DNA of 46,391 nt from an uncultured Pelagibacteraceae bacterium. Lineage in GTDB: Bacteria; Pseudomonadota; Alphaproteobacteria; Pelagibacterales; Pelagibacteraceae. The translations under genes were made by a program, and so were the position numbers. A model generated the notes under the pieces. That model was not told the origin of the DNA. It did not search any database and saw nothing but the letters and a program-made list of their open reading frames with translations. Shown here piece by piece: positions 1-46,391 of the stretch (position 1 is its first letter; each line of letters begins with the position of its first letter). Where the stretch lies: contig CACLYO010000009.1 in NCBI GenBank assembly GCA_902611145.1, positions 1 through 46,391 of the forward strand, read 5' to 3'.

Positions 1-114
1 TTCATAATTTTTATTATCTACTAATTCTAAAATAGTTTTATTAGATGGTTTATCTTTACCTTTAAGATTTTTTATTGATGTAATTTCAAGATAATATCTA
101 TCAATTTTTTCCAT
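1..114 (-). CDS. N-terminal 38 codons of an unrecognised protein (cut by window edge)
   Basis: A minus-strand reading frame starts with ATG at 114-112 and runs open to the window edge. The product begins MEKIDRYYLEITSIKNL. Its ATG shares one base with the stop codon of the upstream HIT gene (TAATG), the tight coupling seen throughout this operon, so it is very probably translated. The visible part carries no diagnostic motif. From memory, similar N-termini occur in SAR11 GNAT-type acetyltransferases, but this cannot be established from 38 residues. It is probably the distal gene of the hisB-to-HIT transcription unit. Confidence 0.6.
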   Translation of the reverse strand, partial: MEKIDRYYLEITSIKNLKGKDKPSNKTILELVDNKNYE

Positions 115-479
115 TATCCGACCATTTTTCCAACTTTTTCGCCACCAAAAAGATGAAAATGCAAATGAGGAACCTCTTGTCCACCATACTCACTTATATT
201 TGTTAAAGTTCTATAACCTTTTCCAGTATCTACTGATATTCCAAGTTTTTTAGCAACGGTATTAATTCCCTTTAATAATCCAACCATTTCCTCTGGGGTT
301 GCTTTGGAAGAAAAATCATCTAAATCAATATATTTTCCTTTTGGTATTACTAGAGCATGAATTTTTTTTTGAGGATTAATATCATAAAATGATAAAACAA
401 AATCATCCTCATAAATTTTTTCACAAGGTATTTCACCTCTCAAAATTTTTGCAAAAATGTTATTGTCATCATATTTCAT
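114..479 (-). CDS. HIT-family (histidine triad) nucleotide-binding protein, HinT-like
   Basis: The 121-residue protein has the full length of an HIT domain. The active-site triad His-Leu-His-Phe-His lies at residues 105-109, preceded by an N-terminal nucleotide-binding segment with IFAKILRGEIPCEKIYED near residues 8-26. HIT hydrolases of this branch cleave AMP linked to amines or acyl groups (purine nucleoside phosphoramidates) in the cytoplasm. In many alphaproteobacteria an HIT gene lies at the end of the hisE-containing operon, as here. Its start overlaps the preceding gene by four bases (ATGA), and its stop overlaps the next start, pointing to translational coupling. The cellular substrate is not known. 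Confidence 0.9.
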   Translation of the reverse strand: MKYDDNNIFAKILRGEIPCEKIYEDDFVLSFYDINPQKKIHALVIPKGKYIDLDDFSSKATPEEMVGLLKGINTVAKKLGISVDTGKGYRTLTNISEYGGQEVPHLHFHLFGGEKVGKMVG

Positions 480-820
480 TCTAAAACCTCTAACTCCTCA
501 ATTACACTCACAATTTTTTTACCCTTAAGAACTGCATTAACTCTTGCACACTCATAATAAGCATTAGAATTTTCTTCTGCAACTTCTTTAAGTTCCAAAC
601 ATTTTGATCTTGATTCAGTGAAAAGATGCTCTTTCAATTCTGGTGGATCGCCTAAATACATCATAAGACCTATAACTTCTCCTTCTTTTTCAAAATCTGC
701 TAATTCTTCAATTTCTGCCACTCTATCACTAACTCCTATTTCAAAATTTTTAAATGCTACTACTCCTTTATAAATAATAAAGGCAATTATTATAAAAAAA
801 ATGATTTTAATTTTTTTCAT
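476..820 (-). CDS. Small membrane-anchored protein of unknown function
   Basis: This 114-residue protein is not one I recognise. Residues 4-22 are strongly hydrophobic (Ile/Phe-rich) and form a single N-terminal membrane segment or uncleaved signal anchor. The remainder is acidic and probably helical, with two cysteines at residues 74 and 91 separated by a Tyr-rich stretch, which could form a disulfide if exported. It lies between the SAM-methyltransferase-like gene and the HIT gene and overlaps the HIT start by four bases, so it is probably co-transcribed with them. The Cys pair and anchor suggest a periplasmic-facing domain, but that is inference. Confidence 0.65.
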   Translation of the reverse strand: MKKIKIIFFIIIAFIIYKGVVAFKNFEIGVSDRVAEIEELADFEKEGEVIGLMMYLGDPPELKEHLFTESRSKCLELKEVAEENSNAYYECARVNAVLKGKKIVSVIEELEVLE

Positions 821-841
821 TAAATATTATATAATAAATTT

Positions 842-1705
842 TTATAGTTTCTCAATAAAAACGATTTCGGAAATATTGATGTTATTTACTATAAACTTTC
901 CTTTCTCAAAAAAAATTTGATTAATATTTTTATTTAGATACTTCTTTTCTTGTTTTGATATAAAATTTGATTGATGCATTCCTTGGTTTTTTATAGACTG
1001 AATAAAATCCTTTACTCCATAATTCAATTGATTTGGATTCAGATTTTTCGATGAAATATATTGAGAAATATCTTCAATTACATAAATACCATTTTTTTTA
1101 AGTTTAGGAAAAAAAGTATTTAAAGTTATAATTTGATCTCTAATATTATGACTTGCATCATCAATTATAATGTCAAAATCTACATTTAAATATCTAGAAA
1201 CATTATCTAAAATTTTTTTAGATGTAACATCTACAAATATTTTTCTTATATGTTTAGAAAATACCTTTATTTGAAAAGGATTTATGTCTAAACAGTAAAT
1301 ATTGGGATAATTAAAATAATAAAAAAAACTAGCTGAAGAAGCACCTCTTAGAGTTCCTATTTCTAAAATATTTATTTTTTCTTTATTTTTATATTTTGAA
1401 AAATATTTTTCGTAAAATGGGGAATAGTCATGTCCTTGTATTAAATTTCCATTTATTTCTACTTTTGAACCTTTGTCACAATTAAACATTAAAAAAAGTT
1501 CATTTAAATTTTTTTGTTTTAGTTGATCATTATTTAATTGTTTATTTAAATTTACTTTATCAAGCAAAAATAATTCTCTCAAATAATTTAAAAAATATTT
1601 ATAAGGGAAAACAAATATTTTTTTAAATGATTTAAAAAATTTATTTTTTTCTAAATCTCTTTGTATTGACTGTTTAAACGAAAAAAAAAAGTCCTTCAGA
1701 AGCAT
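842..1705 (-). CDS. Class I SAM-dependent methyltransferase-like protein
   Basis: The 287-residue protein has a Rossmann-type SAM-binding motif, ILEIGTLRGAS, at residues 113-123. An acidic residue follows in LDIN (near 140), and an IIDDASH motif lies near 182-188. This layout resembles the family that groups macrocin O-methyltransferase, cephalosporin-hydroxylase-like and glycan-modifying methyltransferases. The first 60 residues are very Lys/Phe-rich and poorly conserved-looking. The substrate cannot be predicted; a sugar or lipid-linked glycan is plausible. It sits seven bases downstream of hisE. A methyltransferase is not part of histidine synthesis, so this looks like an accessory gene lodged in the his operon, with an even lower GC content than its neighbours. 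Confidence 0.75.
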   Translation of the reverse strand: MLLKDFFFSFKQSIQRDLEKNKFFKSFKKIFVFPYKYFLNYLRELFLLDKVNLNKQLNNDQLKQKNLNELFLMFNCDKGSKVEINGNLIQGHDYSPFYEKYFSKYKNKEKINILEIGTLRGASSASFFYYFNYPNIYCLDINPFQIKVFSKHIRKIFVDVTSKKILDNVSRYLNVDFDIIIDDASHNIRDQIITLNTFFPKLKKNGIYVIEDISQYISSKNLNPNQLNYGVKDFIQSIKNQGMHQSNFISKQEKKYLNKNINQIFFEKGKFIVNNINISEIVFIEKL

Positions 1706-1712
1706 TAAAAAT

Positions 1713-1994
1713 TTATTTATTTATTTTTTTTCTTTTCTCCAACTCTTCCATAATATCTTCAATTTTAATACCATTTCCTTCTAAATAGACAATTAAATGA
1801 TAGAAAACATCTGCAGCTTCATGAATTTTGTTTGAATTATTTTTAACAGCCTCTATTAGCTCACCAATCTCCTCTTTAACTTTTTCAGTTGAAAGAGATT
1901 TATCTTTAAACAATTTTGCTGTGTATGAATTTTCATCTGAGGATGATTTTCTCTGTCTAATAATAGTTATTAAATCTTCTAAAGTTTTTAACAT
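1713..1994 (-). CDS. hisE: Phosphoribosyl-ATP pyrophosphatase (HisE)
   Basis: This 93-residue MazG-fold protein catalyses the second step of histidine biosynthesis, hydrolysing PR-ATP to PR-AMP and pyrophosphate. The metal-binding pattern is visible: EKVKEEIGELIEAV near residues 36-50 followed by HEAADVFYHLIVYL near 58-71. It is a stand-alone HisE, without the HisI fusion of enterobacteria. It follows hisF by a single base, so it is the last histidine gene of this operon before unrelated genes begin. hisG, hisD, hisC and hisI are not in the window. Confidence 0.94.
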   Translation of the reverse strand: MLKTLEDLITIIRQRKSSSDENSYTAKLFKDKSLSTEKVKEEIGELIEAVKNNSNKIHEAADVFYHLIVYLEGNGIKIEDIMEELEKRKKINK

Positions 1995-1995
1995 T

Positions 1996-2751
1996 TTAAA
2001 TCCTAACTGGAATTCCTTTAGAATCCAAATATTGCTTTGCTTCTTTTACAGAATACTTACCATAATGAAATATTGAGGCTGCCAAAACGGCGCTAGCTTT
2101 TCCTAATTTAATACCATCCACCAAATGATCTAAATTACCAACGCCACCAGAAGCAATTACAGGTATATTTACTATGGAAGATATTTTTGACATTAAATCA
2201 ATATCGTAACCTTCTTGAGTTCCATCTCGATCCATAGAAGTAACTAATAATTCACCTGCCCCACTATCTTCCATTTTTTTTGCATATTCCAATGCATCAA
2301 TTTCACTATTATTTCTTCCACCATGAGTAAAAACTTCCCACTTATTTCCATTTTTTTTTGCGTCAATTGCAACGACAATACATTGAGATCCAAATTTTTT
2401 TGAACTATCTAAAACTACTTTTTCATTTTGAACAGCAGCTGTATTAATTGATACTTTATCTGCACCACAATTTAATAATTTATTAATATCTTCAACACTT
2501 CTAACGCCTCCACCGACTGTTAAAGGTACAAAACATTTTTTTGAAGTTTTCTTAACAACTTCATAGATTGTTTCTCTATTTTCATTTGAAGCTGTAATAT
2601 CTAAAAAACAAATTTCGTCTGCTCCACCGTCACTATAAATTTTTGCTTGTTCAACAGGATCTCCTGCATCTTTTAAATCAACAAAATTTATACCTTTAAC
2701 GACTCTTCCGTTTTTGACATCTAGACAAGGAATTATTCTATTTTTAAGCAT
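1996..2751 (-). CDS. hisF: Imidazole glycerol phosphate synthase, cyclase subunit (HisF)
   Basis: The 251-residue half-symmetric TIM barrel has the two catalytic aspartates at Asp11 ([13 protein letters not shown]) and Asp130 (VVAIDAKK). The phosphate-binding glycine loops TVGGGVRS (near 78-85) and VIASGGVGN (near 200) are also present. It uses ammonia channelled from HisH to close the imidazole ring, producing imidazole glycerol phosphate and AICAR. It overlaps the 3' end of hisA by eight bases, consistent with coupled translation. Length and motifs are entirely typical. Confidence 0.97.
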
Positions 2752-3460
2752 CTTCTTTTACTAAATCTTTAAGATCAATATCACCATCATATATTGCCTT
2801 ACCAACAATTATACCCTCAATATTTTTTAAATCTTTAGCTTTTTTAATATCATCTATTGAAGAAACTCCACCAGATATTACCACTGGACATTTTGAAATA
2901 TTAGCAACTTTTGAAGTCTCATCAAAATTTGGGCTTTGCTTGGTACCATCTCGATTTATATCAGTATAAATCAATCTGCTCACGCCATAATCATTTACTT
3001 CTTTTAAAAAATCTATAGTTAATTTATTAGAATTTTCTTTCCAACCTGATACTGACAAAAACCCGTCTTTAGCATCTAATCCTAATGCAATTTTATTTGG
3101 AAATTTAAGACAAGCCTCTTTTAAAAAGTTTTTATCCTTTATTGCAGCACTTCCTAAAATTACTTTTTCAACACCAACATCGGCATATTTTTTAATACTT
3201 TCAAAATTTCTAACACCCCCACCTATCTCAACTTTAAAATTAAATTGATTTACTATTTCTTTAATAATTTCTAAATTAACTGTCTCTCCAGTTAAAGCTC
3301 CATCTAGGTCAACAATATGAAGATTTTTAAATCCGTGGTCTTTATATTTTCCTGCTTGTTCGAGAGGAGACATTTCGTACTCAGTTTTATTTTCAAAGTC
3401 TCCTTTTACTAATCTTACACACTTTTTATCTTTAATATCTATAGCTGGAAATATTTTCAT
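2744..3460 (-). CDS. hisA: ProFAR isomerase (HisA)
   Basis: The 238-residue (beta-alpha)8 barrel starts [20 protein letters not shown], with the catalytic Asp8. It has the barrel motifs [10 protein letters not shown], a second-half YTDINRDGT catalytic region and VISGGVSS. It isomerises N'-formimino-5-aminoimidazole carboxamide ribotide in histidine synthesis. Its stop region overlaps the start of hisF by eight bases. A one-base gap separates it from the small membrane protein gene upstream. The hisH-x-hisA-hisF order is the usual alphaproteobacterial arrangement apart from that inserted gene. Confidence 0.96.
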
Positions 3461-3673
3461 TTATTCTTTCTTTTTTTTAATTTTTTTTATCAAGAAGAAA
3501 TATCCAGGTAATCCTGAGGCAAAAATTACAATACAACGTTGTAAAGTGTTTATCTCTCTCATGTAATAATCAAGAGAATACCCTAACAAGTAAGCTAAGA
3601 GAAGAAGAATACCAACTGTAATTAATCCAAAAAAAAATATTATTAAAAAAATAGTAAAATATTCTGTTTTCAT
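3461..3673 (-). CDS. Small two-helix membrane protein embedded in the his operon
   Basis: This 70-residue protein is unrecognised. Two hydrophobic segments are visible: a long one at roughly residues 7-32 (Ile/Leu/Phe-rich, containing GLITVGILLLLAYLLGY) and a shorter one at about 47-62 (CIVIFASGLPGYFFLI). A strongly basic tail (IKKIKKKKE) would place the C-terminus in the cytoplasm. It lies between hisH (5 bases upstream) and hisA (0 bases gap), so it must be co-transcribed with histidine genes. Length, codon composition and perfect packing argue that it is real. No histidine-pathway role for a membrane protein of this kind is known to me. Confidence 0.7.
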   Translation of the reverse strand: MKTEYFTIFLIIFFFGLITVGILLLLAYLLGYSLDYYMREINTLQRCIVIFASGLPGYFFLIKKIKKKKE

Positions 3674-3678
3674 TATTT

Positions 3679-4305
3679 TTATAAATTTATAAAATTATCA
3701 ATTATTTTAAGTCCTATCTTATCACTCTTTTCTGGGTGAAATTGAGTTCCAAAAATATTTCCTTTTTCAACAGAACAAACAACTTTTGTTGAATAATCTG
3801 TTGTTGCAGAAATTACATTTTTATCTTCTGGAATAAATTCATAACTATGCACAAAATACATATGAGAATTATTTTCAATATTCCTAAAAATTTTACTTTC
3901 TTTAATAATGTCTATTTGATTCCAACCAATGTGGGGAAGTTTATATTTTCCATTTTGATTATCAATTTTAGAAACCTTTCCCGAAATCCAACCTAATCCT
4001 TTTGTTTCTATTTCCTCATAACCTGTATCAGCAAACATTTGAAGACCTACACAGATACCCAGGAGAGGCTTTTTATTACTTATCACAAATTCATTCAAAC
4101 TATCTACTAAACCATTAATACTATTCAAAGCATCAACACAGCTTTTAAATGAGCCCTGTCCTGGCAAAACAACTTTGTCACTTGATTTAATTTTGTCTAA
4201 ATCAGATGTAACTTCAATATTAACTTTATTTTGTGCAACTTCTTTAAAAGAATTTATTACAGAGCTTATGTTGCCTGAATTATAATCGACAATTGTTAGT
4301 TTCAT
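3679..4305 (-). CDS. hisH: Imidazole glycerol phosphate synthase, glutaminase subunit (HisH)
   Basis: The 208-residue class I glutamine amidotransferase has its nucleophile at Cys85 (LLGICVGLQMF). The His190-x-Glu192 pair of the triad is in TQFHPEKS. The oxyanion-strand motif (VVLPGQGSF) lies near residues 45-53. HisH hydrolyses glutamine and passes ammonia to HisF in a cytoplasmic heterodimer. Here hisH and hisF are separated by the small membrane gene and hisA. Thirteen bases separate it from hisB. All family motifs are present and the length is normal. Confidence 0.97.
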   Translation of the reverse strand: MKLTIVDYNSGNISSVINSFKEVAQNKVNIEVTSDLDKIKSSDKVVLPGQGSFKSCVDALNSINGLVDSLNEFVISNKKPLLGICVGLQMFADTGYEEIETKGLGWISGKVSKIDNQNGKYKLPHIGWNQIDIIKESKIFRNIENNSHMYFVHSYEFIPEDKNVISATTDYSTKVVCSVEKGNIFGTQFHPEKSDKIGLKIIDNFINL

Positions 4306-4317
4306 TAATTCTTTTTT

Positions 4318-4908
4318 TTACAAAGAACCTTTTGTAGATGGTACAGTTTTTTTATTTTTAGGGTCAATTTCAAGGGCTCCCCTTAAAGACCTAGCTAAAC
4401 CTTTATAACATGATTCTATAATGTGGTGGCTATTATCTCCATAAATATTCTCAACATGAAGGGTAATCCCAGCAGATTGTGAAAAAGCTTGAAACCATTC
4501 TTTAAAAAGTTCTGTATCCATCTCTCCAAGTTTTTCCACTTTTAAATTTACTTTCCAAATTAAATACGGTCTGTTGGACATATCAATTGCAACTCTGCTC
4601 AAAGTTTCGTCCATTGGTATCATTGCATGAGCATATCTTTTTATTCCAACAAATTTCTTTGATGCTTTTCTTAAACATTCTCCTATAGCTATACCAGTAT
4701 CCTCTGTTGTATGATGAAGATCTATGTGTGTGTCTCCCTTGGCTTTTACGGACATATCCATTGATGAATGTTTAGATAGCTGCTCTAACATATGATTTAA
4801 AAAACCAATACCCGTATCAATTTTATATTTTCCTTTTCCATCAATATTTATTTCTACATCAATTGATGTTTCTTTAGTTTTTCTTGAGACTTTTGCTTTC
4901 CTCTTCAT
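4318..4908 (-). CDS. hisB: Imidazoleglycerol-phosphate dehydratase (HisB, monofunctional)
   Basis: At 196 residues this is the single-domain dehydratase, without the N-terminal histidinol-phosphatase of E. coli HisB. The duplicated manganese-binding motifs are clear: [10 protein letters not shown] and [12 protein letters not shown] in the first half, then [19 protein letters not shown] in the second. It removes water from imidazole glycerol phosphate to give imidazole acetol phosphate. It is the first gene of the his operon and diverges from hslV across 92 bases. A sigma70-like promoter can be proposed in that gap. Confidence 0.96.
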
Positions 4909-4920
4909 GATTTATAGATA

Positions 4921-4949
4921 GGTATATATGCATTATTTCCTTATATCAA
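4921..4949 (-). promoter_or_regulatory. Possible vegetative promoter for the his operon
   Basis: On the minus strand TTGATA (4949-4944) is followed, after 17 bases, by TATACC (4926-4921). An overlapping TATATA hexamer sits two bases closer. The spacing to the hisB ATG would give a short leader. In DNA this AT-rich, -10-like sequences are common by chance, so this is a weak call supported mainly by its place in the only untranscribed gap upstream of the operon. No attenuator or leader peptide with a run of His codons is visible. Confidence 0.35.
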
Positions 4950-4965
4950 GAATGCTAAAAAAGCC

Positions 4966-4993
4966 CTTGAACTATAAAAATTAATATCCATCT
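4966..4993 (+). promoter_or_regulatory. Heat-shock (RpoH/sigma32-type) promoter of hslVU
   Basis: CTTGAAC (4966-4972) and CCATCT (4988-4993) are separated by 15 bases. This matches the sigma32 pattern, a CTTGAAA-type -35 and CCCATNT-type -10 with 11-16 bp between. The element stands directly in front of hslV, a classic heat-shock operon. Only seven bases separate the -10 from the ATG, so the transcript would begin at or next to the start codon. The GC-containing CCATCT stands out against AT-rich surroundings. The identity of the sigma factor is inferred from the motif. Confidence 0.6.
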
Positions 4994-5000
4994 AAACATC

Positions 5001-5516
5001 ATGACAACAATAGTATTGGTTAGAAAGAATAAAGATGTTGTGGTTGCTAGCGATGGGCAAGTCAGCATGGGAAATACTGTAATCAAAAGAACTGCAAATA
5101 AAGTTAGAAAAATTGAGAAAAGAAATGTGATCGCTGGATTTGCAGGTTCAACTGCAGATGCATTAACTTTATTTGAAAGATTAGAGTCAAAATTGGAAAA
5201 GCACGCTGGAAATTTAACAAGAGCAGCTGTCGAACTAGCTAAAGACTGGAGAACAGATAAATATTTAAGAAGATTGGAAGCTTTAATGGCAATTGGAGAT
5301 AAAGAAAAAAGTTTTATTATTTCTGGTACAGGCGACGTTCTAGAACCAGAAGGAGATGTTATCGGTATTGGTTCTGGTGGAAATTATGCTTTAGCAGCAG
5401 CAAAAGTTTTAATGGATACAGATTTACCAGCAGAAAAAATTGCAAAAAAAGCAATTGAGGTTGCTTCTGAAATTTGTGTTTTTACAAACAACAATATCAA
5501 TATAGAAAAAATATAA
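5001..5516 (+). CDS. hslV: HslV (ClpQ) proteolytic subunit of the HslUV protease
   Basis: The 171-residue Ntn-hydrolase begins [10 protein letters not shown]. Removal of Met exposes Thr1 as the catalytic nucleophile. The family segments [54 protein letters not shown] and [12 protein letters not shown] are all present, and the length is normal. HslV forms a dodecamer capped by HslU ATPase rings and degrades misfolded proteins in the cytoplasm. Its stop overlaps the hslU start by one base (TAATG). No Shine-Dalgarno precedes the ATG; with the promoter immediately upstream, the mRNA is probably leaderless. Confidence 0.97.
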
Positions 5517-6886
5517 TGGAAAATTCTAACGTTAAACCTTTTGTTCCGAAAGATTCTAATAAAGATGAAAATAATTCTTATATAAGTTCCCTATCCCCTA
5601 GAGAAATTGTTTCTGAATTAGATAGATTTGTAGTTGGTCAAAATAAAGCAAAAAGAGCTGTTGCTATTGCTTTAAGAAATAGATGGAGAAGACAAGCTTT
5701 AAAAGGCGACATGAAAGATGAAGTTTTACCAAAAAATATTTTAATGATTGGGCCAACTGGAGTTGGAAAAACTGAAATTTCAAGAAGATTGTCTAAACTT
5801 GCAGAAGCTCCTTTTGTTAAAGTTGAAGCAACAAGATTTACTGAAGTTGGTTATGTAGGAAGAGATGTAGAACAAATCGTAAGAGATTTGCTTGAAATAG
5901 CTATCGCTATGGAAAAAGTTAAAAAAAGAAAAGAAGTATATGCTCAAGCACAAAAACAAGCTGAAGAAAAAGTTCTTGATGCAATTGTAGGAAACAAAGC
6001 TAGTGTAGCAACTAGAGAAAGTTTTAGAAAAAGACTAAGAAATGGTGACTTAGATGATAATGAAATTGAAATTGCAGTAAGCGAAGCTAACAATATGCCT
6101 TCATTCGAAATACCAGGAATGCCAGGAGCAAATGTTGGAATGATAAATATTGGTGAAATGCTTGGTAAAAATATGGGAAATAAACCTAAAAAAAAGAAAA
6201 TGACTGTAAAAGAATCTCATGAAATTTTAATGAATGAGGAGTCAGATAAATTAATTGAACAAGATAAAATTATAAAATCAGCAAAAAATTCTACAGAAAA
6301 TAATGGAATAGTTTTTTTAGATGAAATTGACAAAATTTCTGCAAGGACAGATAGAGTTGGTGGAGATGTTTCAAGAGAAGGAGTCCAAAGAGATTTGTTA
6401 CCTTTAATTGAAGGCACAACTGTAAGTACAAAATACGGTCCAATAAAAACTGATCATATTCTATTTATTGCATCAGGAGCTTTCCAGCTTGCCAAACCTT
6501 CAGATCTTTTACCCGAACTTCAAGGTCGTTTACCGATAAGAGTAGAATTAGACGCACTTACAAGCGATGATTTTAAAAAAATTTTAAGAGAACCAGACAA
6601 CAGTTTAATCAAACAATACAGAGCTTTATTAAAAACTGAAAATGTCGATTTAGAATTTTCCGAAGATGGAATAGACACAATTGCAAATATTGCAACTGAA
6701 GTAAATTCAACAGTAGAAAATATTGGTGCCAGAAGACTTCATACTATAATAGAAAGAGTTTTAGATGAAATTAGCTTTACTGCAACCGACAGATCTGGTG
6801 AAAAAATTACTATAGACTCAGAATATATTAAGAAAAATATTGGTGAACTAGTTAAAGATACTGATTTATCAAAGTTTATTTTATAA
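5516..6886 (+). CDS. hslU: HslU (ClpY) ATPase subunit of the HslUV protease
   Basis: I place the start at the ATG at 5516, which shares a base with the hslV stop. This gives 456 residues; the open frame extends upstream to 5474, but that part lies wholly inside hslV. Walker A GPTGVGKT is at residues 79-86, the pore loop GYVGRD at 112-117, and Walker B with [10 protein letters not shown] follows the intermediate I-domain. Sensor-2 region GARRLHTI and the terminal LSKFIL tail that docks into HslV are present. It unfolds substrates and feeds them to HslV. The gene ends with a six-base convergent overlap with the Smr gene and no terminator. Confidence 0.97.
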
Positions 6887-7294
6887 TTTTTTCTTTAAAA
6901 TTATATCAAAGCTTCCCTTTGAAGAATTATTTACAGAGTCAAAATCAATCATTTTTATTTTTTTCATTAATTCTGAATTATTTTTAATAAAATTTGGTAC
7001 TGAATATTTTAAAATTGCAAGATCATTAGATTTAAAAGGATCTTCTTTATTTTTTGACCTTAAACCTTTTCCTGTAATAACGTTTATCCTACTTACACTT
7101 TCATAATAACATTTTTCTATAAACTGATTTATTGTTTGATTTGCTTGATCTAGTGTATACCCATGTAAATCTATGGACTTTAAAAATTCTTTTTTATTAA
7201 ATTGAAGATTAAAATTATCCTTATCTTCAATCTTATCTTTTCCAGATGTGAAATTTTGCCAATCTTTTTTATCTTTATCTGTGATTTTTTTCAA
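6881..7294 (-). CDS. Smr (MutS2-C-terminal-like) domain protein
   Basis: The 137-residue protein consists of a Lys/Asp-rich N-terminal stretch of about 40 residues and a Smr domain. The signature pieces are [11 protein letters not shown] (DLHG-type motif near residues 41-51), [10 protein letters not shown] (TGKG-type motif), and a C-terminal region ending GSFDIILKK. Smr domains are nucleic-acid nickases or RNA endonucleases, and stand-alone forms are common next to the Tim44-like gene in alphaproteobacteria. No ATG is available; translation appears to start at TTG (7294-7292), directly after the TGA of the preceding gene, implying re-initiation. The exact role is unknown. Confidence 0.8.
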
Positions 7295-7882
7295 TCAGCA
7301 CTCTGTATCAATTAATAACCAGTTAGGATTTGTTGAATTAATATTTTTTGAAAATTTCCAAGTATCAAAAACTTTTTTTATTTTTTTTGGATCTCCAGAT
7401 AAAATTTTATTATTTTTATCTTTTACACATGAAATAATTTCACTTACAAAATCTACTGTAACCTCCAAAAAATCTTTATTATTTTCATGATTTTTAACTT
7501 CTGCTGAATGAATACCAATAAAAGTGGTTTCAGAAATTTTTCCATTTTTTTTTCTATCATTTATAGCGTCTTCAAATTGTTGATATACTTTTTTATCTAA
7601 TAATTGTTTAACAGATATAAGATTGCCAGATGAAAAACTTGTTATTATATTTTCATAGGCTATTTTTGCTCCAATTAAAAAATTCTTTTTTGCCTCTTCA
7701 TCAAAGTTATTTTGTTTAAGTGTATTTTTTAATGTTTCTTGTGGAAACTTTTCTTCATAATTTGATTGTATTTCATCTTCAAATCCTGATTTTCTACCTA
7801 AAATACCTCTTAACCTCAAAAATATAAATCCAGCTATCATTGCTAGAAGTATAATATCTATATATTCAAAACTATAATTCAT
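7295..7882 (-). CDS. Tim44/TimA-family membrane-associated protein
   Basis: I place the start at the internal ATG (MNYSFEYIDIILLAMIAGFIFL), giving 195 residues; the 14 codons upstream look non-coding. A single N-terminal membrane segment (about residues 7-24) precedes a charged linker. The C-terminal Tim44-type domain, near residues 65-195, contains KNFLIGAKIAYENIITSF, EVTVDFVSEI and a WKFSKNINSTNPNWLL ending. In alphaproteobacteria this bacterial relative of mitochondrial Tim44 lies opposite fxsA and secB, exactly as here, suggesting a link to protein export or envelope assembly. The mechanism is unproven. Confidence 0.82.
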   Translation of the reverse strand: MNYSFEYIDIILLAMIAGFIFLRLRGILGRKSGFEDEIQSNYEEKFPQETLKNTLKQNNFDEEAKKNFLIGAKIAYENIITSFSSGNLISVKQLLDKKVYQQFEDAINDRKKNGKISETTFIGIHSAEVKNHENNKDFLEVTVDFVSEIISCVKDKNNKILSGDPKKIKKVFDTWKFSKNINSTNPNWLLIDTEC

Positions 7883-7940
7883 AATTAAATAATATTTAGT
7901 ATGTTGCTTAATTTCAACTGGCAAATTAGACTAATGACAA

Positions 7941-8354
7941 ATGAACACAATATTATTATTGATTATATTAATTCCTATAATTGAAATTTATCTTTTTATT
8001 GAAATTGGAGGTCAAATTGGAGCTTTTAATACAATATCTTTGATCTTTATAACAGCTTTTGTTGGAGTTTTATATGCAAGGTATGAAGGATTTAATACTT
8101 TAAAATCAGGAATGACTCAACTTGTAAGAAATGAACTTCCGGTTTATGAAATTGTATCAGGTGCAGCTTTAGCCTTTGCAGCCTTATTATTAATAATTCC
8201 AGGATTTGCAACAGATTTTTTGGGTCTATTAATTATTTTTCCTTTAACAAGAAAGTTATTATTTAAAAAATTTAAAAAAAACTATCCTCAAAAAAAAAAT
8301 TTAAAAGAAGACTTTATTGAAGGTGAATCGGAAGATATAGATGATAATAAATGA
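7941..8354 (+). CDS. fxsA: FxsA-family inner-membrane protein
   Basis: The 137-residue protein shows the FxsA pattern. A first membrane helix carries PIIEIYLFIEIGGQIG, a second follows (ISLIFITAFVGVLYARYEG), and then a linker and a hydrophobic GALAFAALLLIIPGFATDFLGLLIIFP segment with the conserved P-G-x-x-T/S-D motif. The tail is basic and then acidic. In E. coli FxsA overproduction relieves phage T7 exclusion by F plasmid; its native role is unclear. Its stop overlaps the secB start by four bases. It diverges from the Tim44-like gene across 58 bases. Confidence 0.9.
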   Translation: MNTILLLIILIPIIEIYLFIEIGGQIGAFNTISLIFITAFVGVLYARYEGFNTLKSGMTQLVRNELPVYEIVSGAALAFAALLLIIPGFATDFLGLLIIFPLTRKLLFKKFKKNYPQKKNLKEDFIEGESEDIDDNK

Positions 8355-8773
8355 ATGAAAAATATAAAATTTTATCTAATTTCATTAAAGATATGTCTAG
8401 TGAAACTCCGGATGTAGAAAGTTATCTTTTTACAAAAGATAATATTTCAAAATACGAATTAGATATTGATATTAGTTCTAATCCATTAAAAAATAAATTA
8501 ATCGAAGTAAATACCTGTCTAAAGTTTCAAGATAAAACTAAACAAGAAAAAAAATCTTACTTTGAAGTAATTTATACTTCCGTAGTTAGGATAGAAGATG
8601 GTGTAAAAGAAAAAAAAGATTTACAAAAAATAGTATTATGCGATGTTCCAACAGAGATTTACACAGAACTTGAAAAAATTTTATTAAATCTTTTATCTGA
8701 CTCAGGATACCCTGGTGTAAAATTTGATAAAAAAGTAGATTTTACTAAACTTTTTAAAGAAAAATTTAATTAA
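8351..8773 (+). CDS. secB: Export chaperone SecB (divergent)
   Basis: This 140-residue protein aligns by pattern with SecB. The segments are FIKDMSSETPDVESYLF, YELDIDISSNPLKNKLIEVNTCLKF, SYFEVIYTSVVRIEDG and VLCDVPTEIYTELEKILLNLLSDSGYPGVKFDKKVDFTKLF, the last corresponding to the conserved P-x-L-FP-x-R...G-(F/Y)P core and terminal helix. Many otherwise conserved SecB positions have drifted. The genomic place, between fxsA and dnaQ opposite the Tim44-like gene, is the standard alphaproteobacterial secB position. SecB is a tetrameric holdase that hands presecretory proteins to SecA. The 3' end overlaps dnaQ convergently by eight bases. Confidence 0.85.
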   Translation: MNEKYKILSNFIKDMSSETPDVESYLFTKDNISKYELDIDISSNPLKNKLIEVNTCLKFQDKTKQEKKSYFEVIYTSVVRIEDGVKEKKDLQKIVLCDVPTEIYTELEKILLNLLSDSGYPGVKFDKKVDFTKLFKEKFN

Positions 8774-9437
8774 AAAAATTTTTTTTAAGACTAGACTTTA
8801 AAAATAATTTATGAAGTTCCGCTTCTTCTTTTGTTGGTTTAACAATTTTTTTAGAATATGAAATTATATCATTCTTTTTATTATTTATTTCGCTAATTTC
8901 ACCCGACTGAAAATTTAATAATGGTTCCTTTTGATCAATTAAATTTATATAAACTTTAGTTAGCAACTCACAGTCAATTATAGCTGTATGATTTTTTCTT
9001 TTTGAATTATCAATTTTATATCTCTTACAAAGTGCATCCAAACTAATTTGTGATCCAGGAAATTTTTCTCTAGCAATCTGAAGAGTATCTATAACCATAT
9101 TCTTATCAATTTTTTCTCTTCCTATTAAAGAAAGTTCATTATTTAAATGAGCTAGATCAAATCCAGCATTATGAATTACTAACTTTTTATCTTTAATAAA
9201 ATCTAAAAATTCATCAACAACTTCTTTAAATTTTTTTTGGGAAGAAAGAAATTCATCTGAATATCCATGAACTTTGAATGCTTGCTCAGAAACTTTTCTT
9301 TCTGGATTTAAATAACAATGGAATTTTTTTGATGTTACTACATAGTTATTCATTTCTAAACAACCTATTTCTACTATTCTATGTCCTTCTCTGACTTCTA
9401 AACCAGTTGTTTCTGTATCGAGGATTACTTCTTTCAT
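8766..9437 (-). CDS. dnaQ: DNA polymerase III epsilon subunit (3'-5' proofreading exonuclease)
   Basis: The 223-residue DEDDh exonuclease has all catalytic residues: Asp7 and Glu9 (ILDTETTGLE), Asp94 (HNAGFDLAHL), and His150 with Asp155 (KNHTAIIDCELL). The C-terminal tail, about residues 180-223, is the flexible segment that should bind the polymerase alpha subunit. It proofreads replication errors. It overlaps the end of coaE by four bases and belongs to the leftward cluster ppsR-maf-aroE-coaE-dnaQ, the standard alphaproteobacterial order beside the origin. Confidence 0.95.
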   Translation of the reverse strand: MKEVILDTETTGLEVREGHRIVEIGCLEMNNYVVTSKKFHCYLNPERKVSEQAFKVHGYSDEFLSSQKKFKEVVDEFLDFIKDKKLVIHNAGFDLAHLNNELSLIGREKIDKNMVIDTLQIAREKFPGSQISLDALCKRYKIDNSKRKNHTAIIDCELLTKVYINLIDQKEPLLNFQSGEISEINNKKNDIISYSKKIVKPTKEEAELHKLFLKSSLKKNFFN

Positions 9438-10009
9438 TTTTTTAAAATTATTTTTTTTATTAATTTAACATTTTTTTTTAAAGATACATTTTTAAAATCA
9501 TTTATTATTACAAAATTAGATTTTTTTTTTTTTATTTGTATTGGAAGTTGAATTTTTTTAAATCTATTAAAAATTTTATAATTAAAACTACGCCTTCTCT
9601 TTAGCCTTCTATTTATTTCAGATTTTTTTGCATCAACAAAAATAATTATATCTCCCTTTTTATTAATTTTATTTTCAAAATACAAAGGGATATCAAGCAC
9701 AATTGCTTTTTTTTTTTTATTTTTTTTTATAAAGCTATACATACTTTTTCTTATAATTGGATGTACTATTTTTGTTATTTTCTTTAAATTATTTTTATTT
9801 GAAAATATAGCTCTCAAAATTTCGTTTTTTTTGATTGGATATGATTTTATAAATTTAGGTAATTTTTTTTTTAAAATTAAAAAACACTTATAATTTTTTT
9901 TGTAAATTTTACTAACCTCTATATCTGCATTAAATATAGGAAAACCCAGTAGTTTGGCCACATAACTTTTTCCTGATCCTATTTCACCAACTGTTGCTAT
10001 TCTAATCAT
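9434..10009 (-). CDS. coaE: Dephospho-CoA kinase
   Basis: The 191-residue P-loop kinase has GEIGSGKS at residues 8-15. The CoA-binding Asp region is recognisable (FPIFNADIEVSKIYK, near 24-38), as is the lid-like VHPIIRKSMYSFI. It phosphorylates dephospho-CoA, the last step of CoA synthesis. The protein is exceptionally rich in Lys and Ile (runs such as KKNKKKKAI), and its DNA is nearly pure A/T in places. This is a strong example of the compositional drift in this genome while catalytic motifs are retained. It overlaps aroE by eight bases and dnaQ by four. Confidence 0.92.
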   Translation of the reverse strand: MIRIATVGEIGSGKSYVAKLLGFPIFNADIEVSKIYKKNYKCFLILKKKLPKFIKSYPIKKNEILRAIFSNKNNLKKITKIVHPIIRKSMYSFIKKNKKKKAIVLDIPLYFENKINKKGDIIIFVDAKKSEINRRLKRRRSFNYKIFNRFKKIQLPIQIKKKKSNFVIINDFKNVSLKKNVKLIKKIILKK

Positions 10010-10796
10010 CTAATAATTTAATTGTTTCATTATCAATTTCTGGAAATATTTTATGCCAAATAGCAAATGCTTGATGAGCTTGGTAAATAAACATCATTTT
10101 CCCATTTTCTATCTCATTTCCTAATTCTTTTGCTTTTCTTAAGAAATTTGTATCCTTAGGATTATAAATAACATCATAAAAAAATTTATTTTTCCCAAAA
10201 TCATTATAATTTAATTTAATTTCATCATCACTTTTCAAACCTATACTTGTTGCATTTATAATCATATCGAATTCTCCTGTTTTCCCCCAATCTATAATTT
10301 CAATTCCTGGAAAAATTTTTTTTATATTTTCTGCTTTTAATTTAGTTCTATTAGATAAAATTATATGAGATGCTTTCATTTTTTTTAAAGCAAAAATAAT
10401 TGAAGGAACAACTCCTCCTGCACCCAGAATAAGAACTTTTTTACCTAAAACATTATATTTAAAATGTCTTAAACCTAATTCAAAACCTGCTATATCAGTA
10501 TTATGTCCAATGATTTTATCATTTTTACGATAAATTGTATTAACAGATTGTGTTTTTTTTGCTTCAACACTTAATTCATCAATATAAGGAATAACAGAGT
10601 TTTTAAATGGAACTGTTACATTTATTCCATCAATTTCACCTAATTTTAATTTTAATATTATTTTTTTTAAATCACTCTTAATAAGTAATTTCTTTTCATA
10701 AATAGCATCAATTTTATTTTTCTTAATCCAATAATTATGAAGTTTTGGTGATAATGAATGATCTATTGGATTTCCTATAACTAAGTATTTTTTCAT
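10002..10796 (-). CDS. aroE: Shikimate dehydrogenase
   Basis: The 264-residue enzyme has the shikimate-binding motif IDHSLSPKLHN at residues 11-21, catalytic Lys65 (GINVTVPFKNSV) and Asp101 (GHNTDIAGFE). The NADP-binding GAGGVVPSI follows near 126-134, then NATSIG and the QAHQAFAIW C-terminal region. It reduces 3-dehydroshikimate to shikimate in aromatic amino acid synthesis. The overlaps with maf (four bases) and coaE (eight bases) show coupled translation. Confidence 0.96.
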   Translation of the reverse strand: MKKYLVIGNPIDHSLSPKLHNYWIKKNKIDAIYEKKLLIKSDLKKIILKLKLGEIDGINVTVPFKNSVIPYIDELSVEAKKTQSVNTIYRKNDKIIGHNTDIAGFELGLRHFKYNVLGKKVLILGAGGVVPSIIFALKKMKASHIILSNRTKLKAENIKKIFPGIEIIDWGKTGEFDMIINATSIGLKSDDEIKLNYNDFGKNKFFYDVIYNPKDTNFLRKAKELGNEIENGKMMFIYQAHQAFAIWHKIFPEIDNETIKLLDD

Positions 10797-11377
10797 TTTA
10801 TATTATTTAAATATTCCTTAATTTTTTTAACTGGCAAACCCATAATTGTATTTTTATCACCATTAATTTTAGAAAATAAATTCTTTCCTATACCTTCTAT
10901 TTGATAAACATTGTACGCATATAAATCTTCATCTTTAATTTTTGATAAATAAGATTTTAATTCTTTATCATTCATTTGTTTCATAATTAATTCTGCTTTA
11001 TCAGTATAATTCCATATCATTGATCCATTTTTTGATATACAAACAGAACTTATTAAGTGGTGCTTTTTACCATTTAACTTCTTAAGAATTTCCATTGCTT
11101 CTTCTCTACTTGAGGGTTTGGAAATTATTTTTCCATTTAAATCAATAACACTATCAGCACCAATTACTATTTCTCCATTTTTTTTTTGACTTATTTTATT
11201 TGCCTTAAGCTCAGCCAAATTTTTAGATATTATTTCTGGGAAAGCTCCTTCTTTTGTTAAAGAAATTTTTATAGAATCTTCATCAATATTTGCCGGTTCA
11301 ACTGAACATTGAATATTATTATTATTTAAAATTTCTTTTCTTACTTTGCTCTTTGATGCTAAAATAACTTTAAGCAT
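10793..11377 (-). CDS. maf: Maf-family nucleoside triphosphate pyrophosphatase
   Basis: This 194-residue protein opens LKVILASKSKVRKEIL, the Maf signature Ser/Arg motif, and carries VIGADSVIDLNGK with Asp75 and a SREEAMEILKKLNGKKH motif. Maf proteins hydrolyse non-canonical nucleotides such as dTTP, UTP or modified pyrimidine triphosphates and limit their incorporation. The subfamily (YhdE-like or YceF-like) is not assigned. It overlaps ppsR by eight bases and aroE by four, in the conserved origin-proximal cluster. Confidence 0.93.
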   Translation of the reverse strand: MLKVILASKSKVRKEILNNNNIQCSVEPANIDEDSIKISLTKEGAFPEIISKNLAELKANKISQKKNGEIVIGADSVIDLNGKIISKPSSREEAMEILKKLNGKKHHLISSVCISKNGSMIWNYTDKAELIMKQMNDKELKSYLSKIKDEDLYAYNVYQIEGIGKNLFSKINGDKNTIMGLPVKKIKEYLNNIK

Positions 11378-12194
11378 TTTTTTTTTTAATTTCGTACATT
11401 TTAATAATCGAGGCAGCAGTTTCTTCTACAGATTTTCTAGTTACATCTATAACTGGCCATTTATATTTTTGAAAAGTTTTTTTTGACATTTCTACTTCTT
11501 CATTAATTTTTTTTAAGTCAGTATAATTTTTTCCTCTAGATTCATTTAATGTATTCATTCTGGTTTTTCTAATCTCAATTAACCTTTCTGGTTCTACGGT
11601 TAAGCCTACTATACATTTTATACTTTTATTTTTTTTAAGAAAATCAGGTATTGAATTTTCATTTACCAATGGAATATTTGAAACTCTATAACCTTTATTT
11701 GCTAAATATATAGATGTAGGAGTTTTACTTGTTCTACTAACTCCAAGTAAAATTATATCTGACTTTTGTACATCCTCAGTTAAATTGCCATCGTCATGGT
11801 TCATGGTAAATTGTATAGCTTCAATTTTTTTATTGTAATCTCCATCTATCACATATTGGCGGCTTGGAACGTGTAATGCTTCCTGATTAAGTAATTTTGA
11901 AAAACTTAAAATTAAATTTCCTAATACACTAAAACAAGGGACTTTTATTTTATCAGATTCTTTTTTTAAAAATTCTGCTAATTTATCATCAACAATAGTA
12001 TATAAAATAATTGATTTTTTTTGTTTTTTACAAGTTTCCATAATTTTAGATATTTGATTTTCAGTTCTGGTAAATGAAAAATGGTTTGTTTCATAATTAA
12101 AATTTTTAAACTGTGCTTTTAGTGCGATAAAAATTCTATCGAGAGTTTCGCCCGTTGAATCTGATACTAAATAAATTTGATATGAATTATCCAT
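11370..12194 (-). CDS. ppsR: PEP synthase / pyruvate phosphate dikinase regulatory protein (DUF299 kinase-pyrophosphorylase)
   Basis: The 274-residue protein begins with the family motif YLVSDSTGETLDRIF (residues 9-22) and has the nucleotide-binding loop GVSRTSKT at 151-158. This bifunctional enzyme phosphorylates (using ADP) and dephosphorylates a Thr of PEP synthase or pyruvate phosphate dikinase, switching gluconeogenic flux. The target gene is not in the window. It is the RP001-type gene that flanks the replication origin in Caulobacter and Rickettsia, and here too it faces hemE across an AT-rich gap. Confidence 0.93.
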   Translation of the reverse strand: MDNSYQIYLVSDSTGETLDRIFIALKAQFKNFNYETNHFSFTRTENQISKIMETCKKQKKSIILYTIVDDKLAEFLKKESDKIKVPCFSVLGNLILSFSKLLNQEALHVPSRQYVIDGDYNKKIEAIQFTMNHDDGNLTEDVQKSDIILLGVSRTSKTPTSIYLANKGYRVSNIPLVNENSIPDFLKKNKSIKCIVGLTVEPERLIEIRKTRMNTLNESRGKNYTDLKKINEEVEMSKKTFQKYKWPVIDVTRKSVEETAASIIKMYEIKKKNA

Positions 12195-12298
12195 GTATAA
12201 TTTGTTTATAAAAAGTTGATAGTAAACTTATTTAACATAAAATTGAATATTATTGTTTTTTGAGTGAAAAAAACCCATTTAATTAACAATATTACACA

Positions 12299-12307
12299 TG
12301 TTGATAA
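12299..12307 (-). other. DnaA-box-like 9-mer (one mismatch)
   Basis: TGTTGATAA on the plus strand is TTATCAACA on the minus strand, one base from the consensus TTATCCACA. It shares orientation with the two other candidate boxes in the ppsR-hemE gap. The call rests on its position. Confidence 0.4.
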
Positions 12308-12320
12308 TAGTTTTTCATAA

Positions 12321-12329
12321 TGTAGATAA
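12321..12329 (-). other. DnaA-box-like 9-mer (one mismatch)
   Basis: TGTAGATAA reads TTATCTACA on the minus strand, one mismatch to TTATCCACA. It lies 22 bases (about two helical turns) from the preceding candidate and has the same orientation, a spacing compatible with cooperative DnaA binding. Confidence 0.4.
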
Positions 12330-12350
12330 ATTAATATAAATCAAAATCTT

Positions 12351-12365
12351 TTAATTTTTATTTAA
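12351..12365. promoter_or_regulatory. CtrA-type motif TTAA-N7-TTAA
   Basis: TTAA at 12351-12354 and TTAA at 12362-12365 are exactly seven bases apart, the spacing of CtrA half-sites in Caulobacter. A near match with one mismatch (TTAACATAAAATTGA) is at 12232-12246. TTAA is very frequent in this DNA, so chance is a serious alternative. The interest lies in its location in the putative origin. Confidence 0.25.
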
Positions 12366-12383
12366 ATAATTTAAAACATATTT

Positions 12384-12392
12384 TGTGTATAA
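12384..12392 (-). other. DnaA box (fits TTATNCACA)
   Basis: TGTGTATAA on the plus strand is TTATACACA on the minus strand, an exact fit to the relaxed DnaA consensus. It is the best single DnaA site I found in the ppsR-hemE gap and has the same orientation as the two weaker boxes to its left. Confidence 0.55.
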
Positions 12393-12476
12393 ATTATGTA
12401 TTACTGGTTTATAAAAATTAATTAACATTATTAACAGGACTATAATCTAATACTAAACTATTTATATTAATTAAAT

Positions 12477-13493
12477 ATGACCCCTATTAAAACTTGTATT
12501 GTAGATAAAAGTAATAAAAAAAATCCTGTTTGGTTTATGAGACAGGCAGGAAGATATTTACCTGAATTTAGAGAAATAAGAAAAGAAAATCCAAATTTTA
12601 TAGAATTATGTTTAAATAAAAATTTAACACCAGAAATTACTTTACAACCATTAAAAAGATTTGAGCTTGATGCTGCTATAATTTTTTCTGATATTTTAAT
12701 GTTACCATATGGATTAGGACAAAAAGTTGAATTCAAAAAAAACTATGGACCATCACTTGAAGATTTAGATTTAAATAAATTATTAAATGTTAAAGATGAA
12801 GATTTCACTAATAAATTAAAACCAGTATATGATGCAATTAATATTGTATCAAAAGATAAACTTGTAGATGAAAAAGATCTTTTCGGATTTATTGGTGCTC
12901 CCTGGACAATATTTGTTTATATGTTAAATAAAAAATCACCAAAATTAGCTAAAGATTTAAAAAATTCAATTTTTAATAAAATACAAGACAAAGATATACA
13001 GAAGCTTTTAATGATTATTGTAAAATTTTTAAAAATTCATATCAAGAATCAAATAGAAAATGGAGCTTCAATGATTCAAATTTTTGATAGTTGGGCTGGA
13101 TTATTAGAAGAAGAATCATATGAGGATTACATATATAATCCAACAATAGAATTAGTAAATTACACTAAAAAACTTGGGGTTCCTGTAATATGTTTTCCTA
13201 GAAATATTAAAAATTATAAAAAATTCTGTGCAAAAGTAAATCCTAGTGCAGTTAATATTGATTATGAAGTGGATCCTAAAATTATAATTAAAGAAATCAA
13301 AATTCCTATTCAAGGGGGATTAGATCCAAAAATATTACTTAGTGATAAAGATCAACTAAAAAAAGAAGCAAATAAATATTTGGAAATATTTAAAGACCAT
13401 CCATACATATTTAATTTAGGACATGGTGTATTGCCCGAAACAGACCCAAATATGGTAGATTATTTAGTGAAATTAATTAAAGATTTTAAATGA
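12477..13493 (+). CDS. hemE: Uroporphyrinogen decarboxylase
   Basis: The 338-residue TIM-barrel enzyme has the N-terminal signature PVWFMRQAGRYLPEFRE (residues 17-33), catalytic Asp72 in IIFSDILMLPYGLG, the FIGAPWTIF motif and the C-terminal NLGHGVLPETDP. It decarboxylates the four acetate side chains of uroporphyrinogen III to give coproporphyrinogen III. It overlaps hemH by four bases and heads a heme operon with hemH and hemJ. TATAAT occurs at 12441-12446, about 30 bases upstream, without a convincing -35. Its position next to the putative origin matches Caulobacter. Confidence 0.97.
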   Translation: MTPIKTCIVDKSNKKNPVWFMRQAGRYLPEFREIRKENPNFIELCLNKNLTPEITLQPLKRFELDAAIIFSDILMLPYGLGQKVEFKKNYGPSLEDLDLNKLLNVKDEDFTNKLKPVYDAINIVSKDKLVDEKDLFGFIGAPWTIFVYMLNKKSPKLAKDLKNSIFNKIQDKDIQKLLMIIVKFLKIHIKNQIENGASMIQIFDSWAGLLEEESYEDYIYNPTIELVNYTKKLGVPVICFPRNIKNYKKFCAKVNPSAVNIDYEVDPKIIIKEIKIPIQGGLDPKILLSDKDQLKKEANKYLEIFKDHPYIFNLGHGVLPETDPNMVDYLVKLIKDFK

Positions 13494-14488
13494 AAGATCA
13501 TCCAAAAGTTAATTATGGAAAAACAGGAGTACTTCTAGTTAATCTTGGTACGCCGGATTCAACTAGTTGGTGGGATGTAAGAAAATATTTAAAAGAATTT
13601 TTATCTGACAAGCGAGTGATAGAAGTAAATTTTTTTTTGTGGCAAATAATACTTAATCTTTTTATTTTAACATTTAGACCTTCAAAAACTGCCAAAGCTT
13701 ATAAAGAAATTTGGATGAAAAAGGAAAATATGTCCCCGTTAAGATATTATACTGAGATGCAGACAAAAAAGTTAAAAGAAAAAATAAAAAATGAAGAAAT
13801 AATTATAGATCATGCAATGAGATATGGGAATCCAAGTATAAAAAATACAATTCTAAATCTCCAAAAAAATGGATGTGAAGAACTAATAGTTTTACCATTA
13901 TATCCTCAATATGCTGCTGCAACTACAGCAACAGTTTGTGATGAAGTTTACAGAAGTTTAATGAAAATGAGATGGCAGCCGAGTCTTCAAATAATCCCTC
14001 ATTATGAATCTGAGCCCTTATATATTGATGCTTTAGTTAAAAGTATTAATAAAAAAATTTCAGAATTAAATTGGAAACCAGATTTAATAGTAGCTTCTTA
14101 TCATGGAATACCTAAAAAATATTTTGATAAAGGGGATCCTTACCACTGTTATTGTCAGAAAACTTCTCGACTTATCATAGAAAAATTTAATACAATTCCA
14201 ATACAAACAACATTTCAGTCACGTTTTGGTCCACAGGAATGGCTTCAACCATATACCGATAAAACTCTTGAAAATTTACCAAAAGAAGGAAAAAAAAATA
14301 TTTTAGTTGTTTGCCCTGGTTTTTCTTCAGACTGTGTGGAAACTTTAGAAGAAATTGCAATTCAGGGTAAAAATAGTTTTTTTAAAAATGGTGGAAAAAA
14401 TTTTGATATAGTTCCTTGCCTTAATGATAATGAAGATCATATTAATTTATTAAAGCACTTAGTGGATAGATATACTTTAAAAAAATGA
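13490..14488 (+). CDS. hemH: Ferrochelatase
   Basis: At 332 residues this is a normal-length ferrochelatase. It has VLLVNLGTPDS at residues 14-24, catalytic His205 in VASYHGIPKKYFDKGDPYHC, and the C-terminal PGFSSDCVETLEEIAIQG motif. It inserts Fe2+ into protoporphyrin IX to form heme and works at the inner membrane face. The adjacent Cys-rich HCYC segment is seen in several alphaproteobacterial enzymes. It overlaps hemE (ATGA) upstream and hemJ downstream by four bases each, so the three are a translationally coupled late-heme operon. Confidence 0.96.
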   Translation: MKDHPKVNYGKTGVLLVNLGTPDSTSWWDVRKYLKEFLSDKRVIEVNFFLWQIILNLFILTFRPSKTAKAYKEIWMKKENMSPLRYYTEMQTKKLKEKIKNEEIIIDHAMRYGNPSIKNTILNLQKNGCEELIVLPLYPQYAAATTATVCDEVYRSLMKMRWQPSLQIIPHYESEPLYIDALVKSINKKISELNWKPDLIVASYHGIPKKYFDKGDPYHCYCQKTSRLIIEKFNTIPIQTTFQSRFGPQEWLQPYTDKTLENLPKEGKKNILVVCPGFSSDCVETLEEIAIQGKNSFFKNGGKNFDIVPCLNDNEDHINLLKHLVDRYTLKK

Positions 14489-14919
14489 ACATTTATTTAA
14501 CTTTAAAAGCTCTACATTTGATAGCTGTAATTTCTTGGATGGCTGGATTGTTATATTTACCAAGAATATTTGTTTATCATGTAGAAAATAAAAATGATCA
14601 AAATACATCAAATATTTTTAAGGTTATGGAAAGAAAGCTCTATTTTTATATTATGATGCCAGCAATGATTTTGTCTTGGATTTTAGGTCTATTGTTGATT
14701 GGCAGTATTGGTTTTGACCAGCTGGCGAGCAAGTGGCTACAAATAAAACTAATATTGGTGTTTATTTTAACTATTTATCACTTATTTTTAGGTGTTTGTT
14801 TGAAAAAATTTAGTATTGATAAAAACACCTATTCATCTAAATTTTATAGAATTTTTAATGAAGTACCTACTATTTTGCTTATTTTAATTGTTTTTATAGT
14901 CATTTTTAAACCTATCTAG
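14485..14919 (+). CDS. hemJ: Protoporphyrinogen IX oxidase, HemJ type
   Basis: The 144-residue membrane protein has four hydrophobic segments. The HemJ signature is in the first: His11 and Trp18 (LHLIAVISWMAGLLYLPRIFVYH), followed by MERKLYFYIMMPAMILSWILG and a KLILVFILTIYHLFLG segment. HemJ oxidises protoporphyrinogen IX to protoporphyrin IX and is unrelated to HemG and HemY. It is the usual form in alphaproteobacteria. Placement directly after hemH supplies the enzyme whose product HemH uses. The short intergenic region after it (14920-14977) shows no clear terminator. Confidence 0.93.
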   Translation: MNIYLTLKALHLIAVISWMAGLLYLPRIFVYHVENKNDQNTSNIFKVMERKLYFYIMMPAMILSWILGLLLIGSIGFDQLASKWLQIKLILVFILTIYHLFLGVCLKKFSIDKNTYSSKFYRIFNEVPTILLILIVFIVIFKPI

Positions 14920-14977
14920 TATTGAAAAAATTTAAAAGATATATATATTAAAACTATCTCAAAATTAATCCCACACA

Positions 14978-16249
14978 ATGAATATTCAAGAACTTAAAAC
15001 AAAATCATCAGAGAATTTGATTACTCAAGCAGAGGAACTCGGAATTGAGAATGCCAGCACACTTAGAAAACAAGAAATATTATTTGCTATTTTAAAAAAA
15101 CTTGCAGAAAAAGGTGAAGAAATAACTGGTGTTGGTGTTTTGCAATTATTGCAAGACGGTTTTGGTTTTTTAAGAGCAATGGAATCAAATTATTTACCAG
15201 GCCCAGATGATATTTATATAAGCCCTAGTCAGATCAGAAGATTTGGATTAAGAACAGGAGATACTGTAGAGGGACCTGTAAGAGCACCTAAAGATGGCGA
15301 AAGATATTTTGCTTTACTTCAAGTTAGTAAAATTAATTTTGAAGATCCTGAAAAAGCTAGACATAAAATTGCATTTGATAATTTAACTCCTTTATATCCA
15401 AACAAACAATTTGTTATGGAAGTGGAGACAACAAAAGTGGAAAAAAAACCAGATTTAACAGCACGTTTAATAGATTTGGTAAGTCCAATAGGAAAAGGCC
15501 AAAGATCATTAATTATTTCACCACCTAAAGCTGGGAAAACAATGATTTTACAAAGTATTGCAAACTCAATATCAGCAAATCATCCAGAATGTTATTTGAT
15601 GGTTTTACTTATAGACGAGAGACCAGAAGAAGTAACAGATATGCAAAGAACTGTTAAAGGAGAAGTTATTAGTTCTACTTTTGATGAACCTGCGCAGAGA
15701 CATGTTGCTGTTGCTGAGATGGTTATAGAAAAAGCTAAAAGACTTACGGAACATAAAAAAGATGTCGTAATTTTATTAGACTCTATAACTCGACTAGGAA
15801 GAGCTTATAATGCGGTGGTGCCAAGCTCTGGAAAAGTATTAACAGGTGGTGTTGATGCAAATGCATTACAAAGACCAAAAAGATTTTTTGGTGCAGCTAG
15901 AAATATTGAAGAAGGTGGGTCTCTTACAATTATAGCAACTGCCTTAATTGATACTGGTAGTAGAATGGATGAAGTTATATTTGAAGAATTTAAAGGTACT
16001 GGTAATAGTGAAACTATATTAGATAGAAAAATTTCTGAAAAAAGAATATATCCAGCAATTGATATTACCAAATCTGGAACAAGACGAGAAGAGCTTTTGT
16101 TTGATAAAAATGATTTACAAAAAATGAATGTTTTGAGAAGAATAATAGCTTCTATGGGTTCAATGGATGCTATAGAGTTTATAAACTCGAAACTTAAAAG
16201 TACAAAAAATAATTCTGAGTTTTTTAACTCTATGAATAAGCCTTCATAA
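14978..16249 (+). CDS. rho: Transcription termination factor Rho
   Basis: The 423-residue hexameric RNA helicase has the N-terminal Rho helical region, an OSB RNA-binding domain (GFGFLR near residues 62-66, [14 protein letters not shown]), Walker A SPPKAGKT at 181-188, Walker [14 protein letters not shown], and the Q/R-loop region through [23 protein letters not shown]. It ends transcription at untranslated C-rich RNA. In this window almost no intrinsic terminators are visible, so Rho presumably carries much of the load, although C-rich stretches are scarce in such AT-rich DNA. Position between hem genes and mnmE is conserved in alphaproteobacteria. Confidence 0.97.
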
Positions 16250-16275
16250 AATACAATTTTTAATATTTTATAAAT

Positions 16276-17907
16276 TTGGATAAAATTTTTATAAAAAAAC
16301 TTGAAAGCCTTTATAAAAATAAAGAATTTAACACTATTAAATTTGAAATATCTAATCTAGGAGATAAACAAAAAAACAATCCTTTCATTTTAAACTTACT
16401 GGGAATTATAGAAACATCCGAAAAAAAAATAGCAAAAGCTAGAAATTATTTTGAAATGGCACTCAGAAAAGACTCTGAGTATATCCACAGTCTCCTAAAC
16501 TTAAGTAGAATAAGCCTACAAGACAAAAATCATGAAAACATAATTTTATTGTTAAAAAAGTATGATGAAAAACATCCAGGTAATAGTAATATTATTCTTA
16601 ATTTAGCCAATTTAACATATTCAGCAGGCTTTGTTGAAGACACAATAAATTATCATGAAAAATTAATAGAGAATGGAAATTTTAATTTAAAAGATCTAAC
16701 AGCATTAATATTTTTACAAAATTATTCATCTAAATATTCCGAAGCGAAGTATAAAAAGTATTGTGATTTATATAATGATATTATTTCGAAGAGCTTGACT
16801 TCGTTAAAAGTAAATACAAACGAGTATGATAAAGCAAAAATTGGCTTTTTATCAAATGATTTAAGAGATCATCCTATTGGTTATTTCCTTATAGATTTTA
16901 TTGCTGAATTAAAAGCTAGAAATTTTATACCCATAGCATTCAATTTATTTACTGCTGAAAAAGGTGAAAGTAATTTCACCAAAGCTTTAAAAAAATCTTT
17001 TTCAGAATGGTATGATGTAAAGAATTTAAGTGATTTAGATTTATGCAAAATGATAAATAAAAAAAAAATATACTATTTGTTTGATCTTGGTGGTTATAAC
17101 GTTGACAACAAATTACAAATTTTTAAAAACAAACCAGCTCCAGTACAAATTTCTTGGTTAGGTTACTGTAATTCAACTCAATTGGATGAAATTGATTATA
17201 TTATTTCTGATCCTTATGTAACAACTAAACATGAAGAGAATTTTTATAAAGAAAAAATTTTAAAAACTCAGAATATTTGGAATGTACACTCAAAACTTAG
17301 TGAAGAAACAATCAATGAATTGCCGGCTCTTACGAGTAAATTTTTTACTTTTGGATCTTTTAATAATTTTCTCAAGCTATCAAATGAGACTATTCAAGTT
17401 TGGGATAAAATTTTAAAAAATGTCCCAAATTCTAGATTGATATTAAAATCTATACAGGGCGTAGATAAAAATTTTAAAAACTATATAATAAAAAAATTTG
17501 ATAATTCTATAAATCCTGAAAATTTAATTATTTTAAATGTTAAAAAGGATAAAAAAAATCATTTAGAAGATTATAATAAAATTGATATTACATTAGACAC
17601 TTTTCCTTACAATGGTGTTACAACTTCTTTCGAGTCTATTTGGATGGGTGTTCCGGTATTAGTTTTAAAAGGTAGTAGATTTGTTTCAAGATGCGGTTAC
17701 AGTATAAACAAAAATTTAGAACTAGAAGATTTAATTGCAAATGATAAGGAAGATTATGTATTAAAAGCTACTAAATTAGCTTCAAAAGAAAATAGACAAA
17801 AGCTTAACGAACTAAGAAAATCTTTAAGGCAAAAAGCTTTAGCTTCTCCATTATTTAATATTAAACTATTTACTGATTCATTTTCTAAATTATTAAAACA
17901 AATTTAG
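16276..17907 (+). CDS. GT41-type O-GlcNAc transferase-like protein with N-terminal TPR repeats
   Basis: The 543-residue protein has an N-terminal TPR-like helical region (about 1-150, including [23 protein letters not shown]). A SPINDLY/OGT-type catalytic region follows: [18 protein letters not shown] with His199 in the position of the catalytic His, [27 protein letters not shown], and a C-terminal UDP-binding part [25 protein letters not shown]. These are the hallmarks of family GT41, which transfers GlcNAc or another sugar to Ser/Thr of proteins. No ATG fits; translation probably starts at TTG (16276), so the N-terminus is uncertain. It lies between rho and mnmE, not a usual place. The target protein is unknown. 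Confidence 0.82.
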
Positions 17908-17960
17908 ACTAAGAAATAATTAATTATATATATATAAGAAAATCTAGTTATAATAAGTAT

Positions 17961-19292
17961 ATGGCGACTATATATGCATTATCATCCGGCCCAGGTATAT
18001 CTGGAGTGGCAGTTATAAGAATTTCAGGATCTGAGAGTAAAAAGGTCATTTCTGAATTAATTGAAGGAGCTTTTCCGAAGCCAAGAATGGCTACACTTAA
18101 AAAAGTGAACAATATCAATAAAAAAGAGCTTATAGATGAAGGCATAATAATATGGTTTCCCGGGCCAGACAGCTACACAGGGGAGGATATGGCTGAAATT
18201 CACGTTCATGGTAGTAGAGCCGTTATAGAGGCAATATTAAATTCAATTTCAAAAATTGAAAATTGTAGATTAGCTGAACCAGGAGAATTTACTAAACTTG
18301 CTTTTCAAAATGGAAAGATAAATTTATTAAAAGCAGAAAGTATAGGGGATCTTATTGCATCAGAAACTGAAATTCAGAGGAAGCAAGCAATAAAAATAAT
18401 GAGTGGTAAAAGTTTTGAGAAATATAATTCATGGAGAGAAGGGTTGTTAAAAATATTATCAAATATAGAAGCAAAAATCGATTTTCCAGATGAAGATTTA
18501 CCTAAAGATATATTAGAAGATGTAAAAAAAAATTCAAAAAAAATAAAATTAGAAATTCAAAAGATATTAAATGATAGAAAAGTGGGAGAAAGAATCAGAG
18601 AAGGTTATAAAATAGCAATTTTAGGTCCTACAAATTCAGGTAAATCTAGTTTATTAAATTATCTTTCAAAAAGAGACGTTGCTATTGTTTCAGAAATTGC
18701 AGGAACTACAAGGGATGTAATAGAGACCCATTTAAATATTGATGGATTTCCAGTGATAATTTCAGATACAGCTGGGATACGAGAATCTAAAGATGAAATA
18801 GAAAATAAAGGTATCAAATTAGCTCTACAAAAAGGAAAAAATGCTGATTTAAACATTATTGTAATTGAACCTAAAAGTGTTGATTTTAAAGACTTTTTGG
18901 CAACTTTATCACCTGAAAGAAACATTTTAGTAATAAATAAATTAGATTTAGGAATTGATAAAATTGATGATTTTAAAAAATATAATCCAATATGTATATC
19001 AATAAAAAGTGAAAAAAATTTAAATCAATTAATTTCAGCAATTAAAAATAAATTAAAAAATCAATTTATAAATTCAGAAGATATTTTAATTACCAGGGAA
19101 AGGCATAGACAACATCTAGAGCAGTGTGTTCATCATCTTCAAAAATTTGAGAACAAAAAAGATAATGAAGATTTCGACAAAGCGGCAGAAGATATTAGGT
19201 TGGCTACAAGACACTTGGGCATGATTGTCGGAAAAGTTGATGTAGAAGAGATACTAGGGTCAATTTTTAATGATTTCTGTATAGGTAAATAA
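17961..19292 (+). CDS. mnmE: tRNA modification GTPase MnmE (TrmE)
   Basis: The 443-residue protein starts MATIYALSSGPGISGVAVIRISG, the tetrahydrofolate-binding domain. It has a G domain inside a helical domain with G1 GPTNSGKSS (222-230), a following G3 DTAGIRES, and NKLD as G4. It ends with the invariant CIGK whose Cys440 is essential. With MnmG it installs the (carboxymethyl)aminomethyl group at C5 of the wobble uridine of several tRNAs. A TATAAT hexamer at 17949-17954 lies only six bases before the ATG, suggesting a very short leader. mnmG follows after 76 bases. Confidence 0.96.
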   Translation: MATIYALSSGPGISGVAVIRISGSESKKVISELIEGAFPKPRMATLKKVNNINKKELIDEGIIIWFPGPDSYTGEDMAEIHVHGSRAVIEAILNSISKIENCRLAEPGEFTKLAFQNGKINLLKAESIGDLIASETEIQRKQAIKIMSGKSFEKYNSWREGLLKILSNIEAKIDFPDEDLPKDILEDVKKNSKKIKLEIQKILNDRKVGERIREGYKIAILGPTNSGKSSLLNYLSKRDVAIVSEIAGTTRDVIETHLNIDGFPVIISDTAGIRESKDEIENKGIKLALQKGKNADLNIIVIEPKSVDFKDFLATLSPERNILVINKLDLGIDKIDDFKKYNPICISIKSEKNLNQLISAIKNKLKNQFINSEDILITRERHRQHLEQCVHHLQKFENKKDNEDFDKAAEDIRLATRHLGMIVGKVDVEEILGSIFNDFCIGK

Positions 19293-19368
19293 ATGTTGAT
19301 TTTATTGGTTTTTTAAACTGTTTTCAGACAATTCTTGTAAAAAAAAATATCAAATATAAATTAAAACT

Positions 19369-21240
19369 ATGAAAAATGATTTATCATTTGATGTAGTAGT
19401 AATTGGTGGAGGACATGCGGGATGCGAAGCAGCAGCAGCTTCTGCTAGATTAGGAGTTAATACTGCATTGTTCACTAACAAAATAGAAACAATAGGAGAA
19501 ATGTCATGCAACCCAGCAATTGGAGGACTTGGAAAAGGACATTTAGTTAGAGAAATTGATGCTTTAGATGGTGTAATGGGTGATGTTGCAGACAAGTCAG
19601 GGATACAATTTCGGCTTTTAAATAGAAGTAGAGGTCCAGCAGTACGTGGACCAAGAACTCAGTCTGATAGATCATTATACAAAAAATATATGCAAGAAAA
19701 AATGCTAAACTATTGTAATTTAAGCGTTTTTTCGGACTCTGTAATTGGTTTTATTTTTGATAATAATAGCATAAATGGATTTATAACTAGCTCTGGAAAA
19801 AAAATTAAAACATCCAAGCTAATACTAACAACTGGCACTTTTTTAAATGGTTTGATACATATTGGTGAAAAAAAGATCCCAGCTGGAAGATATAATGAAA
19901 AACCAACAACTGGCTTAAGTGAAGAACTTAAAAAGAATAATTTCCAAATAGGAAGATTAAAAACAGGAACACCTCCAAGATTGGACTCTAGGACAATTAA
20001 TTTTGAAAACTTAGAGGAACAGTTTGCAGATGATGATCCATACTTTTTTTCTTTTTTAACAAAGAAAAATTTTAATAAACAAGTTTCATGTAGAATGACA
20101 TATACTAATGATGAGGTTCATAAAATAATTTCAAAAAATATAAAAAGAAGTGCTATCTACTCTGGAACCATTAAGGGGATTGGCCCAAGATACTGTCCAT
20201 CAATAGAAGATAAGGTGGTAAAGTTTTCTAATAAGCATAGACATCAAATATTTCTTGAGCCAGAAGGACTTAATGATTATACAGTTTATCCAAACGGCAT
20301 TTCGACCTCTTTACCAGCTGAAATTCAGACTGAAATATGTAGTAAAATCAAGGGTTTAGAGAATGTTTCTATTTTAAGGCCTGGGTACGCAATAGAATAC
20401 GATTATGTAGATCCAAGGGAGCTTTTTTTAACTTTGGAGACTAAGAAAATCAAAAATTTATACCTTGCAGGTCAAATTAACGGTACTACCGGATATGAGG
20501 AAGCAGCTGCTCAAGGATTAATAGCAGGAATTAACGCTGGATTATCAATTAAAAGTGCTGAACCTTTTATTTTAGATAGATCAGATGCTTATATTGGAGT
20601 TTTGATAGATGATTTAGTTACAAAAGGCGTTGCCGAACCATACAGAATGTTTACATCGAGAGCTGAATATAGGTTAACATTAAGATCAGATAATGCTGAC
20701 TTAAGATTAACAAATAAGGGAATTAATATAGGAATTATCTCAAAGGGCCGAATTAGAGCATTTCATGAAAAATCTAATAATTTAAACAAAACCTTTTTTA
20801 AAATGGAAAAGTTAAAGGTTTCACCATCTAAAATTTCAAAATTTGGTGTTAATATTGCTAAAGATGGAATATCGAGATCATCTACTCAAATTCTAAGCCA
20901 AAAAGGAGTTAATATGGATAAAATAAGAGAAATTTGGCCTGAAATTCCATATATTTCAAAAGAAATTGATGATCAACTTGAAATTAATGCACATTATAGG
21001 GGTTATCTAAAAAAGCAAAATGCAGATATTTTAGCATTTAAGAGAGACGAAAACCTAAAAATACCTCAAAATGTTAATTATGATGATTTGAGTGGCTTAT
21101 CTAACGAAGTTAAATCAAAATTTAAACAAATTAGACCTAAAACTATGGGTCAAGCACTTAGAATAGACGGTATAACTCCAGCAGCAGCATATATTTTGTT
21201 GTCTCACCTTAAAAGAAAGTTTATTAAGCATATAGCTTGA
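19369..21240 (+). CDS. mnmG: tRNA uridine-5-carboxymethylaminomethyl modification enzyme MnmG (GidA)
   Basis: The 623-residue flavoprotein begins with the FAD-binding [21 protein letters not shown] (glycines 13-15, 18). It contains [50 protein letters not shown] with the catalytic Cys, [19 protein letters not shown] and the C-terminal helical domain that contacts MnmE. It is the FAD/NADH partner of MnmE in wobble-uridine modification. Its stop codon overlaps the TTG start of rsmG. The mnmE-mnmG-rsmG-parA-parB order is ancestral in alphaproteobacteria. Confidence 0.97.
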
Positions 21241-21875
21241 TTGATTCGAATTTTATAAAAAACTCAAAACTTGGAATTCAAAATGTTTCACGTGAAACAT
21301 TGGATGAGCTTAATAAATATAGTTTATCAATCTTAAAAAAGAATAAAGAAATAAATCTGATAAGTTCAAGTACAGAAAAGTCAATAAATACAAGGCATAT
21401 TGCTGATAGTGCGCAAACAATTGATTTTATTGATAAAAATGATATTAAAATATGCACTGATCTAGGCTCGGGTGCGGGTTTACCTGGTATAGTTTTGGCC
21501 ATTTTGATGAAACCAAAAAAACCAGAATTTAAAGTCATTTTCTATGAAAAAAGCTATCATAAAAGTAATTTCCTAAAAGAGATTTCAAAAAAATTTAAAT
21601 TGAATACAGAGATTGAACAAAAAAATATCTTTGACCAGAAAAATTTACAGACAGATATTATAATTTCTAGAGCATTTAAACCTTTGCCAGTTATTTTTGA
21701 AATAGCTTCGAAGAATTTTAAAAAATTTAAATATATAATTTTATTTTTAGGAAAAAGTGGAAAAGAAATTCTAAATGAAGCATCAAAAAAATGGAAATTT
21801 GATTATCAAGAAAAAAAAAGTTTAACAAGTGATGAATCATTAGTAGTCAAGATTTCAAATTTAAAAAAAAAATGA
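21237..21875 (+). CDS. rsmG: 16S rRNA (guanine-N7) methyltransferase RsmG (GidB)
   Basis: The 212-residue SAM methyltransferase has the family's N-terminal [14 protein letters not shown] (residues 16-29), then [19 protein letters not shown] and the glycine-rich motif [17 protein letters not shown] near 80-96. It methylates G527 of 16S rRNA. Translation seems to start at TTG (21237), overlapping the mnmG stop as TTGA; no in-frame ATG precedes the conserved motif. Codons 16-21 coincide with a perfect parS site, so this gene segment has a double function. It overlaps parA by four bases. Confidence 0.94.
21284..21299. promoter_or_regulatory. parS: parS centromere site
   Basis: TGTTTCACGTGAAACA is a perfect 16-bp palindrome identical to the widely conserved parS consensus bound by ParB. 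It lies inside the rsmG coding region, spelling Asn-Val-Ser-Arg-Glu-Thr across residues 16-21. It is 573 bases upstream of parA and about 9 kb from the putative origin. A CG-containing palindrome of this length is very improbable by chance in this AT-rich genome. I saw no second TTCACGTGAA core when reading the window. Confidence 0.93.
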
Positions 21876-22672
21876 ATAAAAAAATTATTTCAGTAATTAA
21901 TCAAAAGGGTGGTGTAGGGAAGACTACCACAGTAATTAATTTAGCTGCAGGTTTGACTATGAAGGGAAAAAAAATATTAGTAATTGATCTTGATCCCCAA
22001 GGAAACGCCACAACGGGCCTTGGTCTATCCAATACAGAGAATTCAGAATTGACGATTTATAGTGTACTTAATGGAACCAAAAAAATTTCAGAAGTGGTTC
22101 AATCAACTAAGTTTGAAAATTTAAATTTGGTCACTTCAAATGTAGATCTCTCAGGTTTAGAGGTTGAGACAGCCGGAGACAGTCGTAGAGCCTTCAAATT
22201 GAAAGACGAATTAGCCTCTATTTTAAATGATTCTGGAGTATCATATGATTATATACTAATTGATTGTCCTCCATCACTCAGTCTTCTGACAATTATGGCA
22301 TTGGTAGCATCTGACGAACTTGTGGTCCCATTACAGACAGAATTTTTTGCGCTAGAAGGCCTTACGCAGTTAATGAAGACAATCGAAAGGATAAAGTCTA
22401 ACTTAAATTCATCTCTCAACATAAGAGGCATCATTCTCACGATGTATGACAAGAGAAACAAGTTATCGGGGGAAGTAGAACGAGAAGCTAGAAACTATTT
22501 CAAAGAAAAAGTTTATCAAACAGTAGTACCTAGAAATGTAAGACTGTCTGAAGCACCATCTCATGGTGTTCCCGTTTTACTTTATGACAAAAGTTGTCCG
22601 GGTAGTAAATCTTATTTTTCTTTTACTGATGAATTTTTAAATCAAGATAAAATCGTGGAGAGCGCAGCATGA
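21872..22672 (+). CDS. parA: Chromosome partitioning ATPase ParA
   Basis: The 266-residue protein has the deviant Walker A KGGVGKTT at residues 12-19 (ISVINQKGGVGKTTTVINLAAG), a VIDLDPQGNATTGLG switch region, YILIDCPPSLSLLT and the C-terminal helix region RNVRLSEAPSHG. It is a chromosomal (Soj-type) ParA with no N-terminal DNA-binding domain. It forms ATP dimers on DNA that pull ParB-parS complexes. Its start overlaps rsmG and its stop overlaps the parB start, so rsmG-parA-parB are coupled. Codons around 22130-22600 are somewhat more GC-rich than the neighbours. Confidence 0.96.
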   Translation: MNKKIISVINQKGGVGKTTTVINLAAGLTMKGKKILVIDLDPQGNATTGLGLSNTENSELTIYSVLNGTKKISEVVQSTKFENLNLVTSNVDLSGLEVETAGDSRRAFKLKDELASILNDSGVSYDYILIDCPPSLSLLTIMALVASDELVVPLQTEFFALEGLTQLMKTIERIKSNLNSSLNIRGIILTMYDKRNKLSGEVEREARNYFKEKVYQTVVPRNVRLSEAPSHGVPVLLYDKSCPGSKSYFSFTDEFLNQDKIVESAA

Positions 22673-23520
22673 TGAATCCATTTAAAAATAAAAAAGGATT
22701 AGGCAGGGGACTTTCTTCTTTAATAGGCGATGTAAAAACATCATCAGTAAATAATAATTTATCATTAAGTGATATTATTAGAAATAGATTTCAGCCAAGG
22801 AAAAATTTTGACAAAACTCAACTAGAAGATCTTTCAAATTCAATAAAAGAAAGAGGAGTAGTTCAGCCAATTATTGTTAGAAAATCTCAACAGACCTCTG
22901 GCAAGTATGAGATAATTGCAGGAGAAAGAAGATGGCTTGCATCTCAAAATGCAGGGCTACACGAAATTCCAGCAGTAATTATTGAGGCTGACGACTTAAA
23001 ATCTCTAGAGTTTGCTATAGTTGAAAATGTTCAAAGACATGATCTTAACTCTATTGAAGAAGCACAAGGTTATCAAAGATTAATGGATGAGTTTGATTAT
23101 GATCAGGAGAAGGTAGCTAAATTTATTGGAAAAAGCAGAGCTCATGTAGCTAATTGCATTAGACTATTATCTTTGCCAAATGATGTTATTAAATTAATTG
23201 AGACTGATCAATTATCACAAGGACATGCTAAAATTTTAGTTGGTCTAGAAAATGCCTATTTGTTTGCTAAAAAAATTATTCAAAAAAAACTCTCAGTTAG
23301 ACAATCTGAAAATTTAGTAAGATTATTCAAAAATCCGAAAAAATCTAAAATTATTAATAATTTTTCTAATCTTAGAGATTTAGAGGATATATTAGAAAAA
23401 AAATTAGGTATTAGAGTATCAATCAAAAACAAAAAAAATAATTCAGGCTCAATAGTTTTTGATTATAAAGATTTAGATCAACTTAATAGATTAATAGAAA
23501 TTATTAAATCTAATTATTAA
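22669..23520 (+). CDS. parB: Chromosome partitioning protein ParB (CTPase, parS-binding)
   Basis: The 283-residue protein opens with the ParA-stimulating KGLGRGLSSLIGD (residues 9-21). The CTP-binding motifs are present: GVVQPIIVRK, GERRWLA at 85-91 and ENVQRHDLN at 119-127. A central HTH around 148-168 (KVAKFIGKSRAHVANCIRLL) binds parS, and the C-terminus provides the dimer domain. ParB loads at parS as a CTP-dependent clamp. Two ATG codons (22669 and 22672) are possible starts. The 3' end overlaps holA convergently by 11 bases. Confidence 0.96.
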   Translation: MMNPFKNKKGLGRGLSSLIGDVKTSSVNNNLSLSDIIRNRFQPRKNFDKTQLEDLSNSIKERGVVQPIIVRKSQQTSGKYEIIAGERRWLASQNAGLHEIPAVIIEADDLKSLEFAIVENVQRHDLNSIEEAQGYQRLMDEFDYDQEKVAKFIGKSRAHVANCIRLLSLPNDVIKLIETDQLSQGHAKILVGLENAYLFAKKIIQKKLSVRQSENLVRLFKNPKKSKIINNFSNLRDLEDILEKKLGIRVSIKNKKNNSGSIVFDYKDLDQLNRLIEIIKSNY

Positions 23521-24502
23521 TTTTGGCATTTGATAAAATAAAATCGCACAGAATATTAATTGAATTTATTGTTTGTTTTTTTATAATTAATTCTAGTTCA
23601 CATAATTTAAAAATTAGTTCATTTGTACTATTTAAACTCCAATATTTCATTTGTTGTTTTACTATTTCCTTATCTTTCCAAAATATTGGAGGTCTATAAT
23701 TTGATATAGCACTATCAATATCATCTTGATTTTTTGTTGCTTCTTTAAGTTTAAGTAGACGCTTTGTTTTAGCTAACATTATTCTTATTATTGCAACTGA
23801 GTCATCTGGAGAATAATTGTTTTCATTTAATATATGAATTACTTTTTTTAAGTTTTTACCTAAACAACAATCTGCCAACTCTGAATGACTATAATTTTCT
23901 GCTAAATTTGTTAATTTGTTAATTTCTTCAGAAGAAATATTTTTTTTATTTTTTGAGTATATTTCTATTTTTAATAATTCATTATTAAGATTTTCCCTGT
24001 CTCCCTTACATCTTTCTATTAGTAAATTTATTGTTTCTTGAGATATTAATATTTTTTTACTTCTGAAAAAGTTGTTTGCTAATTTTATTAGTGTAGTAGA
24101 ATTATCCGAATAAAAAGGAATACAAATTAAGTTTTTATTTTTTTCAAAACTTGATCTTAGTTTGGATTTTTTGTCTAATATTCCAGCATTCAAAATAATT
24201 TGAGTATTATCAATATTTCTGCTAATTATATCATCAAAGTATTTATTAATTTTTTCAGTTACTCTAGAAATAACTATAATTTTTTTTTCTTCAAAAAAAG
24301 ATTTATTTGTAATTTGTGTTACAAAGTTATCAAAATTATTTATAATTTCAGTTTCTTCGTATTTATTTACGTTACTTCCAAAGTCTATTGTTAAAATATC
24401 TTTAATTACTTGATTTTTATATCCTTCATTTTCTCCATATAACAAGTAAAAATTAGAGGAATTTTTTTTAATTTTTTCTAATTCATAACTTTTAATAATC
24501 AT
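23510..24502 (-). CDS. holA: DNA polymerase III delta subunit (HolA)
   Basis: This 330-residue protein starts MIIKSYELEKIKKNSSNFYLLYGENEGYKNQVIKDIL, matching the HolA N-terminus (YLLYG-D/E nucleotide-fold start). It has ENLNNELLKIEIYS near residues 172-186 and the IRIMLAKTKRLLKLKEA region typical of the collar domain. Delta is the wrench that opens the beta sliding clamp in the clamp loader. The placement next to lptE and leuS and convergent with parB is the standard alphaproteobacterial order. The sequence is strongly drifted towards Asn/Lys/Ile. Confidence 0.88.
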   Translation of the reverse strand: MIIKSYELEKIKKNSSNFYLLYGENEGYKNQVIKDILTIDFGSNVNKYEETEIINNFDNFVTQITNKSFFEEKKIIVISRVTEKINKYFDDIISRNIDNTQIILNAGILDKKSKLRSSFEKNKNLICIPFYSDNSTTLIKLANNFFRSKKILISQETINLLIERCKGDRENLNNELLKIEIYSKNKKNISSEEINKLTNLAENYSHSELADCCLGKNLKKVIHILNENNYSPDDSVAIIRIMLAKTKRLLKLKEATKNQDDIDSAISNYRPPIFWKDKEIVKQQMKYWSLNSTNELIFKLCELELIIKKQTINSINILCDFILSNAKINN

Positions 24503-24504
24503 TT

Positions 24505-24969
24505 TTAATTTAGGTTTTGTAAATATTGTATTATGTTTTCATTAATATTTTCTACTATATTTTCTTTTATCGAATTTTCATATTTTCTTAAATTAAACTT
24601 GTTAGAATTATTATCGTAATTAGCACTTTGTTCAAAAATTTTATATTTTTTTTCTCCTAAAGAGTCTTCAATTTCTAATTCAAAAGAGATAATTAAAGTA
24701 AATGCTGTTGGATTACCTTTTTTATCTTTTGAAGAGATATTTTTACTAACATTCGAAGAAATGTTTAAATTGTATTTTTCTTTAGCTGAGGTGTTCTCAT
24801 TATAATTATAAATTTCAAGTTTTTTAACTAAAATTTTATTTATTTTTTTATCTCCTTCAGTTTTTATCTCAAGTATTGCAAATTTTGCATTTTTTGAGTT
24901 ATATATTGGTTCGTAATCACAACTATTTAAAATTAGCAGAAATAAAATAGCTAGGGCAATTTTTTTCAT
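24505..24969 (-). CDS. lptE: LptE-type LPS-assembly lipoprotein
   Basis: The 154-residue protein has a short signal peptide with lipobox LNSC (Cys17), followed by YEPIYNS, the start typical of alphaproteobacterial LptE. The rest alternates hydrophilic strands and a C-terminal helix (ENSIKENIVENINENIIQYL). LptE plugs the LptD barrel in the outer membrane and assists lipopolysaccharide insertion. The identification rests on the lipoprotein nature, size and the conserved leuS-lptE-holA order, since primary sequence similarity in this family is low. It shares one base with the leuS stop (TAATG). Confidence 0.8.
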   Translation of the reverse strand: MKKIALAILFLLILNSCDYEPIYNSKNAKFAILEIKTEGDKKINKILVKKLEIYNYNENTSAKEKYNLNISSNVSKNISSKDKKGNPTAFTLIISFELEIEDSLGEKKYKIFEQSANYDNNSNKFNLRKYENSIKENIVENINENIIQYLQNLN

Positions 24970-27500
24970 TATACTAATAAAATATTTATTAATCTATTTT
25001 TTACAAAGAAAACTTTATTAATTTTTTTATTTTTGAAACTTTTGATCATTCTATCGTCTTTTTTTATTAATTCCATAATTGTTTTTTCATCAATATCTTT
25101 TTTTACTTTAAATATTTCTTTTTTCTTCCCATTTATTTGAATAACAAAATTAACAGTTTCATTTTCCAAGGTTTTTTTATCAACGTATGGCCAATTTTGA
25201 AAAATATCTAATTTTAATGTTTCTAAACATTCAAATATTAGATGGGGAATTATTGGGGACATAATGGATAAAATATTTTTATAATTTTTTAAAAGTGTGG
25301 ATTTATTAAATTTTTCATCAACAATTTTATTTAAAAAATTATAAGTTTCATGAATGTTTGCAATTATTACATTATAATTAAATTTTTCAAGATTGTTATT
25401 GAATTTATTTATAAGTTGATTTGTATACTTTGTTAATTTTAAATCACCTTCTTGATTTTCTGTATTTGTGCTTTTATCAATTTTATCTAAAATTTTTATA
25501 TGTAATGACCAAAATTTTTGTATAAATTTATATGAAGCAACCATACCCTGCTCTGACCATTGAACATCCTTTTCTGGAGGGCTATCAGAAAGAATAAACA
25601 ACCTTACTGCATCTGCACCATAATTATTGATTATATTTTCTGGATCAATAGTATTTTTTTTTGACTTAGACATTGACTCTGAAGAGCCGATATAAATTTT
25701 TTCACCTTTTGCTTTTGCAGTTTCGTATTCTTCTGGACTTAGCCAATTACCTTTTTGATCTTTATAAGTTTCATGACAAACCATTCCTTGTGTGAATAAC
25801 CCCTTAAAAGGTTCAGTAATATTTAAATCTTTTTGATTTGAATTTATTGCTTGCATAAAAAATCTTGAATAAAGTAAATGTAAAATTGCATGTTCGACAC
25901 CTCCTATATATTGATCAACAGGCATCCAATATTTGGCTTCTTTTAAGTCAAAACCTTCAATTTCATTTTTAGGAGAACAAAATCTTAAAAAATACCAAGA
26001 AGAATCCACAAATGTATCCAAAGTATCAGTCTCCCTTTTATATTTTTTACCTTCTATTGTTATGTTTTTCCAATTATCTGCATGATCTAATGGATTTCCA
26101 TTAGTATTCAAATTAATATTTTCAGGAAGCTCAACAGGTAAATTATTTATTGGTATTTTTTTTATTTTATTATTTTCATCATAAGCAATTGGTATAGGAC
26201 ATCCCCAATATCTTTGTCTTGATACACCCCAATCTTTAAGTCTAAAGTTAATTTTTTTTTCTCCAATTTTATTTTTTTCTAAATATTCAATAGTTTTTAT
26301 TACTGACTCTTCAGGAACTTTAAGGTTGTTTAAAAAATTTGAATTTATTATTTTCCCTGGTCCAGTATAAGCATGTCCTTTACTTAAAAAATTTTTATCA
26401 GCACTATCATTTGGTTCTACAACTGGAAGGACATTTAATTTATATTTTATTGCAAAGTCCAAGTCTCTTTGATCATGCGCGGGACAGCCAAAAACAGCAC
26501 CGAATCCATAATCCATTAAAACAAAATTTGCAAAATAAACTGGAACTTTTTTTGTGTTATCTAAAGGGTTAATTGCTTTTAAATCAGTTTTAAAACCTAT
26601 TTTTTCGGCATGAGCTATTGCTTCTTCAGTTGTCCCAGTTTTTGAGCATTCTTCTTTAAATTTTTTAAAGTCATTTTTATCTTGGTAAAATTTTGATATA
26701 GGATGATCAACCGAAATTGCTAAGAAAGACATACCAAATAAAGTGTCAGGTCTAGTTGTAAAACATTTAATTGAATTAACTTGATCATTTTTTTCTAAAT
26801 TAAAATTAATTTCACATCCAAAAGATTTACCTATCCAATTTTTTTGCATAATTTTAACTTTATTGGGCCATGAATTTAATTTATCTAGACCGTTTAATAA
26901 TTCTTCAGAAAATTTTGAAATATTAAAAAACCATTGATTTAGTTTTTTTCTTTCAACAGTTACGCCAGATCTCCATCCTTTTCCATCGATTACCTGTTCG
27001 TTTGCTAAAACACTTTTCTCAATTGGATCCCAATTTACATAGCTTTCTTTCCTATAAACTAAGTCTTTATCATATAGATCTAAAAAAAACTTTTGTTGAT
27101 GTTTGTAATACTCTTTTGAACATGTTGAAATTTCTCTATCCCAATCAATTGATAGGCCAAGTCTTTTTAGTTGAGTTTTCATTATAGAAATATTTTTTTC
27201 TGTCCAAATTTTAGGATCTAAATTATTTTCCCTAGCTGCATTTTCAGCTGGTAAACCAAATGAGTCCCATCCCATTGGATGCAAAACATTATATCCTTGC
27301 ATTTTTTTGTATCTCGATAAAACATCTCCAATTGTATAATTTCTTACGTGTCCCATATGAATTTTTCCAGAAGGGTATGGAAACATCTCAAGACAATAGA
27401 ATTTTTTTTTTTTATTATCGATTTTACTTATAAAAGATTTATTTTGATCCCAATAATCTTGCCATTTTTTTTCAGTTTTTTTAAAATTATATCTTTCCAT
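24969..27500 (-). CDS. leuS: Leucyl-tRNA synthetase
   Basis: The 843-residue class I synthetase has a HIGH-type motif [16 protein letters not shown] at residues 41-56 and a large CP1 editing domain ([34 protein letters not shown]). The [15 protein letters not shown] segment follows, then the KMSKS-type SMSKSKKN near residue 607 and a C-terminal anticodon-binding domain. Length is within the normal range, slightly short at the C-terminus compared with E. coli. It charges tRNA-Leu and hydrolyses mischarged products. It is followed by lptE and holA in one leftward unit. Confidence 0.97.
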
Positions 27501-27523
27501 TTTTTTTATGTGGGAAAAGATTG

Positions 27524-28102
27524 TTATTTATTTTTTTTTTTTGGTCTTTTTTTGAAATTCTTTTTTTCTGTTTCTTTTTTAAGAATAGTTGCTTTTTTAA
27601 GTATTGCCAATTTAATTTCATTCTGAATATTTGATTTTATCTTTTTAATTTTACAATTAGTTATATCTTTTCCTTCACAAATTTTTTCATGTATTACTAC
27701 TTGAATGCCATCAGCTCTAATTTCATTACTTAAAAATCTTACAGTAATTTTTAATTCACGCAAATCTTTGTCATTTGATGTTTCTTTATTTCCAGAAAAC
27801 CAGTCAGTAATTATAATACCTCCTGAATAACTAGCATTCGTAAAACTGACAAAATCTAAAACTTCAATAGAAGCTCTCCATAGTTCATTAGAAGAAGCAA
27901 AATCAAAAGTTCCACCGCTGCCTTTATTTCTCCCAATTCCAAATTGTATTCCTCTACCTTCTTCTAGATTTTTTTGAACTCTTTCTTCTGCATTGACAGG
28001 AATCTCATTAGCATCTGTCCATTTAAATAGATTTTTACAGCTTGCAGTTAGTAAAAAAGCAAGCACTAAAAGAATGTAGGTTATAAAATTATCGAATTTC
28101 AT
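27524..28102 (-). CDS. DUF3576-family putative lipoprotein
   Basis: The 192-residue protein has a hydrophobic signal (about residues 8-21) ending at Cys22 in LLTASC, an imperfect lipobox. It then has [26 protein letters not shown] and [21 protein letters not shown], a pattern I associate with the alphaproteobacterial DUF3576 family that sits directly upstream of leuS. A highly basic Lys tail ([22 protein letters not shown]) closes it. It is presumably exported and membrane-attached; its function is unknown. The gene begins the leftward DUF3576-leuS-lptE-holA unit. Confidence 0.8.
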
Positions 28103-28218
28103 TAGTGTTTGTATTTATTTAACTCTAAAACTCTAAAAAACACATTGAAAAGTTGAATAATACTAAAAAAACACAAAAATTTTAATAATTATAAAAAAAC
28201 AAGTAAAATAAGGGTTAA

Positions 28219-28242
28219 ATATGTTGTAAATATACAACATAT
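28219..28242. promoter_or_regulatory. Perfect inverted repeat upstream of the porin (candidate operator)
   Basis: The arms ATATGTTGTA (28219-28228) and TACAACATAT (28233-28242) are perfect 10-bp reverse complements separated by AATA. The repeat lies about 30 bases upstream of the proposed -35 of the porin gene, where an activator or dimeric regulator would bind. It is not followed by a T-run and lies in non-coding DNA. The regulator is unknown. Confidence 0.55.
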
Positions 28243-28273
28243 AAAAAAAAAAAACTTAATAATTGAGCAAAAA

Positions 28274-28303
28274 TTGAAAAAATACCCATTTTTTGTCTAT
28301 AAA
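28274..28303 (+). promoter_or_regulatory. Sigma70-type promoter of the porin gene
   Basis: TTGAAA (28274-28279) and TATAAA (28298-28303) are 18 bases apart, each one or two changes from consensus. A start near 28310 would give a leader of about 35 bases including the Shine-Dalgarno, unusually long and well formed for this genome. The location fits, but AT-richness lowers the specificity. Confidence 0.5.
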
Positions 28304-28330
28304 TCACTCATTCATATGAATAATTTAAAC

Positions 28331-28337
28331 AAAGGAG
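28331..28337 (+). promoter_or_regulatory. Strong Shine-Dalgarno deciding the porin start
   Basis: AAAGGAG ends eight bases before the ATG at 28346. The open frame continues upstream to 28274, but this ribosome-binding site and the signal peptide that begins MNTFKKIGL place the start at 28346. Few other genes in the window have any recognisable Shine-Dalgarno. Confidence 0.75.
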
Positions 28338-28345
28338 TATTTGTT

Positions 28346-29410
28346 ATGAATACATTTAAAAAAATAGGACTTACAGCTTTAGGAACAACTTTAGTTGCAA
28401 GTTCTGCAATTGGAGGCGAGTTATCAGTATCAGGTGATGCTGGCTATACTTGGTCTTCAGAGTCAGTTGGAGTAGTATCTACTGACGGTGTTGGATACAA
28501 TCACGACGTATCTTTTTCTGGTTCAGGTGAACTAGACAATGGTTGGTCTGTGTCTACTGGTATGACAATTGTAGAAGATAGTTCACTATCATCTTCAAAC
28601 GTTAAATTAACAATGGGATCTTTAGGTTCAATTCAAGTTGGAAATGGTACTGGTGGTACTGGTGCAAGTTTCGACTCTGTTACGCCTACTGCCTATGAAG
28701 AAAACCACGACGGTATGAAAACTACTACTGCAATCGATAGTATGGGTGCTGGTTTAGGAAATGGTGGTGTTGACTACTATTCTCCAGCATTGGATATTAT
28801 GGGTGCATCAGTTGATTTTATGCTTAACATCACTCCAGAGGCTTCTGGAACTGCAGTTGGAGAAGGTGGAGTTTCAACAGCACATGCTACATTGGCTTCA
28901 GGTCAAGCAGCAGGTATTAACATAGGTTACGGTGCAGCTAAAGTTGGTGCATATGTTGCTGAGATACAAGCAGACGCTGGTACAGCTGGTACATATGACT
29001 CAGATAGATTAGACGCTACATGGTATGCTAAATATACAGCAGGTCCAGTATCTATCGGATACCAATTTGCTTATCTTGATACAGGTCATACAGGTGCTGC
29101 TGCAGCAAATAGTTCATCTGCAAAAGTAATAGGTACAGCAAATGGTGCATTTGAATCTGAAACGATGTCAATTGCGTTTAACGTAAATGATAGTCTTTCA
29201 TTTTCTTGGTCTGAATTAACAGAAACATATGACGAACAGGATATGGGAACTGTTGCTGACGTTGATATGGATTCAACTTCAATTCAGTTTGCTTACACTA
29301 TGGGATCTATGTCAATTAAAGGATACCAAACTGACGTTGATAACCCAGGTTGGGATTCTGACGCAAAATCTGACGAAGTAACAGAAATAGCAGTTAATTT
29401 TGCATTCTAA
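28346..29410 (+). CDS. Outer-membrane porin
   Basis: From the ATG at 28346 the protein has 354 residues. It begins with a signal peptide MNTFKKIGLTALGTTLVASSAIG, cleaved near residue 22, followed by ELSVSGDAGYTW. The mature part is acidic, poor in Lys and Cys-free, and rich in Gly, Ser, Thr and aromatic residues in alternating beta-strand patterns. It ends in AVNFAF, a C-terminal aromatic BAM-recognition signature. This is a general diffusion porin of the SAR11/alphaproteobacterial kind. Codon use is visibly more GC-rich than the neighbours, it has a strong ribosome-binding site, and it is a single-gene unit with its own terminator, all consistent with very high expression. The solute specificity is unknown. 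Confidence 0.9.
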   Translation: MNTFKKIGLTALGTTLVASSAIGGELSVSGDAGYTWSSESVGVVSTDGVGYNHDVSFSGSGELDNGWSVSTGMTIVEDSSLSSSNVKLTMGSLGSIQVGNGTGGTGASFDSVTPTAYEENHDGMKTTTAIDSMGAGLGNGGVDYYSPALDIMGASVDFMLNITPEASGTAVGEGGVSTAHATLASGQAAGINIGYGAAKVGAYVAEIQADAGTAGTYDSDRLDATWYAKYTAGPVSIGYQFAYLDTGHTGAAAANSSSAKVIGTANGAFESETMSIAFNVNDSLSFSWSELTETYDEQDMGTVADVDMDSTSIQFAYTMGSMSIKGYQTDVDNPGWDSDAKSDEVTEIAVNFAF

Positions 29411-29431
29411 TTATTTCGTAAGAAATTAATT

Positions 29432-29995
29432 TTAAAAACGGCCTAAATTTTTATTTAGGCCGTTTTTTTTTATCCACGATATACTCGCAATTCCTTCAGA
29501 TTTGGTTAAATATATTTTTTGCAAATTATTTAAATTTATTCCACCCAAACAAACTATCTTTTTATTAGTTACATTGGATATCAAATTGAATTTAATTACA
29601 TCCAGATAATTTTTATTTTTATCAGTTTTAAATAAAGGACTTAAAAAAATATACTCACAGTTTTGTTTTTCTTTGGTTTTAATTTCGCTAATATTGTGAG
29701 CTGAACCTATGATTTTAAATTCTTTTGACAATTGTAAATTTGAGTATTTTAAATTTTTATTAAAAGAAGGTAAATATACGCCATCTAGACCTAATTTTTT
29801 AGCTAAATTAATATTATTTGATAAAAACAATTTAAATCCTTTTTTTTTGCAAAATTTTTTTATTTTTAATATTTCATCTAAATAAATAGATGATTTGTAA
29901 TTTCTATAAATTAGATTTATTTTTCTGTTAATGTTTGATAATTCTTTAATATTGAATCTGTCTATGAAATAATAAACTTTATAATAATTATGCAT
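29432..29995 (-). CDS. ThiE/TenI-like (thiamine phosphate synthase family) barrel protein
   Basis: The 187-residue protein has the landmarks of the ThiE/TenI barrel in order: LGLDGVYLPS (near 68-77), IIGSAHNISEI (95-105, matching the GxSxH-type loop), YIFLSPLFKT (115-124), KIVCLGGINLNNL (146-158, phosphate-binding GGI) and GIASISWI near the end. Canonical ThiE features (GRDGVHLGQ, the GPxxPTxTK loop) are degenerate, so it may be a TenI-like or altered paralogue rather than an active thiamine phosphate synthase. The last codons lie inside the terminator hairpin. Its start overlaps the yggS start head to head. Confidence 0.7.
   Translation of the reverse strand: MHNYYKVYYFIDRFNIKELSNINRKINLIYRNYKSSIYLDEILKIKKFCKKKGFKLFLSNNINLAKKLGLDGVYLPSFNKNLKYSNLQLSKEFKIIGSAHNISEIKTKEKQNCEYIFLSPLFKTDKNKNYLDVIKFNLISNVTNKKIVCLGGINLNNLQKIYLTKSEGIASISWIKKNGLNKNLGRF
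29434..29470. terminator. Bidirectional intrinsic terminator (porin / ThiE-like gene)
   Basis: Arms AAAAACGGCCTAAA (29434-29447) and TTTAGGCCGTTTTT (29454-29467) form a perfect 14-bp stem with a six-base loop, GC-rich in the middle and flanked by A- and T-runs on both sides. It follows the porin stop by 23 bases. On the minus strand the stem also encodes the last residues of the ThiE-like gene. It is the only strong intrinsic terminator I found in the window. Confidence 0.92.
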
Positions 29996-30634
29996 AATGT
30001 TTTAACCAATTTAATTTCTATTCAAAAAGAAATACAGCAAATTAATTCTTATACAAAGATAATTGCTGTATCTAAAACCTTCCCACTAGAAAAAATAAAG
30101 CCAATTATCGACAACAATCACAAGCACTTTGGTGAAAATAAGGTTCAAGAAGCATTAGCAAAATGGTCAAAAGTTAAGGAAGAAAACAAAAATATAAATC
30201 TTCATTTAATTGGAAAATTGCAAACAAATAAAGTTAAACATTGTTTGCCATTATTCGACTATATTCATTCACTGGATAGTATTAAATTAGCAGATAAAAT
30301 TGCTAATGAGCAGGTAAAAAAAAACTTTAAACCTAAAATATTTTTACAAATAAACATTGGGGATGAACAACAAAAAAGTGGTATTTATTTTAAGGATGCT
30401 GAAGATTTATATACTAAAATAAAAAATGATTTTGATCTAAATATTGTTGGATTGATGTGTATTCCACCAAATATTTCTAAGACAAAACCATTTTTTGAAA
30501 AAATGAATCAAATTTCTAAAAAATTAAATTTAAATGAATTAAGTATGGGAATGTCAAACGATTACTTAGATGCTGCACAAAATTCAGCAACTTTTGTAAG
30601 AATAGGTTCTAAAATTTTTGGAGAAAGAAATTAA
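29990..30634 (+). CDS. YggS-family PLP-binding homeostasis protein
   Basis: The 214-residue alanine-racemase-like barrel has the PLP lysine at Lys29 (IIAVSKTFPLEKI). It also has HFGENKVQEALAKW, HLIGKLQTNKVKH, IHSLDSIKLADKI, GLMCIPP, ELSMGMSNDYLDA and VRIGSKIFGER, a complete set for the YggS/PROSC family. These proteins bind pyridoxal phosphate and help keep B6 and amino/keto acid pools in balance. The ATG overlaps that of the ThiE-like gene in a palindrome. The 3' end overlaps the L,D-transpeptidase convergently by four bases. Confidence 0.93.
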   Translation: MHNVLTNLISIQKEIQQINSYTKIIAVSKTFPLEKIKPIIDNNHKHFGENKVQEALAKWSKVKEENKNINLHLIGKLQTNKVKHCLPLFDYIHSLDSIKLADKIANEQVKKNFKPKIFLQINIGDEQQKSGIYFKDAEDLYTKIKNDFDLNIVGLMCIPPNISKTKPFFEKMNQISKKLNLNELSMGMSNDYLDAAQNSATFVRIGSKIFGERN

Positions 30635-31122
30635 TTAATTTTAATTTTTGTTTTTGTATTAATAATTTTTAATAAAATTAACAAATCTTTTTTTTTTAAA
30701 GCAATACATCCTGCTGTTGGTTTATAATTTTTTGTTAGATGAATAAAAATTGCACTACCTTTATAAGGAATAGGTTTTTTTAAATTATAGTCAATAACTA
30801 CAATTAGATCATACTTATGATCTTTACGATACATTTTTTCATGTTTTGTTTCTTTATCTATCTTAATTAGAGAATTATATTTTTTACTTTTAGGATCGTC
30901 ACACCATCCCATATTTTTTTTTATTTTTTTAATTGTTATTTTAGTTTTTGGTTTTTTAAGTCTGTCTGACCGGTAATAAAGTTTATCAATTGAAAACACT
31001 CCCTTTGGAGTATAAAAATCGCCTTCTTTTTTTTTTGAACTAATACCTTTTTTTCCAATAGTACATTGAAATATAAAGTCATCAAAACACAATGTATCTT
31101 TATTTTTTAACTGTATTAGCAT
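30631..31122 (-). CDS. YkuD-domain L,D-transpeptidase-like protein
   Basis: The 163-residue protein has the YkuD catalytic arrangement: His128 in SAIFIHLTK and Cys139 in PTAGCIALKKKDLL, with Thr-Ala-Gly-Cys in place of the more usual S-x-G-C. The preceding TPKGVFSIDKLYYR matches the TP-x-G-xF-x-I segment of COG3786-type YkuD proteins. Such enzymes make 3-3 peptidoglycan cross-links or attach proteins to the wall. No signal peptide is visible at MLIQLKNKDT, as in other COG3786-type members, so its route to the periplasm is unclear. It diverges from the regulator gene across only 11 bases. Confidence 0.83.
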   Translation of the reverse strand: MLIQLKNKDTLCFDDFIFQCTIGKKGISSKKKEGDFYTPKGVFSIDKLYYRSDRLKKPKTKITIKKIKKNMGWCDDPKSKKYNSLIKIDKETKHEKMYRKDHKYDLIVVIDYNLKKPIPYKGSAIFIHLTKNYKPTAGCIALKKKDLLILLKIINTKTKIKIN

Positions 31123-31133
31123 AAATTCTATTT

Positions 31134-31715
31134 ATGAGTAAATCAGTAGTTAATATAATAGATTTTCCAGTTTTGTATAATATTCTTTCTGAATTGAAAG
31201 ATTTTTTACATTTTGAAATAATGAATTATGAAAATGAAAATGCATTTTTAGAAGAAATTCAAAAAGAAAGCTCAATTAAAAATTATACAATTATTACTAA
31301 AAATCTTTTAAATAGCAATAATATAAACCAAAAAAGTATTATTCATTTAGATAATACACCAATAAATTTTACTTTATTGATTGATAAAATAAATACAAAT
31401 TTGCTGAAGCAAAGATTTAGTTTTCAGTCAAATATTAATATTAAAGATTATAGTTTAAACTTAAATTCTAGAATTATTTCAAATAAAAAAAATGAGTTAA
31501 AACTTACTGAAAGAGAAATTGAAATTATTTTATTTCTTAAAGATAAAAAAAAACCTCAAAATATAAATATATTACAAAAAGAAGTTTGGAGTTATGTAGG
31601 AGGCCTAGAAACACATACTGTTGAAACTCATATTTATAGATTGAGAAAAAAAATAAGTGATAAATTTAATGATAATAATTTTATAGTAAGTTTAAAAGAA
31701 GGTTATTTAATTTAG
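31134..31715 (+). CDS. Orphan winged-helix (OmpR-type) regulator with degenerate receiver-like N-terminus
   Basis: Of 193 residues, roughly 100-193 form a Trans_reg_C winged helix: ELKLTEREIEIILFLKDKK, then INILQKEVWSYVGGLETHTVETHIYRLRKKISDKF and IVSLKEGYLI, a near-canonical OmpR/PhoB DNA-binding end. Residues 1-95 have the size of a receiver domain but no recognisable phospho-accepting Asp pocket (no DD near the start, no D-x-x-L-P motif, no K in the usual context). It may therefore act without phosphorylation. No histidine kinase is adjacent. It diverges from the L,D-transpeptidase gene, a plausible target, and is followed immediately by the ArfA-like gene. Confidence 0.8.
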   Translation: MSKSVVNIIDFPVLYNILSELKDFLHFEIMNYENENAFLEEIQKESSIKNYTIITKNLLNSNNINQKSIIHLDNTPINFTLLIDKINTNLLKQRFSFQSNINIKDYSLNLNSRIISNKKNELKLTEREIEIILFLKDKKKPQNINILQKEVWSYVGGLETHTVETHIYRLRKKISDKFNDNNFIVSLKEGYLI

Positions 31716-31823
31716 ATGAAAAAGAGAAATTTTATAGCAAAAGATTTAATGTCCAAGAAATATAAACCGCGAATTATAAAACCTAAAAAAGGCAAGGGTA
31801 GTTTTAAAAGAAAGAAAAAATAA
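31716..31823 (+). CDS. arfA: ArfA-like alternative ribosome-rescue factor (35 residues)
   Basis: An ATG directly abutting the TAG of the regulator gene opens a 35-codon frame ending at TAA (31821-31823). The product begins MKKRNFIAKDLMSKKYKPR and contains PKKGKGSFKRKKK. The KKGKGS-[YF]-x-RK motif is the ribosome-binding core of ArfA, which recruits release factor 2 to ribosomes stalled on mRNAs lacking a stop codon; here it lies at the extreme C-terminus. The protein is strongly basic, as expected for an rRNA-binding peptide. It is far shorter than E. coli ArfA, which carries an additional hydrophobic C-terminal part that is removed. A small unrelated basic protein is the alternative. Confidence 0.7.
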   Translation: MKKRNFIAKDLMSKKYKPRIIKPKKGKGSFKRKKK

Positions 31824-31828
31824 TATTT

Positions 31829-32758
31829 CTAAAGTCTAGCTCCAATTTGTTGAATAACTTTAGAAGACATTTCAGTACCTTTATCTAAACTTTCCTTAAG
31901 TGACATATTATTTAGGTATCCATGTAAAAAGCCTGCTGCAAAAAGATCTCCAGCTCCAGTTAAATCAAGAATTTTAAGACCTTCTTTTATTCCACATTCA
32001 ACAACCTCATCTCCATTGATAGCAACTGCACCTTTTTCGCCTCTAGTTAAAACAATAATTTTACCAAGAGATTTAGAAAAATTTATTACTTCATCAAAAG
32101 ATTTTGCATCTATTAATGACATTATTTCTTGCTCATTGGCAAATGTGATATCTAATTTATTTTTAACTAACTCTAAAAAATGACGCTTGTGTCGATCAAC
32201 ACAAAATTTATCAGACAATGACATTGCAACTTTGTTTGCACTCTGAATTGCTTTCTCAAAAGCTTTTTTGGGTTCTCCTTCATCCCAAAGATAACCTTCT
32301 AAAAGTATTGTTTCACTTTGTTTAATAGCATCTTTGTTAACGTCATCTTCATTTATTTTACCTGCAGTTCCTAAAAAAGTACACATTGTTCTCTCAGAGT
32401 CAGGTGTAACTAAAATTAAACAAGTACCAGTAGGCAGTTCTTCTTTTTTTTTTGAGTAAAAATATTTTACATTTTCTTGCTTGAGACCATCTTCATATTT
32501 ACTACCTAATTCATCATCATTCACTTTGCCAATAAATCCTACTTCATTACCCAGTTGAGAAAGCCCAACAATTGAATTAGCAACAGAACCACCAGAAACA
32601 GTTTTTTCTATTTTAAGATTTGATAATAATTCTTTGAATTCTTTATCATCAAAAATTAATTTCATAGTGCTTTTGGTTAAATTATTTTTAGTAATAAAAT
32701 TATCCTCTACTTTGCAAATTACGTCTACAATTGCGTTTCCTATCCCTAATATTTTCAT
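31829..32758 (-). CDS. PfkB-family sugar/nucleoside kinase (adenosine-kinase-like)
   Basis: The 309-residue ribokinase-fold enzyme opens KILGIGNAIVDVICKV. It has TVSGGSVANSIVGLSQLG near residues 53-70 (substrate/GG motif) and the catalytic DLTGAGDLFAAGF near 265-277, with Asp271 as the base. The N-terminal NAIVDV and the overall pattern are most like the alphaproteobacterial adenosine kinase group, but ribokinase or another PfkB activity cannot be excluded. It is three bases downstream of nth in the leftward dnaK-dnaJ-dapB-nth unit. Confidence 0.87.
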   Translation of the reverse strand: MKILGIGNAIVDVICKVEDNFITKNNLTKSTMKLIFDDKEFKELLSNLKIEKTVSGGSVANSIVGLSQLGNEVGFIGKVNDDELGSKYEDGLKQENVKYFYSKKKEELPTGTCLILVTPDSERTMCTFLGTAGKINEDDVNKDAIKQSETILLEGYLWDEGEPKKAFEKAIQSANKVAMSLSDKFCVDRHKRHFLELVKNKLDITFANEQEIMSLIDAKSFDEVINFSKSLGKIIVLTRGEKGAVAINGDEVVECGIKEGLKILDLTGAGDLFAAGFLHGYLNNMSLKESLDKGTEMSSKVIQQIGARL

Positions 32759-32761
32759 TAT

Positions 32762-33415
32762 TTATGCTTTCTTTGTTTTGATTGATTTTTTTCTATTAGG
32801 ATAGCAAGTGGTACAAATTTTACAAGTTAAACCATAGCATTCTCTTGCTTTACAATATTCTCTTCCATAATAAATTATTTGAAGATGTAGTTTATTCCAG
32901 TTTTTTTTAGGAAATAATCTTTTTAAATCTTTTTCAGTTTGGACAACATTTTTACCACTAGTTAAACCCCATCTTTGGGCTAATCGATGAATATGAGTGT
33001 CAACAGGAAATGCTGGGTGTCCAAAACCCTGTGACATTACTACGCTAGCTGTTTTGTGCCCAACGCCAGGAAGTTGTTCAAGTTCTTCAAAAGTTTCAGG
33101 AACTTTTCCGTCATATTTTTTAATTAGTTGTTTTGAGAGAAGGTAAACACTTTTAGCCTTAACTCTAAAAATACCTATACTCTTAATTAACATTTCAATT
33201 TTTTTTCTTCCTAATTTTACGAAGTGTTTTGGTTTATTGTATTTTGGATAAATATTTTTTGTGACATTATTTACATTAACATCTGTAGTTTGTGCAGATA
33301 AAAGAACAGAAATTAATAAAGTAAATTTATTTCTATGTTTTAGAGGAATTGATGTTTTTGGATAAATCTTATTTAATATTTTTAATATTATTTTAGATCT
33401 TTGAACTTCATTCAT
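32762..33415 (-). CDS. nth: Endonuclease III (Nth)
   Basis: The 217-residue HhH-GPD glycosylase/AP lyase has LPGVGHKTASVV with catalytic Lys121 and PVDTHIHRLAQRWGL with catalytic Asp139. It removes oxidised pyrimidines in base-excision repair. The C-terminal iron-sulfur region has cysteines at 188, 193, 198, 201 and 204. This is five cysteines, not the C-X6-C-X2-C-X5-C spacing of E. coli, so the cluster ligands are uncertain. It overlaps the dapB stop by four bases. Confidence 0.94.
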   Translation of the reverse strand: MNEVQRSKIILKILNKIYPKTSIPLKHRNKFTLLISVLLSAQTTDVNVNNVTKNIYPKYNKPKHFVKLGRKKIEMLIKSIGIFRVKAKSVYLLSKQLIKKYDGKVPETFEELEQLPGVGHKTASVVMSQGFGHPAFPVDTHIHRLAQRWGLTSGKNVVQTEKDLKRLFPKKNWNKLHLQIIYYGREYCKARECYGLTCKICTTCYPNRKKSIKTKKA

Positions 33416-34188
33416 TTAAAATTCAAAACATCTCTCATTGAATAAAGACCAGGCTTTTTATTCATTAGCCATTTACCAGCTGTAAATGCTCCTTCTGAAT
33501 AAAGAGCTCTATCAAAGGCTTCATGATTTAATGTAATTATTTCTTTACCACTAGAAAATGTTACTTCATGTTCACCAACAACTTCACCTTTTCTCAATGA
33601 ATTGAAATTAATTTTTTTCCCATAAGGAAAAGATTTTTTATTTAAATATTTTTTTCCTATTAACTTATAAAAATCTTTATTTTTTCCAACAGCTATACCT
33701 TTTCCAAGCATTAAAGCCGTTCCTGAAGGATGATCTTTTTTATGTTTATGATGTATTTCGAAAACTTTACTTAAGAAGTTATTTCCAAGAGATTTTGATG
33801 TGATTTCTGTTAAATACATCAATAAGTTTATTCCTAAACTCATATTTCCAGCTCTAAGTATAGGTATTTTTTTTGCATATTTTTTAATTAAGTTTTCTTC
33901 TTTTTTAGAAAATCCTGTTGTTCCAATAACTACTCTTTTCTTTATTTTTGCTGCAATTTTAAGTACTTCAAAAGTACATTTTGGAACTGTAAAATCTATT
34001 ATTAAATTTGCTTTTTTAAAGGCCTCTTCAGTATTTAAACTGGGTTTAATTCCGTGGATTTTTTTATTAATTATTCTATTTTCTGTAAGAGTTACTACTT
34101 TAAAATTTTTATCAGATTTAGCAGATTTAATAATCTGCTGACCCATTCTGCCCATACATCCAGTAATAGCTAAATTAATTTTTTTCAT
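33412..34188 (-). CDS. dapB: 4-hydroxy-tetrahydrodipicolinate reductase
   Basis: I start the gene at the ATG at 34188, giving 258 residues and MKKINLAITGCMGRMGQQI with the NAD(P)-binding glycines 10, 13 and 16. The frame runs on upstream to 34239, but those codons lie in the small membrane gene. IGTTGFSKKE, LRAGNMSLGINLL and EIHHKHKKDHPSGTAL, with His146/147 and Lys150 at the catalytic site, are typical. It makes tetrahydrodipicolinate for lysine and meso-diaminopimelate. The start overlaps the preceding gene as ATGA, implying translational coupling. Confidence 0.96.
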   Translation of the reverse strand: MKKINLAITGCMGRMGQQIIKSAKSDKNFKVVTLTENRIINKKIHGIKPSLNTEEAFKKANLIIDFTVPKCTFEVLKIAAKIKKRVVIGTTGFSKKEENLIKKYAKKIPILRAGNMSLGINLLMYLTEITSKSLGNNFLSKVFEIHHKHKKDHPSGTALMLGKGIAVGKNKDFYKLIGKKYLNKKSFPYGKKINFNSLRKGEVVGEHEVTFSSGKEIITLNHEAFDRALYSEGAFTAGKWLMNKKPGLYSMRDVLNFK

Positions 34189-34355
34189 TTTAAGATAAGA
34201 TACGAAACTATCATAACAGCCAAAACAATTATAGCCCAAATAGATAAATTTTTTAAAAACTGCTTTAATTTTGAATTACTTCTAAGAAATGCTGGAAGAA
34301 CTAATATTAAAACAGCTATTAATGATATTGCGGGAATAATTTCTTCTAATCCCAT
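34185..34355 (-). CDS. Small two-helix membrane protein between dnaJ and dapB
   Basis: A 56-codon frame starts at ATG (34355-34353), three bases after the dnaJ stop, and ends with TGA overlapping the dapB ATG (ATGA). The product starts MGLEEIIPAISLIAVLILVL, has a short positively charged loop (RSNSKLKQFLKN) and a second hydrophobic helix (IWAIIVLAVMIVSYLIL). The architecture is a helical hairpin with both ends probably on the same side. I do not recognise a family. Exact packing between two conserved genes and a clean frame argue that it is real. Confidence 0.72.
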   Translation of the reverse strand: MGLEEIIPAISLIAVLILVLPAFLRSNSKLKQFLKNLSIWAIIVLAVMIVSYLILK

Positions 34356-34358
34356 TTT

Positions 34359-35486
34359 TTAATTTTTCCAAAAATTTTTAGCTTTTTGAAAGAATTTTTT
34401 AATACTTGGATTTGATTTTTCATTTTCAATTTCTCTAAATTTTTCAAGTAATTCTTTTTGTTCTTTATTTAATGAAACTGGAACTTCCGTATTTACTTGT
34501 ACATAAAGATCTCCATTTCCACTTCCTCTCATATAAGGCATTCCTTTTCCTCTTAACCTAAATTGTTTACCACTTTGTGTTCCAGAGGGTATTTTAATTT
34601 TTGCTTTACCACCGTCAATTGTTGGTATTTCTATAGATATTCCTAATGCAGCATCTGCTATAGATATAGGGCATTCAAAAAATAAATTTTCATCTGATCT
34701 TTTAAAAAAATCATGAGAATATACATTTATAAATAAATATAGATCCCCACTTGTAGCTCCTCTTGATCCCGCCTCACCTTTTCCTGCTAATCTTATTCTT
34801 GTTCCATCATCTACACCTTTTGGAATTGTTACAGATAATTTTTTTGATGCTTGTTTTTTTCCTTGTCCACCACAACTAGAACACGGATTTGTTATTTCTT
34901 CACCTGATCCTGAACATTGTGGACATGTTTGTTGAACTGTAAAAAATCCTTGACTTGATCTAACTTGTCCATGACCTCCACACATTGAGCATGATCCTGC
35001 ATTGTGACCTGGTTTAGAGCCACTTCCCTTACAAGTGTCACATTTTTCTGATGTTGAAAATTTAATATCTTGCTTTTTTCCTTTGTATGCTTCCTCTAAA
35101 GTTATTGATAAGTCATATCTTAAATCTGATCCTCTGTTATTTGATTTTCTTGATCTTCTTCCTCCCCCTCCAAATCCTTCTCCAAAAAAATCTTCAAAAA
35201 TATCTGAAAAATTGCTAGAGAAATCAAAATTACCAAAACCACCTCTTCCACCTCCAGCATTTTCAAATGCTGCATGACCAAAATTGTCGTAGTTTTGTTT
35301 TCTCTCAGCATTTGAAAGAATATGGTATGCTTCTGAAGCTTCTTTAAATTTTTCTTCAGATGCTTTATCACCTTTATTTTTATCTGGGTGATATTTAACG
35401 GCTAGTTTTCTATAAGCTGATTTAATCTGTTCAGGAGTAGCACTTTTATTTACACCTAAGACGTCATAATAATCTCTTTTTGCCAT
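34359..35486 (-). CDS. dnaJ: Chaperone DnaJ (Hsp40)
   Basis: The 375-residue class A J-protein has a J-domain with His33-Pro34-Asp35. A Gly/Phe-rich linker (about 75-115) follows, then a zinc region with four C-x-x-C-x-G-x-G repeats (CDTCKGSG, CSMCGGHG, CPQCSGSG, CSSCGGQG) and two C-terminal substrate-binding barrels. It delivers unfolded clients to DnaK and stimulates its ATPase. It lies 29 bases downstream of dnaK, with no promoter visible between, and is followed by the small membrane gene and dapB. Confidence 0.97.
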   Translation of the reverse strand: MAKRDYYDVLGVNKSATPEQIKSAYRKLAVKYHPDKNKGDKASEEKFKEASEAYHILSNAERKQNYDNFGHAAFENAGGGRGGFGNFDFSSNFSDIFEDFFGEGFGGGGRRSRKSNNRGSDLRYDLSITLEEAYKGKKQDIKFSTSEKCDTCKGSGSKPGHNAGSCSMCGGHGQVRSSQGFFTVQQTCPQCSGSGEEITNPCSSCGGQGKKQASKKLSVTIPKGVDDGTRIRLAGKGEAGSRGATSGDLYLFINVYSHDFFKRSDENLFFECPISIADAALGISIEIPTIDGGKAKIKIPSGTQSGKQFRLRGKGMPYMRGSGNGDLYVQVNTEVPVSLNKEQKELLEKFREIENEKSNPSIKKFFQKAKNFWKN

Positions 35487-35515
35487 AACTGATTATAGAC
35501 AAACAAGTTGTTAGT

Positions 35516-37438
35516 TTAGGCGCTTTTTTCTTTATTATCGTCTTTTACTTCTTCAAAATCTGCATCAACAACATTATCGTCTTTTTTTCCTTCTTGTTTA
35601 TTATCTTTTGGTGCATCTCCAGGTTTAGCACTTTGTTGAGATTTATAAATTGCTTCCCCTAATTTCATTGAAGATTGAACTAATTCTTGTGTTTTCTTTT
35701 TAATGTCCTCAACATCAGTTCCTTTTAATGAATTTCTTAAGTTAGCTGAGGCTGTTTCAATGGCTTTTTTGTCAGCTTCAGAAACTTTACTTCCATGCTC
35801 TTTCAAATTTTTTTCAGTTGAATGTAGCAAAGTATCAGCCTGATTTCTTGCATCAACAGATTCTCTTTTCTTTTTATCTGCTTCTTTATTAATTTCAGCT
35901 TCTTTTACCATTTTATTAATTTCTTCTTCACTTAAACCACCTGAAGCTTGAATTTGAATTTTTTGTTCTTTGCCAGTGCCTTTATCTTTTGCAGATACAT
36001 TTACTATTCCGTTAGCATCAATATCAAAAGCAACTTCTATTTGAGGAACTCCTCTTGGTGCTGGAGCTATACCAACAAGTTCGAAATTACCTAAAATTTT
36101 ATTATCAGATGCCATTTCTCTTTCACCTTGCAAGACTCTAATTGATACAGCTGGCTGGTTATCTTCTGCAGTAGAAAAAACTTGGCTTTTTTTTGTTGGA
36201 ATTGTTGTGTTTTTATCAATAAGTTTTGTTGATACACCTCCTAAAGTTTCTATACCAAGTGATAGTGGAGTAACATCTAATAATAATACATCTTTAACAT
36301 CCCCTTGTAATACTCCTGCTTGAATTGCTGCACCCATTGCAACTACTTCATCAGGGTTAACTGATTTACTAGGCTCTTTACCAAAAAAGTTTTTAACTTC
36401 TTCAACAACTTTTGGCATTCTTGTCATACCGCCAACGAGAACAACTTCGCTAATTTCTCCAGCTGTTAGACCAGCATCTTTCAAAGCTGTTTTACATGGT
36501 GGAATTGTTCTAGAAATTAAGTCTTCAACCAAAGCTTCAAGTTTTGCTCTAGTCATTTTTAAGTTAATATGTTTTGGACCGGTTTTATCTGCAGTAATAA
36601 ATGGTAAATTGATTTCCGTTTGTGTTGCAGAAGAAAGTTCAATTTTTGCTTTTTCAGCAGCTTCTTTTAATCTTTGTAAAGCAAGTTTATCTGATTTTAG
36701 ATCAATACCATTTTCTTTTTTAAATTCGTTTAACAAATAATCAACAATTGTATTATCGAAATCTTCACCACCAAGAAAAGTATCTCCATTTGTAGACTTA
36801 ACTTCAAAAACACCATCACCTAATTCTAATATAGATACATCAAATGTACCTCCACCCAAATCATAAACAGCAATTTTCTTGTTGGCTTTTTTATCTAAGC
36901 CATAAGCAAGAGAAGCTGCAGTAGGTTCATTTATAATTCTTAAAACTTCCAAACCAGCAATTTTACCAGCATCCTTAGTTGCTTGTCTTTGAGCATCATT
37001 AAAATATGCGGGAACAGTAATTACAGCTTTAGAAACTTCTTGACCTAAATATTTTTCAGCAGTTTCTTTCATTTTTTGCAATACAAAAGCCGAAATTTGT
37101 GAAGGTGAATATTTTTTACCTTTAGACTCAATCCACGCATCCCCTTTATCAGAATTAATTATTTTAAATGGTGCAGTTTCAATATCTTTTTTAACGGTAG
37201 GGTCTTCAAAGTTTCTTCCTATTAGTCTTTTGGTTGCAAAAATTGTATTTTCTGGATTTGTAACAGCTTGCCTTTTTGCTGGCTGACCAATCAATTTTTC
37301 TTCACCATCTGTAAATGCGACTACAGAAGGAGTAGTTCTTGCACCTTCTGCATTTTCTAAAACTTTAGCTTGTGTACCTTCCATTATAGCGACACAAGAA
37401 TTTGTTGTTCCTAAATCTATTCCTATTACTTTACTCAT
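35516..37438 (-). CDS. dnaK: Chaperone DnaK (Hsp70)
   Basis: The 640-residue Hsp70 has the nucleotide-binding signatures [12 protein letters not shown] (residues 5-16), [14 protein letters not shown] and [13 protein letters not shown], the interdomain linker [15 protein letters not shown], a substrate-binding domain and an acidic C-terminal lid tail with EEVKDD. It is the central ATP-dependent folding chaperone, working with DnaJ and GrpE. A possible RpoH-type promoter is in the 61 bases between grpE and dnaK, and an AGGA sequence lies before the start. Confidence 0.98.
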
Positions 37439-37459
37439 TATTTTATTATCCTGAAGTTC

Positions 37460-37487
37460 ATATAAGAGTTATTTTTTAATGTACAAG
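37460..37487 (-). promoter_or_regulatory. Possible RpoH-type promoter between grpE and dnaK
   Basis: On the minus strand CTTGTAC (37487-37481) is followed after 15 bases by TTATAT (37465-37460), the same spacing as in the hslV and grpE candidates. The -10 departs from CCATNT at two positions, and the element could be an ordinary sigma70 promoter. The leader to the dnaK ATG would be about 15 bases. Confidence 0.35.
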
Positions 37488-37499
37488 ATTGCATTATGA

Positions 37500-38096
37500 T
37501 TAATTTTTATCCTTTTTTTCCTTATTTTCTTGATCTTTTTTAGCTTGTTCATCTGTTTTCTTACTTTTTGTAGACACACCGACCAAAGATGGTCTTAATA
37601 ATCTGTCTTTCATCATAAATCCTTTTTGGATTTCTTGAACTATTGTTCCCACTTCTTTGTTGTTGTCTTCTATTTCCATCATAGCTTGATGAATATTTGG
37701 ATTTAGTTTTTCGTTTATAGATTTAATTGGTTCTATATTATTTTTTTTTAAAATAGAGACCATATCTTTATTTATAATGTTTATATGTTCTAAAATTTTT
37801 TTAAGAGCTTCAGTATCTTTAAGATCATTGTCACTTTCTAAAGATACTTTAGATCTTTCAAGATTATCAATAAGGTTTAATGCTTCGCGAGCAAAAGAAA
37901 ATCCTCCATATTCAAAGGCATCTTCTTTTTCTTTTTCAAACCTTCTTCTTTGATTTTCCATTTCAGCATAAGCTCTAGCTAATTTATCTTCCAAATCCTT
38001 TATTTTTTCTTCTGGAGAAAATTCTTTTTTATTTGAGTTATCTTCTTCAGTTTTGTCACTTTTTTGATCAGGTTTTTTGTCTTTTTCTTTTTCCAT
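37500..38096 (-). CDS. grpE: Nucleotide exchange factor GrpE
   Basis: The 198-residue protein has a charged, low-complexity N-terminus (KEKDKKPDQKSDKTEED), a long coiled coil (about 28-100, with LARAYAEMENQRRRFEKEKEDA) and the C-terminal beta domain containing LNPNIHQAMMEIEDNNKEVGTIVQEIQKGFMMKDRLLRPSLVGVS. It releases ADP from DnaK and acts as a thermosensor in some bacteria. It heads the grpE-dnaK-dnaJ heat-shock unit and diverges from rdgB across only 36 bases. Confidence 0.96.
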   Translation of the reverse strand: MEKEKDKKPDQKSDKTEEDNSNKKEFSPEEKIKDLEDKLARAYAEMENQRRRFEKEKEDAFEYGGFSFAREALNLIDNLERSKVSLESDNDLKDTEALKKILEHINIINKDMVSILKKNNIEPIKSINEKLNPNIHQAMMEIEDNNKEVGTIVQEIQKGFMMKDRLLRPSLVGVSTKSKKTDEQAKKDQENKEKKDKN

Positions 38097-38103
38097 TAGA
38101 GTG

Positions 38104-38132
38104 TATATGGTAAGAAAATACTAAATTTCTAG
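38104..38132 (-). promoter_or_regulatory. Candidate heat-shock (RpoH-type) promoter of grpE
   Basis: On the minus strand CTAGAAA (38132-38126), one change from CTTGAAA, is followed after 15 bases by CCATAT (38110-38105). The layout matches the hslV promoter, including the short distance, about eight bases, to the ATG. The -35 abuts the rdgB start codon on the other strand. The transcript would be nearly leaderless. Confidence 0.48.
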
Positions 38133-38735
38133 ATGTCTAAAAAAAAAATTTACGAATTACTAATAGGTACAAATAATAAGGGAAAATTTAGAGAAATTAA
38201 GGAATTACTTCCAAAAAGGATTAAAATTTATTCTCCAAATACTTATAAAATAAAAGCTCCAATTGAAAGTGGAAAAACCTTTCTTAAAAATTCTTTAATA
38301 AAAGCTAAGTATTATTCAAAAAAAACAGGCAAGATTTGTATAGCGGATGATTCTGGACTTGAAATTGATATTTTGAAAAAAGCACCTGGTATTTATTCAG
38401 CTAGATGGGGAGGAAAAAAAAATGATTTTAATTTAGCTATTAAAAAAGTTTTCAAAAAATTAGATAATGTAGATAAAAATTGGAGAATAAAAAAAATTAG
38501 AGCAAGATTTATTTGTGCACTTACAATTTATGGTCCCAAAATAAAAACAAAAAACTCAGTTGGTAAAATAGAGGGTAAAATTTCTAATTGTAAAAAAGGT
38601 TTAAATGGATTTGGGTATGATCCGATTTTTATACCCAATGGAAAAAAAATTACATTTGGTCAGATGAAGCCATATCAAAAATATAGTATAGATCATAGAG
38701 CTAAAGCTTTTAAAAATATTAAAAAATTTCTATAA
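38133..38735 (+). CDS. rdgB: RdgB/HAM1 XTP/dITP diphosphatase
   Basis: The 200-residue house-cleaning enzyme has LLIGTNNKGKFREIKELL (residues 9-26), the acidic catalytic motif ADDSGLEID at 71-79, GIYSARWGG, and the C-terminal GFGYDPIFIP and DHRAKA segments. It hydrolyses xanthosine, inosine and deoxyinosine triphosphates, preventing their incorporation into nucleic acids. The start abuts the grpE promoter candidate. The last 17 bases overlap the LpoA-like gene tail to tail, the longest convergent overlap here. Confidence 0.93.
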   Translation: MSKKKIYELLIGTNNKGKFREIKELLPKRIKIYSPNTYKIKAPIESGKTFLKNSLIKAKYYSKKTGKICIADDSGLEIDILKKAPGIYSARWGGKKNDFNLAIKKVFKKLDNVDKNWRIKKIRARFICALTIYGPKIKTKNSVGKIEGKISNCKKGLNGFGYDPIFIPNGKKITFGQMKPYQKYSIDHRAKAFKNIKKFL

Positions 38736-39870
38736 ATTTATCATCTTCCACTTTATAGAAATTTAAAACATGGTTAATTTTTTTATTTTTAATTTCAAAG
38801 ACTCCAGAAACACCTTTAAACTTATTTTTTCTTAAAAATAATTTGTTATCAATTTCAAAATTATTTTGTACTAATAAATAGTATGTCAGTCCTACTAAAT
38901 CATAACTAAGCATCGATAATTGATTAGGGTATTCATTAAAGATTTTATTATAATCTTTTCTGAAATTATCATAGTTTTTTTTATTTATAGAAGGAAAGCT
39001 AATTGGTTGAGATGTTCTTTCTTTAAATAAAGTTTCATCAAACCACTGGTTAAGTGAAATAAAAGTGATCTTTTTTGGTGATACATCGGTATATAAAAGG
39101 GAAGTTGTTACACTTTTTAAACTTTCATCAAAGTCAGCAATTATTATTGAGTCAAAACCAATTTTTCCTAAAGTATCTTTTTTGTTTAATATTTCTAATT
39201 TTTTTTCTTTATTACTATCTTCTGAGTTTTCAATTCTTTTGATTTCATCTTCAAGATTTTTTTTACGAATTTTATATTTAGTTATTTTTTCAATTTGTTG
39301 AGTAAGTTTTGTTGGATCTACATCATAATAAAAAACTTTTTTAGTTTTTATTTTTGATTTGCTTATTGCCTCTTCTATTTCTTCTTTATAATCTTTTTTA
39401 GGAATAAGAATTAAGGTTTTTTTTAATTCATTAAGTTCTTGAAATTTTTTAATCGCATCAAATTGTGATTTTGCATTTATACCTGCACTTATTACATTTT
39501 TTGGATTATTTAAAATTTTATTGGTTAAAGATAAAAATATTACATCTTCAAATTTGCTTAATTCTTTTAAACTTTTGTTAAAAACTGGACCAATAAATAT
39601 TTTTACTCCTTCTGCATAAAGTTCTTCAACTTTTTTTAAAGTTTCTTCAGGATCTGACTTTGTATCTCTAGGTAAAATTAAAATTTTTGTGTCATTAATT
39701 TTGTTTATAGCAATTCTGGTAGATTGAATTATAGATTTTCCAATATAATTGTATTCACCAGTGAGTGGTGCCAATAATCCAATTTTTATACTTTCATTAG
39801 CACAAACATTAAATGTGTTTAATAAAAACACAAATACTACATTTAAAAGATATTTAATAATTACTTTCAT
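38719..39870 (-). CDS. LpoA-like periplasmic-binding-fold protein (putative penicillin-binding protein activator)
   Basis: The 383-residue protein has a signal peptide (about 1-24, ending NVCA) and a type I periplasmic-binding fold: IKIGLLAPLTGEYNYIGKSIIQSTRIAINKIN, then FIGPVFNKSLKELSKF and YDLVGLTYYLL. Between residues about 195 and 230 a charged coiled-coil-like insertion occurs (EDEIKRIENSEDSNKEKKLEIL). In E. coli LpoA (YraM) faces rsmI, as here, so a role in peptidoglycan synthesis at the outer membrane is more likely than branched-chain amino acid uptake. No lipobox is apparent, so it may be soluble rather than a lipoprotein. Confidence 0.78.
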   Translation of the reverse strand: MKVIIKYLLNVVFVFLLNTFNVCANESIKIGLLAPLTGEYNYIGKSIIQSTRIAINKINDTKILILPRDTKSDPEETLKKVEELYAEGVKIFIGPVFNKSLKELSKFEDVIFLSLTNKILNNPKNVISAGINAKSQFDAIKKFQELNELKKTLILIPKKDYKEEIEEAISKSKIKTKKVFYYDVDPTKLTQQIEKITKYKIRKKNLEDEIKRIENSEDSNKEKKLEILNKKDTLGKIGFDSIIIADFDESLKSVTTSLLYTDVSPKKITFISLNQWFDETLFKERTSQPISFPSINKKNYDNFRKDYNKIFNEYPNQLSMLSYDLVGLTYYLLVQNNFEIDNKLFLRKNKFKGVSGVFEIKNKKINHVLNFYKVEDDKFIEIF

Positions 39871-39901
39871 TTTTTATTCTTTATTATAATGATATTCATT
39901 A

Positions 39902-40762
39902 ATGATTCCATTAACTGATTTAAAAAAAAATAAATTCCGAAATGGACTATATATTGTATCTACACCAATTGGTAATCTTTCAGATATAACGATTAGAGCT
40001 TTAGAAATTTTAAAAATTTCAGATTTTGTTGTTTGTGAAGATACTAGAGTATCTAAAAAATTATTAGATAAATTTGAGATAAAAGCAAATTTAATTTCTA
40101 ATCATAAATTCAATGAAAAAAAAAATTTAAATAACATAATAAAACTACTTGAAGATAAAAAATTAATCGCTTTAATATCAGATGCTGGCACACCATGCAT
40201 ATCAGATCCTGGAGGAATTATTGTAAGAGAGTGTATAAAAAAAGATATTAATATTTTTTCAATACCTGGTCCTTCTTCAGTTACTTCCGCAGTTTCAGTA
40301 AGTGGATTTACAGATAGGTATTTTTTTTATGGTTTTTTTCCAGAGAAAAATAAGGAAATTAATAAAGATTTTAAAATTTTAGCTGAACTAAATTCATCAA
40401 TTGTCTTTTTTGTATCTGCAAAAAAATTCTTTAAAATAATTCCAATATTAAAAAAATTCTTTCCAGATAGAGAAATTCTCATTTGTAAAGAAATTACCAA
40501 GCTATATGAGGAATATATAAGATTTGATGTTTCAAAAATTGAAAATTTTAAAAGTAATTTACGTGGAGAAATTACATTAGTTTTGTCAGAAAAAAAGGGC
40601 CCAAAAAATAATAATAAATTAAGTGAGATTGATAAAAAAAAAATAAGGAAACTCATCAAAAAATTTAGTATTAAGGATATTGTACAAGTAATTAATGAAA
40701 ATAATAATATTTCAAAAAAAGAAATTTATGATTTTTGTTTAACTGTAAAAAATGAAAAATAA
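39902..40762 (+). CDS. rsmI: 16S rRNA 2'-O-ribose C1402 methyltransferase RsmI
   Basis: The 286-residue tetrapyrrole-methylase-fold enzyme has GLYIVSTPIGNLSDITIRALEIL (residues 16-38), VVCEDTRVSKKLL, ALISDAGTPCISDPGG and FSIPGPSSVTSAVSVSGF, the full RsmI signature. It methylates the ribose of C1402 in the decoding centre. It diverges from the LpoA-like gene by 31 bases and overlaps the BON-lipoprotein gene by 11 bases. yraN, present between the equivalents in many relatives, is absent. A TATAAT at 39885-39890 lies 11 bases before the ATG. Confidence 0.95.
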   Translation: MIPLTDLKKNKFRNGLYIVSTPIGNLSDITIRALEILKISDFVVCEDTRVSKKLLDKFEIKANLISNHKFNEKKNLNNIIKLLEDKKLIALISDAGTPCISDPGGIIVRECIKKDINIFSIPGPSSVTSAVSVSGFTDRYFFYGFFPEKNKEINKDFKILAELNSSIVFFVSAKKFFKIIPILKKFFPDREILICKEITKLYEEYIRFDVSKIENFKSNLRGEITLVLSEKKGPKNNNKLSEIDKKKIRKLIKKFSIKDIVQVINENNNISKKEIYDFCLTVKNEK

Positions 40763-41345
40763 TTTTATAATAATAATTTTATTAATTTTTTTAGCAAATA
40801 GTTGCGTGGGAACTTCATCACAAGGAGTTTTTGGTACAGGTGTTAGTATTGCATTTGATCCAAGGTCTGTAGGAACTCAAATAGATGATAATATTATGGA
40901 AAAAAATTTAATAGCAAGATTATTAGTAAAGGATAAAAAATATCTTTTATCAATTAATACAAAAGTTTTAGATGGTAGAATATTTATAACAGGAAAAGTT
41001 GATAACCCTGAGGAAAAGTTACAAATTACAAAAGCTGCATGGGAAACAAAAGGTGTAAGATCTGTTAAAAATGATATTATTATTAAAAATGAATTTAATT
41101 TTCAGCAATCTGCAAAAGATCTTTTAATTACTTCTCAACTAAGAACTGCTCTAATTTTTAATAAAAATATTAAATCTATCAATTACAATATTGATACTTA
41201 TAAAAAAAAGATTTACATTTATGGAATTGCACAAACCAAAGATGAACTCAAAGAAGTTATTAAAGAAGCAAAAGAAATTCTTGATGTTAAAAATGTAATT
41301 GCCAGTATTTTATTAGTTGAAGATCTTAGAATACAAAAAAATTAA
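40752..41345 (+). CDS. BON-domain outer-membrane lipoprotein (DolP/YraP-like)
   Basis: The 197-residue protein has a signal ending LANSC (Cys18), then two BON domains. The first, near residues 50-112, contains LLSINTKVLDGRIFITGKVDNPEEKLQITKAAWETKGVRSVKNDI. The second, near 118-190, contains LRTALIFNKNIKSINYNIDTYKKKIYIYGIAQTKDELKEVI. In E. coli DolP (YraP) binds acidic phospholipids and supports BAM; it is encoded close to lpoA and rsmI as here. The role is inferred from domain order and location. It overlaps the maeB tail by four bases. Confidence 0.86.
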   Translation: MKNNFIIIILLIFLANSCVGTSSQGVFGTGVSIAFDPRSVGTQIDDNIMEKNLIARLLVKDKKYLLSINTKVLDGRIFITGKVDNPEEKLQITKAAWETKGVRSVKNDIIIKNEFNFQQSAKDLLITSQLRTALIFNKNIKSINYNIDTYKKKIYIYGIAQTKDELKEVIKEAKEILDVKNVIASILLVEDLRIQKN

Positions 41346-43630
41346 TTTATTTTTCCATAGTTAATCACCCCAGATGAGTAAGCAGCAACTGATGCTAGGT
41401 TTAGAATATCTGAAGTTGAAGATCTTAAAGGTGCAATTTCAATTGCCCTACCTAAACCAATTAGTAATGGCCCTATTACTTTTGCTCCACCTAGAGTTTT
41501 CATTATTTTATATGAGATTGCAGCACTATGTTGACCAGGCATTATTAATACATTTGCTTTGCCCACTATATCTGAAAAAGGATATAATTCTTTATATTCT
41601 TCATTTAAAGCTACATCCGGTTGCATATCTCCATCAAATTTAAAATCAACTTTCATTTCTTTTAAAATTTCAACAGCATCCCTTATATGTTTTGTTCTGC
41701 TAGTAATTGGTGTACCAAAAGTAGAATGAGACAAGAAAGCTATTTTAGGATCAAAACCAAAAAGCCTCACTACTCTTGCTGATGATTTTGCAATCTCAGC
41801 TAATTGTTTAGAGCTTGGATATTCATGAACTGTTGTATCTGCTATAAAAACAGTTTTTCCCTTGTTTACAACCATGTTTAACCCAAACATTATCTCTCCA
41901 GGTCTAGAATCTACTACTTTACTTATTTTTTTTAATGATGATGAATATCGTCTTGTATTTCCAGTTACCATTGCATCTGCATCTCCACATTCAACCATAC
42001 ATGATGCCCAAATTACTCTATCATTTCTTATCATTTTATCACAATCTCTTTCTAACAAACCCTCTTTTCTTTGAAGTTTATTAAAAAGAAATTTTACATA
42101 TTTCTCTCTAAGAACTTTATTTTTTGAATTCATAATTTTAATATCAAAATTTTCACTATAACCAATCTCTTTTAATTTTTTTTTGATTATTTCTTCTTTT
42201 GCAACAATTATTGGAGTACCCAAACCACTATTTTTAAATGCTATTGCGGCTTTCAAATTATTTTCATCTTCTCCATCTGCAAATACTACCTTTTTATTAG
42301 TTTTTTTGACTTGACTATTTATACCTTGCATAATTGTAACAGATGGATCGAGTCTTTGTTTTAGTTGTTCTGAATAAATATCAAAATTTTCAATTTTTTT
42401 TCTTGCAACGCCACTTTTTATTGCAGCTTTAGCTACTGCTAAAGGTATAACACTTATTAATCTTGGATCAAAAGTTGAAGGTATAATGTAATCTCTTCCA
42501 TATGTTGGTCTTTCACCACCCATTGCAGCGACCACTTCATCGGGGACTCTTTCTCTAGCTAAAGAAGCGATTGCATTTGCAGCAGCGATTTTCATTTCTT
42601 CATTAATTATTTTGGCTCTTACATCAAGAGCACCTCTAAATATATATGGAAAACCAATTAAATTGTTAACCTGATTTGGATAGTCCGATCTTCCAGTTGC
42701 CATTATTGCATCTTTTCTAACACTTTCTACTTCTTCAGGAGTAATCTCAGGATCTGGATTTGCACAAGCGAATATAATTGGATTTTTAGCCATTTGTTTA
42801 ACCATCTCTTTTTTAAAGCTTCCAGCAGATGATAATCCTAAAAATACATCAGCATTTTTTATTGCATCTTTTAAAGTTCTATCTTTTGTTTTGATAGCAT
42901 GTGAAGACTTCCACTTATTTAAATTATCTCTTCCTTTATAAATAACACCTTTACGATCCAACATAGTAATATTTTTTTCAGGAACTCCAAATTTTTTAAA
43001 TAGGTTTGAACATGCCATTGCTGAAGCTCCAGCTCCATTTATTACCATTTTAATTTTTTTAATATCTTTTTTAGCAATATCTAAAGCATTCAGAAGTGCT
43101 GCAGATGTAATTATAGCAGTTCCATGCTGATCATCGTGAAATACTGGTATATCTAAAATTTCTTTTAACTTTTCTTCAATTACAAAACAATCAGGTGCAG
43201 CAATATCTTCTAAATTTATTCCCCCAAAACTTTTGGAAAAATTTTTAATTGATCTAATTATTTCATCTGTATCGCTAGAGTCTATCTCAAGATCTATAGA
43301 GTCAATATCTGCAAATCTTTTAAATAAAACTGCTTTTCCTTCCATCACTGGTTTAGATGCAATTGCACCGAGATTACCTAAACCAAGTATCGCTGAACCA
43401 TTACTAATTACTGCTACAAGATTTCCTTTAGTAGTATAATCGTAAGCTAAATCTGGATTTTCTGAAATAGCTTTTACTGGAGCTGCAACACCAGGAGAAT
43501 AAGCTAAAGCCAGATCTCTTTTTGTGGTCATTGGTTTTGATGAAATAATCTCTATCTTTCCTGATTTATTATTAAGATGGAATTCTAAAGCCTCTTTATC
43601 AGAGTAATGTTCAATTTTATTTTTTTTCAT
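41342..43630 (-). CDS. maeB: NADP-dependent malic enzyme with C-terminal phosphotransacetylase domain
   Basis: The 762-residue two-domain protein has a malic enzyme part (about 1-430) with AYSPGVAAPVKAI, HDDQHGTAIITSAALLNALDI, VINGAGASAMACS and FACANPDPEI. A phosphate-acetyltransferase-like domain (about 435-762) contains VVFADGEDENNLKAA and DADAMVTGNTRRY. MaeB decarboxylates malate to pyruvate and makes NADPH; in this family the PTA-like domain is regulatory, responding to acetyl-CoA, rather than catalytic. It diverges from murJ across 50 bases. Confidence 0.96.
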   Translation of the reverse strand: MKKNKIEHYSDKEALEFHLNNKSGKIEIISSKPMTTKRDLALAYSPGVAAPVKAISENPDLAYDYTTKGNLVAVISNGSAILGLGNLGAIASKPVMEGKAVLFKRFADIDSIDLEIDSSDTDEIIRSIKNFSKSFGGINLEDIAAPDCFVIEEKLKEILDIPVFHDDQHGTAIITSAALLNALDIAKKDIKKIKMVINGAGASAMACSNLFKKFGVPEKNITMLDRKGVIYKGRDNLNKWKSSHAIKTKDRTLKDAIKNADVFLGLSSAGSFKKEMVKQMAKNPIIFACANPDPEITPEEVESVRKDAIMATGRSDYPNQVNNLIGFPYIFRGALDVRAKIINEEMKIAAANAIASLARERVPDEVVAAMGGERPTYGRDYIIPSTFDPRLISVIPLAVAKAAIKSGVARKKIENFDIYSEQLKQRLDPSVTIMQGINSQVKKTNKKVVFADGEDENNLKAAIAFKNSGLGTPIIVAKEEIIKKKLKEIGYSENFDIKIMNSKNKVLREKYVKFLFNKLQRKEGLLERDCDKMIRNDRVIWASCMVECGDADAMVTGNTRRYSSSLKKISKVVDSRPGEIMFGLNMVVNKGKTVFIADTTVHEYPSSKQLAEIAKSSARVVRLFGFDPKIAFLSHSTFGTPITSRTKHIRDAVEILKEMKVDFKFDGDMQPDVALNEEYKELYPFSDIVGKANVLIMPGQHSAAISYKIMKTLGGAKVIGPLLIGLGRAIEIAPLRSSTSDILNLASVAAYSSGVINYGKIN

Positions 43631-43680
43631 TTTTATTAATTAGATATACAAATAGAGCTAAATTAAGACTAATATGATTT

Positions 43681-45210
43681 ATGAACCTAATTAAGTCAAC
43701 AAGCACATTTAGTTTTTATGTCCTTATCAGCAGAATACTAGGATATTTAAGAGATGTTTTGATTGCAATTTATTTGGGATCAGGGCCTATAGCTGACGCT
43801 TTTTTTGTTGCATTTAGAATACCCAACACATTTAGAAGATTATTTTCAGAAGGAACATTTAATGCTGCATTTGTTCCTAGTTATTCTTCTGAAATAGTCC
43901 AGGGAAAAAAAAGAGCTCAGCAATTTGCAAACAATGTTTTCAATTTACTTTTAATTGGTCTTTTATTTTTAATTTTAGTTATTGAAATATTTATGCCAAC
44001 TTTTGTTTTTTTGATAGCACCTGGTTTTACAGAAAATTCTGAAAAATTAGAATTAACAATATTATTAACAAGAATTACTTTTCCATTTTTACTATTTGTC
44101 AGTTTATCTTCTTTTTTTGGAGCAATACTTAATTCACATAATAAATTTGCAGCGGCTTCAGCGGCGCCAATTATTTTAAATATACTTTTAATATTTGTAT
44201 TACTTTTTAGTAATTACCTTAATGATGAGTTAGTTAATTATCTGTCTTATGCTGTTACAATATCAGGTATTATACAATTTATTTTTTTAGTTTTTTTTAC
44301 TCGTAAATTTTATTTACCTAAAATTTCATTAAGTTTTAAAATCGATAAAAAAATTAAAATTTTTTTTAAAAAATTATTACCAAGTATATTTTCATCTGGT
44401 GTTACACAAATTAATATATTAGTTGGAACAATTATTGCATCCTTTCAGGCAAGTGCTGTTTCTTATCTTTATTATGCAGATAGAATTTATCAAATTAATT
44501 TAGCAATTGCAGGAATCGCAATTGGAACTGTTTTGCTTCCAAATTTAAGTAAATACATTAAACAAAATAAATTTCAAAAAGTAGAATTTATACAAAATAA
44601 ATCATTAGAACTTAGTCTATTTTTAAGTTTGCCTGCTACAGCTGCACTTTTGATTTCATCAGAAGAGATAACTTCTGCTTTATTTGGTTATGGATCTTTT
44701 GATATTTTTAGTGTCAAAAATTCAGCAAATGCTTTATTTTATTTTGCATTAGGTTTACCTGCTTTTGCTTTAATAAAAGTATTTTCTAGTTTTTTATTTG
44801 CTAGGCATAATACAAAAATACCTTTTTACTTTTCATTTTTATCAGTTGTAATAAATATTTCTATAAGTCTGTATTTTTTTGATAAAATTGGATTTATAAT
44901 TATTCCTATAGCAACGACAATTTCGTCATGGTTTAACTCATTGCTTCTTTTTATGTATTTGATTTTTAAAAAGTATTTTTCATTTAATATAAATTTTTTT
45001 TCATCATTTATTAAGATAATTATGACTACTTTTATAACTACATATATATTTTATTATTTAGTTAATTTTTTTGAAAATTATTTAATATATGAAAGTAATT
45101 ATAAACTAATTACCATTATTTTATTAGTGATTGTAACTTTTATACTCTATATTTTGCTATCGATTGTTACTAAAGCTTTTAAAATTTCGGATATTAAATT
45201 AAAGTACTAA
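43681..45210 (+). CDS. murJ: Lipid II flippase MurJ
   Basis: The 509-residue MOP-superfamily membrane protein begins [70 protein letters not shown], the MurJ N-terminal signature with the functionally important Arg residues. It has about 13-14 hydrophobic helices. It flips lipid II to the periplasm for peptidoglycan synthesis. Four bases separate it from trpS. murJ-trpS-NifU-like is a frequent alphaproteobacterial order. A TAATAT element lies five bases before the ATG, again suggesting a very short leader. Confidence 0.95.
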
Positions 45211-45214
45211 AATA

Positions 45215-46216
45215 ATGAGTAAAAAAATATTTTCTGGCGTCCAGCCTACAGGAAATTTGCATTTAGGAAATTATATTGGTGCAATAAAAAATTTTGTAGA
45301 ATTACAAAATCAAAAAAATAATGAATGTGTTTTTTGTGTTGTTGATTTACATGCAATTACAGTAAAACAAAATCCAAAAATTTTAAAAAATAATATAAGG
45401 GAAACTACAGCTGCCTTTTTAGCAAGTGGAATAGATCCTAAAAAAAGTATTATTTTTAATCAATCTTTAGTATCAGCCCACTCAGAAGGTGCATGGATTT
45501 TAGGATGTGTTGCTCGAATGGGCTGGTTAAATAGAATGACACAATTTAAAGAAAAGGCAGGCAAAGATAAAGAAAAAGCAAGCGTTGGTTTATATATTTA
45601 TCCTGTTTTAATGGCAGCAGACATATTGCTGTATGATGCAACACATGTGCCTGTTGGTGAAGATCAGAAACAACATTTGGAACTATCTAGAGATATTGCA
45701 CAAAAATTTAATTTAGATTATGAAGCACCAAATTTTTTAAAAGTTCCTGAACCTTTAATACAAAAAAAATTTTCAAGAATCATGAGTCTAAAAGATGGAA
45801 CAAAAAAAATGAGTAAATCCGACCCATCAGACTTAAGTAGAATTAACATGACTGATACAAAGGACCAGATTGTTAATAAAATAAAAAAAGCAAAAACTGA
45901 TCCTGATTTATTACCAACTACTGATAAAGATTTTCAAAAAAGACCAGAATTAGAAAATCTTTTAGGTATATATTCAAGTATGAAAAGTCAGTCTTTATTA
46001 GAAAGTATTAATGAATTTAGTGGAAAAAATTTTTCAGATCTTAAAGAGAAGTTAACTGAGATAATTGTTGAAAATATTACACCAATATCTAATGAAATAA
46101 ATAAATTGCAAAAAGATTCTAAGTTTATCGATGATGTGTTATATGAAGGTGCACAAAAAGCAGAAGAGATAGCCACTAAAAAAGTTAAAGAAATAAAAAA
46201 AATTATTGGTTTTTAG
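45215..46216 (+). CDS. trpS: Tryptophanyl-tRNA synthetase
   Basis: The 333-residue class Ic synthetase has [18 protein letters not shown] (residues 6-23, HIGH-type), [18 protein letters not shown], and the KMSKS loop [16 protein letters not shown] near 197-212. It activates tryptophan and charges its tRNA. Length is normal. It is four bases downstream of murJ and 49 bases upstream of the NifU-like gene. Confidence 0.96.
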
Positions 46217-46265
46217 TAAAAAGTATATACATTATTAACCTAAAGCTTATATAATAAGTAATAAT

Positions 46266-46391
46266 ATGTTTATACAAATTCAAGAGACACCAAATCCAAA
46301 TTCGCTTAAATTTATTCCAGGAAAGAAAGTTTCTAGTATTGGTTCAGTAGAATTGACTAAAAAAGAAGATACTAATAACGATCTTTTAAAA
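46266..46391 (+). CDS. NifU-like Fe-S scaffold protein, N-terminal part (cut by window edge)
   Basis: An ATG at 46266 opens a frame that runs off the window after 42 codons. The product begins MFIQIQETPNPNSLKFIPGK, the signature of the N-terminal domain of alphaproteobacterial/mitochondrial Nfu proteins (Nfu1-type, M-F-I-Q-T-x-x-T-P-N-P-x-S-x-K-F). These proteins carry a C-terminal C-x-x-C NifU domain that passes Fe-S clusters to target enzymes, which would lie outside the window. The location after murJ-trpS supports the call. Confidence 0.88.
   Translation, partial: MFIQIQETPNPNSLKFIPGKKVSSIGSVELTKKEDTNNDLLK

Follow-up and report, generated by a model that had tools for sequence, protein, structure and literature searches.

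A probable hemE/COG1806-type chromosomal origin with a BUS-like core beside hemE in SAR11 (Pelagibacteraceae)

The window analysed here, a stretch of 46,391 bp, belongs to contig C9 in a draft genome of 1,125,476 bases (29 contigs, 84% complete), whose nearest named relatives are single-cell genomes and MAGs of the Pelagibacteraceae, with HemE identities of at most 71%, which places it in SAR11. Two genes, ppsR on the left (COG1806/DUF299, RP001-type; 11370-12194, minus strand) and hemE on the right (12477-13493, plus strand), point away from an intergenic gap of 282 bp at 12195-12476, the putative chromosome origin. Profile matches confirmed both families and the divergent arrangement reported in the earlier note (PF03618 299 bits and NF003742 309 bits for ppsR; TIGR01464 323 bits against a cut-off of 303 for hemE). 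The gap is 85.5% A+T, as compared to 73.1% across the window. Counting rightwards from the gap, rho is the fourth gene, and the parABS system had correctly been placed about 9 kb to the right: parA (21872-22672, plus strand; AAA_31 213 bits) and parB (22669-23520, plus strand; ParB_N and HTH_ParB) together span 21872-23520, and a parS-like palindrome, TGTTTCACGTGAAACA, lies at 21284-21299 on the plus strand (an exact 16-bp match, with 0.16 expected at up to three mismatches). This palindrome sits 8.8 kb right of the gap, within the 5' part of an ORF at 21237-21875 that we take to be rsmG; the labels rho, rsmG, hemH and ChvI are our own assignments from protein sequences. Of 31 named Pelagibacteraceae loci, several of them too short to reach that far, 19 carry the 14-bp core of TGTTTCACGTGAAACA to the right of hemE, at a distance of 7-11 kb.

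The hemE gene was detected in 52/61 genomes of the genus and 122/147 of the family, and 78 loci were compared, namely the best 58 matches (own included) and 20 picked for genus diversity. A divergent ppsR stands beside hemE in 58/58 of the best-match loci and 18/20 of the diversity loci, the gap between them measuring 255-297 bp, with a median of 281. The two exceptions, L075 and L076, are distant URO-D genes of genus g9 at other chromosomal places. Across the Alphaproteobacteria both families were present in 75/114 genomes, not counting G278, which has a hemE fragment only, and they were divergent neighbours within 3 kb in 67 of these 75, own included. The divergent hemE/COG1806 pair with an intergenic gap, which marks the alphaproteobacterial hemE/COG1806-type origin, is found in the window. 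A block AAGCTTCAATTTTA near alignment offset 150 is kept in a subset of the genus gaps and absent from the window, and in one one-contig genome hemE lies in two pieces with an internal stop (G100:C1:358206-359185).

Taking as DnaA boxes all 9-mers with at most one mismatch to TTATNCACA, and scoring their conservation at that threshold in 57 other aligned gaps, we found five in the gap. Four are on the minus strand: TTATAAACA beside ppsR (12203-12211; 35/57), TTATCAACA (12299-12307; 15/57), the unconserved TTATCTACA (12321-12329; 4/57) and TTATACACA (12384-12392; exact TTATNCACA; 28/57). The fifth, the core box TTATTAACA on the plus strand (12428-12436; family consensus TTATTCACA), is the best conserved, being kept in 49/57 gaps and exact TTATNCACA in 30/57. 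The earlier note had listed three same-orientation 9-mers, those at 12299, 12321 and 12384. All three are present on the minus strand, but only that at 12384 is moderately conserved; its exact fit to the consensus was rightly noted, whereas the two best-conserved boxes, at 12428 and 12203, had been overlooked. The alignment among relatives that had been proposed as a check therefore shows the gap and its DnaA boxes kept family-wide, mostly through boxes other than the three named.

Three boxes alone are weak evidence in 85% A+T DNA, since first-order Markov copies of the gap contain at least three one-mismatch boxes in 7.8% of cases (P ~0.08); all five are better, at least five occurring in 0.29%. 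The count of such 9-mers over the whole window is at the shuffled level and it is their clustering that stands out: within the 46 kb, five boxes per 280-bp window were found only in windows overlapping this gap. Across 76 gaps the mean was 4.2 boxes per gap (1 to 7), as compared to 0.88 in composition-matched simulated sequence, and the background in sampled stretches was 0.35 per 280-bp window (16,920 windows). Among 224 gaps of at least 200 bp between ORFs, taken from 2.4 Mb of six genomes and possibly including RNA or small genes, ranks 1-3 of box density were held by the three sampled hemE gaps (3.9-6.2 per 280 bp; next 2.4). The locus thus carries the above-background cluster of DnaA boxes that belongs to a hemE/COG1806-type origin.

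A conserved core, missed by the earlier note, adjoins hemE and has the form TGTTnATAA-N13-TTATTCACA-N4-(NTA)n. In the window it begins with GGTTTATAA (12406-12414, minus strand), a degenerate copy of the inverted element TGTTnATAA, which starts 22 nt ahead of the core box; a weak box, TAATTAACA (12419-12427, plus strand), stands in tandem with the core box and corresponds to a TAAT block that is conserved, C at -2 included. The DnaA-trio-like triplets CTA-ATA-CTA follow 10 nt past the core box (12447-12455, plus strand) as an in-phase run of three, and an A+T-rich stretch, where early opening is presumed, reaches up to the hemE start (12456-12476). The family profile was anchored on the hemE-side box alone in 65/76 gaps (at least 7 of 9 matches); the other 11, without such a box in the searched place, were left out. 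It shows TGTTnATAA at -22, the TAAT block and the C at -2 right before TTATTCACA, and after it four loosely kept bases and TA at +14/15, +17/18, +20/21 and +23/24, with mostly C or A between them. When box and triplets were fitted jointly, the spacer was 4 in 58/76 gaps. In-phase [CA]TA runs of at least three occurred in 43/76 gaps and of at least four in 29/76. In 200 dinucleotide-shuffle sets the number with runs of at least three averaged 9.6 and never exceeded 16, and such runs were present in 4/486 control upstream segments, which include three hemE gaps. In 30 further named gaps the box was found at 7 of 9 or better in 26, the triplet run of at least three in only 12. Set against the family consensus, the core in the window is the weaker one, with TTATTAACA in place of TTATTCACA and three in-phase triplets, another CTA being out of phase; its tandem boxes and triplets appear to be a somewhat decayed version of the family core. 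A similar box-like stretch and CCTAATA precede hemE in L300 and L301 (Rickettsiales), where the sequence retrieved showed no ppsR.

The DnaA of the draft genome aligns to the solved DnaA 8btg, which we take to be that of Bacillus subtilis, with 303 bits, and keeps the RDHTTV motif. The published rule for the basal unwinding system (BUS) asks for a box, a spacer of 0-16 nt and at least three triplets 3'-NAN-5', often with tandem boxes (PMC8287927, in excerpt). Measured against TTATCCACA, with up to two mismatches allowed for one box and four for a second, TTATTAACA has two and TAATTAACA three, and three 3'-NAN-5' triplets lie at 12447-12455, 10 nt from the box and so within the 16 nt of this permissive rule. 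The SAR11 core shares with the B. subtilis BUS (boxes 6/7 and DnaA-trios) the tandem boxes, the short spacer, the three-base repeats and a fixed A on the 3'-5' strand of the triplets (PMC8287927). The triplets differ, being mostly ATA/CTA in SAR11 (3'-TAT/GAT-5') as compared to the published consensus 3'-GAT-5' (PMC8287927), and, unlike the B. subtilis BUS, the putative SAR11 core lies beside hemE, far from dnaA.

Genus g9 offers the locus without hemE. There ppsR was found in 7/8 genomes; in 7/7 of these rho is the next gene, hemE is absent from the locus and the gap measures 346-353 bp. In these loci (L350-L356) hemE and the two genes that follow it in the window are missing between the origin and rho, and distant URO-D genes occur elsewhere in g9 genomes. 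A triplet block (CTAATAATA and similar) stands 117-123 nt before rho, with in-phase runs of at least three in 5/7 and of two otherwise, and TGTTTATA lies about 56 nt ahead of it in 6/7. A box directly before the triplets was found at up to one mismatch in only 2/7 (TTATAAACA, spacer 4), and at up to two mismatches within 16 nt of them in 7/7, mostly as TTAACCCCA. The triplet block thus outlives hemE in g9, in weaker form, and its persistence without hemE argues against a pure hemE promoter.

Strand skew was sampled in six one-contig genomes of the same genus, each with 20 stretches of 20 kb, and pooled in hemE orientation. The right-minus-left contrasts of GC skew, of gene strand and of third-position skew averaged over both gene strands all peaked at the hemE gap. 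On a finer grid the GC-skew optimum was at +0.02, with a flat top (0.094 as compared to 0.093 at hemE); its bootstrap 95% interval was -0.02 to +0.02 of the genome, which is optimistic because the six genomes are related and hence not independent, and 0/500 permutations reached the hemE value. Optima in single genomes were -0.02 (G123), +0.02 (G103), -0.02 (G012), +0.11 (G063), 0.00 (G086) and +0.01 (G095). The skew is weak (contrast about 0.09), G063 alone peaks as far off as +0.11, and the minimum of G103 is broad. Within the window, cumulative skew does not reach a clear minimum at the gap, where it stands at -1.52, with -1.55 near 44 kb. The skew check proposed in the earlier note thus came out in its favour, as a sign switch at hemE in six pooled relatives rather than in the draft genome itself, and the A+T enrichment and skew switch of a hemE/COG1806-type origin are both present, the latter taken from these six relatives. 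One paper reports that coverage in SAR11 is V-shaped with a single origin, the locus of which is not stated in the excerpts of PMC9589681. What can be read directly from the sequences is where the gap lies, how it is conserved, its box density, the switch of skew in relatives and the build of the core.

The claimed synteny with the Caulobacter and Rickettsia origins was borne out, the hemE/COG1806 flanks being the same in the excerpts of PMC1914354. Cori of Caulobacter crescentus (hemE - CC0001/COG1806) shares the flanking genes and has DnaA boxes in the gap (PMC1914354); it is 404 bp long with five CtrA sites and an IHF site (PMC1914354), whereas the SAR11 gap is 282 bp, with no CtrA gene in the genomes searched and no placed CtrA site. 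The Rickettsia prowazekii origin (RP885 hemE - RP001) likewise has the same flanks and an A+T-rich gap, 82.55% there (PMC1914354); it is 384 bp long as compared to 282 bp here, and CtrA sites are predicted in Rickettsia origins (PMC1914354). The TTAA-N7-TTAA motif of the earlier note, a possible hint of CtrA, occurs 15 times in the window with 17.3 expected, and at that place in 0/57 other gaps; over 76 gaps it reached 0.43 per gap as compared to 0.26 simulated (sd of simulated means 0.05), in no fixed place. A search with the CtrA model gave nothing over the cut-off in 12/12 genomes, while 1 of 14 control genomes passed, and a published survey, in the part at hand, agrees that a ctrA ortholog is absent from Pelagibacter (PMC2877005). 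With the motif at chance level, no CtrA over the cut-off and the survey in agreement, CtrA control of the gap was rejected. The gap thus departs from the hemE/COG1806 type in its CtrA sites, which we treat as optional because related origins without them have been reported (PMC1914354). GcrA is present in 12/12 genomes, and GANTC sites are absent from 74/76 gaps. The draft genome has three OmpR-type regulator matches: one is nearest to the sortase-system/CreB models and one to OmpR, both below cut-offs, and the third is the diverged window gene at 31134-31715. This gene encodes a diverged OmpR-type winged helix with no recognised receiver domain; seven one-contig g1 genomes have a similar match on the hemE side, at 17-20 kb from hemE, and G065, G069, G082 and G100 have one on the ppsR side, at a distance of 27-28 kb, which may be another gene.

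The TATAAT-like, TA-rich block beside hemE may also be read as the promoter of hemE in place of an origin core. The end of the box and the hemE start are 29-68 nt apart, TATAAT stands at 12441-12446 in the window's block, promoter-like matches are present (e.g. 12431-12459), and in g9, where hemE is missing, a weaker box precedes the triplets (up to one mismatch in the 2/7 given above). Such matches are, however, no commoner than in shuffles (4 as compared to 5.7), three-base periodicity is no promoter feature and is lacking upstream of other genes (the 4/486 above), and all seven g9 loci without hemE keep the triplets 117-123 nt ahead of rho, with runs of at least three still in five. We therefore regard this reading as improbable, and the roles of promoter and origin core could coexist in the block. 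That the gap is the origin but opens elsewhere within it, the NTA triplets not being DnaA-trios, seems to us unlikely. The whole gap is 85% A+T, and origins of the E. coli type are said to open in another way. The BUS rule, 3'-NAN-5' three times, is permissive (PMC8287927), so that A+T-rich DNA meets it easily; the triplets, however, are regularly conserved next to the best-conserved box, in the published order of box, spacer of at most 16 nt and triplets.

Another reading puts the origin at dnaA, with the hemE gap merely titrating DnaA or serving regulation. In seven one-contig g1 genomes the two genes are separated by only 60-64 kb, so that both are close to the skew switch, and the contrast at dnaA is 0.080 as compared to 0.093 at hemE. 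The bootstrap interval nevertheless excludes dnaA at +0.046, and no box cluster was found there, with zero boxes (up to one mismatch) in the 516 bp before the draft genome's own dnaA and, in gaps near dnaA sampled in G063 and G086, 0 boxes in 403 bp and 2 in 584 bp. An origin on the dnaA side is accordingly held to be very unlikely. Chance boxes in an ordinary A+T-rich spacer would account for the three 9-mers taken alone, at the P of about 0.08 in Markov copies, but length, boxes and core are conserved in 76 loci and the box density tops 224 gaps, which leaves this explanation a negligible probability.

We conclude with good confidence that the gap is the chromosomal origin of a SAR11 (Pelagibacteraceae) genome, of the hemE/COG1806 type, with a BUS-like core on the hemE side and with CtrA control lost. 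The earlier call of a candidate origin is upheld in that the gap is very probably the origin, and it is the conservation among relatives, the box density and the skew that decide. DnaA binding, unwinding at the hemE side and strand use are predictions of this reading. DnaA would bind several near-consensus boxes, the hemE-proximal tandem pair at 12419-12436 being decisive; starting at this pair, an oligomer of DnaA would extend along a single strand of the NTA triplets (12447-12455), stretching that strand and opening the A+T-rich stretch before hemE, as in the B. subtilis BUS. Control by CtrA at the gap would have been lost.

The wider class was examined in 71 gaps, comprising 39 of 66 other gaps and 32 named ones, with one genome represented twice (G257/L321). 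NTA triplets were not enriched outside SAR11 (1/39 class gaps as compared to 0.3 simulated, maximum 3). CTACTAC was found in 11 of the 71 gaps in the forward direction (hemE strand) and in none in reverse, with a Markov mean of 0.56 and a maximum of 3; requiring the box as well as the repeat, a stricter pattern, left only 3 in the forward direction (simulated mean 0.39, maximum 3), and the box-plus-triplet score exceeded the simulated 99th percentile in 12/71. The CTACTAC excess in other Alphaproteobacteria is suggestive, the motif having been picked post hoc on the same gaps. Whether SAR11 has reduced a CtrA-governed hemE-type origin to a core that is unwound by a hemE-side BUS, ancestral in Alphaproteobacteria and independent of hemE, is in our view evenly balanced. 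Such a BUS would consist of inverted and tandem DnaA boxes and NTA triplets, with triplets of the CTACTAC type in some of the other lineages.

Origins of the hemE type and BUS are both already known. What is added here is a SAR11 origin that is kept across the family, apparently free of CtrA and precisely outlined at its core, together with a natural instance of a triplet block outliving hemE. In titles and abstract openings of the literature on the SAR11/Pelagibacter origin and on alphaproteobacterial/Caulobacter DnaA-trios we recognised no description of this core, and supplements may hold an origin or BUS prediction for Pelagibacter. Few cell lineages in the ocean are as abundant as SAR11, and metagenomic growth estimates use origin-to-terminus coverage. 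A short, conserved and defined origin core may give coverage-based growth rates a fixed point of reference, and offer a small substrate for testing initiation without CtrA.
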